A DNA stretch of 56,095 bases from contig JAFAYV010000023.1 in assembly GCA_019240115.1 (NCBI GenBank), forward strand, positions 1 to 56,095, in the 5' to 3' direction. The number at the start of each line of letters is the position of its first letter. The first letter of the stretch is position 1. Source of the DNA: Solirubrobacterales bacterium. Lineage in GTDB: Bacteria; Actinomycetota; Thermoleophilia; Solirubrobacterales; Solirubrobacteraceae. The position numbers and the translations under genes were made by a program. This document shows positions 1 to 56,095 of this stretch, piece after piece. Under the pieces are notes generated by a model, which worked only from the letters and a program-made list of their open reading frames with translations, did not search any database and was not told where the DNA came from.

Positions 1-894
1 CCTCATCTCGTCGGTGCTGGCGCCCTGGAGGCGCATGTAGCTGCCGAGCGCGCCCGCCACCACCGCGAGCACGACGTCGTTGACGGTGCCGCCGAGGGCG
101 TTCTTGATCGCCTTGAACCGAGCGAGCTCGGCCCCGACCCAGGTGAACCGCCGGTGCGGCCCGATCCGGACGTTGAACGGGCTGGACGGCGCCGCCTGAA
201 ATCCCGTCCAGGCCAGTGCGCCGACGCTCCCCAGGGCCCGGCCCACCCGGGTCGCCACCGCGCGCGGCCCGCGGAGCGTGGCGCGGGCTCCGCGTACCAC
301 CTCGGCCGGGACGGTCGCGCGCTCGAGCAGCGCGTCGGCCAGGAGCTGAGCCGAGCTCGGCAATGGCCGCGCGACCCACTCGTGGTCGGGCGCCGCCACC
401 GGCAGCGGCTCGGGCGAGGTGTCGAACAGGACGGTGGCGATGTCGACGCCGGAGATCCCGTCGACGAGCGCGTGGTGGGTCTTCGACAGGACCGCGAAGC
501 GTCCCGCGGCCAGCCCTTCGACCAACCACAGCTCCCACAGGGGCCGGCTGCGGTCCAGTGCCTGCGAGAACACTCGGCCGGCCAGCCGCTTGAGCTCGGC
601 TTCGCCGCCCGGGCGGGGCAGCGCCGTGTGGCGGACGTGGTAGCGGACGTTGAAGTGAGGGTCGTCCACCCACACCGGCCGTCCCTGGTCGAACGGGACG
701 AACGCCAGCCGCTGTCGGTAACGGGGAACCAGGTGCAGCCGAGACTCGATCACACCGATCAGCTCGGCATATGCGGGTGGCTCGCCGGTGAACACCGAGC
801 ACCCCGCCACGTGCATGTGGGCCGAGCCTCGCTCGAGATGCAGAAACGAGCTGTCGAGCCCGGTCAGCCTGTCCTGGTTCGCCACCGAACGCAT
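1..894 (-). CDS. WS/DGAT-type O-acyltransferase, C-terminus beyond the window
   Basis: The 298 visible codons read as a wax ester synthase/diacylglycerol acyltransferase. This family transfers acyl groups from acyl-CoA to diacylglycerol or fatty alcohols to make storage lipid. Seen: the catalytic HHALVDG motif at residues 140-146, an N-terminal LTGLDSSFLHLE block, a PLWELWLVEG stretch and the family block NDVVLAVVAGAL near residue 280. The ATG at 894 starts directly on this conserved N-terminus. Family members are about 450-500 aa, so roughly 150-200 residues lie off the left edge. The gene is divergent from the riboswitch/RlpA-like gene. The family is secure; the acceptor (wax or triacylglycerol) cannot be told. 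Confidence 0.9.
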   Translation of the reverse strand, partial: MRSVANQDRLTGLDSSFLHLERGSAHMHVAGCSVFTGEPPAYAELIGVIESRLHLVPRYRQRLAFVPFDQGRPVWVDDPHFNVRYHVRHTALPRPGGEAELKRLAGRVFSQALDRSRPLWELWLVEGLAAGRFAVLSKTHHALVDGISGVDIATVLFDTSPEPLPVAAPDHEWVARPLPSSAQLLADALLERATVPAEVVRGARATLRGPRAVATRVGRALGSVGALAWTGFQAAPSSPFNVRIGPHRRFTWVGAELARFKAIKNALGGTVNDVVLAVVAGALGSYMRLQGASTDEMR

Positions 895-977
895 GGTAGT
901 CCGAGGTGCCGACTGTGATCGACCTCACATCAAACCCGTCAAGACCTCACCTAACCTGGCCGACGTATTAATCGACC

Positions 978-1165
978 TGCCGAGTCATCCCCGTCCGGAA
1001 CGGGGGTGAACGGGGGACCCACTGCCAGGCGACGGTTGCCTGGCCGGGGCGAATCGACTTGCCCGGCGCCAACAGCCGGCCGCAGTCGTAGCGCTCAGGA
1101 CACGCGCTCAGGCGCGACGTCAGCGGTTCGCGAGCCCGACAGCTAACCCCGTAGGCGCCCGGTCG
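978..1165 (+). promoter_or_regulatory. ydaO/yuaA-type cyclic-di-AMP riboswitch
   Basis: The leader of the RlpA-like gene carries the hallmark blocks of the ydaO riboswitch in order: GCCGAGTCATCCC near 978-991, CGGGGGACCCA near 1011-1021, a GGGGCGAAT block near 1045, and the 3' block CCCGACAGCTAACCCCGTAG near 1135-1153. In this class c-di-AMP binding usually turns expression off. Wall hydrolases and resuscitation factors are common actinobacterial targets, which fits the downstream gene. The SD AGGAGG at about 1175-1180 follows the aptamer closely. Boundaries are approximate. Confidence 0.9.
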
Positions 1166-1185
1166 AAGACCAACAGGAGGTCCTC

Positions 1186-1917
1186 ATGTTGAGGCCTGTC
1201 ACAGCCATGAAACGATGGCGCCGCGCCCGGCTGGGTGCAGGCGCTTTGATACTCGCCATTCCCTGCAGCGCCGTGGCGCTGGCCGCCGGCCAGGCCCTGG
1301 CCGCTCCCGCCCCGCAGTCGCTGCAGATCACCCCGCTCGCGTTCCGCGTTCCCCTCCTGCAGGGCGGGATCCCGGTCGAAGTGGCCACGCGTCTGCGCGT
1401 CCGCCCGCGGCGGCTGGCCGTTCTCGGTGGCCAGGCCGTCCAGGTTCGCGGGTGGCTGCTCCCGGGCCGCCCCGGCCGCCGGGTGAGCCTTCAGGCGCGC
1501 CAGGGCGGCAAATGGCAGACGCTGGCCATGGCGCGGACGGGTGCCGCGGGCCGGTTCGTGCTGCGCTACGTCGCGGGTGCCGCCGGCCAGGAGCGCGTCC
1601 GGGTCCGCTTCGCCGGTGACCGGCTAGAAGGCGGGTCCGCCGCCGCCCTCGGCCAGATGACCGTCTATCGCGAGGCGGGAGCCTCCTGGTACAACGACGG
1701 CGGTAACACCGCCTGCGGCTTTCACGCCCGCTACGGCGTGGCCAACCGGACGCTTCCCTGCGGGACCCAGGTGAGCCTCCGCTTCAACGGCCGCACGGTG
1801 ACCGCGACCGTCGACGACCGCGGGCCGTACGTCGGCGGCCGGGACTGGGATCTCAACCAGAACACCGCCGCCGCGCTCGGCTTCGGCGGGGTCGGCGCCG
1901 TCTGGTCCAGCCAATAG
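1186..1917 (+). CDS. secreted RlpA-like double-psi beta-barrel protein
   Basis: 243 aa. A basic N-terminus plus a hydrophobic segment ending AAGQALAAPAP (about residues 8-40) is a Sec signal peptide. Residues about 50-155 look like a beta-sandwich domain (VRGWLLPGRPGRRVSLQARQ). The C-terminal 80 residues are a double-psi beta-barrel as in RlpA lytic transglycosylases and expansin-like proteins: ASWYNDGG, LPCGTQVSLRFNGRTVTATV, then DDRGPYVGGRDWDLN with the conserved aspartates. It probably acts on peptidoglycan outside the cell. An excellent SD (AGGAGG) precedes the ATG. Expression should follow c-di-AMP through the leader riboswitch. Catalytic activity is not proven by the sequence. Confidence 0.88.
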   Translation: MLRPVTAMKRWRRARLGAGALILAIPCSAVALAAGQALAAPAPQSLQITPLAFRVPLLQGGIPVEVATRLRVRPRRLAVLGGQAVQVRGWLLPGRPGRRVSLQARQGGKWQTLAMARTGAAGRFVLRYVAGAAGQERVRVRFAGDRLEGGSAAALGQMTVYREAGASWYNDGGNTACGFHARYGVANRTLPCGTQVSLRFNGRTVTATVDDRGPYVGGRDWDLNQNTAAALGFGGVGAVWSSQ

Positions 1918-1969
1918 CCTGCGCGCGCAGCCGCCAGACGTCCGGCGGGCGGCCTAGCCTGGCCGCTGC

Positions 1970-3028
1970 ATGGCCAGACGCTGCATCGCCCACCTGGACA
2001 TGGACGCGTTCTATGTCTCGGTGGAGCTGCGCCGCCGGCCCGAGTTGCGCGGGCAGCCGGTGATCGTTGCCGGCACGAGCCCCCGGGGGGTCGTCACGAC
2101 CGCGTCCTACGAGGCGCGGCGCTACGGTGTCGGCTCGGCGATGCCCGCGGCGCGTGCGCGGCGACTGTGCCCCGACGGCGTCTACCTGCCGCCCGACTTC
2201 CCCTACTACCGCGCCGCCTCGCGCGAGGTCATGGACCTCGTGCGCGCCAGCGCGCCCGCGGTCGAGGTCATCGGCCTCGACGAGGCGTATCTCGACCTGA
2301 CCGGAGAGCCGGAGCCGGTGCCGCGGATGCGGCGCCTGACCGAGAGCATCGAGACCCGGACCACCTTGCAGTGCTCGATCGGGATCGGGCCGAGCAAGCT
2401 CGTGGCCAAGGTCGCCTCCGACGCCGAGAAGCCGCGGGGCTTCGTCGTGCTGACCCGCGAGCAGGCGCGCGAGCGCTTCGCCGCAGCGCCATGCGGGCTC
2501 GTTCCCGGGATCGGCCCGAAGACCGCCGAGCGGCTGCGGGCCGCCGGTCTGCACACCCTCGGCCGGCTTGCCGACGCGCCGGCCGAGGAGCTGGCGGCGG
2601 CGTTCGGGGCGCGGCTCGGCCCGGCGCTGCAGGCGCGGGCGCGGTTCGAGGACGACGCTCCGGTCACCCAGGAGCGCAAGGTCATCTCCGAGTCGCGCGA
2701 GACGACCTTCGACGTCGACATCAGCGATCCGCGCGAGCTCGAGGCGGCGCTGCACGAGCTCGTCGCCAAGCTCTGCGACGGCCTCGTCGGCCAGCGGCGC
2801 CGGGGCCGCACGATCGGCATCAAGGTGCGCCTCGACGACTTCTCCACCCACACGCGCGCGCGCACGCTGGCCGAGGCGGTGGCGAGCGCCGACCGGGTCG
2901 GCCCCGTCGCCCTCGACCTGCTGCGCCGCTTCGACGCGCCGCGGCCGGTGCGTCTCCTCGGGGTGCGCGTCGCCGGGCTCGAGCCCGCGAGCAACGCCGA
3001 CGTCGAGCAGCTGGCCTTCGCCGTCTAG
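1970..3028 (+). CDS. dinB: DNA polymerase IV (Y-family, translesion)
   Basis: 352 aa, normal for DinB. Y-family motifs are visible: HLDMDAFYVSVE at residues 7-18 with the first metal-binding aspartates, TTASYEARRYGVGSAM around 45-60, and GLDEAYLD around 103-110 with the catalytic Asp-Glu pair. A helix-hairpin-helix thumb (LVPGIGPKTAERL) and a little-finger domain follow. The protein extends primers past DNA lesions in the cytosol. The C-terminus ends LAFAV with no clear QLSLF-type clamp-binding motif. Its stop overlaps the convergent thioredoxin gene by 4 nt. Confidence 0.95.
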   Translation: MARRCIAHLDMDAFYVSVELRRRPELRGQPVIVAGTSPRGVVTTASYEARRYGVGSAMPAARARRLCPDGVYLPPDFPYYRAASREVMDLVRASAPAVEVIGLDEAYLDLTGEPEPVPRMRRLTESIETRTTLQCSIGIGPSKLVAKVASDAEKPRGFVVLTREQARERFAAAPCGLVPGIGPKTAERLRAAGLHTLGRLADAPAEELAAAFGARLGPALQARARFEDDAPVTQERKVISESRETTFDVDISDPRELEAALHELVAKLCDGLVGQRRRGRTIGIKVRLDDFSTHTRARTLAEAVASADRVGPVALDLLRRFDAPRPVRLLGVRVAGLEPASNADVEQLAFAV

Positions 3029-3771
3029 TACAGCGCCGAGGCCAGACGCCGCCGCGACTCGCGGGCGAGCGGGCTCTGCACCCCGAGCTCGTCGAGGATC
3101 CCCACGACGACCCGGCGGATGTCGTTGCGGACGCCGTCGGCCTGGGGCAGAGCCCCGATGAGAAGGTCGAGCGCGCGCTCCGGGTCGCCGGCGTCGAGCG
3201 CCGCGAAGGCCGCCGTCAGGTCGGGATGAGGCGCGGCATCGGCACGCTCGAGCTCGATCCGCGCCGCCAGACCATCGGCGGTGAAGCTTCCCGGGACCTC
3301 GCGTACGAGCGCGTAGGCGGCGTCGGCGTCGCCTCGGGCATGCAGCATCCGGGCGAGCGGCACGGCGGCATCGGCGCGCGAGGGCTCGAGCTCGACGGCC
3401 CGGCGCAGGGAGTCCTCGTCGCCGCGCGCAACGAGCTCGTCGGCCTCCGAGGGGAGCAGGGCATCGAGGAACTCCGCGACCGCCGCCGGCGGCTGCGCGC
3501 CGACGAACTCGGAGACGACCGCGCCGTCGCGAAACGCCTTGACCGCGGGGATGCTCTGGATCCCGTAGCTGCCGGCCACCATGGGGTTGGCATCGACGTC
3601 GACCTTGGCCAGCTCGAGCTGACCGACACGCTCCTCGACGGCCCGCTCGATCACCGGTCCGAGCTGACGGCAGGGGCCGCACCACTCGGCCCAGAAGTCG
3701 ACGATGACGGGCAGCGTGCGCGAGCGCTCGACGACGTCGGCCTGGAAGGTTGCGTCGGTGACGTCGGGCAT
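3025..3771 (-). CDS. thioredoxin-TPR fusion (CnoX/YbbN-like)
   Basis: 248 aa. The N-terminal 110 residues are a thioredoxin fold with the complete active site WCGPC (Cys31 and Cys34) and the cis-proline loop IQSIPAVK. The remainder is helical and TPR-like (DAAVPLARMLHARGDADAAY, DPERALDLLIGALPQ), the layout of YbbN/CnoX, a chaperone-redox protein that protects clients under oxidative stress. In E. coli YbbN the motif is SxxC; here both cysteines are present, so disulfide exchange is possible. It is divergent from the hydrolase gene, with 62 nt between starts. Confidence 0.88.
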   Translation of the reverse strand: MPDVTDATFQADVVERSRTLPVIVDFWAEWCGPCRQLGPVIERAVEERVGQLELAKVDVDANPMVAGSYGIQSIPAVKAFRDGAVVSEFVGAQPPAAVAEFLDALLPSEADELVARGDEDSLRRAVELEPSRADAAVPLARMLHARGDADAAYALVREVPGSFTADGLAARIELERADAAPHPDLTAAFAALDAGDPERALDLLIGALPQADGVRNDIRRVVVGILDELGVQSPLARESRRRLASALY

Positions 3772-3833
3772 GGTCCGATGGTAGCCGCGTCCCGGGGCGT
3801 CCTCGGGGCCCGCGATCCGGTAGACAGCCGGGG

Positions 3834-4655
3834 GTGAGCGAGACGTCGATCGCGTCGGGCCCGGTTCGTCTGGCCGCCGAGGAGAGCGGCGAGGGCGCGC
3901 CGGTTGTGCTCCTGCACGGGCTGACCGCGACGCGCCGCTATGTCGTGATGGGGTCGAGCGCGCTGCAGCGCTCGGGCCATCGCGTCGTCGCGTACGACGC
4001 GCGTGGCCACGGGGCCTCCTCGCCGGCTCCGGAGCCGGACGCCTACGAGTACGAGCAGCTCGGCGCCGACCTGGAGGCGGTGCTCGACGACCGCGGGATC
4101 GAGCGCGCGGTGCTGGCGGGCGCCTCGATGGGCGCCCATACGAGTCTGTGGCTCGCCCTGCAGCGTCCCGAGCGTGTCGTTGGCCTGGTGCTCATCACGC
4201 CCGCCTTCCTCGAGCCCGACGCCGACCGCGAGCGCCTGGCGCGATGGGACGCGCTGTCGAAGGGGTTGCGCGACGATGGGATCGACGGCTTCCTCGAGGC
4301 CCAGGGCGAGCCGCGCGTGCCCGAGCGTTGGCGCGAGACGGTGACCCGGGTCATCCGCCAGCGCCTCTCCCAGCACGAGCACCTCGACGCGGTCGCCGAC
4401 GCGCTGCACGTCGTGCCGCGGTCGGCGCCGTTCGGCGACGTCGCCGAGCTGTCGGCGATCGCGGTCCCGACGACGGTGGTCGCATCCGAGGACGACATCG
4501 ATCCCGAGCATCCACGGGCGGTGGGGGAGGCCTACGCCGAGGCGATCTCCGACGCGCGGCTGATCACCGACGAGCCGGGCCGATCCCCGACCGCCTGGCA
4601 GGGCAGCCAGCTCTCCAAGCTCATCGCCGAGGTCGTCGAGCAGGCCCAGACGTGA
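3834..4655 (+). CDS. alpha/beta hydrolase fold protein lacking the usual catalytic His
   Basis: 273 aa, GTG start. Alpha/beta hydrolase features: the oxyanion HG motif VVLLHGLTATR (about residues 24-34), the nucleophile elbow GASMG with Ser98, and an acid-strand block VVASEDDIDPEHP. Where the catalytic histidine is expected (usually GHSP near the C-terminus) the protein reads PGRSPTAWQGSQLSKLIAEV, with arginine in place of histidine. Either another residue serves as base or the protein is not a classical hydrolase. Substrate unknown. It converges on the membrane-protein gene with a 4-nt gap. Confidence 0.8.
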   Translation: MSETSIASGPVRLAAEESGEGAPVVLLHGLTATRRYVVMGSSALQRSGHRVVAYDARGHGASSPAPEPDAYEYEQLGADLEAVLDDRGIERAVLAGASMGAHTSLWLALQRPERVVGLVLITPAFLEPDADRERLARWDALSKGLRDDGIDGFLEAQGEPRVPERWRETVTRVIRQRLSQHEHLDAVADALHVVPRSAPFGDVAELSAIAVPTTVVASEDDIDPEHPRAVGEAYAEAISDARLITDEPGRSPTAWQGSQLSKLIAEVVEQAQT

Positions 4656-4659
4656 GAGG

Positions 4660-6396
4660 TCAGCGCCGACGCGGGCGGTCGAGCACGTAGACTCGGGCGC
4701 ATCCGAACCGGTGCACGGAGGCCAGCAGCGGCGCCAGCGGGCGGGTGAGGTTCGCGCGCTGGCGGCAGTCGGAGATGAGAATCGCCGCGCCGGTCGCGCG
4801 CACGAAACGCCGCGCGGCCGCCGGCCGTATGTCCCCGCGGAACAGCCGGTCGACGTCGCGCGCGCGCGCGGGATAGTTGCGGCTCCAGTAGCCGTCGCCG
4901 ATCCAGACCGCGGCGCCGGTCTGGGACGGGACGACGACGGCGAACGGGGTCGGCGCGAGCACGCCACCGAGCCGGTGGTCGGCGATCCAGTGCAGTGCCT
5001 GCCGGTCGCCCCGCGGTAGGTAGTACTGCGCAAGCGTGTGACGCGAGGCGGTGTTCGCGAACTTACGGGCGTCGTAGGCCAGGCCCGGAACCGTGAGCAG
5101 CGCGATCGCCGCGGCGCCCAGGCCCGCCGGCACCATCGCCCGCTGTCCGCCGCGCACGATCAGTACCGCGAGCGGGAAGCTCAGGCCCTGCAGCGCGTGG
5201 GGCGCGAAGGAGTCGTTGACGAAGTAGGTGACAAGGCAGGCGCCGACCCACAGCAGCAGCATCTGCTCGAGCACGTCGCCGCGCGGCCGGCGCACGCCGA
5301 GCGCCGCGAGCAGGGCAAGCGGGCCGAGCCCCGCGAGCAGGACGAGCGCCGGAAGCCGAGCGATCACCTCGTAGCGGGAGGCCAGGCGCCACGCCGGATC
5401 CGAGCGGGCGAGGATCTCGTAGTAGGCGAGCGGCAGCGCGGCGCCGATCGTCGGCCCCGCGAGCGTGAGGGCGCCGCGCATCCGCCGCAACGGCGCGAGC
5501 GCGACGAAGATGACGATGAGCGTGATCCCCTGCCAGGGATGCAACCAGGCGGCGAGCAGCGCCGCCAGCGTGGCGGCGGTCACCGGCTTGGCGGCGGTCA
5601 CCGGCTTGGCGGTCACCGGTCCGGCGGTCACCGGCTTGGCGGCGGTCACGGGCTTGGCGGCGGTCACGGGCTTGGCGGCGGTCACCGGGCTCGCGGCGGT
5701 CACCGGGCTCGCGGCGGTCACCGGCCCGGCGGCGCCCGCCGGGCGCGAGCGGGTCAGCGCGCGCTCGACCGCCAGCAGGGATGCCACGACGAGCGCGATG
5801 GCCGCCGCGCTCGGGATGTAGCCCCACAGCTTGTCGGCGACGAGCAGCTCGTCGCCCAGCAGATACAGCGAGAAGCGAAACGGGACCGCTCCGAGCGCGG
5901 CCCAGCTGAACAGCGCCGCTACCGGGGTGCAGGTGAACAGCGCCAGCACCACCGCCGCCGCCTGGGCCGCGGGCGAGTCGGCCAGGGTCCGCCGCGCCCA
6001 GGCGACCGCGGCGGCGAACAGCACGACGATGGCGATCGGCTTGAGCAGCTGATAGGCGAGCGCGAGCGAGAGCCCGAGGCGATGCAGGCCGCCGACGATC
6101 GCGAACAGCGGCTCGAGGTAGACGTGGCCGTTGGGCTGCAGCGTGAACAGGTCGGAGGCGAGCCCGTGGACCGACGCGTCGCGCGCCCAGGACAGGTACT
6201 GCAGCTGATCGGCGCCGAGCACGCCGTCGGCGCCGATCAGGCCGTCGGCGCCGGTGAAGCTCGCGTGGGCTCGCGCGGCCCCGATCAGCAGCAGGGCGAG
6301 CGGGAACAGCGCCCACCCGGCCAGGACGACCAGGAGGACGACGTGCCAGCCCGCGATCCGCGGCTTGTCCGTCCACGCCGACCGCGGGGCCCCCAT
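4660..6396 (-). CDS. polytopic membrane protein, GT-C-like glycosyltransferase candidate
   Basis: 578 aa from the ATG at 6396 (MGAPRSAWTDK). An in-frame upstream start at 6450 would begin inside the 228-bp repeat element, so I reject it. About 10-11 hydrophobic segments are followed by a soluble C-terminus of about 140 residues. The first extracytoplasmic loop has GADQLQYLSWARDASVHG, resembling the acidic loop of GT-C fold glycosyltransferases and mannosyltransferase-like proteins. A loop near residues 222-275 is built of PVTAAK/PVTAAS hexapeptide repeats. The product is probably involved in envelope glycan or glycoprotein assembly, but no family signature is decisive. Confidence 0.72.
   Translation of the reverse strand: MGAPRSAWTDKPRIAGWHVVLLVVLAGWALFPLALLLIGAARAHASFTGADGLIGADGVLGADQLQYLSWARDASVHGLASDLFTLQPNGHVYLEPLFAIVGGLHRLGLSLALAYQLLKPIAIVVLFAAAVAWARRTLADSPAAQAAAVVLALFTCTPVAALFSWAALGAVPFRFSLYLLGDELLVADKLWGYIPSAAAIALVVASLLAVERALTRSRPAGAAGPVTAASPVTAASPVTAAKPVTAAKPVTAAKPVTAGPVTAKPVTAAKPVTAATLAALLAAWLHPWQGITLIVIFVALAPLRRMRGALTLAGPTIGAALPLAYYEILARSDPAWRLASRYEVIARLPALVLLAGLGPLALLAALGVRRPRGDVLEQMLLLWVGACLVTYFVNDSFAPHALQGLSFPLAVLIVRGGQRAMVPAGLGAAAIALLTVPGLAYDARKFANTASRHTLAQYYLPRGDRQALHWIADHRLGGVLAPTPFAVVVPSQTGAAVWIGDGYWSRNYPARARDVDRLFRGDIRPAAARRFVRATGAAILISDCRQRANLTRPLAPLLASVHRFGCARVYVLDRPRRR
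5572..5732. repeat. 18-bp minisatellite encoding PVTAAK/PVTAAS hexapeptides
   Basis: On the plus strand the unit is GGCGGTCACCGGCTTGGC with variants (acGGGC, GGGCTC). About seven full 18-bp units plus two shortened ones lie in tandem. Every unit length is a multiple of 3, so the membrane-protein frame is kept. On the minus strand they encode PVTAAS, PVTAAK, PVTAG and PVTAK. The tract lies between two predicted membrane segments. Confidence 0.92.
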
Positions 6397-6406
6397 CGGC
6401 GGCAGC

Positions 6407-6634
6407 CTAGTGGTCGGCCCCGTAAGTACGGTCGCACCGAGAGCGCTCACCAGTGGATGCCTGGCGAGGACGCAGAAGTCGACGTGTAGCAGCGCTACAC
6501 GAGGCTTCGAGGACAGCTGGACGACGCGAGCGCGGCCCGATCCGGCGAGGCTGGATGCCGAGCGGGCCGCAGGCTCGCGCGGGCGCCGCTGGGGAGTGCT
6601 CGAATGCGAGCGTACTTACGGGGGCGGCCACTAG
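6407..6634 (+). mobile_element. 228-bp MITE-like element, copy A
   Basis: The element is bounded by CTAG on both sides and has about 30-bp terminal inverted repeats (CTAGTGG then CCCCGTAAGTACG at each end, about 27 of 30 matching). Inside is a hairpin, CGTGTAGC-AGC-GCTACACG (6484-6502). It encodes no transposase. A second copy of exactly the same length lies inverted at 37027-37254, and fragments of its core recur at 45170-45417. It sits between the stop of the Fn3-like gene and the start of the membrane-protein gene. No clear target-site duplication is visible. Confidence 0.82.
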
Positions 6635-6644
6635 TGGCCGCCCC
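6621..6644. terminator. perfect 24-bp palindrome, likely hairpin terminator of the Fn3-like gene
   Basis: Two 10-nt arms (GGGGCGGCCA / TGGCCGCCCC) flank a CTAG centre with no mismatch. It overlaps the right tip of the 228-bp element and lies 27 nt beyond the Fn3-like gene's stop, where a terminator would sit. There is no strong T-run, so the terminator role is inferred. Confidence 0.5.
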
Positions 6645-6670
6645 GGGAGGGGACGACCACCGCGGGGTCA

Positions 6671-7669
6671 TCAGCCGGCGGTCACGTGGTCGACGTGGTT
6701 GACCGGTGCCAGATAGCCGTTGCCGCGGAAGCTGATCGTCACCCGCAGGTGCGCCGGGCCGCGAGCGTGCGTGCGCCGGAACGAGGTCTGCGCGCTGAAC
6801 CTGCAGTCGCCGCCGACCGGCGCCACGCTCACGCCGAGCTGGCGCCTGCCGTTGTAGAAGCGCACGCCGACCTTGCCCGTGCACCGCTGGGCCGCGGGGA
6901 TGTAGTTGCCGCCCTTCAGCGTGCCCCGCGTCGTGAAGGTGTACGGCGACTTGCGATGAAAGCTCGGCGAGGTCCGCGTCGAGAGGGTCGGCCTGGGCCG
7001 GCGAGCGGGCTCGGTGAAGAAGGTCGCGTCGGCGCCCGGCGAAGCGATGCCTCCGTGGTAGGCGACGATCTGGTAGTGGAACAGCGTCGCCGGCGCCAGG
7101 CCCATCAGCTCGAGCGAGACCGGCGTGGCGATCCTCGAGGCCGGCAGCAGCGCGCCCACGACGGTCATGCCGTAGTTCGCGGTCAGGCCGTAGCGCACGA
7201 CCCAGGCGGTGGGGGCGCCGTTGGGCGAGATGACGCCCGTGGGGGTGGCGACGGTCATGCCGACGTCGATCGCCGGGCCAGTGACCGCGCCGGGCGGCGG
7301 GAACCCGGCGGTGGTGAAGTGGCGGATCGCCCCGTTCGTCGCGCCGGCGGTCGACACCGCGGTGATCCGGTAGTAATAGACGGTCCCCGGGATGAGGCCG
7401 CCGATGCCCTCGGAGACGTTCTCGGCCTTGCCCGAGCCCGCCGAGCGCGACGGGCTGTCGGCGCCGAGCGAGGTCGTCGTGCCGTACTGGAACAGGTAGC
7501 CGGTCGGGGCCCCGTTCGGGTTGACCCGTCCGTTCAGGACGGCCGCCGAGCCGGTGATCTTCGCCGCGCCGCCGGTGATGACGGTGGGCGACGAGGCGGC
7601 CACGGCCAGTCCGGCAAGGCCGGCGGTCAGGATCCCCACGAGGACAGCGATCTTCAGGACACGTTTCAT
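6671..7669 (-). CDS. secreted protein with fibronectin-type-III-like repeats
   Basis: 332 aa from the ATG at 7669, chosen for its SD (AGGAGG about 8 nt upstream) and because it begins a clean signal peptide, MKRVLKIAVLVGILTAGLAG...VAA (residues 1-25). Two Fn3-like modules follow, each with the actinobacterial pattern GxVxPNGAPTxxxxxYG and a later LxPxTxYYYRxxA block (about residues 30-118 and 122-225). The C-terminal 100 residues form another beta domain with two cysteines (QRCTGKVGVRFYNGRR, GDCRFSAQTSF). Extracellular; binding partner unknown. Confidence 0.82.
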   Translation of the reverse strand: MKRVLKIAVLVGILTAGLAGLAVAASSPTVITGGAAKITGSAAVLNGRVNPNGAPTGYLFQYGTTTSLGADSPSRSAGSGKAENVSEGIGGLIPGTVYYYRITAVSTAGATNGAIRHFTTAGFPPPGAVTGPAIDVGMTVATPTGVISPNGAPTAWVVRYGLTANYGMTVVGALLPASRIATPVSLELMGLAPATLFHYQIVAYHGGIASPGADATFFTEPARRPRPTLSTRTSPSFHRKSPYTFTTRGTLKGGNYIPAAQRCTGKVGVRFYNGRRQLGVSVAPVGGDCRFSAQTSFRRTHARGPAHLRVTISFRGNGYLAPVNHVDHVTAG

Positions 7670-7798
7670 CGAGCGAACCTCCTGCAGGGGGCGAGCACGA
7701 TCTTTATACCGGCGACGGACGGGAAGTTGCGCCAGCCGCGGTGCGTTCACGGCGGCGACTGCGATTGGTGCGCCGGTGGCCCGGGTACGAGAAAACCC

Positions 7799-8350
7799 GT
7801 GATCACAATCGAGAACATCGAGGACTGGCGCGGCCAGCGCGTGCTCGACCCGGCCGACGAGCAGCTGGGCAAGCTCGAGGACATCTACTTCGACCGCGAC
7901 AGCGGCACGCCGCTGCTGGCCCTGGTCAAGAGCGGGCTCATGGGCCGCCGCGCGAAGCTCATCCCGCTCGACGGCGCGACCGTGGGCCGCGACCACGTGC
8001 GCCTCGTCCACGGCAAGGAAGCGGTCGACGCGGCGCCCGACGCCCCCGACGAGGCCCCCGACCACGCAGAGCTCGACAAGGTCGCGGCCGCCTATGGGCT
8101 CAAATTCTCCGATCGCGTCACCCTTGAGACCGCCGACCAGGCGGCCCGGCGCGCGGAGGCCCAGGCGGCTCGTGATCGCGCCGATCAGCTGTCGATCACC
8201 GCGCGCGAGAAGATCGCGGCGCGTGACGCCGCGCAGAGGCGCGCCCAGAACGCCGGCGAAGACGCGACGCAGGCCGAGCGCGAGGCCGAGGAGGCGCGCG
8301 AGGCGGCGCTGCAGGCGCGCGAGGAGGCGCAGCGCTACGACGAGGACTGA
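7799..8350 (+). CDS. PRC-barrel domain protein with coiled-coil tail
   Basis: 183 aa from the GTG at 7799, in frame with ITIENIEDWRGQRVLD, the start of the domain. Residues about 1-75 are a PRC-barrel (VLDPADEQLGKLEDIYFD, ALVKSGLMGRRAKLIPLDGA), the small beta domain of photosynthetic reaction centres and RimM. From about residue 90 the protein is an alanine/glutamate/arginine-rich helix (EAQAARDRADQL, AREAALQAREEAQRYDED) that should form a coiled coil. It is divergent from the Fn3-like gene. Role unknown; PRC-barrel proteins often scaffold other proteins or respond to stress. Confidence 0.8.
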   Translation: MITIENIEDWRGQRVLDPADEQLGKLEDIYFDRDSGTPLLALVKSGLMGRRAKLIPLDGATVGRDHVRLVHGKEAVDAAPDAPDEAPDHAELDKVAAAYGLKFSDRVTLETADQAARRAEAQAARDRADQLSITAREKIAARDAAQRRAQNAGEDATQAEREAEEAREAALQAREEAQRYDED

Positions 8351-8536
8351 TGCCGCCCCGGTGGCGATCGCTGAGGCGCTGCTGGCCGACCCGGAGCGGC
8401 TGCGCGCGCTGCACGGAGCACGCTCACACGTGACTTCCCGACCGGCGTACCATTAAAGGCAAGATTTCGGTCCGCTCCCGGCTGCGGGGCCAGGGCTGCG
8501 CTTGCCGGCCGGCGGCACTACGCCAAAGGAGCCCTC

Positions 8537-9430
8537 ATGCCCTTGTTCTTTTTCACCGTCGAACAGCAGGAACGGGCGATCATCGAACGCTTCGGGAGGT
8601 TCGTCCGGGTTGCCGGACCGGGCCTGCAGCAGAAGACCCCGTTCGTCGAGAAGGTCGCCGGCCGGATGAGCCTGCAGGTCGAACAGCTGGCCGCCGACAT
8701 CGAGACCAAGACCAAGGACAACGTGTTCGTGGTCGTCAAGCTCGCGATCCAGTACATGGTCGGCGCCGACGAGCAGAAGGTCAAGGACGCCTTCTACAAG
8801 CTCGACGACCCCGAGCGCCAGATGACCTCCTACGCCTTCGACGTCGTGCGCTCGCATATCCCGACGATGGACCTCGACGAGGCCTACGCCGACGCCGACA
8901 CGATCGCCAAGCACATCCAGGAGACGCTGCAGCGCCAGATGGCCGAGTACGGCTACGAGATCCTCAAGGCGCTCGTCACGAACATCGAGCCCGACCAGCG
9001 CGTCAAGGACGCGATGAACAACATCAACGCCGCCCGCCGCAACCAGGAGGCCGCCACCGCTCAGGGCGAGGGCGACAAGACGCTGCGCATCAAGAAGGCC
9101 GAGGCGGAGTCCGAGTCGATGCGCCTGCACGGCGAGGGCGTCGCCGCGGAGCGCAAGGCGATCGCCGAGGGGCTGAAGGACTCGCTGGCCCTGATCGCCG
9201 ATCACAGCGGGATCGACCCCAAGGAGGCGATGGGGCTGGTCGCGCTGACCCAGTACATGGACACGCTGCGCTCGGTCGGCGAGCACGGCAACATGACGAC
9301 GCTGCTGCTCCCGCACTCGCCGGCGTCGGTCGGCTCGCTCATGAGCCAGGTGCAGGAGGGAATGCTGACCGGCACCCTTGCCGCCGACGCCACCCGAGCC
9401 AACGGCGTCAGCGGCCCGGCGAAGGCCTAG
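8537..9430 (+). CDS. SPFH/band-7 protein of the HIR (hypersensitive-induced-reaction) type
   Basis: 297 aa, ATG with SD AGGAG 6 nt upstream. The stomatin/prohibitin core spans residues about 5-200: QQERAIIERFGRFVRVAGPG, ETKTKDNVFVVVKLAIQY, YAFDVVRSHIPTMDLDEAY, AEYGYEILKALVTNIEPD. The ETKTKDNVFV, EPDQRVKDAMNNINAA and MVLVTQY-like (LVALTQYMDTL) blocks closely match plant HIR proteins rather than classical stomatins. No true N-terminal membrane span is present, also HIR-like. The coiled coil (EAESESMRLHGEGVAAERKA) supports oligomerisation at membranes. The small membrane protein 40 nt downstream is a likely partner. Confidence 0.88.
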   Translation: MPLFFFTVEQQERAIIERFGRFVRVAGPGLQQKTPFVEKVAGRMSLQVEQLAADIETKTKDNVFVVVKLAIQYMVGADEQKVKDAFYKLDDPERQMTSYAFDVVRSHIPTMDLDEAYADADTIAKHIQETLQRQMAEYGYEILKALVTNIEPDQRVKDAMNNINAARRNQEAATAQGEGDKTLRIKKAEAESESMRLHGEGVAAERKAIAEGLKDSLALIADHSGIDPKEAMGLVALTQYMDTLRSVGEHGNMTTLLLPHSPASVGSLMSQVQEGMLTGTLAADATRANGVSGPAKA

Positions 9431-9467
9431 CGCGACGAGACCCGGCGAAGGACCTAGCGCGACAAGA
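9415..9467 (+). repeat. 26/27-bp tandem duplication at an intercistronic junction
   Basis: CCCGGCGAAGG followed by CCTAGCGCGACGAGA occurs twice in tandem (9415-9440 and 9441-9467; one extra base in the second copy). The first copy contains the SPFH stop codon and the second fills the gap before the next start. Confidence 0.8.
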
Positions 9468-9470
9468 ACC

Positions 9471-10232
9471 ATGGCCGGCGGTGACGCAAGCCTGGTCGAC
9501 TTCCTCGGCGTCGCCGCCGACCCGCGGCTGCTGCATCAGGATCTCGACGGCGTCCCGGGGATCCCGCCCCGACCGGCGATCGACGCGGCCGGGCCGGCGC
9601 ATGCGCGGCTCGTCGCCGCCGGCTCGCTGACGACGGCGATCACGCTGTTCGGCGGCGCGGCGCTCGCGGTGTGGGGCGCGGCACGGCTGCTGAAGGGCAG
9701 CGGCGGCCTGATGGCCGTCGTCCTGCTGATCCTCGGGCTCGCGCTCGTGGCCACGCACTGGGGCTGGGTGCACGTCGCCGAGTACGTCGGCGTCTCGATC
9801 GATCAGCGCCACGGGCAGGCGGGCCAGCGACGCGAGCGGGTGTGGCTGGCCGAGCTCGAGCCCTATCCGCGCTTCGCGGTGCGCACGTCGGTCGGAGGTG
9901 ACGCCTCCACGACCGTCGAGCGGGCGCTGTACCGGCCCGTGCTGACCGACGCCGGCATGTTCGCCTTCGATCGCTCGGTCCGCGAGGTGCGGCACTTCGA
10001 CGCCGATGCCCCCGCCGAGGAGATTGCCGCCGAGCTCGAGGCGTTGCGCCGCCGCGCGCGGCTGGCCACCGACCGCCAACACGAGCGCTGGGAGGCGGCT
10101 GCCGCGGCCTATGACGCCGAGCTCGTCCACGCCCACGACGAGCGCGACCGGCTTGCCGCCCGCCGGGCGGCGGCGGTCGCCCTGTCGGACCACCTCAACG
10201 CCTCGCTGCGGGAGCCGCCGCTCGTCGAGTGA
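9471..10232 (+). CDS. membrane protein downstream of the SPFH gene
   Basis: 253 aa from the ATG at 9471 (MAGGDASLVDFLGVAAD). Two adjacent membrane segments are predicted at about residues 43-65 (LTTAITLFGGAALAVWGAA) and 74-95 (LMAVVLLILGLALVATHWGWV). The rest is charged and helical, including a coiled-coil stretch at about 180-235 (EIAAELEALRRRARLATDRQ). I do not recognise the family. The 40-nt spacing from the SPFH gene suggests co-transcription and possibly a shared membrane complex. The 3' end overlaps the convergent DUF6314 gene by 38 nt. Confidence 0.75.
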   Translation: MAGGDASLVDFLGVAADPRLLHQDLDGVPGIPPRPAIDAAGPAHARLVAAGSLTTAITLFGGAALAVWGAARLLKGSGGLMAVVLLILGLALVATHWGWVHVAEYVGVSIDQRHGQAGQRRERVWLAELEPYPRFAVRTSVGGDASTTVERALYRPVLTDAGMFAFDRSVREVRHFDADAPAEEIAAELEALRRRARLATDRQHERWEAAAAAYDAELVHAHDERDRLAARRAAAVALSDHLNASLREPPLVE

Positions 10233-10695
10233 CTGATTGAGCGCTCACGCTCGCCCTCGAGGCACGATGGCGGCGGTAGTGGGTGAGGATCGTGTCGTCC
10301 CTGCTCGGTCCGGTCACCCGCCATGCAACGCGGAGCTCGTCGTCACCGAGGCAGGTGTAGGTCCCGAGGTAGCGATCGGCGCCGCACGGATGCTCGACCT
10401 CGCAGCGGCCGTCGCGCAGGTCGAGCGGGTGAAACGGACGGTCGTCCTCGAAGCGCACCGCCCACGCATCGCCGGCGGGGACGACCAGCAGCGTGCGAGA
10501 CGCCGGTCCGACGTGGCCGTCGAGTCGCAGGCGCCCGGTCTCGTGCCACCGCGCGCCGTCCCGCTCGACGGTGAAGGTGGCCTCGCCGACGAAGGCCTCG
10601 GGATCGTCGTTGATGGCGCGTCGCAGCGACCAGGCGCCCGACAGCCAGCGGATGAGATCGCCGGCGACGCCGGTTCGCTCAGCGGCCCTCGGCAC
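10195..10695 (-). CDS. DUF6314 family protein
   Basis: 166 aa. The pattern IRWLSGAWSLRRAIND near the N-terminus, then FTVERDGARWHETGRLRLDG, VRFEDDRPFHPLDLRDG, a VEHPCGADRYLGTY block and WRVTGPSRDDTILTHYRR, fits the DUF6314 beta-barrel family. Known function: none established; the fold resembles small lipocalin-like or nitrobindin-like domains. The ATG overlaps the 3' end of bioY by 17 nt, so the two are likely co-translated. Confidence 0.75.
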   Translation of the reverse strand: MPRAAERTGVAGDLIRWLSGAWSLRRAINDDPEAFVGEATFTVERDGARWHETGRLRLDGHVGPASRTLLVVPAGDAWAVRFEDDRPFHPLDLRDGRCEVEHPCGADRYLGTYTCLGDDELRVAWRVTGPSRDDTILTHYRRHRASRASVSAQSVTRRAAAPAARR

Positions 10696-11275
10696 GCCGG
10701 ACGAGCCTCCACGCCGACGGCAGGATGAGACCGCCGGCGGCCGCCTTGACCAGGCCGCCGAGGATGAACACGGTGAAGCCGGAGTGGATCGCCGTGGACC
10801 ACGGGCCGCCGATGACCGCGTGCAGGACGGCGACGCCGGGGATGAAAATGAGCAGCTGCGCGGTCACGAAGGCGACGAACGCGGTCAGCACCCGACGGTC
10901 GGCGCCCCGCTCGGCCAGCCAGCCGATCGCCGCGGTGGCGAGCACGAAGCCGATCAGGTAGCCGCCGCTCGCGCTCCACAGCGTGCTGATCCCCGAGGTG
11001 CCGTCGGCGTACACCGGGAACACGAAGCCCAGCACGACGTAGAGCGCCATCGCCAGCGTTCCGCGGCGCACGCCGAGGGTGGCCCCGACGAGCCCGACGG
11101 CCAGCGTCTGCGCGGTCATCGGCACCGGTCTGAACGGAATCGTGATCTGCGCGCACAGCGCGGTGAGCAGGGCTCCCGCGAGCACGAGCGCCGCGTCGCG
11201 CGCCCAGGCTCCGGGGACGGCGTCGGCGAGCACGGCGTGGCGGGGAAGGCGATCGACGGCGGCGGTGGCGGTCAT
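10679..11275 (-). CDS. bioY: biotin transporter substrate-binding subunit BioY
   Basis: 198 aa with about six membrane segments, the size and topology of BioY, the S-component of biotin ECF transporters. Seen: ITIPFRPVPMTAQTLAVGLVGATLGVRRG in the N-terminal half (the conserved PVPMTxQT block), GYLIGFVLATAAIGWLAERG, and a C-terminal LGGLVKAAAGGLILPSAW. No EcfA or EcfT gene is present, so it works alone or with a shared energising module encoded elsewhere. It begins 12 nt from the candidate start of the divergent CDF gene, leaving very little promoter space. Confidence 0.92.
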   Translation of the reverse strand: MTATAAVDRLPRHAVLADAVPGAWARDAALVLAGALLTALCAQITIPFRPVPMTAQTLAVGLVGATLGVRRGTLAMALYVVLGFVFPVYADGTSGISTLWSASGGYLIGFVLATAAIGWLAERGADRRVLTAFVAFVTAQLLIFIPGVAVLHAVIGGPWSTAIHSGFTVFILGGLVKAAAGGLILPSAWRLVRRAEGR

Positions 11276-11287
11276 GAAGCTCCCTGG

Positions 11288-12757
11288 TTGTCAACGAGGC
11301 CCTGCCATTCTGCCCGACGCTCCCGCGGCGCGCGGCCTGCCGGGCGCGCCGGGGGCCTTGCGGCCGATAATCCCGGCATCGAGGATTCCGCGGCAGCGAC
11401 CGGCCCCGACGCGACGACTCGGCAGGACAGGACGGCGATCGCCTCGCTGGCGGCGGCGGTCGCCCTCGTCCTGCTCAAGCTCGGCACGGGCCTGGCCACC
11501 GGCAGCCTGGCGCTCGCCTCGGCCGGCGTCGAGTCCTCGGGCGACGTCATCGCCGCGCTGCTGACGCTCGGCGCGATCCGCCTCGCCGGACGCCCCGCCG
11601 ACAGCGATCACAACTACGGGCACCGCCGGGCCGAGAACATCGCCGCGCTCGGCGAGGCCGGGATCGTGCTCGTCGGCGGCTGCATCATCGCGTTTGAGGC
11701 GATCAAGCGCCTGATCGCGCCCGGGGCGCCGATCGACGCGCGCTGGTACGTGTTCGCCGTGATCGGCATCGCGCTCTCGATCGACGTCACCCGGATCGTG
11801 ATCTCGCGGCGCGCCGCCCGCCGCTACGCGAGTGCCGCGTTTCGCTCCAACGCGTTCAACTTCGCCGGCGACACCGCGGGGTCGCTCGCGGTCCTCGTCG
11901 GGCTCATCCTCGTCTCCTCGGGCGTCGAGGCCGGCGACGCGATCGCCGCGCTCGTCGTCGCGGGACTGATCTTCCTCGCGGTCGGGCGGCTGAGCTTCGA
12001 GAACGTGCGGGCGCTGATGGACTACGCGCCGCCGGCCTCGAGGATGGCGGTCGCCGCCGTGGTCCGGGCCGAGCCCGGCGCCGAGCTGCGCCGTCTGCGG
12101 CTGCGCGACGTCGCGGGGCGGATCTACGGCGACGTGACCGTGGGCGTGCCGCCGGCGTCGGTTGCCTCGGAGACGCACGGGATCGCCGAGCGGATCGAGG
12201 CGGCGATCGCCGAGATCGCCCCCCACTCAGACGTCGTCGTCCATGCCGAGCCGGCGATGCGCGGCGCCGACCTGCGCGAGCGCATCCTCGCCACCGCGGT
12301 CGCCGATCCCGCGGTGCGCGACGTCCACGACGTCGCGATCTACACCGACCGGTTCGGCCGCTGCGTCGTCACGCTCCACGTCAAGCTCGATCCGGGCACG
12401 AGCCTGCGCAGCGCCCACGAGGCCGCCGAGCGGGTAGAAGGCGCGATCCGCGCGCTCGATGACCGCGTCATCGCCGTGCAGACCCATCTCGAGCCGCTCG
12501 AGGCGCCGATCCCGCTGACCTCGAGCGGTCGCTCGGACGGCGGCCTGTCCGCGGTGGTGCGCCGCCTGCTCGGGCGCCCGGCGATCGACGTCGAGACCCG
12601 CCAGACCGACGCGGGCCCGGTGGCGCTGTTGACGATCGGCACCGACGCAGGGACCGACCTGACCAGCGCGCACGCGCTGGCGAGCCAGCTCGAGCACGAC
12701 CTTCGCCTCGAGCGTCCCGACCTCGTCGACGTCGTCGTCCACACCGAGCCGACGTGA
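11288..12757 (+). CDS. cation diffusion facilitator with three tandem C-terminal ZT-dimer-like domains
   Basis: The CDF membrane domain covers roughly 200 residues (ASLAAAVALVLLKLGTGLATGSLALASAG, VESSGDVIAALLTLGAIRLAGRPADSDHNYGHRRAENIAAL), with metal-site positions VESSGD in TM2 and NFAGD in TM5. The long cytosolic tail repeats a ferredoxin-like dimerisation unit three times, ending SDVVVHAEP, IAVQTHLEP and VDVVVHTEP. CDFs use proton antiport to export Zn, Fe or Mn. The start is uncertain: TTG at 11288 is the only standard start in frame before the membrane domain, and a GATAAT at 11367-11372 hints at a shorter or leaderless form. Confidence 0.82.
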   Translation: MSTRPCHSARRSRGARPAGRAGGLAADNPGIEDSAAATGPDATTRQDRTAIASLAAAVALVLLKLGTGLATGSLALASAGVESSGDVIAALLTLGAIRLAGRPADSDHNYGHRRAENIAALGEAGIVLVGGCIIAFEAIKRLIAPGAPIDARWYVFAVIGIALSIDVTRIVISRRAARRYASAAFRSNAFNFAGDTAGSLAVLVGLILVSSGVEAGDAIAALVVAGLIFLAVGRLSFENVRALMDYAPPASRMAVAAVVRAEPGAELRRLRLRDVAGRIYGDVTVGVPPASVASETHGIAERIEAAIAEIAPHSDVVVHAEPAMRGADLRERILATAVADPAVRDVHDVAIYTDRFGRCVVTLHVKLDPGTSLRSAHEAAERVEGAIRALDDRVIAVQTHLEPLEAPIPLTSSGRSDGGLSAVVRRLLGRPAIDVETRQTDAGPVALLTIGTDAGTDLTSAHALASQLEHDLRLERPDLVDVVVHTEPT

Positions 12758-12794
12758 GCCGGACGGCGGTCTCGGCGGCGGCTACCCTGCAACG

Positions 12795-12950
12795 ATGGCG
12801 GGTCTCCGGGACCAGCTCGCGGCCGCCGGCGCCGGCTTCCTGGGCTTCCTGCGGTCGCTGCGCCCGGTGGCTTCGACGATCGGCCGGCCCTGCACGTGCG
12901 GCAACACCTCGAAGCATGGTCCCTGTCCGCGGCACGGAAAGCTGACCTGA
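12795..12950 (+). CDS. 51-aa protein with a CxC-x8-CxxH motif
   Basis: ATG at 12795. An amphipathic N-terminal helix (LRDQLAAAGAGFLGFLRSLR, residues 4-23) is followed by a compact PCTCGNTSKHGPCPRHGK tail whose C33, C35, C44 and H47 could bind a metal such as zinc. The stop is 1 nt before the GTG of the PPOX gene, so the two probably form one transcript. I do not recognise a named family. Codon bias matches neighbours and the spacing is tight, supporting a real gene. Confidence 0.6.
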   Translation: MAGLRDQLAAAGAGFLGFLRSLRPVASTIGRPCTCGNTSKHGPCPRHGKLT

Positions 12951-12951
12951 G

Positions 12952-13443
12952 GTGCCGGGCTGGCGCGAGTTCGCCGAGCAGGCGCCGCGCATCGCCGCGG
13001 TGTTCCATCGCCGCCACCAAGCCACCGGCCATCTCTGCCTGCTCGGCACGCTGCGGCGCGACGGAAGCCCGCGGATCAGCCCGATCGAGTCCCATATCTT
13101 CGAGGACGAGCTGTGGCTCGGGGGGATGCCGCGCACCGTCAAGTTCGCCGATCTCGTGCGCGACCCCCGCTTCGAACTGCACACCGCGACGATCGATCCC
13201 CGGGTCGGCGATGGCGACGCCAAGGTCTGGGGGGTGGTCGAGGACGTCCTCGATCCCGACCTGCACGCCCGCTATGCCCAGGCCCTGTTCGACGAAACCG
13301 GGTTCGACCTGCGCGGCCGGCCCTTCGAGCACCTGTTCCGCGCCGATCTGATCGGCGGTGCCTCGGTCCACGTCGGCGGCGGTCACCTCGACCTCACGTC
13401 GTGGGTGCACGGCTCGCCCGAGCGGGTCGTGCGCAAGCACTGA
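12952..13443 (+). CDS. pyridoxamine 5'-phosphate oxidase-fold (FMN or F420-binding) protein
   Basis: 163 aa, GTG start 1 nt after the upstream stop. The split-barrel pattern is clear: HLCLLGTLRRDGSPRISPIE (residues about 22-41), LWLGGMPRTVKFADLVRDPR, and FELHTATIDPRVGDGDAKVWG. Family members bind FMN, F420 or heme and act as oxidoreductases on small substrates. The C-terminus (LIGGASVHVGGGHLDLTSWV) is a second barrel strand set. No residues identify the substrate; the partner is the small cysteine/histidine protein upstream. Confidence 0.82.
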   Translation: MPGWREFAEQAPRIAAVFHRRHQATGHLCLLGTLRRDGSPRISPIESHIFEDELWLGGMPRTVKFADLVRDPRFELHTATIDPRVGDGDAKVWGVVEDVLDPDLHARYAQALFDETGFDLRGRPFEHLFRADLIGGASVHVGGGHLDLTSWVHGSPERVVRKH

Positions 13444-13575
13444 CCGCGCGCGAACCGGCGACGGCGGGTCAGACGATGGGCGACGAGGAGATCCCGATGC
13501 CAGGGGGTGGAGCCTTGCGCCCTCGATCGGCGTGCGCGCGATCGGGATCCACGATCCACGCGCGTCGCATCGTCG

Positions 13576-15072
13576 TCACGTCGCCTGCAGCTCGGCGGTG
13601 GGCTCCTCCGCCATCTCGGTCTCGGTGACCGCCGCGAGCCCGGGCTCGGTCCGGCGGCCGGACAGGACGACGAGCGCGACCAGGATCCCGGCCGAGACGC
13701 ACCCCGCCCCGATGAGAAACGCGAAGTGGTCGCCGGATACGAGCGACGAGGTCAGCGGGTGACCCGCCGCGACCAGCGCCCTGGTGTGGCTCGTGGCGGC
13801 GGTGCCGAGCACGGCGAGGCCGAGCGCCCCGCCGACCTGCTGGGAGACGTTGACGACGCCCGACCCGAGGCCGGCGTCGGCCGCCGGCACGTCGGCCATG
13901 GCGATCGTCAGCAGCGGCATGAACGCGGAGCCGATCCCCAGACCGATGCACAGGAAGGCAGCGAACACGGTCGGGAAGTACGGCGTGGCGGCGCCCGCGG
14001 CGCTGAGCAGGACGAGCCCGCCGATGACGGTCACCATGCCCGCGACGAGCACCCGCATGGGACCGAAGCGGTTGACCAGTCGGGCGGTGATCCCGAGCGA
14101 CAGCGCGCCGACGGTCATCGTCCACGGGAGGAAGCCCAGGCCCGTTGCCAACGCCCCGAAGTGGCGCACGTGCTCGAGGTACAGCGCGCCCAAGAAGAAC
14201 GTCGAGTACATGCCGGTCACGAGGAAGGCGCGGACGACGCTCGAGCCGCTGAGCCCGCGCAGCCTCAGGATCCGCAGCGGCATGATCGGGTTCTCGAGCC
14301 GCGCCTCGAGCGCGAGGAAGGCCGTCATGAGCGCGATCGCCAGCGCGCCGAAGCCGAGCACGGTGCTCGAGCCCCAGCCGTCGGCGGTCGCCTGCACGAT
14401 CGCGTAGACGCCGGTCATCAGCGAGGCGGTGACCAGCAGCGAGCCGAGCCAGTCGATCCCGTGCGCGAGCCCCGGGCCCTCGTCGGCGGGGATGAGCAGA
14501 CGTCCGGCGGCGATCGTCGCCAGTCCGATCGGGAGGTTGACGAAGAAGATCCAGTGCCAGCTGAGCGCCTCGGTGATGAGGCCGCCGGCGAGCAGGCCCA
14601 GCGACCCGCCCGCGACGGCGACGAAGACATAGGCGCTCATCGCCCGCGCGCGCTCGGCGGGCTCGGCGAACTGGGTGACGATGATGGCCAGGATGACCGA
14701 GGCCTGCATGGCGGCGCCGATCCCCTGCAGGAAGCGGGCGCCGATGAGCACGCCCTGCGTCGGTGCCAGGCCGCAGAGCAGCGAGGCCGCCGTGAACACG
14801 GTGACGCCGAGGAGGAAGACGCGCTTGCGCCCCAGCAGGTCGCCGAGGCGGCCGGCGAGCAGCAGGAAGCTGCCGAAGGTGATGAGGAAGGCGTTGATGA
14901 CCCAGGTGAGATCGTCCTGGGTGAAGCCGAGATCGCGCTGGATGTCGGGCAGGGCGACGTTCACGATCGTCGCGTCGAGCACGATCATGAGCTGCGCCAT
15001 GCAGACGACCACGAGGGCCATCCAGCGGCGGCGATCGGGCTGCAGGGAGGAGATGAGGTTCGTCATGTGCAT
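13576..15072 (-). CDS. DHA2/EmrB-QacA family major facilitator drug efflux pump
   Basis: About 498 aa with 14 predicted membrane segments, as expected for the DHA2 family. Motif A-like LAGRLGDLLGRKRVFLLG follows TM2; DATIVNVALPDIQRDLGFT in TM1 carries the DHA2 signature aspartate; GGSLGLLAGGLITEALSW resembles antiporter motif C. It exports hydrophobic compounds using the proton gradient. Two starts, ATG 15072 and ATG 15066, are possible and neither has a strong SD. It is divergent from a TetR gene whose three operators overlap this promoter, so it is almost certainly repressed by that regulator. Confidence 0.92.
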   Translation of the reverse strand: MHMTNLISSLQPDRRRWMALVVVCMAQLMIVLDATIVNVALPDIQRDLGFTQDDLTWVINAFLITFGSFLLLAGRLGDLLGRKRVFLLGVTVFTAASLLCGLAPTQGVLIGARFLQGIGAAMQASVILAIIVTQFAEPAERARAMSAYVFVAVAGGSLGLLAGGLITEALSWHWIFFVNLPIGLATIAAGRLLIPADEGPGLAHGIDWLGSLLVTASLMTGVYAIVQATADGWGSSTVLGFGALAIALMTAFLALEARLENPIMPLRILRLRGLSGSSVVRAFLVTGMYSTFFLGALYLEHVRHFGALATGLGFLPWTMTVGALSLGITARLVNRFGPMRVLVAGMVTVIGGLVLLSAAGAATPYFPTVFAAFLCIGLGIGSAFMPLLTIAMADVPAADAGLGSGVVNVSQQVGGALGLAVLGTAATSHTRALVAAGHPLTSSLVSGDHFAFLIGAGCVSAGILVALVVLSGRRTEPGLAAVTETEMAEEPTAELQAT

Positions 15073-15110
15073 CCAGACTGTTGAGGCGAAAGGAGGATCG
15101 GTGGTAAACT

Positions 15111-15169
15111 GGAGGACGTCTCCGGAAACAACCGGAGGTCGCCTCCAGATAATAGCGGAGGCATCCTCC
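15111..15169. promoter_or_regulatory. three TetR operators spaced exactly 23 bp
   Basis: Three 13-bp palindromes: GGAGGACGTCTCC (15111-15123), GGAGGTCGCCTCC (15134-15146) and GGAGGCATCCTCC (15157-15169). Centres lie at 15117, 15140 and 15163, i.e. 23 bp apart, about two helical turns. They fill the region between the divergent efflux and TetR genes and overlap the predicted minus-strand promoter. Confidence 0.8.
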
Positions 15170-15179
15170 ACTTTGTCAA
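15149..15179 (-). promoter_or_regulatory. predicted promoter of the efflux pump gene
   Basis: On the minus strand a perfect -35 TTGACA (15179-15174) is followed after 19 bp by TATTAT (15154-15149). The third operator lies in the spacer and the second just downstream, so repressor binding would block polymerase. Confidence 0.5.
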
Positions 15180-15192
15180 GCGATCCGCGCCC

Positions 15193-15780
15193 ATGACCGC
15201 CACCAGCAACTCCGTCTCGCCGTCGGTGGCGGCGCGTCCCAAGCGGTCCGACGCCCGGCGCAACTACGAGAAGGTGCTCGCGGCCGCCCGCGACGCGTTC
15301 GCCGAGGGCGGAGCGGAGGCCTCGCTGGAGGAGATCGCGCGCCGGGCCGGGGTCGGGATCGGCACCCTGTATCGCAACTTCCCGAACCGCCAGGCGCTTC
15401 TCGAGGCCGTCTACGTCGAGGAGGTCGAGGCCCTGTGCGCCTCGGCGACCCGTCTCGACAACCTCCCGCCCTGGGAGTCGCTCGTCGCGTGGCTGCACGG
15501 CTTCGTGGCCTACATCCGGACCAAGCAGGCGCTCGCCCCCGAGCTGCTCGACCATCTCGGCCGCGACGCCTCGGTGTTCCGGAGCTGTCGTGAGGCGCTG
15601 GTCAGCGCCGGGGCACCGCTGCTGACGCACGCCCAGGAGGCGGGCGTGGTCCGTCCCGACACCGACCTCGACGAGGTCCTACAGCTCGTCGGCGGCGTGG
15701 CGAAGATCCCCGGCCGGGCGCCCGAGGAGATCGACCACATGCTCGACATCGCGCTCGACGGCCTGCGCTACCGCGCCTGA
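15193..15780 (+). CDS. TetR/AcrR family repressor
   Basis: 195 aa. The N-terminal helix-turn-helix is typical: ARRNYEKVLAAARDAFAEGG, ASLEEIARRAGVGIGTLYRNF (residues about 47-67), then NRQALLEAVYVEEVEAL. The rest is a helical ligand-binding domain of the SbtR/TetR_C type (LDRLPPWES-like LDNLPPWESLVAWLHGFVAYI). It is divergent from the DHA2 pump and should bind the three GGAGG palindromes between them, repressing the pump and probably itself until a ligand binds. Confidence 0.92.
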   Translation: MTATSNSVSPSVAARPKRSDARRNYEKVLAAARDAFAEGGAEASLEEIARRAGVGIGTLYRNFPNRQALLEAVYVEEVEALCASATRLDNLPPWESLVAWLHGFVAYIRTKQALAPELLDHLGRDASVFRSCREALVSAGAPLLTHAQEAGVVRPDTDLDEVLQLVGGVAKIPGRAPEEIDHMLDIALDGLRYRA

Positions 15781-15817
15781 GCCGGCGAACGGCGCCCGCA
15801 GATCCCGCGCGCGACCG

Positions 15818-16351
15818 CTACGCGCCGGCGGCCTTGGGCGCGCCCGCGTCGGTCTCGCCGTCGCCGCCCGGGTGCTCGCGAGCGAGGAAGCCCTCGATCT
15901 CGGCCACGTGGTCGCGGGAGCGCTCGGCGACCTGGAGCAGGTCGCTCATCGTCGCGACCTCCTCGATCTGCTCGGCGATGAACCACTGCAGGAACTGCTC
16001 GGCCGGGTAGTTGCGCTCATCGCGCGCGGTCGCCGCGAGCTCGTTGATCTGCTCCGAGACGCGTCGCTCCTGCTCGAGGGCCAGCGCCACCGGCTCGACC
16101 ACGTCGCAGAACCCGGCGCGCGGCGCCTCGACGCCAGGGGTGGTGACCTCCGCGCCGGTGTCGAGCAGGAACCGGATCATCATCATCGCGTGGCTGCGCT
16201 CCTCGAGCGCCTGGCGGTAGAAGAAGCCGGCGAGCTGGGGCAGCGCCTTGGCGTCGAAGTACACCGCGCAGGCGACGTACTGCTGATGGGCGGCGAACTC
16301 GTTGGCGACCTGCTCGTTGAGCTTGCGGACGAACGTCGATGCGGCGGGCAC
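15818..16351 (-). CDS. ferritin-like iron-storage protein (non-heme)
   Basis: 177 aa, GTG start at 16351. Four-helix ferritin with ferroxidase ligands in place: NEQVANEFAAHQQYVACAVYFD (E in helix A), FFYRQALEERSHAMMMIRFL (E-E-x-x-H in helix B), ALEQERRVSEQINEL (E in helix C), and FLQWFIAEQIEEVATMSDLL (E near the C site). It oxidises Fe(II) and stores it as a mineral inside a 24-mer. The C-terminal tail (GGDGETDAGAPKAAGA) is low complexity. Confidence 0.92.
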   Translation of the reverse strand: MPAASTFVRKLNEQVANEFAAHQQYVACAVYFDAKALPQLAGFFYRQALEERSHAMMMIRFLLDTGAEVTTPGVEAPRAGFCDVVEPVALALEQERRVSEQINELAATARDERNYPAEQFLQWFIAEQIEEVATMSDLLQVAERSRDHVAEIEGFLAREHPGGDGETDAGAPKAAGA

Positions 16352-16368
16352 GCTGGCAGGGTACCGGG

Positions 16369-16947
16369 TCAGGCCGTCGGGGCCGGCCGCCGCATCCGCA
16401 ACGTGCTGAGCGCCAGCGGACGGTCGAGCACGTAGACGTAGCTCGAGCCCTCGTCGCTCGGATCGCCGCTGGCGACCGCGCCCGCCCACGTCCGGCGGTA
16501 GCCGGCGCTCTCGAGCGCCCGCCACGACGGTCGGTTGGCCTGCTGCACGGCCACGACGATCGCGACGACTTCCGGGTGGCGCAGCCAGACGCCGGACGAT
16601 CCGGCGGCGATCATCCTCGGTCCCAGGCCGCGCCCGGTCAGCTCCGGGACGCCGATCAGGTAGTCGAGGCTCGCCGCCGGCGACGGTGCCTGCGCGGGCG
16701 CCAGTGCCCGCTCGTAGTCGGGATTGTCCGAGAGCAGGTAGCGCTGGAGCATGCCGATCGGCCGCCCGTCGAGCTCGGCGATCAGCAGCTCGGTCGGATC
16801 GGCGCCCGCGATCGCCGGCGCATAGGTCGCGCGCACCGAGGTCGGGTCGCTCGCCTCGCGCCACCAGGTGCAGACGTGAGGCTCGGCGAGCCACCGTCCA
16901 AGCGTCGTGAGGTCCTCGCGGACCAGCGGTCGCAGCTGGATGCCCAT
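16369..16947 (-). CDS. GNAT acetyltransferase, AAC(6')/RimJ-like
   Basis: 192 aa. The opening IQLRPLVREDLTTLGRWLAEPHVCTWW is typical of AAC(6')-Ib-like and IucB/RimJ-like acetyltransferases. The acetyl-CoA site is LIGVPELTGRGLGPRMIAAG (about residues 96-115), matching the Q/RxxGxG/A rule, followed by a NRPSWRALESAGYRR strand-helix. It transfers acetyl from acetyl-CoA to an amine. Aminoglycoside modification is possible, but the family also acts on siderophores and proteins, so I do not claim resistance. Confidence 0.85.
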   Translation of the reverse strand: MGIQLRPLVREDLTTLGRWLAEPHVCTWWREASDPTSVRATYAPAIAGADPTELLIAELDGRPIGMLQRYLLSDNPDYERALAPAQAPSPAASLDYLIGVPELTGRGLGPRMIAAGSSGVWLRHPEVVAIVVAVQQANRPSWRALESAGYRRTWAGAVASGDPSDEGSSYVYVLDRPLALSTLRMRRPAPTA

Positions 16948-16996
16948 GGCGCCGTGATCGTGCTCCTCGGCGATCCGCCGTCGATGCCGGGGCGTG

Positions 16997-17839
16997 CTAG
17001 TCGCCTCCGGCGCGGACCTGACCGTAGTTCAGCAGTGCGGTGATCAGGACGCCGCCGGCGATGTTGCCGAGCAGCACCACCGCAAACCAGGCGAGGGCGT
17101 GGCCGACCTGGACCTCGCTGCGCAGCGTCGCGCACATCACCTCGATCGTCGTCGACACGGCATGGTCGAGCTGGAGCACCCCGAAGAGGAACACGAGCGC
17201 CCAGATGAGGGCGATCTGCCCGATGACCGCGGTGCCGGACTGGATCAGCCAGGCGACGAGGGCGATCGCCCACCCGCCGAGGACGGCGCTCCAGAAGAAC
17301 GACGCCCAGCTGCCCACGGTCGCCTTATGGCCGGCCTGCGCCACTGCGGCGGCGACGTCGGGCGCGATCGCGCTCGTCTTGGTGATCAGCAGCGCGAACA
17401 GCATCGCGCCGATCAGGTTGGCGGCGAGCACCACGATCCACAGCCGCAGCGTCGCGAGCAGATGGCGGCGCTCGTCGAGCACGAGCGTCACCGGGTACAG
17501 GGTGTTCTCGGTGAACAGCTGGGCGCGCCCGATGATGACGACGATGAAGCCGATCGGGAAGAAGATCGCCCCCACCAGCTTGGCGTCGTGATGCCCGGCG
17601 AGTGCTGTCGACGCGGCCGCCGAGGCGACCGCCCCGAAGCCCACGCAGGCACCGGCGAACAGTCCGGAGAAGATCAGCGACGGGACCGGCCGACCGAGCT
17701 CCTCGGAGGCGTCGTGCTTGACCCGCTCGTAGATGTCGGCGGCGCTGGCCCGGGCCCGCTCGTTCCCGGCTCCGTCGTCCTGCGGTCGATCGCTCGCCGC
17801 CGTCTGCGTTGTCTCCTCGTCGATCCTCACCCTCCGCAC
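16997..17839 (-). CDS. formate/nitrite transporter family channel (FocA/NirC)
   Basis: 280 aa with six membrane segments after a 35-residue acidic cytosolic N-terminus. FNT features: SLIFSGLFAGACVGFGAVASA in TM1, GFIVVIIGRAQLFTENTLYPV (TM2 to loop, the FNT signature), NLIGAMLFALL, and a GNIAGGVLITALLNYGQV last helix. It is a pentameric channel for small monovalent anions such as formate, nitrite or hydrosulfide. GTG at 17839 is used; another GTG at 17830 is possible. No formate or nitrite metabolism genes are near, so the substrate is open. Confidence 0.9.
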   Translation of the reverse strand: MRRVRIDEETTQTAASDRPQDDGAGNERARASAADIYERVKHDASEELGRPVPSLIFSGLFAGACVGFGAVASAAASTALAGHHDAKLVGAIFFPIGFIVVIIGRAQLFTENTLYPVTLVLDERRHLLATLRLWIVVLAANLIGAMLFALLITKTSAIAPDVAAAVAQAGHKATVGSWASFFWSAVLGGWAIALVAWLIQSGTAVIGQIALIWALVFLFGVLQLDHAVSTTIEVMCATLRSEVQVGHALAWFAVVLLGNIAGGVLITALLNYGQVRAGGD

Positions 17840-18003
17840 CTTCCCGTCGTGAGCCCAGCGCTAACTTTGTCCGCGGGCAGCCTCGGACCGCGATGGCCCT
17901 TGCGCCGCCTGCGCGCCGTTGACGTTCCGCGAGCCCCGGCCCGCATCCGGCCGCCCGGCCGATGACACGCACATCGGCGGCGCCGGGATCAGGCCTTCGG
18001 GCT

Positions 18004-18813
18004 CTACCGGAGCGCGGTCCCCGCGTCGCCCGCGCCGACGCCCGGAGCCCCGCAGGCGATCGACCGATCAGCGTCGGCGACCCCAGCTCGCACCGCGGCG
18101 GCGAGGTCGGTCGAGAGGCCACGCCTGGCTGGGCCGTCGATCCGCGCCGAGGTTCGCACCCGAACGTCGGCGGCGCGGCGCACCGCGACGCCATGATCGA
18201 CGAGGCGGCGCAGGAACGAGGCGTCCTCGAGATCGGGGACGTCGGGAAGGCCTCCGACGCGGCGGTAGGCGCGTGCGGTGACGCCCAACGACGCTCCGGC
18301 GAAATGATGGTGGGCGGCGCCCGGGTCATTGCGTTGGACGCGCTCGAGGCGGATCCCCGCCTGGTGGTCGCGCTGGGCGAGGACGTGCGCCGGTAGCTGG
18401 GCGGCCTCGGCGTCGTCGAGCTCGATGAGGCCCGCGACGACCTCGACGCCGCTGTCGATCTGCGCGAGCTGTCGTTCGAGCCAGTCCGGCGCCGGTCGGG
18501 TGTCGGCGTCGGTGCTGGCGATCAGGCCGGTGGGGCGGCCGGCGCGCAGCAGCTGGGCGCAGGCGGCGTCCATCCCCAGGCGGCGAGCGGGGCCGGACCC
18601 GGCTCCGGGGCCCGTCAGGCAGCGAAGGGGCAGACCGACGGCGCGGGCGGTGCGAGCGGCGACGAGGGCCGTGGCGTCGTGGCAGGCGTCGAGCACGACG
18701 ATCGTGGCGAACCTCCCGGGGCGCAGCGTCTGGGCGCCCAGCGCGAGCAGGCACGCCTCGATGTGCCGCTCCTCGTTGCGGGCCGGCACGACGACGACGG
18801 CGGCTAGCGACAC
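18004..18813 (-). CDS. family 2 glycosyltransferase, last gene of the NodB-AcDH-NodS-GT2 operon
   Basis: 269 aa. GT-A fold of GT2: AAVVVVPARNEERHIEACLLAL (residues 4-25), the nucleotide-binding IVVLDACHDAT, and a DTD-like metal site ASTDADTRPAPDWLERQL (about 99-116). An acceptor-side block PDLEDASFLRRLVDHG follows. It overlaps the methyltransferase gene by 10 nt. It should transfer a sugar from a nucleotide sugar to an unknown acceptor in the cytosol; there are no membrane helices for a processive synthase. Confidence 0.87.
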   Translation of the reverse strand: MSLAAVVVVPARNEERHIEACLLALGAQTLRPGRFATIVVLDACHDATALVAARTARAVGLPLRCLTGPGAGSGPARRLGMDAACAQLLRAGRPTGLIASTDADTRPAPDWLERQLAQIDSGVEVVAGLIELDDAEAAQLPAHVLAQRDHQAGIRLERVQRNDPGAAHHHFAGASLGVTARAYRRVGGLPDVPDLEDASFLRRLVDHGVAVRRAADVRVRTSARIDGPARRGLSTDLAAAVRAGVADADRSIACGAPGVGAGDAGTALR

Positions 18814-19400
18814 GGCTCTCCGCGTCGCTCGAAGACGTCGAGCAGGTAGTCATCGGTGTGCTGCATGGCCACCGGCGCCAGCCATGGGGTGTCGTGCAGC
18901 CGGGCGTGGACCTCGGCGGCGGTGAAGGGTCGCTCGGGTCCCGCGGGACGCCAGTGCACGGCCACGAGCCGGCCCTGCGGGCCCAGGCATCGGCCGAGTC
19001 GGTCCAGCGTGTCGCTCAGGTCTACCGGGGCCAGGTAGTAGAGGATCTCGGAGGCGACGACGAGCTCGAAGCTCTGGAGCGGGATGGCGTCGGGGATCAC
19101 GCCGAGCAGGCTCGTGACGTGCGGGAGCCCGAGCAGCCGCCGGCGGGCGTCGGCCACGGCGGTCGGCGACGCGTCGACGGTGATCAGGGACCGACACGCG
19201 GGCGCGAGCCGGGCGGTGAAGGCGCCGATCGACGCTCCGAGCTCGAGTGCCGTCGTGAACGGCGCGGCGCGGCCCCGCGTGCACGCCGCGAGCGTCGCCT
19301 GGTACTTGTCTCGTTCGTAATCGCTGGTCAGATACGACCAGGGGTCGGGATCGGCCTGGTACAGGGCCTCGAAGTCGGCGTTGCTCATATGCTGGGCCAT
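18804..19400 (-). CDS. SAM-dependent methyltransferase, NodS-like
   Basis: 198 aa from the ATG at 19400 (a second ATG is at 19388). The start FEALYQADPDPWSYLTSDYERDKY matches NodS-type N-methyltransferases. The SAM site is ALELGASIGAFTARLAPACR (motif I), then LITVDASPTAV and FELVVASEILYYLAP. NodS methylates the free amine of de-acetylated chito-oligosaccharide in rhizobial Nod factor. Here the gene lies 1 nt after a dehydrogenase gene and overlaps a GT2 gene, in an operon that also has a NodB-like deacetylase. N-methylation of an amino sugar is inferred, not shown. Confidence 0.86.
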   Translation of the reverse strand: MAQHMSNADFEALYQADPDPWSYLTSDYERDKYQATLAACTRGRAAPFTTALELGASIGAFTARLAPACRSLITVDASPTAVADARRRLLGLPHVTSLLGVIPDAIPLQSFELVVASEILYYLAPVDLSDTLDRLGRCLGPQGRLVAVHWRPAGPERPFTAAEVHARLHDTPWLAPVAMQHTDDYLLDVFERRGEPCR

Positions 19401-19401
19401 C

Positions 19402-20511
19402 TCAGGTGCGTTCGAGAGCGGCCTCGCCCGCTCGCGCGAGCAGAGGCTCGAGCCGGTGCTGGAGCATGAAGAGCTCGAGGTCGCGCCGAGCGCGGTCGAG
19501 GTCTTCCGCCAGCGCGAACGGCCGCGAGCCACAGGCGCGCGCGGCCTCGTCGAGCAGCGCTCGGCACGCGTCGGCGATCGCGGTTCGCGCGAACAGGGCG
19601 GTCTCGGCGAGGTGCGCCTCCGCGCGATCCATGGCCCGCGCACCGGCGGCGAGCCACACGTCGATCGTCCGCTGCGCCGCGAGGATGCGCCCGGCGGCGA
19701 GCGCCTCGAGCTCGCCGCGCCGCGGACGCGCACGCAGCGCGTCGAGCGCGGCCTCGACGGCGGTGTCGGCCATGCCGGCCCAGCTCGCGGCGGTCCGCAG
19801 GGCGTCGCGGCCGAACCACGGCTGTTCGGCGATCGCGCCGGGCTCGCCGATCATGGCGATGACCGGGGCGTCGCGGAAGACGACGCGATGGGAGACCGAG
19901 GCGCGGAGGCCGTGGGCCCGGTACCAGGTCTCGTCGATGAGCACGTGCCGGGCGTCGAGCGCGTCGACCCACACCATCACCGGCGGACCCGCGTCGGGGT
20001 CCGGGCTGGGGCGAGCGAGCACGAGCGCCCGGTTACAGCCTCCGGCTCCCGAGCAGAACGTCTTGACGCCGCGCAGGACCTGACGGCGACCGGAGCCGAC
20101 GACGGCCGCGGGTGGACCCTCGCCGGGGACGGGATCCCCGCCCCACACGCCGGCCAGCAGCGTGCCGGCGATCGCCGCCTGGCGCTCGCGCTCGCGCACG
20201 TCGGCGGGCGCGTGGACGGCGAGCCGCTCGATCGCGTTGAGGTGTCCGTCGAAGATCCGCCCCACCGAACCGTCGGCGGCAGCGACGCGCCGGACGAGCG
20301 CAAGCTCGTCCGCGGCCGGGGGACGCTGCCGTCCGACGGTGGCGTTCCAGCGCAGAGCCCCGCCGGCGCGCAGGGTGCAGAACGCGTCGCGCGGGAACCG
20401 CGGGTGCAGCTGGGCGTCGCGGGCCGCCGCGCCGGCCGCGATCGCGGCGACCGCGCTCTCGAGCGTCGTGGCGCCGGGCGGGGTGGCTCCGGGGACCGCG
20501 GCGGCCGTCAC
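19402..20511 (-). CDS. acyl-CoA dehydrogenase-fold protein
   Basis: 369 aa. The fold is visible in the N-terminal helices (DELALVRRVAAADGSVGRIFDGHLNAI), the middle beta domain (LRGVKTFCSGAGGCNRALVLA, ISxTxxxR-like ETWYRAHGLRASVSHRV) and a C-terminal helical domain (FGRDALRTAASWAGMADTAVEAAL, FARTAIADACRALLDEAARACGSRPF). Family members desaturate or hydroxylate acyl groups with FAD or FMN. Overlaps the deacetylase gene by 4 nt (ATGA) and sits 1 nt before the methyltransferase. It lacks an obvious catalytic Glu of classical enzymes, so it may act on an unusual substrate. Confidence 0.8.
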   Translation of the reverse strand: MTAAAVPGATPPGATTLESAVAAIAAGAAARDAQLHPRFPRDAFCTLRAGGALRWNATVGRQRPPAADELALVRRVAAADGSVGRIFDGHLNAIERLAVHAPADVRERERQAAIAGTLLAGVWGGDPVPGEGPPAAVVGSGRRQVLRGVKTFCSGAGGCNRALVLARPSPDPDAGPPVMVWVDALDARHVLIDETWYRAHGLRASVSHRVVFRDAPVIAMIGEPGAIAEQPWFGRDALRTAASWAGMADTAVEAALDALRARPRRGELEALAAGRILAAQRTIDVWLAAGARAMDRAEAHLAETALFARTAIADACRALLDEAARACGSRPFALAEDLDRARRDLELFMLQHRLEPLLARAGEAALERT

Positions 20512-21128
20512 TCAAGCGCCCCCAATCGCAGTCCGTGGCGCTCCGCATGATCGATGACCCGCCCGGTGAAGCCGAGCGTCTGCTCGGCGTCGTCGCGTCG
20601 GGCGCCGGGGCCGATCCCGTCGTGGGCGAGGACGATGGCGCCCGCCCGCAGCCCCGCGCGGGTGGCCGCGAACATCGCGTCGGCGCTGTCGCCGCGCCAG
20701 TCGTGGGTGTCCACCGTCCAGCCCACCAGCGCGAGTCGATGCTCATCGGCGAGCGCCGCGGTCCACGGCGCCCGATCGCCCCACGGCGTGCGCCACAGCC
20801 GGGGCCGGAGCCCGAGCGCCGCGAGGGCGTCGAGCGCTCGCGCGGTGTCCGAGCGCACCCACGCCACGTCGCGATCACGGTGGCGCACATGCTCGAGGCA
20901 GTGCAGGCCGACGGCGTGTCCCTCGTCGGTCATCCGCGCCATCAGCTCCGGGCTGGCGGCCGCACGGTCGGCCATCACGAAGAAGGTCGCGCGCGCGCCG
21001 GCGCCCGCCAGGATGTCGAGCAGCCGCGGCGTCGTCCGGCGATCGGGACCGTCGTCAAAGGTCAGCGCGAGGGTGGGCACGTCGGAGACGGCGCGGTGTG
21101 GGCATCGACCGCGCGCTACCCAGCTCAT
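20508..21128 (-). CDS. polysaccharide deacetylase, NodB-like (CE4)
   Basis: 206 aa. CE4 motif 1 TLALTFDDGPDRRTTPRLLDIL (catalytic Asp, metal Asp at residues about 25-27) and motif 2 HAVGLHCLEHVRHRD (metal histidines in HxxxH-like spacing) are present, then RLWRTPWGDRAPW (motif 3) and LVGWTVDTHDWRGDSADAM (motif 4), and AIVLAHDGIGPG with the late histidine (motif 5). These enzymes remove N-acetyl from sugars. No signal peptide is obvious, so it may act in the cytosol like NodB. It starts 36 nt after the LCP gene on the same strand. Confidence 0.88.
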   Translation of the reverse strand: MSWVARGRCPHRAVSDVPTLALTFDDGPDRRTTPRLLDILAGAGARATFFVMADRAAASPELMARMTDEGHAVGLHCLEHVRHRDRDVAWVRSDTARALDALAALGLRPRLWRTPWGDRAPWTAALADEHRLALVGWTVDTHDWRGDSADAMFAATRAGLRAGAIVLAHDGIGPGARRDDAEQTLGFTGRVIDHAERHGLRLGALE

Positions 21129-21164
21129 GACCGGTGAACCAACGCCGCGGGCGAGCCGGTCGCC

Positions 21165-23003
21165 TCATTGCCGCGTGGGGCGTCCCGTAGTGACCGACGC
21201 TGCCATCGCGGCGCGGACGTCCGCCTGGCGAGCCAGGTTCGCCTCAAGCTGCCTGCCGACCTGCCGCGCCAGCCGCCGCTGTCTGAAGAGCACGAGCCCC
21301 AGCAGCGGAAAGGCAACCAGTGTCGCAAGTCCCGCGACCACGCCGATCGTCTGCACGGGCGAAGCGTGGACCGTTGAGGTCGTCCGAGCCGGCGCCGAAA
21401 TGGCGTTGAGAATCACGCGCTTTGCAGCACCGGCTCCCCGACCGCCGGCGACGGCGCCGATCGGCACCGTCTGCTCGGCGATCGCGAGCAGTTCGCCGTG
21501 GCCAACCCCGTTCGTCAGCGTGTTGTGTACCCAGTACACGGCGCCGTGCTCGCGCCAGGCCACCATCTGCAGCTGAGCTCCGTCGTAGTAGAGGGCATAG
21601 GTGCGCTGGCCGACCCGAAGGATCTGATTTGGGTTTGTAAACAGCGGCGCGTCGGTCCACGTCGTTCCCTGCACGTCGTAGAACTGGCCAAGCTGCCCGT
21701 TGGAGAACACCTCGACGTAGGCGGGATAAGCCTTCCCGCCCGGGCCCTGGATGAGATAGTCGCGAATGCACGCCTGCACCTGCGTGGTGCAGCGCGCTGA
21801 GACCGCGAACATGCCGCTGCCCGCCAGGCTCTGCACCTTTGGAAACTCGGCCACGAACGGGATCCTTCTGGTCGCCGCCTTCTCGGCGGCAACGTTTGCT
21901 CCCAGCGTCGGCGTCAGCGGTAGGTGCGCGAGCGTGAGACGGCGCGCGACCCTTCGCGCAACGGCCGCCGTCTGCCTCGTGGGCGGCGGCTTGCCGCCGA
22001 CCAGGAAGTCGTGCACGCTCTGTTGGATCTGAGCGGGACTGGCGGTCAGGTCGCCGTTCGGGAGGGGGCTGGCGAGGAACGGCACCTGGCGCACGTGCAG
22101 CCCGGCGGCCGTGATGAGCAGATCGGCCAGGTGCAGGATCTCGGTCGAGCTGTCCAGCCCCGGATCGGTCTGCACGGTCTGGCCGAAGATCCTCTCGAAC
22201 CTGCCGACGTTGCCGGAGAGCTCGGGACCGTACTGCTTCTTGACGTCCAGGAGGAAGGCCTGGTCGCGCGCGTCGCGGATCTGCGAGGTATCGGTATGGC
22301 GGTAGGAGACGAACTGCTCGGCCTGGCTCCCGCCCAGGCATTGATACCCAGGCTGCAGGTCGACGTTCTGATACTGGGCACCGCCGGCGGCGTTGTTGTG
22401 GTAGTAGCGCTCATCGACCGTCGAATAGACGCAGCCCAACTCGTCGATCGCCTTCTCAAAGCGGCCGAACGTGGCCACGACCACGTGGTTGATCGATACC
22501 CCGGTGACCTGCTTGATCGTCTGCAGCAGATATGTGAGCCCCCCCGTGTACGCCGCGTTCAGTCGCGTCGGGCCGACGACCCCGCTCGGGGTCTGGATCG
22601 GGACCCACAACTCGCGCGGAATCGACATCATCGAGATCCACGGCTTGCTCGGGTCGATGCGCACGAGCAGCATCTCGTTGGCGAGATGGGGCACCGCATG
22701 CGCGTAGTACCGGGTGGCCGGGCGCCAGTCGTCGCCGACGAGCAGCAGCGTCTCCGGGCTTCCGTAGGAGTCCGGGGCGAGCGCCCGGCGATCGATCTTC
22801 AGCGGCTGGCCCGCCCGCAGGTCATGCGCCACGGTGTGAACCTGCTCCAGGATGAACACCGCCGTCGCCCCGCCACTTGCGAGCACCACGATCAGGCAGC
22901 CCAGCAGCAGCCGCCAGACGATCCGGCGCCGCGGCGGCTTGCCCTCTGGGTCAGCGGACGGCGGATCTGACGGGCGCGTTGGCGGCGGCGCGGCGACGCT
23001 CAC
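21165..23003 (-). CDS. LytR-CpsA-Psr (LCP) ligase with long C-terminal region
   Basis: 612 aa from GTG 23003. A proline-rich cytosolic head is followed by TM IVWRLLLGCLIVVLASGG (about 28-45). The LCP domain (about 75-280) has TLLLVGDDW, LLVRIDPSKPWISMMSIPREL, TRLNAAYTGG, NHVVVATFGRFEKAIDELG and SYRHTDTSQIRDARDQAFLL with the conserved arginines. The C-terminal 300 residues add a secreted beta-rich domain and a second TM near the end (QTIGVVAGLATLVAFPLLGL), unusual for LCPs. The family transfers glycopolymers from lipid carriers to peptidoglycan. It is 36 nt upstream of the deacetylase operon. Confidence 0.88.
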   Translation of the reverse strand: MSVAAPPPTRPSDPPSADPEGKPPRRRIVWRLLLGCLIVVLASGGATAVFILEQVHTVAHDLRAGQPLKIDRRALAPDSYGSPETLLLVGDDWRPATRYYAHAVPHLANEMLLVRIDPSKPWISMMSIPRELWVPIQTPSGVVGPTRLNAAYTGGLTYLLQTIKQVTGVSINHVVVATFGRFEKAIDELGCVYSTVDERYYHNNAAGGAQYQNVDLQPGYQCLGGSQAEQFVSYRHTDTSQIRDARDQAFLLDVKKQYGPELSGNVGRFERIFGQTVQTDPGLDSSTEILHLADLLITAAGLHVRQVPFLASPLPNGDLTASPAQIQQSVHDFLVGGKPPPTRQTAAVARRVARRLTLAHLPLTPTLGANVAAEKAATRRIPFVAEFPKVQSLAGSGMFAVSARCTTQVQACIRDYLIQGPGGKAYPAYVEVFSNGQLGQFYDVQGTTWTDAPLFTNPNQILRVGQRTYALYYDGAQLQMVAWREHGAVYWVHNTLTNGVGHGELLAIAEQTVPIGAVAGGRGAGAAKRVILNAISAPARTTSTVHASPVQTIGVVAGLATLVAFPLLGLVLFRQRRLARQVGRQLEANLARQADVRAAMAASVTTGRPTRQ

Positions 23004-23205
23004 GTTGCACGCCCTTGGCAACCGGGTCCGGACATCATCGCGATGCGTAAGCCTACGCAAGCCCCGGGACGCGACGCTTGGGGCGCGTCCCACGGGCCGG
23101 CAGGATCCCAGGCACGTGGCTTGCCAGGCGCCGAGCGCGCCACCTCGCGAGGGCCGTGGGCGACATAAGATCCGTTATCGAGCGTGAACGGGCGGCGCCG
23201 CGGAC

Positions 23206-24282
23206 TCAGAAACTGTGGCGCGACAACCGGAGTCCGCCGTAGTGGCGCTCGGCGCTCATGGCCCTCAGCGCCGGGACCATCTCGCTGGTGACGAGGCCCC
23301 GCTCGGCGGTCAGCTCGTCGATGATCTGAAACGAGCCGGCCACGCGCTCGGGGGTGTCGACGGTGATCGTCACCACCGGAGCGTGACGGCGCAGCTGGAA
23401 GAACCGGTCGCCGTGCGGAGCGTGATCGCCGTGGAATCCCCACACGCCGCGCACGCTCGTGGCGCCGGCGGCGTCGGTGCGCCGCAGCCGGCGGATGATC
23501 TCCACGTGCAGCGGGCGTCCCTCGTAGCTCGCGGCCTGCGAGCTGAAGACCGTCAGCTTCTGCCAGATCGCGAGGCCGTGCTCGTCGGTGGCCGGCAGCT
23601 CGTGCGGACGGGCCAACAGCTGCCCGTCGCGCTTGCAGACGCGGACGCGCTCGACGGTGACGAGGGGATCGTCGAGCATGCGCCCGAGCTCGGGGAGGAT
23701 CTCGGCGATCCGTGCTCCGGCTCCCACGGCCATGACCATCATCGGGACGTCGGCATTGGCGGCGAAGAACGCCGCGCGCGTGCGTCGGCCACGGTGGGTG
23801 CCGTCGACGCCGAGGAACACCGTGGCTCCCGCGATCCCGCTGCGGTGGAGCAGGTCGCAGACCGCCGCGAACGCGGGCGTGCCGTCCACGCGCTCCCGGC
23901 GTCCGACGTAGGCGGTCAGCTTGGTCGCCTCGTGGGACGCCTCGGGGAGCTGCACCCGGGCGATGTCGCCGGAGAGCAGGCGAGCCCGCTCGAGGGTGAT
24001 CAGCCCGCGCTGCTTGACCTGCAGGACGAGCTCGAGCAGCGACTCGATCCGCTCGCGGCGGTCCACGGCGATCGAGACCACCGGCAGGTCCTCCGACAGG
24101 GACAGCAGACGGTCGGTGTGCAGATGGTGCAGGCGCCCGAACCCCTCGACGCCGCGCAGCAGGATGCTCGTCTGCAGACGGTTGCCGCCGAAGAGATCGA
24201 GCAGCTGGTCGCCGAGCAGGCGACCCTCGGAGCGATCGCGCTCGCCGAAGTAGGTGGTCAGCTTCAGGCAGTCGTCGTTCAT
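23206..24282 (-). CDS. triple DUF190 (PII-like) protein
   Basis: 358 aa from ATG 24282. Three DUF190 modules in tandem, each starting with a KLTxYxGxRxR-type strand: residues about 5-105 (CLKLTTYFGERDRSEG), 118-222 (ATKLTAYVGRRERVDG) and 240-345 (QKLTVFSSQAASYEG). Each contains a GxxGATVxxGVxGxG-like helix start and an LPVVSIAVDRRERIESLL-like PII strand. DUF190 proteins resemble the PII signal-transduction fold and often neighbour crcB. Three copies in one chain would give a built-in pseudo-trimer. It overlaps the second crcB by 4 nt and belongs to the fluoride operon. Confidence 0.9.
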   Translation of the reverse strand: MNDDCLKLTTYFGERDRSEGRLLGDQLLDLFGGNRLQTSILLRGVEGFGRLHHLHTDRLLSLSEDLPVVSIAVDRRERIESLLELVLQVKQRGLITLERARLLSGDIARVQLPEASHEATKLTAYVGRRERVDGTPAFAAVCDLLHRSGIAGATVFLGVDGTHRGRRTRAAFFAANADVPMMVMAVGAGARIAEILPELGRMLDDPLVTVERVRVCKRDGQLLARPHELPATDEHGLAIWQKLTVFSSQAASYEGRPLHVEIIRRLRRTDAAGATSVRGVWGFHGDHAPHGDRFFQLRRHAPVVTITVDTPERVAGSFQIIDELTAERGLVTSEMVPALRAMSAERHYGGLRLSRHSF

Positions 24283-24644
24283 GCCGCCCTCCCGATGGCG
24301 CGTCCGAGGGTGGCGGCGAGCACGCCGGCGACGATGCTGACCGCGAGGTTGACGAGCGCGCCGCGGGTGTCGGCCTCCTCGGCGAGCCGCTCGGTCTCGA
24401 GCATCCAGGTGGAGAAGGTCGTGTAGGACCCCAGGGTCGCGGTGCCGGCGAGCAGGAGCGCGTTGCCGGTCAGCCCGAGCCCGTTCAGCAGACCGAGCAG
24501 GAACGCGCCGCTGAGGTTGATCACCAGCGTTCCCCAGGGAAACGCACGCCCGGCGCGCTGGGAGATCGCGCCGTCGATGAGGAAGCGGCCGACCGCGCCG
24601 ACGCCGCCGAGCCCCGCGATCGCCGCCCACACCCCGGGGCTCAC
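24279..24644 (-). CDS. crcB: CrcB/Fluc fluoride channel subunit (second of pair)
   Basis: 121 aa, GTG at 24644, overlapping the first crcB by 4 nt. Four membrane segments. Signature GxxGAxxRF appears as GLGGVGAVGRFLIDG; GTLVINLSGAFLLGLLNG contains the conserved NxxG of the fluoride pore; GSYTTFSTWMLETE carries the phenylalanine/threonine ion-path motif. Fluc channels are dual-topology dimers; two genes in tandem usually make an antiparallel heterodimer. It exports fluoride. Confidence 0.93.
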   Translation of the reverse strand: MSPGVWAAIAGLGGVGAVGRFLIDGAISQRAGRAFPWGTLVINLSGAFLLGLLNGLGLTGNALLLAGTATLGSYTTFSTWMLETERLAEEADTRGALVNLAVSIVAGVLAATLGRAIGRAA

Positions 24645-25039
24645 GCCAGCTGCCGGGGCCGGCGCACGATCGCGGTGGTCAACCAGATGGCACCGTAGCC
24701 GGCGGTGATGCTGGCCGCCGCGTAGCCGAGCGCGAGCCCATCCCGTCCGGCGTCGAGCATCCGCAGAACCTCGACCTGCATCGTCGAGAACGTCGTATAG
24801 GCGCCGCAGAAGCCGGTGCCGATGAACGGCCGGCGATACGTCGACTGCGGCAGGCGCTCCTGGAGGCGCGTGGCGGCGTAGGCGAGCACGGCCGATCCGC
24901 TGATGTTGACGACGAACGTCGCCCAGGGCCAAGCGGGTGCGGCGGCGGTGAAACGCTCGCTGACCCAGATGCGCAGCAGCGCCCCGATCATTCCGCCGGC
25001 GAAGATCGCCGCCAGCTCTCGTCGGTCCAGCCGGGCCAT
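24641..25039 (-). CDS. crcB: CrcB/Fluc fluoride channel subunit (first of pair)
   Basis: 132 aa, ATG at 25039. Seen: GGMIGALLRIWVSERF (N-terminal GxxGAxxR motif), WATFVVNISGSAVLAYAATRL (pore asparagine) and GFCGAYTTFSTMQVEVLRML (channel phenylalanines). Four membrane segments. The leader contains a fluoride riboswitch, and a 12-codon ORF ends 6 nt before this ATG. The ATG itself has no good SD, so translation is probably coupled to that leader ORF. Confidence 0.94.
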   Translation of the reverse strand: MARLDRRELAAIFAGGMIGALLRIWVSERFTAAAPAWPWATFVVNISGSAVLAYAATRLQERLPQSTYRRPFIGTGFCGAYTTFSTMQVEVLRMLDAGRDGLALGYAAASITAGYGAIWLTTAIVRRPRQLA

Positions 25040-25045
25040 GCTCGA

Positions 25046-25084
25046 TCACGGACCCGGCGGGTCGCCGCGGCGGCCGTGGTTCAT
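25046..25084 (-). CDS. 12-codon leader ORF (MNHGRRGDPPGP) between riboswitch and crcB
   Basis: ATG at 25084 follows a very strong SD, AAAGGAG, six nt upstream; TGA lies at 25048-25046, 6 nt before the crcB ATG. That SD is the 3' arm of the hairpin that competes with the riboswitch pseudoknot. Its translation should therefore rise on fluoride binding and carry ribosomes to crcB. The peptide is arginine/glycine/proline-rich and not recognised. Confidence 0.6.
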   Translation of the reverse strand: MNHGRRGDPPGP

Positions 25085-25090
25085 GGAAGG

Positions 25091-25125
25091 CTCCTTTCGC
25101 GATCGCGATGAGTTGGCGAAAGGAG
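25091..25125 (-). promoter_or_regulatory. expression-platform hairpin sequestering the leader-ORF SD
   Basis: A perfect 10-bp stem, CTCCTTTCGC pairing with GCGAAAGGAG, with a 15-nt loop. On the minus strand the 5' arm includes the ACTCC that also forms the riboswitch pseudoknot; the 3' arm contains the SD. The two structures exclude each other. Confidence 0.75.
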
Positions 25126-25197
25126 TCATCGGCCCTTGTCTCGGCGGACGGTTCGCGCGACCCACCGGGCCTGCGCCAGGACTCCATCTGGCGACGG
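25118..25197 (-). promoter_or_regulatory. fluoride riboswitch (crcB motif)
   Basis: Minus-strand blocks in order: GTCGCCAGATGGAGTCCTGG (stem with ATGGAGTC loop, about 25195-25176), GCGCGAACCGTCCGCC (about 25158-25143), and GCCGATGACTCCT (about 25133-25121). The GGAGTC/GACTCC pairing reproduces the pseudoknot of known fluoride riboswitches. Downstream lie two crcB genes, the classic target. Edges approximate. Confidence 0.88.
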
Positions 25198-25297
25198 ACA
25201 CCATACCGCTGCGCGGTTGGACGAAGGGTCGACCCTGGCCCGTCGTTCTCAAGCGGGCAGCGGGGATCGTCGATGGTGCCGCATGAGTCTTGCCGGC

Positions 25298-25514
25298 ATG
25301 AGTTCGAGCAACGCCTTCGGCGATCCCCATGAGGCGGTGCAGCGGGCGGTCGCGGTCGCCCGCGACGGCGACCGCCTGCGCGCGGTCTACCTCACCGGGC
25401 TCGAGCGCGGCGTCAGGGCCTATCTCGGCTCCCCGTCAAGGGCGGGAGCACGCGGATCGGGGCCCCGACGCCGTCGGGGCACTGCTCAGCGTCCTGTGCT
25501 CGCCGGGGCCGTAG
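25298..25514 (+). pseudogene. small protein gene with apparent +1 frameshift
   Basis: From ATG 25298 the first 47 codons look protein-like (DPHEAVQRAVAVARDGDRLR, LERGVRAYLGSP). Beyond about 25436 that frame becomes Arg/Gly/Ala-rich, while the next frame reads QGREHADRGPDAVGALLSVL and stops at 25514. Removing one base near 25437 would join them into a 70-aa protein. It is either a frameshifted gene, a sequencing error or programmed frameshifting. Family not recognised. An in-frame ATG at 25283 is an alternative start. Confidence 0.45.
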
Positions 25515-25719
25515 ATCTCGCCCCCGCGGCAGCGGCCGGCACCTGCGGCTGACCGCCCTGGGGCGGTCTCGTCTCCGCTTCAGCCTTCCCCGGCGCGTGG
25601 CGCGGGCCCTCTCCTTCTCGGGCTTGACTTCGCGGGGCGCTCGGCGGGCGGCTCGAACGTCGGTCGATCGCAGAAGGACACGGGTCACGCACGCCCGGCG
25701 ACCGTCCGATGAGCCCCCG

Positions 25720-26277
25720 ATGCTCCCCCGGCACATCGCCTATCCCGCAGCGGCGCTGCTCGTCCTCGCCGCGCTTCTGTTCGTGTCCGCCGGCGACCAC
25801 GCCGCGCGACGCGCCGGCGCCCGCTCGACCGGCGCCCGAGCGGCGGCGATGCTCGTCGCCACGGCCGGGCCCACTCCGAGCGCCCGGCCCACGCCCGCCG
25901 GAGCCGCCGCGCCGAGCGGCACCGCGGCGGCCAGCGAGGACTGCAGTCGCGTTCGCGCCGACTATCGCGCGCTCCGCCAGGCCGGCGCGCGCGGCAGCCG
26001 GTCGCGCGCCGCCGCCACCGACCTCGCCGGCGACGCCGCGCTTGCCGGCGGCGACCTCGGCGTGCTCGCGCTCGACAGCGGCCGGCCGGTGCTCGGCGAC
26101 CTGGTCCACGACGACTTTCAAGCCCTGAGCGACCGCATCCAGGAGTCGCCCGTCGGCTCGGGCGCATCGGTCCGCGCGGTGGCCGTCGTGGGCGCTGCCG
26201 AGCGACGCGACCGGCGCGCCGGCGGCGAGCTCTACCGGGCGCTCTGCCCCGGCGGGGCGTCGCTGGCTACCGGGTGA
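25720..26277 (+). CDS. hypothetical membrane-anchored or secreted protein
   Basis: 185 aa from ATG 25720. One N-terminal hydrophobic segment (RHIAYPAAALLVLAALLFVSAG, about residues 4-25) is followed by an Ala/Pro/Thr-rich linker and a small C-terminal domain (EDCSRVRADYRALRQAG, LYRALCPGG) with two cysteines that could pair outside the cell. Not recognised. Composition is alanine/arginine-rich, so a non-coding frame cannot be ruled out, but the signal-anchor layout favours a gene. Confidence 0.45.
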   Translation: MLPRHIAYPAAALLVLAALLFVSAGDHAARRAGARSTGARAAAMLVATAGPTPSARPTPAGAAAPSGTAAASEDCSRVRADYRALRQAGARGSRSRAAATDLAGDAALAGGDLGVLALDSGRPVLGDLVHDDFQALSDRIQESPVGSGASVRAVAVVGAAERRDRRAGGELYRALCPGGASLATG

Positions 26278-26792
26278 CCGACCGCACGCGGTGGTCACGA
26301 GGTGGCCGCCGAACCGTCGCGCCTCACCGCTGAGGATGACGATCGAGTTGCGCCGTGACCGCGGGCGCCACGACTTTGGACGGTCCGTTCCCGGGCCGAT
26401 GTCGTCTGACCCCCGGAGACCGGGGGTTGTACGACTCCCGATCACCGCGCCGCTGCCGGATGTCGCGCTACCCCTCCGGTTCCCTGGCTCCCTCCCGCCG
26501 ACGTTCCAGACCGGGCCCGGGGAAGTGGTCGCCGCCGTCGCCAATCCTCATCCGAGCACGATCGTTGTCAAACGAGACTGGCTCCCATCCATCTTCGTCC
26601 GGAATCAAGCTCGCGGTCCATGGAATCGGCTCGCGGTACATCTAAAGCTTGATCACATCGCCGCGACAGCTCGGCACTCGACAAGTCTCGCCTGCCCTAG
26701 AAGGCCAGAATGAGACCTAGTCCTAGAATGGTATAGTCCTGGCGGTCGCTCGCTGATTGCGCTCTTCGTCTTCGCCTCTTCTGAGGTCGCCC
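26278..26792. other. 515-bp gene-free stretch upstream of the zinc-uptake operon
   Basis: I see no convincing ORF or RNA family here. GC falls toward the right end, consistent with promoter DNA. The last 80 bp carry the operon promoter described separately. Confidence 0.5.
26718..26740 (+). promoter_or_regulatory. candidate metal-responsive promoter of znuA operon
   Basis: A TAGTCCT heptamer is directly repeated at 26718-26724 and 26734-26740 (16 bp apart), and a -10-like TATAGT lies at 26732-26737. The direct repeat around the -10 suits repression by the Fur-family protein encoded at the end of the operon. It does not match a textbook Zur box. Confidence 0.4.
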
Positions 26793-27764
26793 ATGTCTGC
26801 TGGCCCGCGCTCGGTACGCCTCCATCTCGCCGTCCTGGCTGTGCTGGTCGGGGTGGCTGTCGCCGGGTGTGGCAGCTCGTCATCCTCTTCGTCCTCAGGT
26901 GCCGCCGCCTCGGGTGGCGCAGGCGCCAAGACCTCAGCGCCGATCGCCGCCGTCGGGGCGGAGAACGAGTACGCAAACGTCATCTCGCAGATCGGCGGCC
27001 CGTACGTGCGGGTGTCGGCGATCGAGAGCAACCCGAACACCGATCCGCACACCTTCGAGGCCAGCCCGAGCGTCGCCCAGGAGGTCAGCCAGGCGAAGCT
27101 GATCGTCCAGAACGGAGTCGGCTACGACGACTACATGACGAAGATCGAGTCCGCCTCGCCGAGCAGTTCGCGCAAGATCATCGACGTGCAGCACCTGCTC
27201 GGGCTGCCCAACAGCACTCCAAACCCGCATCTGTGGTACTCGCCGAACACGATGCCGGCGGTCGCCAAGGCGCTGGGCGCGGATCTCGCGGCGCTCGATC
27301 CGTCCCACGCCGCCCTCTTTCGCGCCAACGTCGCCAAGTTCGATTCGTCGCTGAAGCCGTGGTACGCCGCGGTCGCCGCGTTCAAAGCCAAGTACCGCGG
27401 CACGCCGGTGGCCACGACTGAGCCGGTCGCGGACTATCTGCTGGAGGCGATGGGGACGAAGAATCTGACCCCGTTCGTGTTGCAGGCCGACATCATGAAC
27501 GGCAACGACCCGAGCGCACAGAACGTCGCCCTCGAGAACGGGTTCTTCTCCAAGCACAAGGTCAAGGTGTTTGCCTATAACCAGCAGGTCGTCGACTCGC
27601 TGACCGAGTCGATCCGCGCCAACGCTCAAAAGGCCGGCGTGCCGGTGGTCGGGGTCTATGAGACGATGCCGACCCCCGGCTACACCTATCAGTCGTGGAT
27701 GCTGGCCGAGGCCAAGGCGCTGCAAGCCGCCGTGACCAACCAGAAGTCGACGCTTCGCCTATGA
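26793..27764 (+). CDS. znuA: zinc/manganese ABC transporter substrate-binding lipoprotein
   Basis: 323 aa from ATG 26793. Signal peptide with lipobox VAVAGC (Cys26), then a serine-rich tether. Cluster A-I/TroA fold: VGAENEYANVISQIGG, DPHTFEASPSVAQEVSQAKL with His86, TPNPHLWYSPNTMPAV with His146, a TTEPVADYLLEAMG carboxylate region and a YETMPTPGYTYQSWM C-terminal block. The loop His-rich tract of classical ZnuA is absent, so the metal may be Zn or Mn. It binds the metal at the cell surface and hands it to the permeases. ATGA overlap with znuC. Confidence 0.9.
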   Translation: MSAGPRSVRLHLAVLAVLVGVAVAGCGSSSSSSSSGAAASGGAGAKTSAPIAAVGAENEYANVISQIGGPYVRVSAIESNPNTDPHTFEASPSVAQEVSQAKLIVQNGVGYDDYMTKIESASPSSSRKIIDVQHLLGLPNSTPNPHLWYSPNTMPAVAKALGADLAALDPSHAALFRANVAKFDSSLKPWYAAVAAFKAKYRGTPVATTEPVADYLLEAMGTKNLTPFVLQADIMNGNDPSAQNVALENGFFSKHKVKVFAYNQQVVDSLTESIRANAQKAGVPVVGVYETMPTPGYTYQSWMLAEAKALQAAVTNQKSTLRL

Positions 27765-28612
27765 GACCAGCAGCCCAGCATCATCCTCACGTGCGGGCGC
27801 TGGCAGTCGACGGGGTGAGCGTGACGCTCGGCGGCCGGCGGATCCTCGACGAGGTTGCGTTCACGGTGCAGCGTGGGCAGTTCACCGGCCTGATTGGCTC
27901 CAACGGCGCCGGCAAGACGACATTGCTGCGGGTCATCCTTGGTCTGCAGCGTCCGCACGCCGGCCGGGTGCTCCTCGCCGGACGGCCTCGGGCGCGGCGT
28001 AACCGTTCGATCGGCTACGTGCCGCAGAAAGTCGGTCTAGATCCCGACCTGCCCATGCGCGCCCGCGATCTCGTCGAGCTCGGGATCGACGGCCACCGGC
28101 TGGGGATCGCGCGCCCGTCGCCGGCGCGTCGTGAGCTCGTCGCCGAGATGCTGGCCGCGGTCGATGCCGAGCGGTTCGCCGACTCTCGGGTTGGGCGGCT
28201 GTCCGGCGGCGAGCAGCAGCGCATCCTGATCGCTCATGCGCTCGTTGCCCGTCCCCAGCTGCTGCTGTTAGACGAGCCGCTGGCCAACCTCGACCTGCGC
28301 AGCGGCCAGGAGATCGTCTCGCTGCTTGACCGAATCGCAACCGAGCACGAGATCGCCGTGCTGCTCTCCGTCCACGAGATGAACCCGCTGCTATCGGTCA
28401 TGGACCGAGTCGTGTACCTCGCGGGCGGCCGCGCGGTCAGCGGCACCACCGACCAGGTGATCCGCTCTGACGTGCTCTCGGGCCTGTACGGCCATCGGGT
28501 CGAGGTGCTGCACGTGGCCGGGCGGATCCTCGTGGTCGCCGGCGGCCCTGCGGCGACAAACGGCTCCCCGGACGGGCTCCCCGGCGCTGCCCCGCTTCCC
28601 GACGCGAGGTAG
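27761..28612 (+). CDS. znuC: zinc/manganese ABC transporter ATP-binding protein
   Basis: 283 aa, ATG at 27761 overlapping the znuA stop by 4 nt. Walker A GSNGAGKTT (about residues 47-55), Q-loop GYVPQKVGLD, signature LSGGEQQRI, Walker B LLLLDEPLANLD and switch histidine LLSVHEMN are all intact. It powers metal import with the two permeases downstream. The C-terminal 25 residues are a low-complexity tail. Confidence 0.94.
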   Translation: MRPAAQHHPHVRALAVDGVSVTLGGRRILDEVAFTVQRGQFTGLIGSNGAGKTTLLRVILGLQRPHAGRVLLAGRPRARRNRSIGYVPQKVGLDPDLPMRARDLVELGIDGHRLGIARPSPARRELVAEMLAAVDAERFADSRVGRLSGGEQQRILIAHALVARPQLLLLDEPLANLDLRSGQEIVSLLDRIATEHEIAVLLSVHEMNPLLSVMDRVVYLAGGRAVSGTTDQVIRSDVLSGLYGHRVEVLHVAGRILVVAGGPAATNGSPDGLPGAAPLPDAR

Positions 28613-28617
28613 GCGCG

Positions 28618-29535
28618 GTGGGCTGGCTCATCGAACCGGGGTTCTTTGCCAGCGCACAGGTGCACACCGCCTTGGTCATCGGCGCAGCGGCGGCGCTGGT
28701 GTCGGCGGTCGTGGGGGTGTTCACGGTCATCCGCGGCCAGTCCTTCGGCGGGCACGCGCTCACCGATGCCTCGGCCACCGGCGGCTCCGGATCGCTGCTC
28801 GCCGGGGTCAACCCGCTGTTGGGGTTCGTGGTCGGCGCTGTGACCGCCGCGGGGGCGATGGAGGCGATCGGCGTGCGCCACGCCCGCGGCCGCGACCTTG
28901 CCACCGGGATCGTGCTCGGCGCCTCCATCGGCTTGGCGTCCCTGTTCTTATACCTTGACACCACCGCCACCGCCACCACCGGCGCGACCCAGCAGATCCT
29001 GTTCGGCTCGATCTTCGCCCCCGCGCCGGGCACCGTGCCCATCGTCGCCGGGTTCGGCGCCGCCTCGCTGGCCATCATCCTGGCGCTCTACCGGCCGCTG
29101 CTCCTGACGTCGATCAGCGGCGACCTCGCCGCGGCCCGCGGCGTCCCGGTGCGCCTGGTCGGCCTGGCGTACATGCTCGCCCTCGCCCTCGCGGTCGCGT
29201 TGTCATCGCTGGCGATCGGCGCGATCCTGTCCACCGCCCTGCTCATTGGGCCACCCGCCACCGCCCTGCACGCCACCCGACGCGCCGGACGGGCGCTCAT
29301 CGGCGCGGCCGGGCTGGGGATCGCCTGCACCTGGATCGGGGTGCTCCTGGCCTACGACAGCGCCCACTGGTTCAGCGACGGCAACGGTCTACCGGTCAGC
29401 TTCTTCATCGTCGCCGTGATCTTCCTCGCCTACCTCATCTCTGACCTCACCACCCACCGCGCCACCCGACGGTCGACCGCGGCCGGGCGCACGGGTGCCC
29501 TCGTCGGAGACCGCGACCCCCGAGCGGCGCGCTAG
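28618..29535 (+). CDS. znuB: metal ABC transporter permease 1 (ABC-3 family)
   Basis: 305 aa, GTG start 5 nt after znuC. About eight membrane segments in the ABC-3 (ZnuB/MntB) pattern: FTVIRGQSFGGHALTDASATGG (conserved HALxDA loop), ATGIVLGASIGLASLFLYLD, LYRPLLLTSISGDLAAARGVPVRLVG (EAA-like coupling helix), and AILSTALLIGPPATALHATRR. Forms the channel with permease 2, giving a heterodimer. Confidence 0.9.
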   Translation: MGWLIEPGFFASAQVHTALVIGAAAALVSAVVGVFTVIRGQSFGGHALTDASATGGSGSLLAGVNPLLGFVVGAVTAAGAMEAIGVRHARGRDLATGIVLGASIGLASLFLYLDTTATATTGATQQILFGSIFAPAPGTVPIVAGFGAASLAIILALYRPLLLTSISGDLAAARGVPVRLVGLAYMLALALAVALSSLAIGAILSTALLIGPPATALHATRRAGRALIGAAGLGIACTWIGVLLAYDSAHWFSDGNGLPVSFFIVAVIFLAYLISDLTTHRATRRSTAAGRTGALVGDRDPRAAR

Positions 29536-29552
29536 CCCCAGACGCCGCCGAC

Positions 29553-30443
29553 GTGTTCAGCTCGTTCATGCAGAACGCCTGGATCGTGGCCACGATGGTC
29601 GCGGTGATCGCGGGCGTCGTCGGGTTCTTCGTGGTCCTGCGCGGCTCGGCGTTCCCCGCCCATGCGATCCCCAACGGCGCGTTCGCGGGCGCCGCCGGCG
29701 CCGTCCTGGTCGGCGTCAGCAGCCTGCTCGGCCTCGGCGTGTTCGCCGTCCTGTCCGCGCTGGGGATCGGCTCTCTGGGCCGCCGCGGCCGCCACGACGT
29801 CGCGACCGCGCTGGCGCTCGTGGCGATGCTCGCCTGCGGCGCGGCGTTTCTCAGCCGTACCACCGAATACGCTCCCGAGATCTTCTCGCTCCTGTTTGGC
29901 GAGGTGCTCGGCGTGAGCACGACGGAGCTCCTGCCCGTCGCTGGTCTCGGCGCCGCTTGCCTGCTGGCGGTCGCGGTCCTGTACCGGCCGCTGCTGCTGT
30001 CCTCGGTCATGCCGGAGATCGCCGAAGCCAAGGGCGTGCGGTCCGACCGCATCGAGATCGCGTTCCTTATCGTGCTCGCCCTCGCCACCGCGATGACCGT
30101 GCCCGTTGTCGGGGCGCTGTTGATCTTCAGCCTGATGATCGGCCCGCCCGCGGCCGCCCGGGCGCTGACCCCCCGGCCCGGCGCCGCGATCGCCCTCTCG
30201 GTCGCGCTTGCGCTGATCACCGTGTGGGCGGCGATCGCCCTCTCCTACCAGACCAACTGGCCGATCGGATTCTTCGTCGGCACGATCAGCGCGCTCGCCT
30301 ACGGCCTCGGGCGGGGATGGAACGCCGCCCGCACCCACCACCACCAGCTTCCGCATTCAGCGACCTTCACGGACGCCAGCTCACCGGGATCGCCCGCGCC
30401 GCCTCTCGGCCAAAGGCGCCAGAAACGACGCCGTCCTATCTAG
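29553..30443 (+). CDS. znuB: metal ABC transporter permease 2 (ABC-3 family)
   Basis: 296 aa, GTG start. ABC-3 features: FVVLRGSAFPAHAIPNGAFAG, ALLIFSLMIGPPAAARALTPRPG and the coupling helix LYRPLLLSSVMPEIAEAKGVRSDRIE. The tail is histidine-bearing (THHHQLPH) and basic, perhaps a cytosolic metal-sensing or retention element. Two different permeases imply a heterodimeric pore. Confidence 0.9.
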   Translation: MFSSFMQNAWIVATMVAVIAGVVGFFVVLRGSAFPAHAIPNGAFAGAAGAVLVGVSSLLGLGVFAVLSALGIGSLGRRGRHDVATALALVAMLACGAAFLSRTTEYAPEIFSLLFGEVLGVSTTELLPVAGLGAACLLAVAVLYRPLLLSSVMPEIAEAKGVRSDRIEIAFLIVLALATAMTVPVVGALLIFSLMIGPPAAARALTPRPGAAIALSVALALITVWAAIALSYQTNWPIGFFVGTISALAYGLGRGWNAARTHHHQLPHSATFTDASSPGSPAPPLGQRRQKRRRPI

Positions 30444-30454
30444 ACTGGCGACTC

Positions 30455-30904
30455 ATGGGTCAGTCAACTGACGCGCAGAGATGGACCGAGCGCGCTCTCG
30501 ACAGCCTCGCGGACGCCGGCTACCGGCGCGGCGGGGCGCGCAAGGAACTGCTCACTCTCCTGGGCGGGCAGACCTGCGCCCTTTCTGCCCTCGAGATCGA
30601 GCAGGCGCTCGCCGGCGGCGATCGCCGCGTCTCGCGGGCGAGCATCTATCGCATCCTCGAGGAGCTCGAGGCGATCGGCGTCATCCAGCGGGTCGACATC
30701 GGCTCGGGGATGACCCGCTATGAGCCGCTGCACCGCGGCGACGGACACCACCATCATCTCGTCTGCGACCGCTGCGGACGGCTCGAGCCGTTCTCCGACG
30801 AGGGCCTGGAGCGCGCGATCCGCCGGCTTTCGGCGCGGGTCCCGCTCGACGTCTCCGAGCACGAGGTCGTGCTGCGGGGCGCCTGCTCGACCTGTGCCGG
30901 CTGA
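30455..30904 (+). CDS. Fur-family metalloregulator, Zur-like
   Basis: 149 aa, ATG 30455. Winged helix at residues about 10-85 (GARKELLTLLGG, RRVSRASIYRILEELEAIGVI), then HRGDGHHHHLVCDRCGRLE with the regulatory histidines 98-101, the structural zinc pairs C104/C107 and C144/C147 (the final ACSTCAG), as in Fur/Zur. It most likely represses the upstream importer when metal is sufficient. Metal specificity is inferred from the operon. It overlaps the queuosine-salvage gene by 11 nt. Confidence 0.9.
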   Translation: MGQSTDAQRWTERALDSLADAGYRRGGARKELLTLLGGQTCALSALEIEQALAGGDRRVSRASIYRILEELEAIGVIQRVDIGSGMTRYEPLHRGDGHHHHLVCDRCGRLEPFSDEGLERAIRRLSARVPLDVSEHEVVLRGACSTCAG

Positions 30905-31844
30905 CGACGCGCGCCGCCGGGCGTCGCCGCTGCCCGACCGGGTCCGGCACGCGTGCGCGCAGGTCGCCGCGCGCGCCCGCAGCGTCCGCGTCGTCGAGGA
31001 GCGGATCGAATCCTATGCGGCGGCGCTGCCCACGCCGGCCGACGTGCCCGGCCTCGATCCGCAGGCGCGCTTCGTGCACGGCGACCGCGACGCCGTCATC
31101 GCCTTCATCCTCTGCCTCGACGCGATCAACTTCGGGTCGGGCTGGTGGCCGACCGTTCGCAAGCGCCCTGGCCGCTCCGGCTATCTGACGATGGCCTCAG
31201 GGCTCGCCGATCGCTTCCGCGCCGCCGGCGCCTATCCGGCGGACGAGCTGGCGGAGATCGAGGCCGCCGAGGTCGCCGCGGTCCTCGGTCAGGATCCCGG
31301 CCACGAGCTGATGGCGCTGTTCGCGGCATCGCTGCGCGTCCTCGGCGGCCACGTTCGCGACGAGGCCGACGGCAGCTTCGCCCGCGTCGTCGACGCGGCC
31401 GCGGGCTCGGCGGTCGCGCTCGCCACTGCACTCGCCGGATGGGCCTGCTTCGCCGACGTCTCGCCCTACGACGAGCTCGAGGTGCCGTTCTACAAGCGCG
31501 CCCAGCTGACCGCCGCCGACCTCCAGGGCGCGGGGGTGGCCCGGTTCTCCGATCTGCACCGGCTGACCGCGTTCGCCGACAACCTCGTCCCCCACGTGCT
31601 GGCGCTCGACGGCGTGCTCGCGCTCGATCCGCGGCTCGCCGAGAGGATCGCCGCCGAGCAGCTGCTCGTCCACGACTCGCCCGAGGAGGTCGAGCTGCGG
31701 GCGTGTGCCCTGCACGCCGTCGAGCGGCTCGCGGCGGCGTCGTCGCTGAGCGCCGCCGAGGTCGACATGGTCCTCTGGACCCGGGGCCAGGAGCCGCGTT
31801 GCAAGGCCCGCCCGCGGCCCCGCGCGCGGACGACCGCCTACTGA
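30894..31844 (+). CDS. queuosine-salvage protein (DUF2419/Qng1 family)
   Basis: 316 aa, GTG start 11 nt inside the regulator gene. Diagnostic block FILCLDAINFGSGWWPTVRKRPGRSG is split over residues about 71-96; also FADVSPYDELEVPFYKRAQL and FADNLVPHVLALDGVLAL. The family releases queuine from queuosine 5'-monophosphate (or the nucleoside) so the base can be reused in tRNA. No other queuosine gene is here. The overlap with a Zn-regulator gene is the odd feature, since it places tRNA-base salvage in a metal-uptake transcript. Confidence 0.87.
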   Translation: MPADDARRRASPLPDRVRHACAQVAARARSVRVVEERIESYAAALPTPADVPGLDPQARFVHGDRDAVIAFILCLDAINFGSGWWPTVRKRPGRSGYLTMASGLADRFRAAGAYPADELAEIEAAEVAAVLGQDPGHELMALFAASLRVLGGHVRDEADGSFARVVDAAAGSAVALATALAGWACFADVSPYDELEVPFYKRAQLTAADLQGAGVARFSDLHRLTAFADNLVPHVLALDGVLALDPRLAERIAAEQLLVHDSPEEVELRACALHAVERLAAASSLSAAEVDMVLWTRGQEPRCKARPRPRARTTAY

Positions 31845-32665
31845 TCCGCCGCTTCGCGCGAACCGCCGGGCGTCTGCACGGCGGTCGCGAACCGCTCGAT
31901 GCTGCGCGTCCACACGCGCTTGGCATCGGCGACCTCGTTGTCCCAGAAGGCGCAGTGCATGACCTCGAAGTCAAACGGCGCGACGGCGTCGCCGATGCGC
32001 CGCACGTCGGCCGCCGGCAGCGGCACGCGGTTGGGATAGCTCCACAGAAAGCAGACGTAGCGCGCGTCGGGGACGGGCAGGCAGACGTCGCCGGCCAACA
32101 GCGTCCCCGACCCGTCGGGCGCGGCGCGGTGCAGGACGGTCGCGCCGGGGAAGTGGCCGCCGGTCCGGATCAGCGTCAGCCCCTGACCGAGCTCGAGTCG
32201 ATCCCCATCCCAATAGGCGATGCGCGGATCCGGGCGCACGACCCACTCGCGATCGGCGCTCGGCAGATGGATCGGGCAGTCAAACCAGCGGGCCCACTCG
32301 ACCATCGCCGAGTAGTAGTGCGGATGGGAGATCGCGATCGCCGCCAGGCCGCCGCGCCGCTGCACCAGCGCGGCGGTGTCCTCGTCGAACAGGGTGATGC
32401 AGTCCCAGAGCAGGTTGCGCTCCCCGAAGGGCACGAGGAGGGCGCGCTGACCGATCGCGAACGACGGCTCGGTGACGATCCCCGTCAGCTCGCCCTGCGC
32501 GGCGAAGCGATTGTGGTGGTCGCGCCGCAGCGCCGACAGCGTCGTCCACGCCTGGCCGCCGCGGGGGACGTATTGACGGGGGTCCTCGCAGATGGGACAG
32601 CGCTCGGGGTTCACGACGCCGAACTGGGTCCCGCAGGTGCGACAGATGGCCAGCTCGGCGTCCAT
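31838..32665 (-). CDS. metallo-beta-lactamase-fold hydrolase with N-terminal zinc ribbon
   Basis: 275 aa from ATG 32665 (a GTG lies one codon earlier). The first 35 residues form a C-x2-C ... C-x2-C ribbon (CRTCGTQFGVVNPERCPICE). The MBL fold follows: LFDEDTAALVQRR, SHPHYYSAMVEWAR in place of HxHxDH, TGGHFPGATVLHR, GTLLAGDVCLP and VMHCAFWDN. The first metal motif is altered (HPHYY lacks the DH pair), so activity may need one metal or be changed. Substrate unknown. It converges on the queuosine gene with 7 nt overlap. Confidence 0.82.
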   Translation of the reverse strand: MDAELAICRTCGTQFGVVNPERCPICEDPRQYVPRGGQAWTTLSALRRDHHNRFAAQGELTGIVTEPSFAIGQRALLVPFGERNLLWDCITLFDEDTAALVQRRGGLAAIAISHPHYYSAMVEWARWFDCPIHLPSADREWVVRPDPRIAYWDGDRLELGQGLTLIRTGGHFPGATVLHRAAPDGSGTLLAGDVCLPVPDARYVCFLWSYPNRVPLPAADVRRIGDAVAPFDFEVMHCAFWDNEVADAKRVWTRSIERFATAVQTPGGSREAADQ

Positions 32666-32674
32666 CACGCGACC

Positions 32675-34555
32675 CTACCCCCCGCGCGTGGCCCGGTAGC
32701 GCTGCTCGGCCTGGGCGGCGAGGGCGCTCACGTCCACCGACCCCAGCCCGGTGGCGAGGTCGTAGCCGGCGCGCGCGGTGCAGCAGCCGAGCGGGTGGTG
32801 GATGAGCATCGATCCGAGGTCGTTGTCGCCGACGGTGACGTCGTCGATCGCGGCGGATCGGGTCCGCGCCAGGTACAGCAGCGGATCGAGGAGGCCGAGC
32901 GGCGGCTCGCCGCGGGCCGCCGCGGCCTGGTCGGCGTCCGCGATGCCCGCGGCGAGCAGCGGCGTCGCCGCGCTCGTCCCGCCGACGCTGATCCAGCCGG
33001 GCGTCAGCCCGGCGGGCAGCTCGTCGCACGCCGTCGTGCAGTAGATGGCATAGCCGGGGAGCGGGTCGGCGAACATCGAGACATCGGGCACGTCGCGCGC
33101 GCCGGGCGTGGTGCCCGACGCCGACTGCCAGGCCGGCCGTCCGAACAGGATGCTCTTGCCGCCGCCGCCGGCCCCGAAGCGCAGCGGGCTGTCGTTCCAG
33201 GTCAGCTCGGTCTGCAGCGCGTTGGTCGCGGCCAGGGTGACGTTGGTCCCGCCGACGGCCGTGACATACGGCGAGGACGCGGGGAACTGGGTGCGCAGGA
33301 CCGGCAGCGCGGAGGTGTTGCCGTTCTCGGCGCACGCGCTCGAGCCGGCGTCGCCGGAGGCGGCGACGACGCTGATCCCGGCGGCGGCCTCGAACTCGAA
33401 CACCCCGTTGGTCAGATCGAAGAGCTTGCGCAGCTCCGGGATGTCGCGCTCGCAGCCGCCATAGGAGATCGATTCCACGTTCGGGCGCAGCGGGCGGGGC
33501 GTCTGAAGCGGCGCCGCGTAGGCCTTGAGCGTGTCGGTGATCGTCTGCTCGCCGACCTCGTAGACGTTGAAGCTCGTCGCCTTCGGCGCGGCGGCGGCGA
33601 GGACCTCGAGGTCGAGCTCGGCCTCGTCGAGCGGGAGCAGTCCGCCGCCCGCCAGGGTCGCGGTCAGCACGTGCGGGGCGGGCAGCCCGAAGCAGCTCGC
33701 GAAGGTCGAGATGTCACCGGCGGTGAAGCCGCCGCCGAACTCGACGAGCGCGATCCGCTCGGCCGGCGCCGTCGTCGTCTGGGCGATGAGCGCCGGATAG
33801 TCGTAGGCGGTCAGGTACTGGTTCGGTGTCATCCCCGCGTAGCCGGCGGCGAGCCTGGCGGGCGTGCCCGCGGCGAGGCCGCCGGGGCAGCCCGAGGGCG
33901 TTCCGGTTCGCGGCCGCGCCGAGGTCGCGCGCGCCGTCGCCGGTCCGGTCGGCCCGTCGGCGGTCGTCAGGCCGCTGCCCGCCGGCGAGCGCGGAGAGAG
34001 CCCGACGATGGTCTCGCCGTCCGCGACGCCGGTGGCCGCGCGGGCCAGGGCCCGGGGAACCCGCGGCGCCGCGCCGGGTCGAGCGTTCGACGCCCGGGCG
34101 GCGGTGACGCCGAACAGCGCGCGCGCCTGCGCCGGCGAGGCGGTCACCGTCGCGTAGAGGCCGAGGCCGTCGATCCGGCCGCGGAGGTGGTGTGCGCGCA
34201 GGTAGGCGCGCACGGCGTGCTTGGCCTTCGCCGAGGCGCCGTAGCGCTTGACGAGCTCGGCCACCGACAGATAGCGACGGTAGTGGCGCGAGGTCGGGTT
34301 CGAGACCTCGGCGACGAACGTCGCCAGCGCTCGCTCAGGGCGGGTCAGCGCGATGAGCAGCTCGATTCCGGGGGACGTCCGCGGCGCCGCCGAGGCCGAC
34401 GCGGAGCCCGCGCCGCCGAGCCCGACCGCGCCGCCGAGCCCGACCGCGCCACCGAGCCCGACCGCGCCACCGAGCGCGACCGCCGCGAGCAGGCTCGCGA
34501 GCACCGTCGTGCGCCGACCGGAGCGCGCCGCCTGAGCCGTGACCGAGCTGTGCAT
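32675..34555 (-). CDS. S53 sedolisin-family secreted protease (pro-kumamolisin type)
   Basis: 626 aa. Signal segment with GGAVGL repeats at about residues 28-48; pro-domain (ERALATFVAEVSNPTSRHYRRYLSV, LRAHHLRGRIDGLGLYATVT) at about 70-160; catalytic domain from about 235. Catalytic Glu/Asp lie in DEAELDLEVLA, oxyanion Asp in ASGDAGSSAC and the nucleophile Ser in SVGGTSAATP; the calcium loop is GYDLATGLGSVD. An acid-acting, secreted endopeptidase that matures itself. All catalytic residues are present. Divergent from the NADH dehydrogenase gene. Confidence 0.93.
   Translation of the reverse strand: MHSSVTAQAARSGRRTTVLASLLAAVALGGAVGLGGAVGLGGAVGLGGAGSASASAAPRTSPGIELLIALTRPERALATFVAEVSNPTSRHYRRYLSVAELVKRYGASAKAKHAVRAYLRAHHLRGRIDGLGLYATVTASPAQARALFGVTAARASNARPGAAPRVPRALARAATGVADGETIVGLSPRSPAGSGLTTADGPTGPATARATSARPRTGTPSGCPGGLAAGTPARLAAGYAGMTPNQYLTAYDYPALIAQTTTAPAERIALVEFGGGFTAGDISTFASCFGLPAPHVLTATLAGGGLLPLDEAELDLEVLAAAAPKATSFNVYEVGEQTITDTLKAYAAPLQTPRPLRPNVESISYGGCERDIPELRKLFDLTNGVFEFEAAAGISVVAASGDAGSSACAENGNTSALPVLRTQFPASSPYVTAVGGTNVTLAATNALQTELTWNDSPLRFGAGGGGKSILFGRPAWQSASGTTPGARDVPDVSMFADPLPGYAIYCTTACDELPAGLTPGWISVGGTSAATPLLAAGIADADQAAAARGEPPLGLLDPLLYLARTRSAAIDDVTVGDNDLGSMLIHHPLGCCTARAGYDLATGLGSVDVSALAAQAEQRYRATRGG
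34411..34485. repeat. 18-bp repeats encoding GGAVGL in the sedolisin signal segment
   Basis: On the plus strand CCGAGCCCGACCGCGCC and near-identical units repeat about four times. On the minus strand they give GGAVGL three to four times, extending the hydrophobic core of the signal peptide. Confidence 0.85.
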
Positions 34556-34684
34556 CGACTTCCCCCGCAGAACGACTCTGGAACGCCGTCCATCGTAATC
34601 CGACCCGGAGACGGCGAGCGCCGGTGGGGTCGCCGCGCCACATCGGTGATTGGCGCCCGCCGTGCGCGGCCATCCTTAAGCGCG

Positions 34685-36040
34685 ATGAGCGCGCTGTCCA
34701 CGAACGCGACGCGAGGCGATCACCGGGTCGTGGTGATCGGCGGAGGCTTCGGCGGCCTGCGCGCCGTTCGCCATCTGCGCGACGCCCCCGTCTCGGTGAC
34801 GTTGATCGACCGCCGCAACTTCCATCTCTTCCAGCCGCTCAGCTACCAGGTCGCGACCGGCGCGCTGTCGCCGAGCGACGTCGCCTACCCGCTGCGCGCC
34901 CTCTTCGCCGGCAGCGACAACGTCAGGGTCCTGCTCGCCGACGCGTCGGGCTTCGATCTCGACGCGCGGGAGGTGCGCCTCGCGCCTGCCGGCGACGAGT
35001 CGATCCCCGACGCGGTCCCCTACGACACGCTCATCGTCGCCGCCGGCTCGAGCTACTCGTACTTTGGGCACGAGGAGTGGCGCGAGCACGCCGCCGAGGT
35101 CAAGTCGATGGAGAGCGCGATCGTCGTGTGCTCGGAGATCCTCGCCGCCTTCGAGCGCGCCGAGCTGGCCACCGATCCCGGCGCGCGCGCCGCCGAGCTG
35201 ACCTTCGTCGTCGTCGGCGGCGGTCCGACCGGCGTCGAGATGGCCGGGCAGATCGGCGAGCTGGCCCGCCATACGCTCCGGCATGACTTCCGCTCGATCG
35301 ACCCGACGACCGCGCGCGTGCTGCTCATCGAGACCACCGACCGGCTGCTCGGGTCGTTTCCGGCCTCGCTCTCGGAGAAGGCGCGCCGCGGGCTCGAGCG
35401 GATCGGGGTCACGCCGATGCTCGACACCACGGTGGTCGACATCGACGAGAAGTCGGTGGTGCTCGAGGATGGGCAGGGCGCGCGCGAGACCGTGCCGACG
35501 CGGACGGTCGTCTGGGCCGCCGGCGTGCAGGCCTCCTCGCTGGCCACGACGCTCGGCGAGCTGGCCGGCGGCGAGATCGACCGCTCCGGCCGGCTGACGG
35601 TCGAGTCCGACCTCTCGCTGGCCGGCCATCCCGAGGTGCTCGTGCTCGGCGACATGGTCCGGGTGCGCGACGCCGACGGGCAGGTCCAGACGCTGCCGGG
35701 CGTCGCCCCGGTCGCCATCCAGCAGGGCGTCTACGCCGGGCGCCTGATCGTCGACCGGCTGCACGGCGCGGCTACCGCGCCGTTCCACTACCACGACAAG
35801 GGCAACGTGGCCACGATCGGGCGCGGCCGGGCGGTCGTCGACCTCGGCTGGCTGCGTCTCAGCGGCCTGCCGGCCTGGGTGGCCTGGCTCGTCATCCACA
35901 TCTGGTACCTGATCGGCTTTCGCAACCGGCTGTTCGTGGCGCTCCAGTGGTTCTTCAGCTTCGTCAGCCACGGGCGCTCGAGCCGGCTCATCGTCGAGCC
36001 CGACGACATCGACGTGCACGAGGTGCCGACGTCTGACTGA
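34685..36040 (+). CDS. ndh: type II NADH dehydrogenase (NDH-2)
   Basis: 451 aa, ATG 34685. Two Rossmann folds: VVVIGGGFGGLRAVRHL for FAD (residues 14-30) and FVVVGGGPTGVEMAGQIGEL for NAD(P)H (about 175-194). NDH-2 blocks: RRNFHLFQPLSYQVATGALS, FAD-binding LVLGDMVRVRD, and AIQQGVYAGRLIVDRL for quinone binding. The C-terminal helical stretch (WVAWLVIHIWYLIGFRNRLF) attaches to the membrane. It passes electrons from NADH to quinone without pumping protons. No ETC neighbour genes are here. Confidence 0.93.
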   Translation: MSALSTNATRGDHRVVVIGGGFGGLRAVRHLRDAPVSVTLIDRRNFHLFQPLSYQVATGALSPSDVAYPLRALFAGSDNVRVLLADASGFDLDAREVRLAPAGDESIPDAVPYDTLIVAAGSSYSYFGHEEWREHAAEVKSMESAIVVCSEILAAFERAELATDPGARAAELTFVVVGGGPTGVEMAGQIGELARHTLRHDFRSIDPTTARVLLIETTDRLLGSFPASLSEKARRGLERIGVTPMLDTTVVDIDEKSVVLEDGQGARETVPTRTVVWAAGVQASSLATTLGELAGGEIDRSGRLTVESDLSLAGHPEVLVLGDMVRVRDADGQVQTLPGVAPVAIQQGVYAGRLIVDRLHGAATAPFHYHDKGNVATIGRGRAVVDLGWLRLSGLPAWVAWLVIHIWYLIGFRNRLFVALQWFFSFVSHGRSSRLIVEPDDIDVHEVPTSD

Positions 36041-36101
36041 TCCGGCGGCCGCGCAAGCCCGCGCCCAGTAGCACCGTGCGGCAGGCCCCCGACCCTCGTC
36101 T

Positions 36102-36137
36102 GCGAAACGACAAGAGGCTCGCCGGCTGCCGTTTCGC
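36102..36137 (+). other. 8-bp-stem hairpin just upstream of the 3D-domain gene
   Basis: GCGAAACG (36102-36109) pairs with CGTTTCGC (36130-36137), ending 11 nt before the ATG at 36149. It could hide the ribosome site or terminate the upstream ndh transcript. No T-run and no known RNA family match. Confidence 0.35.
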
Positions 36138-36148
36138 CCGCTGCTGTC

Positions 36149-37045
36149 ATGACCTCCGGCACCCGTACCCTCGCCTGCCTCGCCGCGCTGACGTGCAGCG
36201 CGGGCCTCGGCGCCGCTGGCACCGCCGCCTCGGGGCGCTCCCGCGGCGGGCATGCCTCCGCTGGCGCCGGACCGGGGTTGCCGGGGAACGGTTCCTCGGG
36301 CGGCGCGCCGATCCAGGGCGGCGGGCTGGCGCCGGTGCACGAGCCTCCGTCGCGGATCCCGGCCCCGCCGAGCGAGCGCGCCCGCGGCCGCTGGCTCGGC
36401 GGGGTCGAGGTCACCGAGTACTGGCCGGCGCCCGAGGCCTGGTTTCGCGGCCGGCTCGTCAGCGCCCCCGGGCTGCCCGGCCGGCACCGCATCGACTGGC
36501 TGTACTCGGCGCTCGGGGTCTCGATGGAGGGCGACGGGACCGGGCTCGACGGGCGCGTCTACCACATCGACGCGCTCGGCAACGGGGGCTGGGTGACCGC
36601 GAGCGGCCGTCCCACCGACCCCGGCAACGGCTGGTCGGCGGGCGCTCCGTACTGGCGAGCCGGCGGCTACTGGCGCAACCGCCGGGGGGCGGTCACCTTC
36701 CCGCTCGCCGCCGGCGGCTGGTCGGCGGGCGCCGGTCGTCGCTACGTCGCCCTGCGTGGGGTGACCTTCACCGCCGGCGCCGCCCGGCCGCTGCGCCTGC
36801 TCCAGTCGATCGCCGTCGACCCGCGCGTCATCCCGCTCGGCAGCCGCGTCTACGTTCCCGCCTACCGCCACGACGGGCACGGCGGCTGGTTCGTCGCCCA
36901 GGACACCGGCGGCGCGATCAACGGCCGCCACATCGACGTCTACCGCCCGCCCCCGGCGAGCCCGTCGGACTCCGGCCGGTTGCTCACCGGAGAGCGGATC
37001 TATGTCATCAAGCCCCGCTCACGACACCAGTGGCCGGCCCCGTAG
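36149..37045 (+). CDS. secreted 3D-domain wall protein
   Basis: 298 aa, ATG 36149. Signal peptide at residues 1-28 (LACLAALTCSAGLGAAGTAA). After a low-complexity Gly/Ser/Pro spacer comes a distinctive domain (VTEYWPAPEAWFRGRLVSAPG) and a C-terminal 3D domain (SIAVDPRVIPLGSRVYVPAY, GWFVAQDTGGAINGRHIDVY) with the three catalytic-site aspartates of the MltA/Sps1 fold. It probably cleaves peptidoglycan. The stop codon is supplied by the tip of the 228-bp element (residues QWPAP), so the original C-terminus has been replaced. Confidence 0.85.
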   Translation: MTSGTRTLACLAALTCSAGLGAAGTAASGRSRGGHASAGAGPGLPGNGSSGGAPIQGGGLAPVHEPPSRIPAPPSERARGRWLGGVEVTEYWPAPEAWFRGRLVSAPGLPGRHRIDWLYSALGVSMEGDGTGLDGRVYHIDALGNGGWVTASGRPTDPGNGWSAGAPYWRAGGYWRNRRGAVTFPLAAGGWSAGAGRRYVALRGVTFTAGAARPLRLLQSIAVDPRVIPLGSRVYVPAYRHDGHGGWFVAQDTGGAINGRHIDVYRPPPASPSDSGRLLTGERIYVIKPRSRHQWPAP

Positions 37046-37254
37046 GTACGCTCGCATTCGAGCACTCCCCAGCGGCGCCTGCGCGAGCCCGCGGCCCGCT
37101 CGGCATCCAGCCTCGCCGGATCGGGCCGCGCTCGCGTCGTCCGGCTGTCCTCGAAGCCTCGTGTAGCGCTGCTACACGTCGACTTCTGCGTCCTCGCCAG
37201 GCATCCACTGGTGAGCGCTCTCGGTGCGACCGAACCTACCGGGCCGACCACTAG
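37027..37254 (-). mobile_element. 228-bp MITE-like element, copy B
   Basis: Same length and inverted relative to copy A at 6407-6634. Ends CCAGTGG...CCCCGTAGGTACG and, on the other side, CTACCGGGCCGACCACTAG. The internal hairpin CGTGTAGC-GCT-GCTACACG and the core around CTGGATGCCGAGCGGGCC (reverse) are conserved. The left end is one base off CTAG. No transposase, no clear target duplication. It lies at the 3' end of the 3D-domain gene and its tip contains that gene's stop. Confidence 0.82.
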
Positions 37255-37266
37255 ACTCTCCTGCGC

Positions 37267-37869
37267 ATGCCCAAGCAGCGCGTCACCCGGGTCGAGCAGC
37301 GCAGCTCGATGGCCGCCTTTGAGCAGATGCGCGATTGGTCCGACGAGGACCTCGCCGTCGAGACCAAGGCGCGCGCCGCGGCGCAGGCGGTGCTCGGGCT
37401 GCGCGCCGCCGAGAAGTACGACGCCAAGCGCGCCCGCGCGCACTTCCAGAAGGCGATCGCCGCCGCCCCGCCGCAGGAGCGGATGCAGCTGCGGCGCATG
37501 GCCGACCTCTCGCTGGCGCAGGCCGAGCGCCGGGCCGGCGACTTCCAGAAGGCCGCCGAGCGCGTCGGCGCTCCGGTCAAGAAGGGTCAGGTGCGGTTTC
37601 TGCGGTTCATCGGCCTCATCGCTCCGCCGAGCAGCGACGGGCCGGTCGCCCGGGTGCGCGGGATCGCCATCGCGGTCGCGCTCGTCATCGCCATCCTGCT
37701 CATCGGCTTCGGGCTCGTGAACCTCGTCGCGCTGCCCTTCGGCGGCATCTCGCTCGATCTCGGGATCTTCTACGGCGTGCTGCTCGTGCTCATCGCCGTC
37801 GGGGTGGCGGTCTTCCTCGGCCGGCGACGGCAACGCCGGGCTCAGGCGCAGGCTTCGGCGTCCCGTTGA
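37267..37869 (+). CDS. helical protein with two C-terminal membrane segments
   Basis: 200 aa, ATG 37267. The first 105 residues are charged and helical with a TPR-like rhythm (AEKYDAKRARAHFQKAIAAA, MADLSLAQAERRAGDFQKAAERVG). Two membrane segments follow (IAIAVALVIAILLIGFGLV, FYGVLLVLIAVGVAVFLG) and a basic tail. Not recognised as a named family. Its upstream end abuts the 228-bp element, so its promoter may lie in that element. Confidence 0.7.
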   Translation: MPKQRVTRVEQRSSMAAFEQMRDWSDEDLAVETKARAAAQAVLGLRAAEKYDAKRARAHFQKAIAAAPPQERMQLRRMADLSLAQAERRAGDFQKAAERVGAPVKKGQVRFLRFIGLIAPPSSDGPVARVRGIAIAVALVIAILLIGFGLVNLVALPFGGISLDLGIFYGVLLVLIAVGVAVFLGRRRQRRAQAQASASR

Positions 37870-37878
37870 GCGGCGACC

Positions 37879-38574
37879 GTGTGCGGCCGCTACACCCTCG
37901 CCGCTCCTGATCCGGCGGCGATCCGCGACCGCTTCGGAATCGGCGCGTCGGTCGACGTCCGCCGCCGCTACAACATCGCGCCCGGCGACGACGTGCTCGC
38001 GGTCACCACGAGCCGCGAGGGCGCGCCACGCGGCGAGCTGCTGCGGTGGGGGCTCGTGCCCTCATGGGCCGACGGCCCCGACACCGGGCTGAAGATGATC
38101 AACGCTCGGGTCGAGACCGCCGCGCAGCGGCCCGCGTTCCGGCGCGCCTTCGAGCGGTTTCGCTGCCTCATCGTCGCCGACGGCTTCTACGAGTGGCGGC
38201 GCACGTCGACCGGACCCAAGCAGCCGTTTCACATCACCCGCGACGACGGCGGCCCGTTCGCGTTCGCGGGCCTGTGGTCGATCTGGCATGGCGACGGCGA
38301 TCAGACGCTGCGCACCTGCTCGATCCTGACCACCGATGCCAACCCGGCGGTCGCCGCGCTGCACGATCGCATGCCGGTGATCCTCTCCCCCGAGCACGAG
38401 GCGCCATGGCTGGACACCGCCACTCCGGCGCGTGAGCTCGACGCGATCCTCGCCGGCCTGCCCGCCGCGCGCACCGCGCTGAGCGAGGTCGGCTTCGCGG
38501 TCAACGACGCCCGCTACGACGGCCCGGAGTGTCTCGCGCCTCCGGTGCCCACCGCCCAGACGTCGCTGTTCTGA
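37879..38574 (+). CDS. SRAP/YedK-type abasic-site DNA-protein crosslink protein
   Basis: 231 aa, GTG start. Cys2 (MCGRYTLAAP) is the invariant residue that forms a covalent thiazolidine with abasic sites in ssDNA. Other family blocks: PGDDVLAV, GLVPSWA, MINARVETA (Asn), FYEWRRTSTGPKQPF (Glu) and LHDRMPVIL (His). It shields abasic sites during replication and is often SOS-regulated; no LexA box is evident upstream. Confidence 0.94.
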   Translation: MCGRYTLAAPDPAAIRDRFGIGASVDVRRRYNIAPGDDVLAVTTSREGAPRGELLRWGLVPSWADGPDTGLKMINARVETAAQRPAFRRAFERFRCLIVADGFYEWRRTSTGPKQPFHITRDDGGPFAFAGLWSIWHGDGDQTLRTCSILTTDANPAVAALHDRMPVILSPEHEAPWLDTATPARELDAILAGLPAARTALSEVGFAVNDARYDGPECLAPPVPTAQTSLF

Positions 38575-38575
38575 C

Positions 38576-40672
38576 TCACGCCGGCGGTGAGGCGACGACC
38601 ACGCCGGTGAGCGGCCGCGTCAGCGTCCCCGGACCTGCGCTGAGGATGTCGGTCGGCGCCCGGTCCTGGCTGAGCCATGAGACGAAGTCCTCGGCATCCA
38701 TGGGACGGCCGAGGTGGAAGCCCTGGGCGAGATCGCAGCCGAGCGTGTCGAGCCGCTCGAGCGTCGCCCCGTCCTCGACACCCTCGGCGATCGTTCGCAG
38801 CCCGAGATCGCGGGCGAGGTTGATCGTCGAGCGGACGATGATCAGGTCGCTCTCGTCGCTCAGCATCGGGGTGACGAACGACCGGTCGATCTTCAGCTCG
38901 TCGATCGGCAGGCGGCGGAGGTTCTCCAGCGACGAGTAGCCGGTGCCGAAGTCGTCGACCGACAGACGCGCGCCAAGGGCCGACAGGCGGCTGACGGTCG
39001 CCAGGGCGCGGTCGGGGTCGGTCATGATCATCCGCTCGGTGATCTCGAGCGACAGCGCCGGCGCCGGGAGGCCGTGGGCGTCGAGCATCCGCTCGATCTC
39101 CCGCGGGAGATCGCGATCGAGCAGGTTGCGGACCGACAGGTTGACCGCGATCGACAGCCGATGTCCGGCCCGATGCCAGCGCGCGCACTCGGCGATCGAG
39201 CGCTCGAGCACGAGCCGGGTGAGCGGTCCGATCAGCCCGGTCTGCTCGACGGTCGGGATGAAGGTGCCGGGCGCCACGAGGCCGTGCTCGGGATGCTGCC
39301 AGCGAACGAGCCCCTCGGCTCCGGTGACCGACCGCTCCCCGACGCCGACGAGCGGCTGGAAGTGGACGACGATCTGGCTCTCGGTCAGGGCGCGGCGGAC
39401 ATCGGACAGGACGTTGAGGCGACGGTTCGAACGGTCGTCCTGCTCGACGGCGTAGACCTGGTAGTCGATCTGCGCCCGCTTGGCGGCGTACATCGCGATG
39501 TCCGCGCAGCGCAGGAGGGCATGGGCGTCGCCGCCGTCGCGCGGGTAGCGCGCCACTCCCACGCTCGCCCCCACCTCGAGCGAGAGCTCGTCGATCGCAA
39601 ACGGCTCGTCGACCGCCCGGCAGAGCACGGTCGCGATGGCGTCGAGCTCCTCTGGCGAGTCGGTGTCCTGCGCGGGCAGCAACGCGAACTCGTCGCCGCC
39701 AAGTCGGGCGACGAGCCCGCCGTCGCCGAGCTGTCGCGTCAGGCGGGGCGCGAGCTCTGCCAGCAGCTTGTCGCCGTAGCGGTGCCCGAGCGTGTCGTTG
39801 ACCTCCTTGAAGCGGTCGAGGTCCATCAGCATGACGGCGAACCGGCCCGTCGGGCCCGCCGCGGCGATGCGCGCCTCGACGGCCTCGCGGAAGCGCTCGC
39901 GGTTGGCCAGGCCGGTGAGGCCGTCGGTGGTGGCGATCCGCTTGAGCTCCTGGGCGCGGCTGCGCGAGGTCAGCAGCTGTCCGACGAGATACTGGAAGAC
40001 GACGAGGACGATCGCGAACATGGCGAGCTCCGGCGTGCCGAGCCGCAGCGCGACGAGCGCGCCCACGGGGGTCAGCACCGCGGACATCAGGTCGGCGCCG
40101 AGCAGCCAGAGGAACACCTCGCGCGCCTTGGTCACCAACGACGTGCGCTCGAGGTAGCACTGGTATCCGACCCCGAACGCGAACGTCAGCACCGGCATCA
40201 GGAGGCAGGCCGCGAACCCGAGCAGGTAGTACCCGCTGTCTCGGGGGTCGAGGTGCATGGCGCCGACGGCGAAGTGGAAGGCCAACCCGGTCAGCAACGC
40301 CGACCACGTGTAGCTGGCCAGGTTGATCAGCGAGTAGTGCCAGGACGGTCGTGATCGTGCCCATGATGCACCGATCGTCAACGCGCCGAGCAGCGCCGCC
40401 GGGGCACCCCCGAGCAGCACCGCCGCGAGCGCGAAGGCCAACGTGCCGCCGGAGATCTGGATCCGGGATCCGACGGGGACAACCGTGAGCTCGGCGACGA
40501 TCGCGAGGGCGACGAGGAGCGCGAACAGTCCCGGCGACCAGCGTGAGGGGCTCGAGACGAGCAGGCAGACCGGAATCGCGGCCGCCGTCGCCAGCATGAA
40601 GGCCACGCAGTGAACGGGCCGCGCGGTGCGCGGAGATGGTGCAACCGGGGATCGGCGGGAGCGCTCCGTCAC
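38576..40672 (-). CDS. membrane GGDEF-EAL c-di-GMP enzyme
   Basis: 698 aa. About 7-8 N-terminal membrane segments (residues ~20-220, MASE-like) then GGDEF (about 225-390) with an intact LGGDEF active site and DGLTGLANRERF, and EAL (about 400-660). The EAL signature is EGL (GAEGLVRW), still with glutamate; ITERMIM, DDFGTGYSSL, KIDRSFV, AEGVED and QGFHLGRP catalytic residues are retained. It can in principle both make and degrade c-di-GMP. It lies near a WhiG/FliA-type sigma gene, a known c-di-GMP-linked sigma class. Confidence 0.92.
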   Translation of the reverse strand: MTERSRRSPVAPSPRTARPVHCVAFMLATAAAIPVCLLVSSPSRWSPGLFALLVALAIVAELTVVPVGSRIQISGGTLAFALAAVLLGGAPAALLGALTIGASWARSRPSWHYSLINLASYTWSALLTGLAFHFAVGAMHLDPRDSGYYLLGFAACLLMPVLTFAFGVGYQCYLERTSLVTKAREVFLWLLGADLMSAVLTPVGALVALRLGTPELAMFAIVLVVFQYLVGQLLTSRSRAQELKRIATTDGLTGLANRERFREAVEARIAAAGPTGRFAVMLMDLDRFKEVNDTLGHRYGDKLLAELAPRLTRQLGDGGLVARLGGDEFALLPAQDTDSPEELDAIATVLCRAVDEPFAIDELSLEVGASVGVARYPRDGGDAHALLRCADIAMYAAKRAQIDYQVYAVEQDDRSNRRLNVLSDVRRALTESQIVVHFQPLVGVGERSVTGAEGLVRWQHPEHGLVAPGTFIPTVEQTGLIGPLTRLVLERSIAECARWHRAGHRLSIAVNLSVRNLLDRDLPREIERMLDAHGLPAPALSLEITERMIMTDPDRALATVSRLSALGARLSVDDFGTGYSSLENLRRLPIDELKIDRSFVTPMLSDESDLIIVRSTINLARDLGLRTIAEGVEDGATLERLDTLGCDLAQGFHLGRPMDAEDFVSWLSQDRAPTDILSAGPGTLTRPLTGVVVASPPA

Positions 40673-40779
40673 GCCACTCTCATCGGCACGGTGGGGCGCG
40701 CCTTCAGCACGACGACAGCCTCTGGACGGATGTCAAGTGCAGGGCGCGTTCTGCCGATGCGCCTATCGACCAGAAAGAT

Positions 40780-40802
40780 GGGCCCGCCTAGGAGGCGGGC
40801 CC
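40780..40802. terminator. strong symmetrical hairpin (10-bp GC stem, 3-nt loop)
   Basis: Arms GGGCCCGCCT and AGGCGGGCCC are perfect complements around a 3-nt loop. On the minus strand it is followed by ATCTTTCT and lies about 17 nt after a six-codon ORF. It can work in both directions and separates that ORF from the GGDEF-EAL gene. Confidence 0.7.
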
Positions 40803-40818
40803 TTGGGTCCGGCGTAGA

Positions 40819-40839
40819 TCAGCCGACGCGGTAATTCAT
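40819..40839 (-). CDS. six-codon ORF (MNYRVG) with a very strong SD
   Basis: ATG at 40839 follows GAGGAGG by 4 nt; TGA at 40821-40819. The SD is the best in the neighbourhood and the ORF is followed by a strong terminator, which is how leader peptides or tiny peptide genes look. Not recognised; conservation would decide. Confidence 0.4.
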   Translation of the reverse strand: MNYRVG

Positions 40840-40892
40840 CAAGCCTCCTCTCGCAGCCACGGGACGGTGGGTTGATGAGGCAACACGGAGGA

Positions 40893-40925
40893 GTTGGCGT
40901 CGTGGATAACGGCCACGGCGTCAAC
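40893..40925 (+). ncRNA. 13-bp RNA hairpin, possible small-RNA element
   Basis: GTTGGCGTCGTGG (40893-40905) and CCACGGCGTCAAC (40913-40925) pair fully on the plus strand with two G-U wobbles, loop ATAACGG; on the minus strand the same bases give two mismatches. A TTTCC run follows, so on the plus strand it could be a terminator. It lies in a 380-bp gene-poor stretch (40673-41052), which otherwise shows only the six-codon ORF, its terminator and a GC hairpin near 41010. Confidence 0.35.
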
Positions 40926-41052
40926 TTTCCGTCAGCTTTTCTATCCAGTTCCAGCGCAAAACGCAACGCGTCGGCGCTGAATGAACGGTCGGTGGAGCGT
41001 GGGCCCCTGCGGGGCCAGAGGCACTACTTCACAGTCTGTTTGAATTCAGACG

Positions 41053-41904
41053 TCAGGCGACTTCGCGCAACAGCGTCGCGTCGTCCTCGAGGTTCTCGCG
41101 CAGCCCCCGCTTGAGCTTGCCGTGGATCTGGCAGACCCGGCTCTCGGAGACCCCGAGGATCTCGCCGGTCTCGCGGAGGGTGAGATCCGAGACGTGCAGC
41201 AGCATCGCGACCGTGCGCTCGCGCGCGGACAGCTGCGCGAAGGCCTCGCGGAAGCGGGCGATGGCGCGCTCGCGCATCGCGGCGTGCTCGGGATCGTTGC
41301 TGCGATCGGGGCAGGGCAGCGTGTCGACGCGCTCGGCGGGACGGTTCTCATCGGAGAGCACCGGCACGTTGAGCGATCCGACCTCCGAGCGGGCGATGTC
41401 GTCAAGCAGCGTCGAGAGCTCGTCCGCGGAGATCGCCAGCAGATCGGCGAGCTCGGTCCACGTCGGTTGGCGGCCATGCAGCACGGTGAAGCGCTCGCGC
41501 GCCCGATTGCACTCGCGCTCCATGCGCCGCAGCGAGCGGGGGGCCCAGTCGTAACGCCGCAGCTCGTCGAGGACGGCCCCGTGGATGCGCGTCCACACGA
41601 ACTGCTCGAGCGTCGCCCCGCGGTCGGGGTCGTAGCGATCCAGGCAGCCGATGAGCGCCTCCAGCCCGCACGAGATGAAGTCGTCGACGTCCCGATAGGC
41701 GGGGATCTCGCGGACCTTGCGATAGACGATGCACTTGACCACCGGCGCGAGCGAGAGCACGAGTCGGTCGCGCGCTCCGCGGTCGTCGTGCTCGCGATAC
41801 CGCCGCCACAGCGCGAGGAGGGCCTCCTGCGACATCCGTCCGCTCTTCGTGTTCGGCTTCAAGGTCGCCCCCCCGATGGTCGCTACCGAAAAAGAGTCGG
41901 TCAC
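41053..41904 (-). CDS. sigma factor of the FliA/WhiG (sigma-28) class
   Basis: About 283 aa from GTG 41904 (a shorter form would start at ATG 41835). Region 2 is LSLAPVVKCIVYRKVREIPAY with DVDDFISCGLEALIGCLDRYDP and an RIHGAVLDELRRYDWAPRSL block, the WhiG/FliA signature. Region 4 is LSARERTVAMLLHVSDLTL with the HTH ETGEILGVSESRVCQIHGKL. It redirects RNA polymerase to alternative promoters for motility or development. No flagellar genes or anti-sigma gene are in the window. Confidence 0.9.
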   Translation of the reverse strand: MTDSFSVATIGGATLKPNTKSGRMSQEALLALWRRYREHDDRGARDRLVLSLAPVVKCIVYRKVREIPAYRDVDDFISCGLEALIGCLDRYDPDRGATLEQFVWTRIHGAVLDELRRYDWAPRSLRRMERECNRARERFTVLHGRQPTWTELADLLAISADELSTLLDDIARSEVGSLNVPVLSDENRPAERVDTLPCPDRSNDPEHAAMRERAIARFREAFAQLSARERTVAMLLHVSDLTLRETGEILGVSESRVCQIHGKLKRGLRENLEDDATLLREVA

Positions 41905-42017
41905 GTATCGACCGCGCCGCCGATTCGATGACCGGGGTCGCCACGGATCTTGCATCCGTTCAAACCACGGAGCGCGGCGACCTCCGAGCCGTGGGGATAA
42001 TCCACGGCTCCCTCGCG

Positions 42018-42815
42018 ATGGCCCTCTCCCCGCTCATCGACGCCTACGACCACGTCCTGCTCGACCTCGACGGGTGCGTCTGGGTCGCCGACGGGTTGAC
42101 CTCCGGTGCCCGCGAGGCGCTCGGCGCGCTGCGCTCCGCCGGCAAGTCGCTCTGCTTCATCACCAACGACGCGCTGCTGACCTGCGAGGAGTATGTCCGT
42201 AAGCTCTGGTCGCTCGGCCTGCAGGCGTCGCTCGAGGAGGTGGTGACGGTCGGGGCCGCGATCCAGTTCTTCCTCGCGCAGCGCGCGGCGCGGGCGTCGG
42301 CGTTCGTCATCGGCGCGCCCGCGATCGTCCGGCACGTCGTCGACTCCGGGCAGCGGGTGGTCAACGGGACCGCTGAGGCCGCGCGGGCCGAGGTGGTCGT
42401 CGTCGCCGCGCACGAGGGCTTTGACTTCGCGCAGCTGCGGACCGCCACCCGCGCGGTGCTCGGGGGCGCCGAGATGATCGCCGCGGGGCTCGACGCGACC
42501 TATCCGGCCGCCGGGGGTCCGTGGCCAGGCACCGGCGCGCTCGTCGCGGCGCTCCAGACGGCGACCGAGCGCACGGCGCGCAACGTCGGCAAGCCCGACC
42601 GTCAGATCTTCCAGGCCGCGCTGGACCGCCTCGGTCCCGGACGCACGCTGATGGTCGGCGACCGCCTCGACTCCGACCTCGGCGGGGCGGCGGCCGCCGG
42701 ACTCGACGGCGCGATCGTCCTCACCGGGGTCACGAGCCGCGAGCAGGCGCAGGCCGCCGAGGATCCCCGGCCGGTCGCGATCGCCGAGACCCTGCACGCG
42801 CTCGTCACCGCGTGA
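42018..42815 (+). CDS. HAD-IIA phosphatase (NagD/phosphoglycolate-type)
   Basis: 265 aa from ATG 42018, the Met directly before the HAD domain; an upstream start at 41928 would add 30 unrelated residues. Motif I DHVLLDLDGCVWV, motif II SLCFITNDA, motif III GKPDRQIFQAAL (lysine) and motif IV MVGDRLDSDLGGAAAAG are all present, with a C2-type cap between. It dephosphorylates a small sugar phosphate or nucleotide. ATGA/GTGA overlap with the lipid-kinase gene suggests one operon with murT. Confidence 0.88.
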   Translation: MALSPLIDAYDHVLLDLDGCVWVADGLTSGAREALGALRSAGKSLCFITNDALLTCEEYVRKLWSLGLQASLEEVVTVGAAIQFFLAQRAARASAFVIGAPAIVRHVVDSGQRVVNGTAEAARAEVVVVAAHEGFDFAQLRTATRAVLGGAEMIAAGLDATYPAAGGPWPGTGALVAALQTATERTARNVGKPDRQIFQAALDRLGPGRTLMVGDRLDSDLGGAAAAGLDGAIVLTGVTSREQAQAAEDPRPVAIAETLHALVTA

Positions 42816-43678
42816 GGCTGATCGTCAACCCGGCGGCCGGCTCCGGACGCGCCGTGAGGCGATTGCACGACGTGCGCGCGGCCCTGCGCGAGCTCGGGCT
42901 CGGCGCCGAGGTGACGCTGACCGAGGATCTCGACGACGCCCGACGGACGGCGCGCGCGGCCGCCGATGCCGGCGAGTTGACCGTCGCCTTCGGGGGCGAC
43001 GGCCTGATCGGCGCGGTCGCCGGCGAGCTGCGCGGAACCGCGGGCGTCCTCGGCGTGCTGCCCGGGGGCCGCGGCAACGACTTCGCTCGCGCGTTGGCGA
43101 TCGGCTCCGATCCTGTCGCCGCCTGTCAGATCCTGGCGACCGGGCGCACCGTCGCGCTCGATCTCGGGGAGGTCGACGGCCGTCCCTTCGTCGGCATCGC
43201 CAGCTGTGGGATCGATGCCGAGGCCAACCGCATCGCCAACCGGGTCCGCTGGCTGCGCGGCCGGCCGGTGTACAGCTACGCGGCACTCGCCGCGCTCGCG
43301 GTCTGGCGGCCGGCGACGTTCGCGATCGCGCTCGACGGAGGCCGACCGCGAACCGTCTCGGGGTACGCCGTCGCCGCCGCCAACGCCATGTCCTACGGCG
43401 GGGGCATGCGCATCGCTCCCGGCGCCCGTCTCGACGATGGCCGCCTCGACGTCGTCATCATCTCCGAGATGCCCAAGACGAGGTTCCTGCGCTTGGCGCC
43501 GACGGTGTTCTGGGGCGGCCACGTCCGCCGCTCGGGGGTTGAGGTCCTGCGGGCCGAGCGGATCGAGGTCTCGAGCTCGCGCCCGCTGACCGTCTACGCC
43601 GACGGCGATCCGATCGCGCAGCTGCCGGCGACGATCCGCGCCGTGGCCGGCGCGGTGCGGGTCAGGATCCCCGCGTGA
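42812..43678 (+). CDS. diacylglycerol/lipid kinase (YegS/BmrU-type)
   Basis: 288 aa, GTG overlapping the HAD stop by 4 nt. DAGK catalytic domain: LIVNPAAGSGRAVRRL (residues 3-18), VAFGGDGLIGAVAGEL (the GGDGT-like loop, here GGDGL) and GVLPGGRGNDFARAL. It phosphorylates diacylglycerol or a related lipid in the inner leaflet, recycling lipid from wall-polymer synthesis. The usual GGDGT is GGDGL, a small variation. It overlaps the murT start by 4 nt. Confidence 0.9.
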   Translation: MRLIVNPAAGSGRAVRRLHDVRAALRELGLGAEVTLTEDLDDARRTARAAADAGELTVAFGGDGLIGAVAGELRGTAGVLGVLPGGRGNDFARALAIGSDPVAACQILATGRTVALDLGEVDGRPFVGIASCGIDAEANRIANRVRWLRGRPVYSYAALAALAVWRPATFAIALDGGRPRTVSGYAVAAANAMSYGGGMRIAPGARLDDGRLDVVIISEMPKTRFLRLAPTVFWGGHVRRSGVEVLRAERIEVSSSRPLTVYADGDPIAQLPATIRAVAGAVRVRIPA

Positions 43679-45072
43679 GCGCGCTCGACGCCAAGATCCT
43701 CGCCGCGCGCGCGGTCGGCGAGCTCGCCCGCCGCGCGGGGCGCGGGGGCGGCACGAGCCTGCCGGGCAAGCTGCTGACGCGCCTCGATCCGAGTGCCATC
43801 GAGCGCCTCGCGGCTCGCCTGCCCCGGGGCTCGGCGGTCGTCTCGGCCACCAACGGCAAGACCACGACCGCTGCCATGGCCGCCGCGATCCTCCAGCGGG
43901 CCGGCATCGCGCTCGTCCACAACCGCGCCGGGGCGAACATGGCCGGCGGCGTCGCCTCGACCCTGGCGGCGGCCGCCCGCCCGCGCGGGGCGATGACCGG
44001 GGAGCTCGGGCTGTTCGAGCTCGACGAGTTCTGGCTGGACCGGGTCAGCGTCGCGCTCGCGCCGCGCGCGGTGCTGCTCGCCAACCTGTTCCGCGACCAG
44101 CTCGACCGCTACGGGGAGCTCGAGGCGATCGCCGATCGCTGGGCGGCCGCGGTCGCCGCGCTGCCCGCCACCGCCCGTCTGGCGCTGAACGCCGACGATC
44201 CGCTCGTCGCCGATCTCGGCCGCGACCGCCCCGAGGTCACCTACTTCGGAGTGCAGGACCGCTCGCTGGCGCTGCCCGAGATGCAGCACGCCGCTGACTC
44301 CAAGCATTGCCGCCGCTGCGGCACCGCCTACGCCTACGACGCGATCTACCTCGGGCACCTCGGGGTCTACCACTGCCCGGCGTGCGGCCAGCAGCGCCCG
44401 ACGCCGGCCGTCGCCGCCGAGACGGTCGCGCTGCACGGCACCCGCGCGGCGAGCTTCACCCTGCGCACCCCCGAGGGCGACGCCGACGTGCACCTCCCCC
44501 TGCCCGGCCTCTACAACGTCTACAACGCGCTCGGCGCGGCCGCCCTGTGCCGCTCGCTCGGCCTCTCGCCGGCCGCGATCGCCGATGGCCTGCGGCGCGT
44601 CAGCGCCGCGTTCGGCCGCGCCGAGCGGATCGCCGTCGACGGACACGAGCTGTCGGTGCTGCTGATCAAGAATCCCGCCGGCGCCAACGAGGTGCTCCGC
44701 ACGCTCGCGCTCGAGGCCGGCGAGCTGCACCTGCTGGCGATCCTCAACGATCGCATCGCCGACGGCCGCGACGTGTCCTGGATCTGGGACGCCGACTTCG
44801 AGCTGCTCGCCGGCCGCGCCCGACGGATCACGTGCGCCGGCACGCGAGCGGCCGAGCTGGCGGTCCGGTGCAAGTACGCGGGCGTCCCCCCCGAGCGCCT
44901 CGAGGTCGTTGCCGATCTCGGCGCCGCGTTGACGCGGGCGCTGTCGGCGGCGCCGCCCGACGGCGCCGTCTACGCCCTGCCCACCTACACCGCGCTGCTG
45001 GCGTTGCGCGCCGAGCTGGCCCGGCGCGGTCTCGCCGGCCGCTTCTATGAGTCCGCGGCGGCAGCCGGATGA
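43675..45072 (+). CDS. murT: MurT: lipid II isoglutaminyl synthase, Mur-ligase subunit
   Basis: 465 aa, GTG start. Mur ligase ATP loop SATNGKTTTAAMAAAIL (residues 57-73), a zinc ribbon with C212, C215, C234 and C237 (HCRRCG ... YHCPACG) inserted as in MurT, and a C-terminal DUF1727 domain with a DVSWIWDADFELL block (Asp372/374). With GatD it amidates the D-glutamate of lipid II using glutamine. Unlike most genomes, gatD is not adjacent; a repeat tract and a methyltransferase gene lie between. Confidence 0.95.
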   Translation: MSALDAKILAARAVGELARRAGRGGGTSLPGKLLTRLDPSAIERLAARLPRGSAVVSATNGKTTTAAMAAAILQRAGIALVHNRAGANMAGGVASTLAAAARPRGAMTGELGLFELDEFWLDRVSVALAPRAVLLANLFRDQLDRYGELEAIADRWAAAVAALPATARLALNADDPLVADLGRDRPEVTYFGVQDRSLALPEMQHAADSKHCRRCGTAYAYDAIYLGHLGVYHCPACGQQRPTPAVAAETVALHGTRAASFTLRTPEGDADVHLPLPGLYNVYNALGAAALCRSLGLSPAAIADGLRRVSAAFGRAERIAVDGHELSVLLIKNPAGANEVLRTLALEAGELHLLAILNDRIADGRDVSWIWDADFELLAGRARRITCAGTRAAELAVRCKYAGVPPERLEVVADLGAALTRALSAAPPDGAVYALPTYTALLALRAELARRGLAGRFYESAAAAG

Positions 45073-45433
45073 CTCACGCAGCCGACTTACGGAACAGCCA
45101 GCCGGATGACGCCGGCGCTGCCCGATCAGGCAGCCGGATGACGCTGGCGCGGGGTGGGTGGGTCCGGATCGCGAGGCTGGATGCCGAGCGGGCCGCAGGC
45201 CAGAGGGGATGCCGAGAGCTGGACGATTCGCGCGGCGCGCGATCTGGCAGCGGGACGACTCGCGCGCCGGCCGCAGCAGCGAGGCCGGATGCCGAGCGGC
45301 CGGCAAGTGCGAGCGGATGCCGAGCGCGCGCCAGGCGCGAAAGCAGCTGGACGACTCGGGCGCGGCCCGTTCCGGCGAGGCTGGATGCCGAGCGGGCCGC
45401 AAGCCCGAGGGCGGGCGAGCGGAGGCGATCAGC
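45073..45433. repeat. 361-bp decayed repeat tract between murT and the methyltransferase
   Basis: The string GGATGCCGAGCGG recurs at about 45178, 45294, 45316 and 45381, with AGCTGGACGA and CAGCCGGATGA repeats between. The block at about 45349-45410 (AGCTGGACGACTCGGGCGCG, then GGCGAGGCTGGATGCCGAGC) closely matches the core of the 228-bp elements. No ORF here looks real. It interrupts the murT-gatD operon. Confidence 0.75.
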
Positions 45434-46159
45434 GTGAGCGATCCCGTCGAGGTGATCTGGCACGATCTCGAGTGCGGGCGCTACACCGCCGACCTGCCGC
45501 TCTGGCGGCGGCTCGCCGAGCGTCTGCCGGGCCCCGTCATCGATGTCGGGGCGGGCACCGGACGCACGACGCTCGACCTCGCCGCCGCCGGACACGAGGT
45601 CCTCGCCCTCGACCTCTGCGACGCGCTGCTCGAGGCGCTGCGCGACCGCGGCGAGGGGCTGGCGGTGCGCACGATCGTCGGCGACGCCCGAGCGTTCGGG
45701 CTCGGCGAGCAGTTCGGCCTGTGCATTGTGCCCATGCAGACGATCCAGCTGCTCGGCGGCGCCGAGGGCCGGGCGGGATTCTGGCGCTGCGCAGTCCCGC
45801 ACCTGGCGCCCGGTGGCGTCGTCGCCATCGCGATCGCCGACTCGCTGGAGTGCTTCGAGACCGTCGAGGGCGGTCCGGGACCGCTCCCCGACGTCATCGA
45901 GGTCGACAACGTCGTCTACAGCAGCCGGCCCACCGGGGTGCGGGTCGATGCGACCGGGTTCGAGCTCGAGCGCCGGCGCGAGCTCGTCACCCCCGACGGG
46001 CGCCTGGAGGCGACGCGGAACCTCATCCATCTCGACGCCGTCACCGCCGACACGCTCGAGGACGAGGGGCGGGAGGCCGGCCTGCGCCCGATCGGCCGCA
46101 TTGCGATCGAGGCCACCGACGACTACGTCGGCGCCACCGCGGTGATGCTTCGTGCCTGA
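45434..46159 (+). CDS. class I SAM methyltransferase between murT and gatD
   Basis: 241 aa, GTG 45434. Motif I is VIDVGAGTGRTTLDLAAAGH (about residues 35-54), then LALDLCDALLEALRDRGE and FGLCIVPMQTIQLLGGAEGR; a CxxP loop is close to motif IV. The C-terminal half (ELERRRELVTPDGRLEATRN) is beta-rich. It overlaps gatD by 8 nt, so it is likely co-translated with it. Substrate unknown; context suggests lipid II or a wall-related molecule. Confidence 0.87.
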   Translation: MSDPVEVIWHDLECGRYTADLPLWRRLAERLPGPVIDVGAGTGRTTLDLAAAGHEVLALDLCDALLEALRDRGEGLAVRTIVGDARAFGLGEQFGLCIVPMQTIQLLGGAEGRAGFWRCAVPHLAPGGVVAIAIADSLECFETVEGGPGPLPDVIEVDNVVYSSRPTGVRVDATGFELERRRELVTPDGRLEATRNLIHLDAVTADTLEDEGREAGLRPIGRIAIEATDDYVGATAVMLRA

Positions 46160-46883
46160 GCGGCTGCGCGTCTGCGCGCTCTACCCCGACCTCATGAACA
46201 TCTACGCCGACCGCGGCAACCTGCTGATGCTGCAGCGCCGCTGCGCCTGGCGCGGCATCGGCTTCGCCCTGACCGCCAGCCATCTCGGCGAGGCGCTGGA
46301 CCCCGACGGCGCCGACCTCTACTACATCGGCGGCGGCCAGGATCGAGACCAGCGGCTGTGTGCGCGCGACCTCGCCGAGGTCAAGCGCGATGCGATCCAC
46401 GCCGCGGCCGACCGCGGCGCGGTGGTGCTCGCGGTCTGCGGCGGCTACCAGCTGCTCGGCCACTCCTATCAGCTCGGCTCCGAGCCCCTTCCCGGGGTGG
46501 GCCTCGTCGACGTGACGACCGTCCGCGCCGAGGGGCCACGGCTGATCGGCAACATCGCGATCGAGGTCGAGCTCGCGCCGGGTCGGCGGCGCGTCCTCGC
46601 CGGCTTCGAGAACCACGGCGGACGCACCCAGCTCGGCCCGGCCGCGCAGCCGCTCGGCCGGGTGCTCGCCGGTCACGGCAACGACGGCCGCACCGGGCAC
46701 GAGGGCGTGCGCCGCGGCCGCGTCATCGGCACCTACATGCACGGGCCGCTGCTGCCCAAGAACGCCTGGTTCGCCGACTGGCTGATCGCCACCGCTACCG
46801 GCCTGCCCGAGCCCCTCGGCGCTCTCGACGACGAGCTCGAGGCGGCGGCCCACGCGCAGGCGCGCCAGGCGGCGGGGATCTGA
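46152..46883 (+). CDS. gatD: GatD: lipid II isoglutaminyl synthase, glutamine amidotransferase subunit
   Basis: 243 aa, GTG start overlapping the methyltransferase by 8 nt. Class I glutaminase of the CobQ/CobB type: DLYYIGGGQDRDQRL (GGGQD), nucleophile Cys96 in LAVCGGYQLLG, GFENHGGRTQLG and His197 in GTYMHGPLLPKN. It frees ammonia from glutamine for MurT to amidate lipid II. Complete. Confidence 0.95.
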   Translation: MPERLRVCALYPDLMNIYADRGNLLMLQRRCAWRGIGFALTASHLGEALDPDGADLYYIGGGQDRDQRLCARDLAEVKRDAIHAAADRGAVVLAVCGGYQLLGHSYQLGSEPLPGVGLVDVTTVRAEGPRLIGNIAIEVELAPGRRRVLAGFENHGGRTQLGPAAQPLGRVLAGHGNDGRTGHEGVRRGRVIGTYMHGPLLPKNAWFADWLIATATGLPEPLGALDDELEAAAHAQARQAAGI

Positions 46884-46922
46884 GAGCGCGCCCGGCGCCC
46901 GCTGGCGCGCCGGCGGCCGCTA

Positions 46923-47903
46923 TTAGGTGCGGACGGCGCTGGAGAGCAGCGCGCGGTCGGCATCGACCATCAGGCGGATGAGCTGCTCGAACGGGGTCTC
47001 AGGGGTCCAGCCGAGGATCCGCTGCGCTTTGGCAGGGTCGCCGATGAGGTGGTCGACCTCGGCCGGACGCTGCAGCCCGGGATCGATCTCGACGTGCTCG
47101 TCGATGACCAGGCCCGCCTGGTCGAACGCGATCTCCAGGCACTTGGAGACCGGATGGGCGATGCCGGTGGCGATGACGAAGTCCTGGGGCTCGTCCTGCT
47201 GGAGCATCAGCCACATCGCCTGCACGTAGTCCTTGGCGTAGCCCCAGTCGCGCTGGGCGCCGAGGTTGCCGAGCTTCAGCTTGTCGACGATGCCGAGGCG
47301 GATCGCGGCGGCGTGCCAGGTGATCTTGCGGGTCACGAACTCGAGGCCGCGCCGGGGGCTCTCGTGGTTGAAGAGGATCCCGCTCGTCGCGTGCAGCCCG
47401 TAGGACTCGCGGTAGTTGACGGTTATGAAGTGCCCGTAGGCCTTGGCCACGCCATACGGAGAGCGGGGATAGAACGGCGTCGTCTCGCTCTGCGGGACCT
47501 CCTGGACCTTGCCGAACATCTCGCTCGAGGACGCCTGGTAGAAGCGGGCCTCGGGGCACACCTCGCGGACCGCCTCGAGCATGCGGGTCACGCCGACCCC
47601 CGTGAACTCGGCGGTCAGCGTCGGCTGGATCCACGAGACCGCAACGAACGACATCGCCGCCAGGTTGTAGATCTCCGAGGGCCGAGCGGCGCGGAGCGCA
47701 TCGACGAGCGACCGATGGTCAAGGAGGTCCGCCTGGTGCAGGGTGATCTGGTCGCGCAGATGCTCGATGCGCTCGAACCTCTCGGTCGAGGACCGGCGGA
47801 CCATCCCGTGGACGTCGTAGCCCCTGTCGAGCAGCAGCTCCGCGAGGTAGGAACCATCCTGCCCGGTGATCCCCGTGATCAAGGCTGTACGCGTTTCGGC
47901 CAA
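46923..47903 (-). CDS. gmd: GDP-mannose 4,6-dehydratase
   Basis: 326 aa. NAD(P) loop [20 protein letters not shown] (residues 6-25), catalytic Thr/Ser in [12 protein letters not shown], YxxxK in [12 protein letters not shown], and the GMD-specific [14 protein letters not shown] segment near residue 37. It converts GDP-mannose to GDP-4-keto-6-deoxymannose for GDP-fucose, rhamnose or perosamine. No GMER/fucose synthase gene is next to it. Divergent from the ABC binding-protein gene. Confidence 0.95.
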
Positions 47904-47972
47904 GCGGCGGGTGACAATAGCGGACGCTCACCGCGCCCGGGCCGGTACCGGCCCCCGGCGCCCACCCCGCCG

Positions 47973-49049
47973 ATGGCCCCCTTCCGTCGCTTGCCCTCCC
48001 CTCGATCCCGCCTGCTGGCGATGGGACTGGGCGCGCTGCTCGCGCTGCTGGCGGGGGGCTGCGGATCCTCGCAGAGCCACCCCCCGCCGGCACGGCCCCC
48101 GCCGCGCCAGCGCTCGACCTCGGCGACGCGATCGGCGAACGCGCCCTCGGCGACGGCCGCGAGCGCGACCACGGCCACGACCACGACCACGACGAGCGTC
48201 GTGCTGCCGGGTGCCGGCCGCCCGACGGTGATGATCGGCGACAAGAACTACGTCGAGCAGTTCGTCCTCGGCCAGCTCTACGTGCAGGCGCTGCAGGCGC
48301 AGGGCTTCACGGTGGACATCGATCAGAACATCGGCCCCACCGAGGTCACCCAGCAGGCGCTGCTGACCGGCGCGCTGACGATGTACCCCGAGTACCTCGA
48401 CGTCTTCAACTCCCAGATCGCGGGCTATCGGCATCGCCTCCCGTCGCTGCGGCTCGCCGTCCGCGCGGCTCGCCGCTGGGCGCGGACGCACGGCCTGACG
48501 CTGCTGGACCCCACCCCGTTCTCCGACACCGACGCGATCGCGGTCACCGTCGGCGTGGCGGCGGACAACCACCTGCGCACGATCGGCGACCTCGTCCACC
48601 TCGACATCCCGCTGACGATCGGCGGCGCGCAGCAGTTCCGCCTCGCGGCCCCGGGCGTGCCGACGCTCGCGTCGGTCTACGGGATCTCGCCGACCTTCCG
48701 GTCGCTTTCGGTCGGCGACCAGTACACCGCGCTGAACGACGGGCGGGTGCAGGCCGCCTACGTCAACTCGACCGACGGTCAGCTCGCGACCGGCGACTAC
48801 CGTCTGCTCGTCGATCGCCGGGGGATCTTCGGCTGGGGCAACGTCGTGCCGGTCGTCTCGACCTCGGCGCTCGCCAAGGAGGGGCCCGCGTTCGCGACGA
48901 CGATCGAGCGCGTCGACGCGGCGCTCTCGACGGGCGCGATGCGCCAGCTCAACTGGGCGGTCGCCGCCGCCGCGCAGTCGCCCGCGGCCGTCGCCAAGCA
49001 GTTCCTGCAGACCCACGGCCTGCTGACGCCGATGGTGGGGTCGCCATGA
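47973..49049 (+). CDS. glycine-betaine/osmoprotectant-type ABC substrate-binding lipoprotein
   Basis: 358 aa, ATG 47973. Lipobox LLAGGC (about Cys25), then a Pro/Ser/Thr-rich tether (SATAASATTATTTTTT). The OpuAC/OsmF-like fold: VMIGDKNYVEQFVLGQLYVQ, IDQNIGPTEVTQQALLTGALT, MYPEYLDVFNSQIAGYRH and AALNDGRVQAAYVNSTDG-like blocks. It binds betaine, choline or another compatible solute. No permease or ATPase gene is adjacent, so it is an orphan component in this window. Confidence 0.88.
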   Translation: MAPFRRLPSPRSRLLAMGLGALLALLAGGCGSSQSHPPPARPPPRQRSTSATRSANAPSATAASATTATTTTTTSVVLPGAGRPTVMIGDKNYVEQFVLGQLYVQALQAQGFTVDIDQNIGPTEVTQQALLTGALTMYPEYLDVFNSQIAGYRHRLPSLRLAVRAARRWARTHGLTLLDPTPFSDTDAIAVTVGVAADNHLRTIGDLVHLDIPLTIGGAQQFRLAAPGVPTLASVYGISPTFRSLSVGDQYTALNDGRVQAAYVNSTDGQLATGDYRLLVDRRGIFGWGNVVPVVSTSALAKEGPAFATTIERVDAALSTGAMRQLNWAVAAAAQSPAAVAKQFLQTHGLLTPMVGSP

Positions 49050-49089
49050 GCCGTGCCCACCGCCCCCGAGGCAGGGAGCGCAGAAGGGT

Positions 49090-49420
49090 GGCGGAGGCTC
49101 GGCCCAGGCCACATGAGGCCAGGTACAGCACCGTGGTCGCGTCGCGCGGCAGATCGGCGAAGTGGCGCTCGCCGAAGCGGACCATGGCCTCCAGAAACGG
49201 CTCCTCCGAGCCGGTGCTGACCAGCACCACCCGCAGGCCGCGCGGCGGGTCGTTGCGCAGCTGATCGGTGAGCGCGAGCAGCCGACGCAGGCGAGGAGGC
49301 CCAGCAGCCCTCCGAGCGTCACCGCCGCCGGTCCGGCCGACTCCCGGCCCAGCTCGGCGACGATGTTGCAGGCGGTGTGCTGCGCAAGCGGCGGCCGGCG
49401 GCCGATCTCAAGGTCATCGG
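49090..49420 (-). pseudogene. decayed M28-family zinc aminopeptidase relic
   Basis: On the minus strand two frames carry M28-like fragments: TACNIVAELGRESAGPAA (about 49380-49322), then after a frameshift LLALTDQLRNDPPRGLRVVL and STGSEEPFLEAMVRFGERHF with FADLPRDATTVLYLAS (about 49280-49130). The HxD...D...EE zinc motif is incomplete: the HHD segment is gone, and a stop or frameshift separates the pieces. It fills most of the 453-bp gap between the binding-protein and MazG-like genes. Confidence 0.65.
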
Positions 49421-49502
49421 CGACGCTGGCGGCACCTGCCAGATCGCGTCGTCGATCGCAGGCCTTCCAGTTCCGCCGGACGACGAGGTAGGTTCATCGT
49501 GG

Positions 49503-49832
49503 ATGCACATGTCCGACTATCAGGAGCGGTCGCGCGTGACTGCGGTGTACCCCGAGCGCGGGAGAAATCTCCTCTATCCGACGCTCGGGCTCTGCGGCGA
49601 GTCGGGCGAGGTCGCCGAGAAGATCAAGAAGATGGTCCGCGATGACGGCGGAGCGCTCACCGATGAGCGCCGCCAGGCGCTGTCGAGGGAGATGGGCGAC
49701 GTGCTCTGGTACCTCGCCCAGCTCGCCACCGAAGCCGGGCTCGACCTCGGGGAGATCGCCGAGGCCAACCTGGCCAAGCTGCGCTCACGCCAGGAGCGCG
49801 CTGCCCTGAACGGCAGCGGCGACGAACGCTGA
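49503..49832 (+). CDS. MazG-like NTP pyrophosphohydrolase
   Basis: 109 aa, ATG 49503 (another at 49509). All-alpha NTP pyrophosphatase: LYPTLGLCGESGEVAEKIKKM (E-x2-E part of the metal site) and LSREMGDVLWYLAQLATEAG (ExxD). It hydrolyses NTPs or dNTPs, often unusual ones. The 3' end runs into a tandem repeat whose first unit encodes the last residues GDER. Confidence 0.85.
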   Translation: MHMSDYQERSRVTAVYPERGRNLLYPTLGLCGESGEVAEKIKKMVRDDGGALTDERRQALSREMGDVLWYLAQLATEAGLDLGEIAEANLAKLRSRQERAALNGSGDER

Positions 49833-49925
49833 CCCGCCGGCTCCAGCGACGAACGCTGACCCGCCGGCTCCGGCGACGAACGCTGACCCGCCGGCTCCGG
49901 CGACGAACGTGACCCGCCGACGTCG
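49821..49925 (+). repeat. 27-bp tandem repeat at the 3' end of the MazG-like gene
   Basis: About four copies of a unit reading CGACGAACGCTGACCCGCCG plus GCTCCGG, the last one shortened. The first copy covers the stop codon of the MazG-like gene; the rest lie between it and hflX. Confidence 0.85.
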
Positions 49926-49957
49926 CGGCGAGCGGCCGGGCGCGATCCGCGGGTCGA

Positions 49958-51307
49958 TCAGCCGCCGGCCGCCGCGGGCCGCGAGAGCGCGTAGGGCGCG
50001 AAGCGGGCGGCGATGCCGGCGGGCAGCTTGGCGAGCACGCGAACGCCCTCGGGCGTGTCCTCGCGCTCGAGATCGCCGGCGAGCTCGTGCAGCTCGGCGA
50101 GCCGGCTGCCCTCGCGATAGGGCACGAGCAGCTCGACCGAGGACAGCCGTCGCTCGAACTCGCCCTCGATCCGCTCGGTCAGCGTGCCGATACCCTCGCC
50201 GGTGGCCGCCGAGACGAGCACCGCGTCGGGATGGCGGTGGGCGAGCTCCCGCCGTCGCTCCTCGCTGAGCTGGTCGGCCTTGGCCAGCACGAGCAGCTGC
50301 GCGGCCGCGTCGGCCGCGATCTCGCGCAGCACGTCGTCGACCGCGCGAGTCATCGACTCAAGCTCGTCTTCATCAACCGAGGCGTCGACGACGTGGAGGA
50401 CGAGATCGGCGCGCCGCGTCTCCTGCAGGGTGGCGCCGAACGCGTCGACGAGCTGGTGGGGCAGCTTGCGGATGAAGCCGACGGTGTCGGTCACCAGGTA
50501 GCTGCGCCCGCCCGCGCGCAGGACCCGGGTCGTCGGATCGAGCGTGTGGAAGAGACGATCGCGAACCGGGACGTCGGCGCCGGTCAGCGCGTTGAGGAGG
50601 GTCGACTTGCCGGCGTTGGTGTAGCCGGCGAGCGCGATCTGGGGCAGGTGGGCGCGCTCGCGCTCGGCGCGCATGACTGCCCGAGTGCCCGCGACGTGCG
50701 CGAGCCGCCGCTTGAGCGCGGCGATCCGATCGCGGGCGAGGCGGCGGTCGGTCTCGATCTGGGTCTCGCCGGGGCCTCGGGTGCCGATCCCGCCGCCGAG
50801 GCGCTCGAGGTGCGACCACAGACCGCGCATGCGAGCGAGGTTGTACTCGAGCTGGGCGAGCTCGACCTGGAGCTTGCCCTCGGCGGTGTGCGCGTGGGCG
50901 GCGAAGATGTCGAGGATGATCGCCGTGCGGTCGATCACCGGCATGCCGAGCGCCTGCTCGAGGTTGCGCTCCTGACGGGGCGAGAGCTCGTCGTCGCAGG
51001 CGACGAGGTTGGCGTCGGCATCGGCGAGCAGGCCCCGTAGCTCATCGAGCTTGCCGGGGCCGAGATAGGTGTTCGGATGGGGGCGATCGCGATGCTGGTG
51101 CAGCTCGCCGACCGCGGCTACGCCGGCAGTGCGCAGCAGCTCGGTCAACTCGTCGAGGCATCCATCCTCCCCGGCGGGGGCGACGGCGATCATGAAGGCT
51201 CGCTGGCGCGCGCGTCCGGTGCGTGCGGCACGTCCGGCGTCCGGGCGACGGCCGTTGCGGCTCGACGCAGGCTGTCCGTTGCTATTCGCCGAAGGCGCCA
51301 ACCCCAT
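49958..51307 (-). CDS. hflX: HflX ribosome-associated GTPase
   Basis: 449 aa. HflX N-domain with the conserved GRxKLDEL-like LGPGKLDELRGLLAD and SPRQERNLEQALGMPVIDR, then a GIGTRGPGETQIETDRR helical linker, and the G domain GYTNAGKSTLLNALTG (G1), TVGFI (G3) and NKxD-like AKADQL (G4; AKAD in place of NKxD). It splits stalled ribosomes under stress. It is the last gene of the miaA-dapF-dapL-hflX run, 28 nt after dapL. Confidence 0.93.
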   Translation of the reverse strand: MGLAPSANSNGQPASSRNGRRPDAGRAARTGRARQRAFMIAVAPAGEDGCLDELTELLRTAGVAAVGELHQHRDRPHPNTYLGPGKLDELRGLLADADANLVACDDELSPRQERNLEQALGMPVIDRTAIILDIFAAHAHTAEGKLQVELAQLEYNLARMRGLWSHLERLGGGIGTRGPGETQIETDRRLARDRIAALKRRLAHVAGTRAVMRAERERAHLPQIALAGYTNAGKSTLLNALTGADVPVRDRLFHTLDPTTRVLRAGGRSYLVTDTVGFIRKLPHQLVDAFGATLQETRRADLVLHVVDASVDEDELESMTRAVDDVLREIAADAAAQLLVLAKADQLSEERRRELAHRHPDAVLVSAATGEGIGTLTERIEGEFERRLSSVELLVPYREGSRLAELHELAGDLEREDTPEGVRVLAKLPAGIAARFAPYALSRPAAAGG

Positions 51308-51335
51308 CTATGGTAGCCGGGCGGCGACCGGTTCC

Positions 51336-52496
51336 CTACAACCGGCTCAGTCGCCGCACCGCCTCCAGCAGGCGGTCGTCGGGCGTGGTCAACGAGATCC
51401 GGAAGAAGCCCTCGCCGTGCGGACCGTAGGCGCCGCCCGGCGAGACGACGACGGCCGCCTCCTGCAGGACGTGATCGCAGTAGGCCGCGGCGTCGGCGAA
51501 CCCCTCGGGGATCGGCGCCCACACGTAGATCGTCCCCCGCGGCGGCGTGATCGACACCCCGGCCTGGCTCAGGGCCTCGCAGACGAGGTCACGCCGGCGC
51601 TGGTAGTGGGCGTTCATCTCGCGCACCTCGGCGTCGACCTCCGGCGCCAGGGCGGCGACGCCGGCGAGCTGGATCGCATCGAACAGCCCCGAGTCGACGT
51701 TGGACTTCAGCCGCCAGAAGTGGCCGATCGCCTCGGCGTTGCCGACGATCGCCGCGCAGCGCCAGCCGGTCATGTTGTAGCCCTTCGACAGCGAGAACAC
51801 CTCGACCCCGACCTCCTTGGCCCCCGGCGTCTCCAGGAAGGACGGCGCGACGTATCCGTCGTAGGTGGTCTCGCTGTAGGCGTTGTCGTGGACGGCCAGG
51901 ACGTCGTGCTCGCGGGCGAAGGCGACCACCTCCTCGAAGAACCCGGCCGGGACGATTGATCCGGTCGGGTTGTTCGGGTAGTTGACGAACATCAGCCGGG
52001 CCCGCTCGAGGTCCTCGCCGGCGATCGCCCCGAGATCGGGGGCGAAATCGCGCTCGGCCAGCAAAGGCATGAGCACCGGCCGGCCACCGGCGAGCAGCGG
52101 CCCGCCGGTGTAGACGGGATAGCCGGGGTCCGAGGCCAGCGTGACGTCGCCGGGGTCGAGGAAGGCCAGGTTGAGGTTGAAGATGCACTCCTTGGCGCCG
52201 ATCGCCGCCATCACCTCGGTCTCCGGGTCGAGCTCCACGCCGAACCGACGGGCGTAGAACGCGGCCACGGCCTCACGGAACTCCTGGCGCCCGCGGTTGC
52301 TCGGATACTGGTGGGTGCTCGGATCGGTGACCGCGCGCTGCATCGCCGCGACGATCTGTGGATACGTCGGGGTGTCCGGATCCCCGATCCCCAGGCTGAT
52401 CACGTCGACGCCAGCGGCGCGCTTGGCGCGGACCTTGCGCTCGAGCTCGGCGAACATGTACGGGGGGATCAGGTCCAGGCGGCTACTGCGTCGCAT
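51336..52496 (-). CDS. dapL: LL-diaminopimelate aminotransferase
   Basis: 386 aa from ATG 52496. Fold type I PLP aminotransferase of the DapL type: SLGIGDPDTPTYPQIV, HQYPSNRGRQEFREAVA, NYPNNPTGSIVPAGFFEE and the PLP lysine in SLSKGYNMTGWR. It makes LL-DAP from tetrahydrodipicolinate, bypassing the succinyl route. The start overlaps dapF by 14 nt, tying lysine/DAP synthesis to the epimerase. An upstream TTG is possible but less likely. Confidence 0.9.
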   Translation of the reverse strand: MRRSSRLDLIPPYMFAELERKVRAKRAAGVDVISLGIGDPDTPTYPQIVAAMQRAVTDPSTHQYPSNRGRQEFREAVAAFYARRFGVELDPETEVMAAIGAKECIFNLNLAFLDPGDVTLASDPGYPVYTGGPLLAGGRPVLMPLLAERDFAPDLGAIAGEDLERARLMFVNYPNNPTGSIVPAGFFEEVVAFAREHDVLAVHDNAYSETTYDGYVAPSFLETPGAKEVGVEVFSLSKGYNMTGWRCAAIVGNAEAIGHFWRLKSNVDSGLFDAIQLAGVAALAPEVDAEVREMNAHYQRRRDLVCEALSQAGVSITPPRGTIYVWAPIPEGFADAAAYCDHVLQEAAVVVSPGGAYGPHGEGFFRISLTTPDDRLLEAVRRLSRL

Positions 52497-53349
52497 GCAA
52501 CTCCTCAACGAAGGTCTCGGCCAGGGTGCCGCGGTACACCGGCACCGCCCAGCCTGTCAGCTTGATCTGAAGCTCGCCGGTCACCTCGACGTCGAGCTCA
52601 CCGCCGTCGAGCACGACGGTAACCGGTGATCGCCCGCCGTCGAGCACGTAGGCCACGGCGGCCCCGGTCGCGCCGGTCCCACTCGCGGTGGTCTCCCCCA
52701 CCCCCCGCTCGAAGATGCGCGCGCGGATCCTGGACCGGGCGGGATCCCCACCGTCGAGCTCGGCGAACCACGAGACGTTGGTCCGGTGGGGAAACAGCTC
52801 GTGGTGCTCGATCTCCGGGCCGATCGCCCCAAGATCCAATCCCTCCAGCTCCGCCTCGTCGGCGACGCGGATCGCGCATTGCGGGTTGCCGACCTGGACG
52901 TGCTGAAAGCGCCACGTGCGGCCGGCGGCGGTGAGCTCGCCCCGGCCATCGGGAGCGCCGGAGGGATAGCCGGCGCTCTGCACCCGGGCCCGACCCATGT
53001 CGACGGCGCACCGCGTGTCGGAGAGGATCAGCGGCCTGATCTCGCCGGCAGCGGTCTGGATGGCGAACGAGTCGGCGTCGGTCCACCCGTGGCGGCGCAG
53101 GTACAGCACCGCCTCGCGGGCGCCGTTGCCCGACAGCTCGGCCTCGGAGCCATCGGGGTTGTAGATCCGCAGCCGGGCCACGAAATCCGCGTCGTCGGGC
53201 GCTGAGAGGAGCAGGATCCCGTCGGCCGAGACGCCCGTGTGGGGTGCGCAGATCGCCTGAATCCGCGACGGGGTCAGCTCGAACGGAAGGTCTTCGGCCT
53301 CGACGATCACGTAGTCGTTGCCCAGGGCGTGCCACTTCTCGAACTCCAC
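52483..53349 (-). CDS. dapF: diaminopimelate epimerase homologue with Ser in both catalytic Cys positions
   Basis: 288 aa. Full two-domain DapF fold: FEKWHALGNDYVIVEAEDLP (residues 3-22), IYNPDGSEAELSGNGAREAV and RARIFERGVGETTASGTGAT. In DapF the acid/base pair is one Cys in each domain (CGNG and CGTG motifs). Here both are serine: Ser73 (SGNG) and Ser223 (SGTG). Cys-to-Ser DapF mutants are inactive in the enzymes studied. The rest of the active site (GNPQCAIRV, DAP contacts) looks intact. Neighbours dapL and the MurT/GatD peptidoglycan system argue that DAP is still used. Confidence 0.92.
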   Translation of the reverse strand: MEFEKWHALGNDYVIVEAEDLPFELTPSRIQAICAPHTGVSADGILLLSAPDDADFVARLRIYNPDGSEAELSGNGAREAVLYLRRHGWTDADSFAIQTAAGEIRPLILSDTRCAVDMGRARVQSAGYPSGAPDGRGELTAAGRTWRFQHVQVGNPQCAIRVADEAELEGLDLGAIGPEIEHHELFPHRTNVSWFAELDGGDPARSRIRARIFERGVGETTASGTGATGAAVAYVLDGGRSPVTVVLDGGELDVEVTGELQIKLTGWAVPVYRGTLAETFVEELHATQ

Positions 53350-53383
53350 GGGGCGCCAGTGTATGTGTACCGTCGCGCGCGCA

Positions 53384-54706
53384 ATGGTGACGCTCCTGCA
53401 GGAACGGACAGTGCGCAGGCGAGGCTGGGTGGGACCTCGTTACAAATGGCTGCTCGCCGGGCTGGTCGTGGTCTCGCTGGTCGCTCGCATGGCCTGGATC
53501 GCCGAGCCCTGCCGCGCCCCGTGCCGTTCCGCGGACGACCACACCCTCATCTTCGACGAGGCCTATTACGTCAACGCCGCCCGCGTGATCGCCGGAATCC
53601 GGCCCCCGGTCGGCTCGCCGTACGCGAACACGCCGCTGGGGGACGACGGCAACTCCGAGCATCCCCAGCTCGCCAAGCTGCTGATCGCGGGCGGGATCGA
53701 ACTGTTCGGTGACGGGCCGCTGGCCTGGCGGTTGCCCAGCGTGCTGCTCGGAACGGTGGCGATCCTGGGGATGTTCGCGCTCGTCCGAGCCGCCGGAGGC
53801 GGACCCTGGCTGGGGCTGGGAGCGGCCGCGCTGATGGCCTGCGACAACCTGCTGCTCGTCCACGGCCGGATCGGCACGCTCGATATCTACGCGGTCGCCG
53901 CGATGATCTGGGGAGCGGCGCTCTATCTGCGCGATCGGCCGATCCTGGCGGGCGCGATCATCGGGCTTGGCGCCAGCGCCAAGGAGGTGACGCCGTACGT
54001 GCTGCTTGCCCTGGCCGTGCTCGAGCTGGTGCGCTGGTGGCGGCTGCGCTCGGAGGGCGCGGGGCGGCTGGCCCGCCTGGTCATCTGCGCGGGCGCCTCG
54101 GCGGTGATGTTCATGGCCGTGCTCACGGTGATGGGCTGGATCGCCCCGCCCTACAGCCCCCAGACCGGCAAGCGCGTGCCGAACGGGCCATTCGGCCACG
54201 TCGCGCACATCCTGAGCTACGCCGCAAACCAGACGAGCCCGCACGGACCCACCGGGATCGCCTCCTATCCCTGGGACTGGCTGATCGATCTCAAGCCGAT
54301 CACCTATCTGCGGATCAATCCGGGCCGCCCCACGGTCCTGCTGAACCAGATCTCGCCGGCGGTCCACTTCATCGGCCTGATCAGCCCGCCGATCCTGCTC
54401 CTGGCCATCCCGGGGCTGCTGCTCGCCGCGCGCCCGGTCGTCCGGCCGCGGATTCGCCTGACCGACGAGGTGGGCCTGGTCGCCTTGGCCTGGTTCGTCG
54501 GGACCTATCTGCCGTTCGTGGCGCTCAGCCTGCTCGAAAGCCGGACGAGCTACCTGTACTACATGGTGATCGTGATGCCCGGGATCTACCTGGCGGTCGC
54601 TGATCTGGTCGCGCGGATCGGTCCCCGACGCAAGCTCGTCCTGCTGTGGATGGCGGGCGTGGTGGCCGCCGCGGTCGTCCTCTACCCGTTCACCCCGCTG
54701 CCGTGA
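53384..54706 (+). CDS. PMT-family (dolichyl-phosphate-mannose-type) glycosyltransferase
   Basis: 440 aa, ATG 53384, with about 10-11 membrane segments. GT-C fold: FDEAYYVNAARVIAG in the first extracytoplasmic loop (catalytic DE), SEHPQLAKLLIAGG and GIASYPWDWLIDLKPI, typical of PF02366/PF13231 mannosyltransferases. It moves mannose from polyprenyl-phosphate-mannose to proteins or glycans outside the membrane. Divergent from dapF with only 34 nt between starts. Confidence 0.87.
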   Translation: MVTLLQERTVRRRGWVGPRYKWLLAGLVVVSLVARMAWIAEPCRAPCRSADDHTLIFDEAYYVNAARVIAGIRPPVGSPYANTPLGDDGNSEHPQLAKLLIAGGIELFGDGPLAWRLPSVLLGTVAILGMFALVRAAGGGPWLGLGAAALMACDNLLLVHGRIGTLDIYAVAAMIWGAALYLRDRPILAGAIIGLGASAKEVTPYVLLALAVLELVRWWRLRSEGAGRLARLVICAGASAVMFMAVLTVMGWIAPPYSPQTGKRVPNGPFGHVAHILSYAANQTSPHGPTGIASYPWDWLIDLKPITYLRINPGRPTVLLNQISPAVHFIGLISPPILLLAIPGLLLAARPVVRPRIRLTDEVGLVALAWFVGTYLPFVALSLLESRTSYLYYMVIVMPGIYLAVADLVARIGPRRKLVLLWMAGVVAAAVVLYPFTPLP

Positions 54707-54779
54707 GGATGACCGGCAGCCGCCCGTAGCGGAGCAGGACCGCCACGTCCCGAGCGGATTGGGTGGTGAAGTTGCCGCG

Positions 54780-55685
54780 CTATCGCCACAGCGCCAGGAT
54801 CTCGCCGGCCACGTCTGCCGGTTCGCGGCCGGTGGCGTCGATCGTGTGGACGGCGCCGAGCTTGCGCATCCAGGTCAGCTGGCGGCGGGCGTAGTTGCGG
54901 GTCCGGCGCTTCATCGCCTCGACGTCCCCGGTCAGGAGCTCCTCGAAGCCGAGCGCCTTGCGTGCGGTGCTCGACGCGCCCGCGGCGTTGGCGCGGCGGA
55001 CCTCTTCCTCGACGCCGGCCGCCACCATCGCGTCGACCCGGGCGTCGATTCGCTCGTAGAGCTGCTGGCGCTCGAGGACGAGGCCGACCAGCAAGGTGCT
55101 GCGGCGCATCTCCGTGGTCCACAGCTCCGAGTCCGAGTCGCGGGGCTCGAGCTCGCCGGCGTCTGAGAGCTCGAGCGCGCGCACGATCCGCTGGCGGTCG
55201 CCCGGGTCGATCTCCTCGGCCGCCCAGGGCGCTCGCTCGCGAAGAACCGCATGAAGCGCCGGCGCGCCGCGCCGCTCGAGCTCGGTCAGCCAGCGCTCGC
55301 GCGCTCCTTCCGGGGGCGGCGGGCGCAGGCTGAGCTCGGCCAGCGCGGCCCGCAGATACAAGCCGGTGCCACCCACCAGGATCGGCCTGGCACCGCCGGC
55401 CAGGAGCCCGTCGATCTCGGCGTGGGCAAGCTCGGCGTACTGGCCGGCGCTGAAGCTCGCGTCGACCGGCAGGAACGACAGCAGCCGGTGCTCGAGCTGC
55501 GCTCGCTCGTCCGCCCGGGCGGCTCCGGTGAGCGTCTCGAGCCCCTGGTAGACCTGCAGGGCGTCGGCGGATACGGCGACCGGCCGCTCACCCAGCTCCC
55601 GCAGCCGCCGTGCCAGCTCGATGGCGACGTCGGTCTTGCCCACGCCGGTCGGGCCGAACAGGGCGATCACCTCCGTGCGCGGCAC
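54780..55685 (-). CDS. miaA: tRNA dimethylallyltransferase
   Basis: 301 aa from GTG 55685. P-loop LFGPTGVGKTDVAIELARRL (residues 9-28), ADALQVYQGLE, VGGTGLYLRAALAELSL, and the tRNA-contact LGFEELLTGDVEAMKRRTRNYARRQLTW. It adds the isopentenyl group to A37 of tRNAs reading UNN codons. It heads the miaA...dapF-dapL-hflX gene run, although a divergent mannosyltransferase gene lies between miaA and dapF. Confidence 0.94.
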   Translation of the reverse strand: MPRTEVIALFGPTGVGKTDVAIELARRLRELGERPVAVSADALQVYQGLETLTGAARADERAQLEHRLLSFLPVDASFSAGQYAELAHAEIDGLLAGGARPILVGGTGLYLRAALAELSLRPPPPEGARERWLTELERRGAPALHAVLRERAPWAAEEIDPGDRQRIVRALELSDAGELEPRDSDSELWTTEMRRSTLLVGLVLERQQLYERIDARVDAMVAAGVEEEVRRANAAGASSTARKALGFEELLTGDVEAMKRRTRNYARRQLTWMRKLGAVHTIDATGREPADVAGEILALWR

Positions 55686-55746
55686 GGCCGACAGTATCGT
55701 CCAGGCGGTGGGCCGGGAGCGATCGGGCCCGCAGTATGGTGCAGCG

Positions 55747-55770
55747 ATGCGCCCTGGAGCGATCGTGTGA
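55747..55770 (+). CDS. seven-codon leader ORF (MRPGAIV) overlapping the FIST gene start
   Basis: ATG 55747; its TGA (55768-55770) overlaps the GTG of the FIST gene (55767-55769). A -10-like TATGGT lies at 55735-55740. Such GTGA overlaps couple translation. The ORF may be chance. Confidence 0.3.
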   Translation: MRPGAIV

Positions 55771-56095
55771 GCACGCGGATCGGTACCGGTGTCTCCACCG
55801 AAGCTGATCCGCTGAAGGCGGGTAGGGCTGCGGCACGCTCGGCCGCCGATGCGCTCGGCGGCGCCCCCGCTGATCTGGCCCTGGTGTTCGCCGCCGGCTC
55901 GCATCTCATCGCCCCGGAGGCCACGCTCGAGGGCGTGCACTCGGCGCTGGCTCCCCGAGCCCTCGTCGGCTGCGGCGCCGGGGGGGTTCTCGGCGGCGGC
56001 CGCGAGCTCGAGGACGGCACCGCGGTCGCGGTGTGGGCGGCCGCCTTCGAGGAAGGAGAGGCGATCCCGTTTCACGCGGCGGTCCTCGACCACGA
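55767..56095 (+). CDS. FIST-domain protein, 3' end beyond the window
   Basis: 109 visible codons from GTG 55767. FIST N-domain: RIGTGVSTEADPLKAGRAAA, DLALVFAAGSHLIAP, LVGCGAGGVLGGGRELEDGT and VAVWAAAFEEGEA. FIST proteins are sensor modules, often controlling c-di-GMP or chemotaxis-type signalling, and may bind amino acids. The usual C-terminal FIST_C domain would lie outside. Divergent from miaA. Confidence 0.85.
   Translation, partial: MSTRIGTGVSTEADPLKAGRAAARSAADALGGAPADLALVFAAGSHLIAPEATLEGVHSALAPRALVGCGAGGVLGGGRELEDGTAVAVWAAAFEEGEAIPFHAAVLDH

What the first reader, a model, noticed from the sequence alone, without database searches (positions are those of the whole stretch)
18004..23003. 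LCP - NodB-like - acyl-CoA dehydrogenase-like - NodS-like - GT2 operon
Five genes on one strand with 36-nt, 4-nt (ATGA), 1-nt and 10-nt-overlap junctions: an LCP wall-polymer ligase, a CE4 deacetylase, an acyl-CoA-dehydrogenase-fold protein, a NodS-like methyltransferase and a GT2. In rhizobia NodB deacetylates and NodS N-methylates the amine of an amino sugar. Here the same two chemistries are joined to a dehydrogenase and a ligase for attaching glycopolymers to peptidoglycan. I infer a pathway for an N-methylated, possibly lipid-modified amino-sugar molecule displayed on the wall. I know of no described product for this gene set.
Basis: partly seen in the sequence, partly recalled or inferred. 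Interest (0 to 1): 0.8.

Follow-up and report, generated by a model that had tools for sequence, protein, structure and literature searches.

The report
Conserved amino-sugar modification gene cassette
Four of these five genes are an undescribed gene cassette found in at least seven bacterial phyla, often beside oxidative-stress and drying-protection genes, that probably builds a small methylated and oxidised amino-sugar molecule inside the cell; the fifth gene, the wall ligase, is only a neighbour.

Summary
The five genes are present as described and overlap tightly. The four-gene core (deacetylase, acyl-CoA-dehydrogenase-fold flavoprotein, NodS-like methyltransferase, GT2) is strongly conserved: 57 of 60 homologous loci with adequate flanks carry all four, and the set occurs in seven phyla. 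Deacetylation is constant but its enzyme is swapped: CE4 in the actinobacterial clade, PIG-L elsewhere. The LCP ligase lies beside the core in 0 of 80 loci and 1.3 Mb away in a complete same-genus genome, so it is not part of the system. The 'acyl-CoA dehydrogenase' lacks the catalytic glutamate and is closest by sequence to flavin monooxygenases (DszC, MsuC), with sugar N-oxygenases (KijD3, DnmZ) in the same superfamily. No core protein has a signal peptide or membrane helix. Relatives add a ferredoxin-reductase-like gene and fuse GT2 to glucosyl-3-phosphoglycerate synthase; in this genome both lie on another contig. Neighbours are often catalase, trehalose and other stress genes. Best reading: a cytosolic pathway making a deacetylated, probably N-oxygenated and methylated amino-sugar glycoside, likely a stress protectant. 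Substrate, step order and product are inferred. I found no published description in the library I could search.

The parts
18004..18813 (-). GT2: soluble GT-A glycosyltransferase, 269 aa, invariant D102-x-D104 and E196-D197; lacks the C-terminal GpgS domain that relatives carry
   Evidence: Pfam PF00535 4.5e-11; alignment A3; no TM segment; fusion in relatives
18804..19400 (-). NodS-like SAM methyltransferase, 198 aa, start ATG at 19400; invariant D-P-W and Y-E-x2-K N-terminal motif
   Evidence: PF05401 1.9e-16, NF041650 78.6 bits (cut-off 300); profile A5 vs 4isc 174 bits and NodS 3ofj 115 bits
19402..20511 (-). ACAD-fold flavoprotein, most likely a flavin-dependent (group D-like) monooxygenase; no catalytic Glu; FCSGA motif as in DszC
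   Evidence: profile vs PDB, Foldseek, VIA-align tie, catalytic-column counts, AF2 model pLDDT 95
20508..21128 (-). NodB/CE4-type deacetylase, cytosolic; all five CE4 motifs intact
   Evidence: PF01522 2.2e-23, NodB TIGR04243 114 bits (cut-off 240); alignment A6; no hydrophobic signal segment
21165..23093 (-). LCP-family (LytR-CpsA-Psr) protein: same-strand upstream neighbour, judged NOT part of the conserved cassette
   Evidence: PF03816 1.6e-21; relative in 25 of 28 genus genomes, not linked to the cassette in those examined; 0 of 80 cassette loci

Best explanation
A conserved biosynthetic cassette for a small, cytosolic, modified amino-sugar glycoside. Inferred order: (1) the GT2 transfers an N-acetylhexosamine (probably GlcNAc) to an acceptor; in Solirubrobacterales the fused or relocated GpgS domain suggests a glucosyl-glycerate-type acceptor or co-product. 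(2) The CE4 enzyme (PIG-L in other phyla) removes the acetyl group to expose the amine. (3) The ACAD-fold flavoprotein, fed with reduced flavin (in actinobacteria probably via the NADH ferredoxin-reductase-like RED), oxygenates the molecule, most likely at the new nitrogen. (4) The NodS-like enzyme methylates the nitrogen or N-oxygen. The product probably serves oxidative, desiccation or stationary-phase survival. Shown here: gene set, conservation, interchange of deacetylase type, loss of the ACAD catalytic base, absence of export signals, and frequent stress-gene neighbours. Inferred: substrates, order, N-oxygenation, product role.
For: Four-gene linkage in 57 of 60 adequately flanked loci, kept even when GT2 is convergent with the other three. 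CE4 and PIG-L occupy the same slot in sister clades (CE4 clade 26 rows, support 100/100), which points to N-deacetylation as the step. In rhizobia N-methylation by NodS follows NodB deacetylation (PMC5080398). ACAD profile best PDB relatives: DszC 124 bits, MsuC 118, indole monooxygenase 99, against 84 for the best annotated acyl-CoA dehydrogenase and 82 for KijD3; nitrososynthase 73, DnmZ 62. MCAD Y375/E376 correspond to an invariant Gln351 and His/Pro/Ala/Ser352, never Glu, in 38 sequences. RED lies next to the core in 16 of 18 CE4-type loci and 0 of 41 PIG-L loci; it is absent from five cassette-free genus genomes tested. GT2 is fused to GpgS over the curated cut-off in relatives. No TM or signal segment. 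Stress neighbours: catalase, otsA/otsB, Dps, CsbD, PRC-barrel.
Against: Overall fold does not separate monooxygenase from dehydrogenase (VIA-align Z 34.7-36.4 for both). No HpaC-type flavin reductase was seen and, outside actinobacteria, no dedicated reductase is linked. RED is absent from two cassette-bearing genus genomes. DszC Asn129 is replaced by an invariant Val. GpgS is fused only in part of the actinobacterial clade. Donor and acceptor sugars are unknown. Stress neighbours are common but not universal and were not compared with a control set of loci.
Confidence: 0.5

Rival explanations
1. Same cassette, but the flavin enzyme oxygenates a carbon or sulfur centre (C-hydroxylation, or a low-molecular-weight thiol-type cofactor), with the amine kept only as the methylation site.
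For: Nearest characterised relatives by profile are the S-oxygenase DszC and the sulfinate monooxygenase MsuC; SfnB and DszC are the NCBIfam models matched by most members, 36 and 31 of 38; PIG-L relatives include the thiol enzymes BshB and MshB below cut-off; catalase and Dps neighbours.
Against: No cysteine ligase or sulfur-handling gene is among the commonest neighbour families; an amine made by a constant deacetylase next to a superfamily member that includes sugar N-oxygenases fits N-oxygenation at least as well.
Confidence: 0.25
2. One reading: an N-methylated, possibly lipid-modified amino-sugar polymer attached to the wall by the LCP ligase.
For: LCP gene 36 nt upstream on the same strand, so it may be co-transcribed in this genome.
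Against: LCP in 0 of 80 homologous loci; LCP orthologue 1.3 Mb from the cassette in a complete same-genus genome, and no cassette gene beside it in five other genus genomes; core enzymes without export signals; ACAD catalytic Glu missing.
Confidence: 0.04
3. The ACAD-fold protein is a true acyl-CoA dehydrogenase or desaturase supplying an acyl group to an N-acylated sugar (a Nod-factor-like lipid signal).
For: Fold is indistinguishable from acyl-CoA dehydrogenases by VIA-align; one weak FadE16 match, 23.6 bits against a cut-off of 600.
Against: No Glu at the MCAD E376 column, and no Glu at the likely IVD-type position, where the family has Asp or Gly; no NodA-type acyltransferase or ETF genes seen nearby; profile closer to monooxygenases.
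Confidence: 0.08
4. The four genes are a degradative or salvage set for environmental methylated amino sugars rather than a biosynthetic one.
For: Deacetylases and flavin monooxygenases also occur in catabolism; patchy, plasmid-borne distribution.
Against: A glycosyltransferase and a SAM methyltransferase are anabolic; no transporter or glycoside hydrolase recurs across loci.
Confidence: 0.05

Closest known systems
Rhizobial NodB-NodS branch of Nod-factor synthesis (NodC, NodB, NodA, NodS)
   Same: Cytosolic CE4 deacetylation of a GlcNAc followed by NodS-family methylation; a GT2 supplies the sugar.
   Different: NodB and NodS models score far below their equivalog cut-offs; the GT2 is soluble and not a chitin synthase; no acyltransferase seen; an ACAD-fold flavin enzyme is a constant partner; the deacetylase is PIG-L in most phyla.
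ACAD-fold sugar N-oxygenases (KijD3, ORF36 nitrososynthase, DnmZ) and DszC/TdsC/MsuC group D-type flavin monooxygenases
   Same: ACAD fold without the catalytic Glu; FCSGA motif identical to DszC; full-length profile alignment.
   Different: The sugar N-oxygenases act on dTDP-deoxyaminosugars in antibiotic clusters; here no dTDP-sugar genes are linked, and deacetylase, methyltransferase and GT2 are constant partners.
PIG-L/GT small-molecule pathways (mycothiol MshA/MshB, bacillithiol BshA/BshB)
   Same: Glycosyl transfer then N-deacetylation in the cytosol; stress-linked product.
   Different: GT4 rather than GT2; a cysteine ligase is needed there; no flavin oxygenase or methyltransferase in their core.
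Glucosyl-3-phosphoglycerate synthase (GpgS) pathways: glucosylglycerate and methylglucose lipopolysaccharide
   Same: GpgS domain fused to this GT2 in many Solirubrobacterales, above the curated cut-off; methyltransferase nearby.
   Different: GpgS is not part of the cassette in other phyla and is relocated in the window's genome; the methyltransferase is NodS-type.

Membership tests
Acyl-CoA dehydrogenase (enzymatic class) | Catalytic Glu at the MCAD E376 position, or the IVD E254-type position | tested here: not met
   Residue 352 is H/P/A/S in 38 of 38 sequences; likely IVD-type position 236 is D or G, never E (the 236 equivalence is my own alignment by eye)
Group D-type flavin monooxygenase | ACAD fold and closer sequence relation to monooxygenases than to dehydrogenases | tested here: met
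   Profile: DszC 124 and MsuC 118 bits vs 84 for the best annotated ACAD; Foldseek top hits are monooxygenases. Fold alone ties
Group D-type flavin monooxygenase | Dedicated flavin reductase partner | tested here: inconclusive
   Pyr_redox_2/Reductase_C protein in 16 of 18 CE4-type loci, none in 41 PIG-L loci
Group D-type flavin monooxygenase | Oxygenation of substrate with reduced flavin and O2 | not testable with these tools
   Needs an enzyme assay
NodB chitooligosaccharide deacetylase | CE4 motifs 1-5, no signal peptide | tested here: met
   TFDDGPD, HxxxH, RxPWG, DxxDW, LxHD conserved; no hydrophobic segment
NodB chitooligosaccharide deacetylase | NCBIfam equivalog cut-off 240 bits | tested here: not met
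   114 bits
NodS N-methyltransferase | PF05401 domain with DPW / YE-x2-K N-terminal motif | tested here: met
   PF05401 60.9 bits; alignment to 3ofj, which has DPW and FE
NodS N-methyltransferase | NodS equivalog cut-off 300 bits | tested here: not met
   78.6 bits
Nod-factor (LCO) pathway | Membrane chitin synthase NodC | tested here: not met
   Cassette GT2 has no TM segment and matches MftF/EpsD-like GT2 models only weakly
Nod-factor (LCO) pathway | NodA acyltransferase linked | tested here: inconclusive
   Not among the 25 commonest Pfam families of 113 neighbour proteins; no dedicated search made
LCP wall-glycopolymer ligation system | LCP gene conserved with the polymer genes | tested here: not met
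   0 of 80 loci; unlinked in same-genus genomes
GpgS | NF010496 above 262 bits | tested here: not met
   Window GT2 has no such match; fused GT2 of relatives 319-357 bits; same genome contig C22 344 and C36 329 bits
Mycothiol/bacillithiol pathway | Linked GT4 plus cysteine ligase | tested here: inconclusive
   GT4-type matches in 6 neighbour proteins; no ligase among the commonest neighbour families; no dedicated search made

The most novel reading that the evidence does not exclude
A cross-phylum, horizontally spread pathway for a new class of small N-oxygenated, N-methylated amino-sugar glycoside (for example a nitrone, N-hydroxy-N-methyl or N-methoxy glucosaminide, glycerate-linked in actinobacteria) that acts as an intracellular redox or desiccation protectant in bacteria including Deinococcus, Acinetobacter, cyanobacteria and Rubrobacter.
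Probability: 0.3. Interest if true: 0.85.

Novelty: new variant of a known kind. Interest (0 to 1): 0.6.

Why it matters
The same four enzymes travel together across at least seven phyla, often on plasmids and in stress islands with catalase, trehalose synthesis, Dps or CsbD genes, yet all are annotated generically and one ('acyl-CoA dehydrogenase') misleadingly. A deletion and metabolomics experiment in a laboratory species could reveal an unknown stress metabolite shared by Deinococcus, Acinetobacter, cyanobacteria, Bacteroidota and deep actinobacteria. It also gives a clear case of non-orthologous replacement (CE4 for PIG-L) that points to the chemistry of one step.

Tried and rejected
LCP as a pathway member: rejected. 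ACAD as lipid enzyme: rejected on catalytic residues and profile. Separating monooxygenase from dehydrogenase by fold: not possible, Z-scores tie. Ten literature searches found no description of the cassette; a Nostoc punctiforme transcriptome and two Acinetobacter papers were read for matches and did not name it. Those searches cover open-licence papers only, and several strict term sets returned nothing, so absence from the literature is not shown.
Full report
WHAT IS THERE. The window is a whole 56-kb contig (C30) of a 4.0-Mb draft actinobacterial genome; two same-genus relatives have contigs of the same lengths as records named Conexibacter sp. DBS9H8 and Solirubrobacterales palsa_465. On the minus strand lie LCP 21165-23093 (or from 23003), CE4 20508-21128, ACAD-fold 19402-20511, NodS-like methyltransferase 18804-19400 and GT2 18004-18813. 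All are supported by codon-position GC and by Pfam and NCBIfam. Junctions are 36 nt, a 4-nt overlap (GTGA), 1 nt and a 10-nt overlap.

CONSERVATION. With home-made HMMs, 57 of the 60 loci that have at least 3.5 kb on both sides of the ACAD gene hold all four core genes (deacetylase, ACAD-fold, NodS-like, GT2). They come from Actinobacteriota, Cyanobacteriota, Bacteroidota, Pseudomonadota, Verrucomicrobiota and Thermomicrobiota. Annotated plasmids add Deinococcus, Acinetobacter, Cupriavidus, Pandoraea and Kitasatospora, with the set complete or partial (in D. radiodurans the set is interrupted by a helicase gene and no GT2 is listed next to it). In many loci the GT2 is convergent with the other three, so linkage persists without a shared transcript. 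Within the window's own class the ACAD-fold protein is patchy (18 of 216 good genomes, 13 of 91 genera), which together with plasmid carriage points to horizontal spread.

TWO DEACETYLASES, ONE STEP. PIG-L-type loci and CE4-type loci fall on separate sides of the ACAD tree; the CE4-type clade (Rubrobacter, Solirubrobacterales and kin; 26 rows including one locus without a detected deacetylase) has support 100/100. CE4 and PIG-L are unrelated folds with the same chemistry on N-acetyl amino sugars (established knowledge), so the slot is best read as N-deacetylation. CE4 motifs are intact. In rhizobia, N-methylation by NodS follows mono-deacetylation by NodB (PMC5080398); this orders the two steps by analogy only.

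THE 'ACYL-COA DEHYDROGENASE'. The Pfam match is below the gathering cut-off (24.5 against 33.3 bits). As a family profile, its best solved relatives are DszC (124 bits), MsuC (118) and indole monooxygenase (99), then the first annotated ACAD (84), KijD3 (82), the ORF36 nitrososynthase (73) and DnmZ (62). MCAD Y375 and E376 align to an invariant Gln351 and to His, Pro, Ala or Ser352, never Glu; Gln351 aligns with DszC His391 and Ser154 with DszC Ser163 in an identical FCSGA motif (numbering counted by hand, roles of the DszC residues from my own knowledge). The AlphaFold2 model is confident (pLDDT 95); Foldseek ranks monooxygenases first, but VIA-align gives tied Z for monooxygenases and dehydrogenases, so the fold alone does not decide. 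Reviews place group D two-component flavin monooxygenases in the ACAD fold, record N-hydroxylation among their reactions, and state that flavin N-hydroxylases accept amino sugars (PMC6165268, PMC7347517). I therefore read it as an oxygenase, probably but not certainly acting on nitrogen.

MISSING PARTS ELSEWHERE IN THE GENOME. In 16 of 18 CE4-type loci a Pyr_redox_2/Reductase_C protein (RED, ferredoxin-reductase-like) accompanies the core, usually between NodS and GT2, and in many Solirubrobacterales the GT2 continues into a domain that, in the three tested, passes the curated cut-off for glucosyl-3-phosphoglycerate synthase. The window has neither. Contig C22 of the same genome holds an adjacent RED and a GT2::GpgS fusion whose GT2 core is deleted, far from contig ends, and C36 holds a second GpgS that still carries the fusion linker. 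RED is found in four cassette-bearing genomes (G000, G001, G027, G053), is absent from five cassette-free genus genomes, and is also absent from two cassette-bearing ones. The window copy kept GT2 and lacks RED and GpgS; the C22 copy is the opposite. This complementary pattern suggests that both remain needed (inference).

LCP IS A NEIGHBOUR. An LCP relative is in 25 of 28 genus genomes, most of which lack the cassette. In the complete genome G015 it lies at 1.69 Mb and the cassette at 2.99 Mb; six LCP contexts contain no cassette gene and four cassette contexts contain no LCP. None of the 80 cassette loci has it. Core enzymes have no transmembrane or signal segment. Wall display is therefore not supported.

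CONTEXT. Neighbours in annotated plasmids include catalase, Mn-catalase, Dps, universal stress protein, PRC-barrel, CsbD and YsnF; in Acinetobacter johnsonii the order is catalase - DUF421 - DUF2171 - [ACAD, PIG-L, methyltransferase, GT2] - MFS - otsA - otsB. Among 113 neighbour proteins of 54 mostly PIG-L-type loci, five are catalases and two Mn-catalases. I estimate well under one by chance, but no control set was run. UDP-galactopyranose mutase and GT4 genes also occur near some loci.

VERDICT. Four-gene core: real, widespread, coherent, and undescribed as far as I could search. Mechanism: inferred cytosolic pathway GT2 -> deacetylase -> flavin oxygenase -> NodS-like methyltransferase, giving a modified amino-sugar glycoside with a probable stress role (confidence 0.5 for the general form, about 0.3 for the full N-oxygenated protectant).

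Noticed in passing
genome contig C22 (L115 6790-9314): RED and a GT2-core-deleted GT2::GpgS fusion, the parts missing from the window operon, lie together on another contig of the same genome.
   Followed up: yes
genome contig C36 (L116 6231-7226): Second GpgS copy that still carries the linker of the GT2::GpgS fusion, so it probably also derives from this operon.
   Followed up: partly
L011 5699-6900; L125 1118-3457: Deinococcus ACAD-fold proteins have an N-terminal extension of about 400 aa; the tested one (L011) has no Pfam match.
   Followed up: no
L010 10695-12335: 546-aa protein without Pfam match directly after GT2 in the Rubrobacter indicoceani plasmid.
   Followed up: no
L123 and L124 (Acinetobacter plasmids): The cassette sits in a stress island with catalase, DUF421, DUF2171, an iron-containing redox enzyme and otsA/otsB; the methyltransferase is found on many Acinetobacter plasmids.
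   Followed up: partly
window 23206-25039: DUF190 protein with three matched stretches next to a CrcB fluoride channel gene.
   Followed up: no
window 26757-29535: Zinc/manganese-type ABC transporter genes (substrate-binding protein and permease matched below cut-offs).
   Followed up: no
window 13576-15780: DHA2-family efflux transporter overlapping and opposite to a ScbR-like regulator gene.
   Followed up: no
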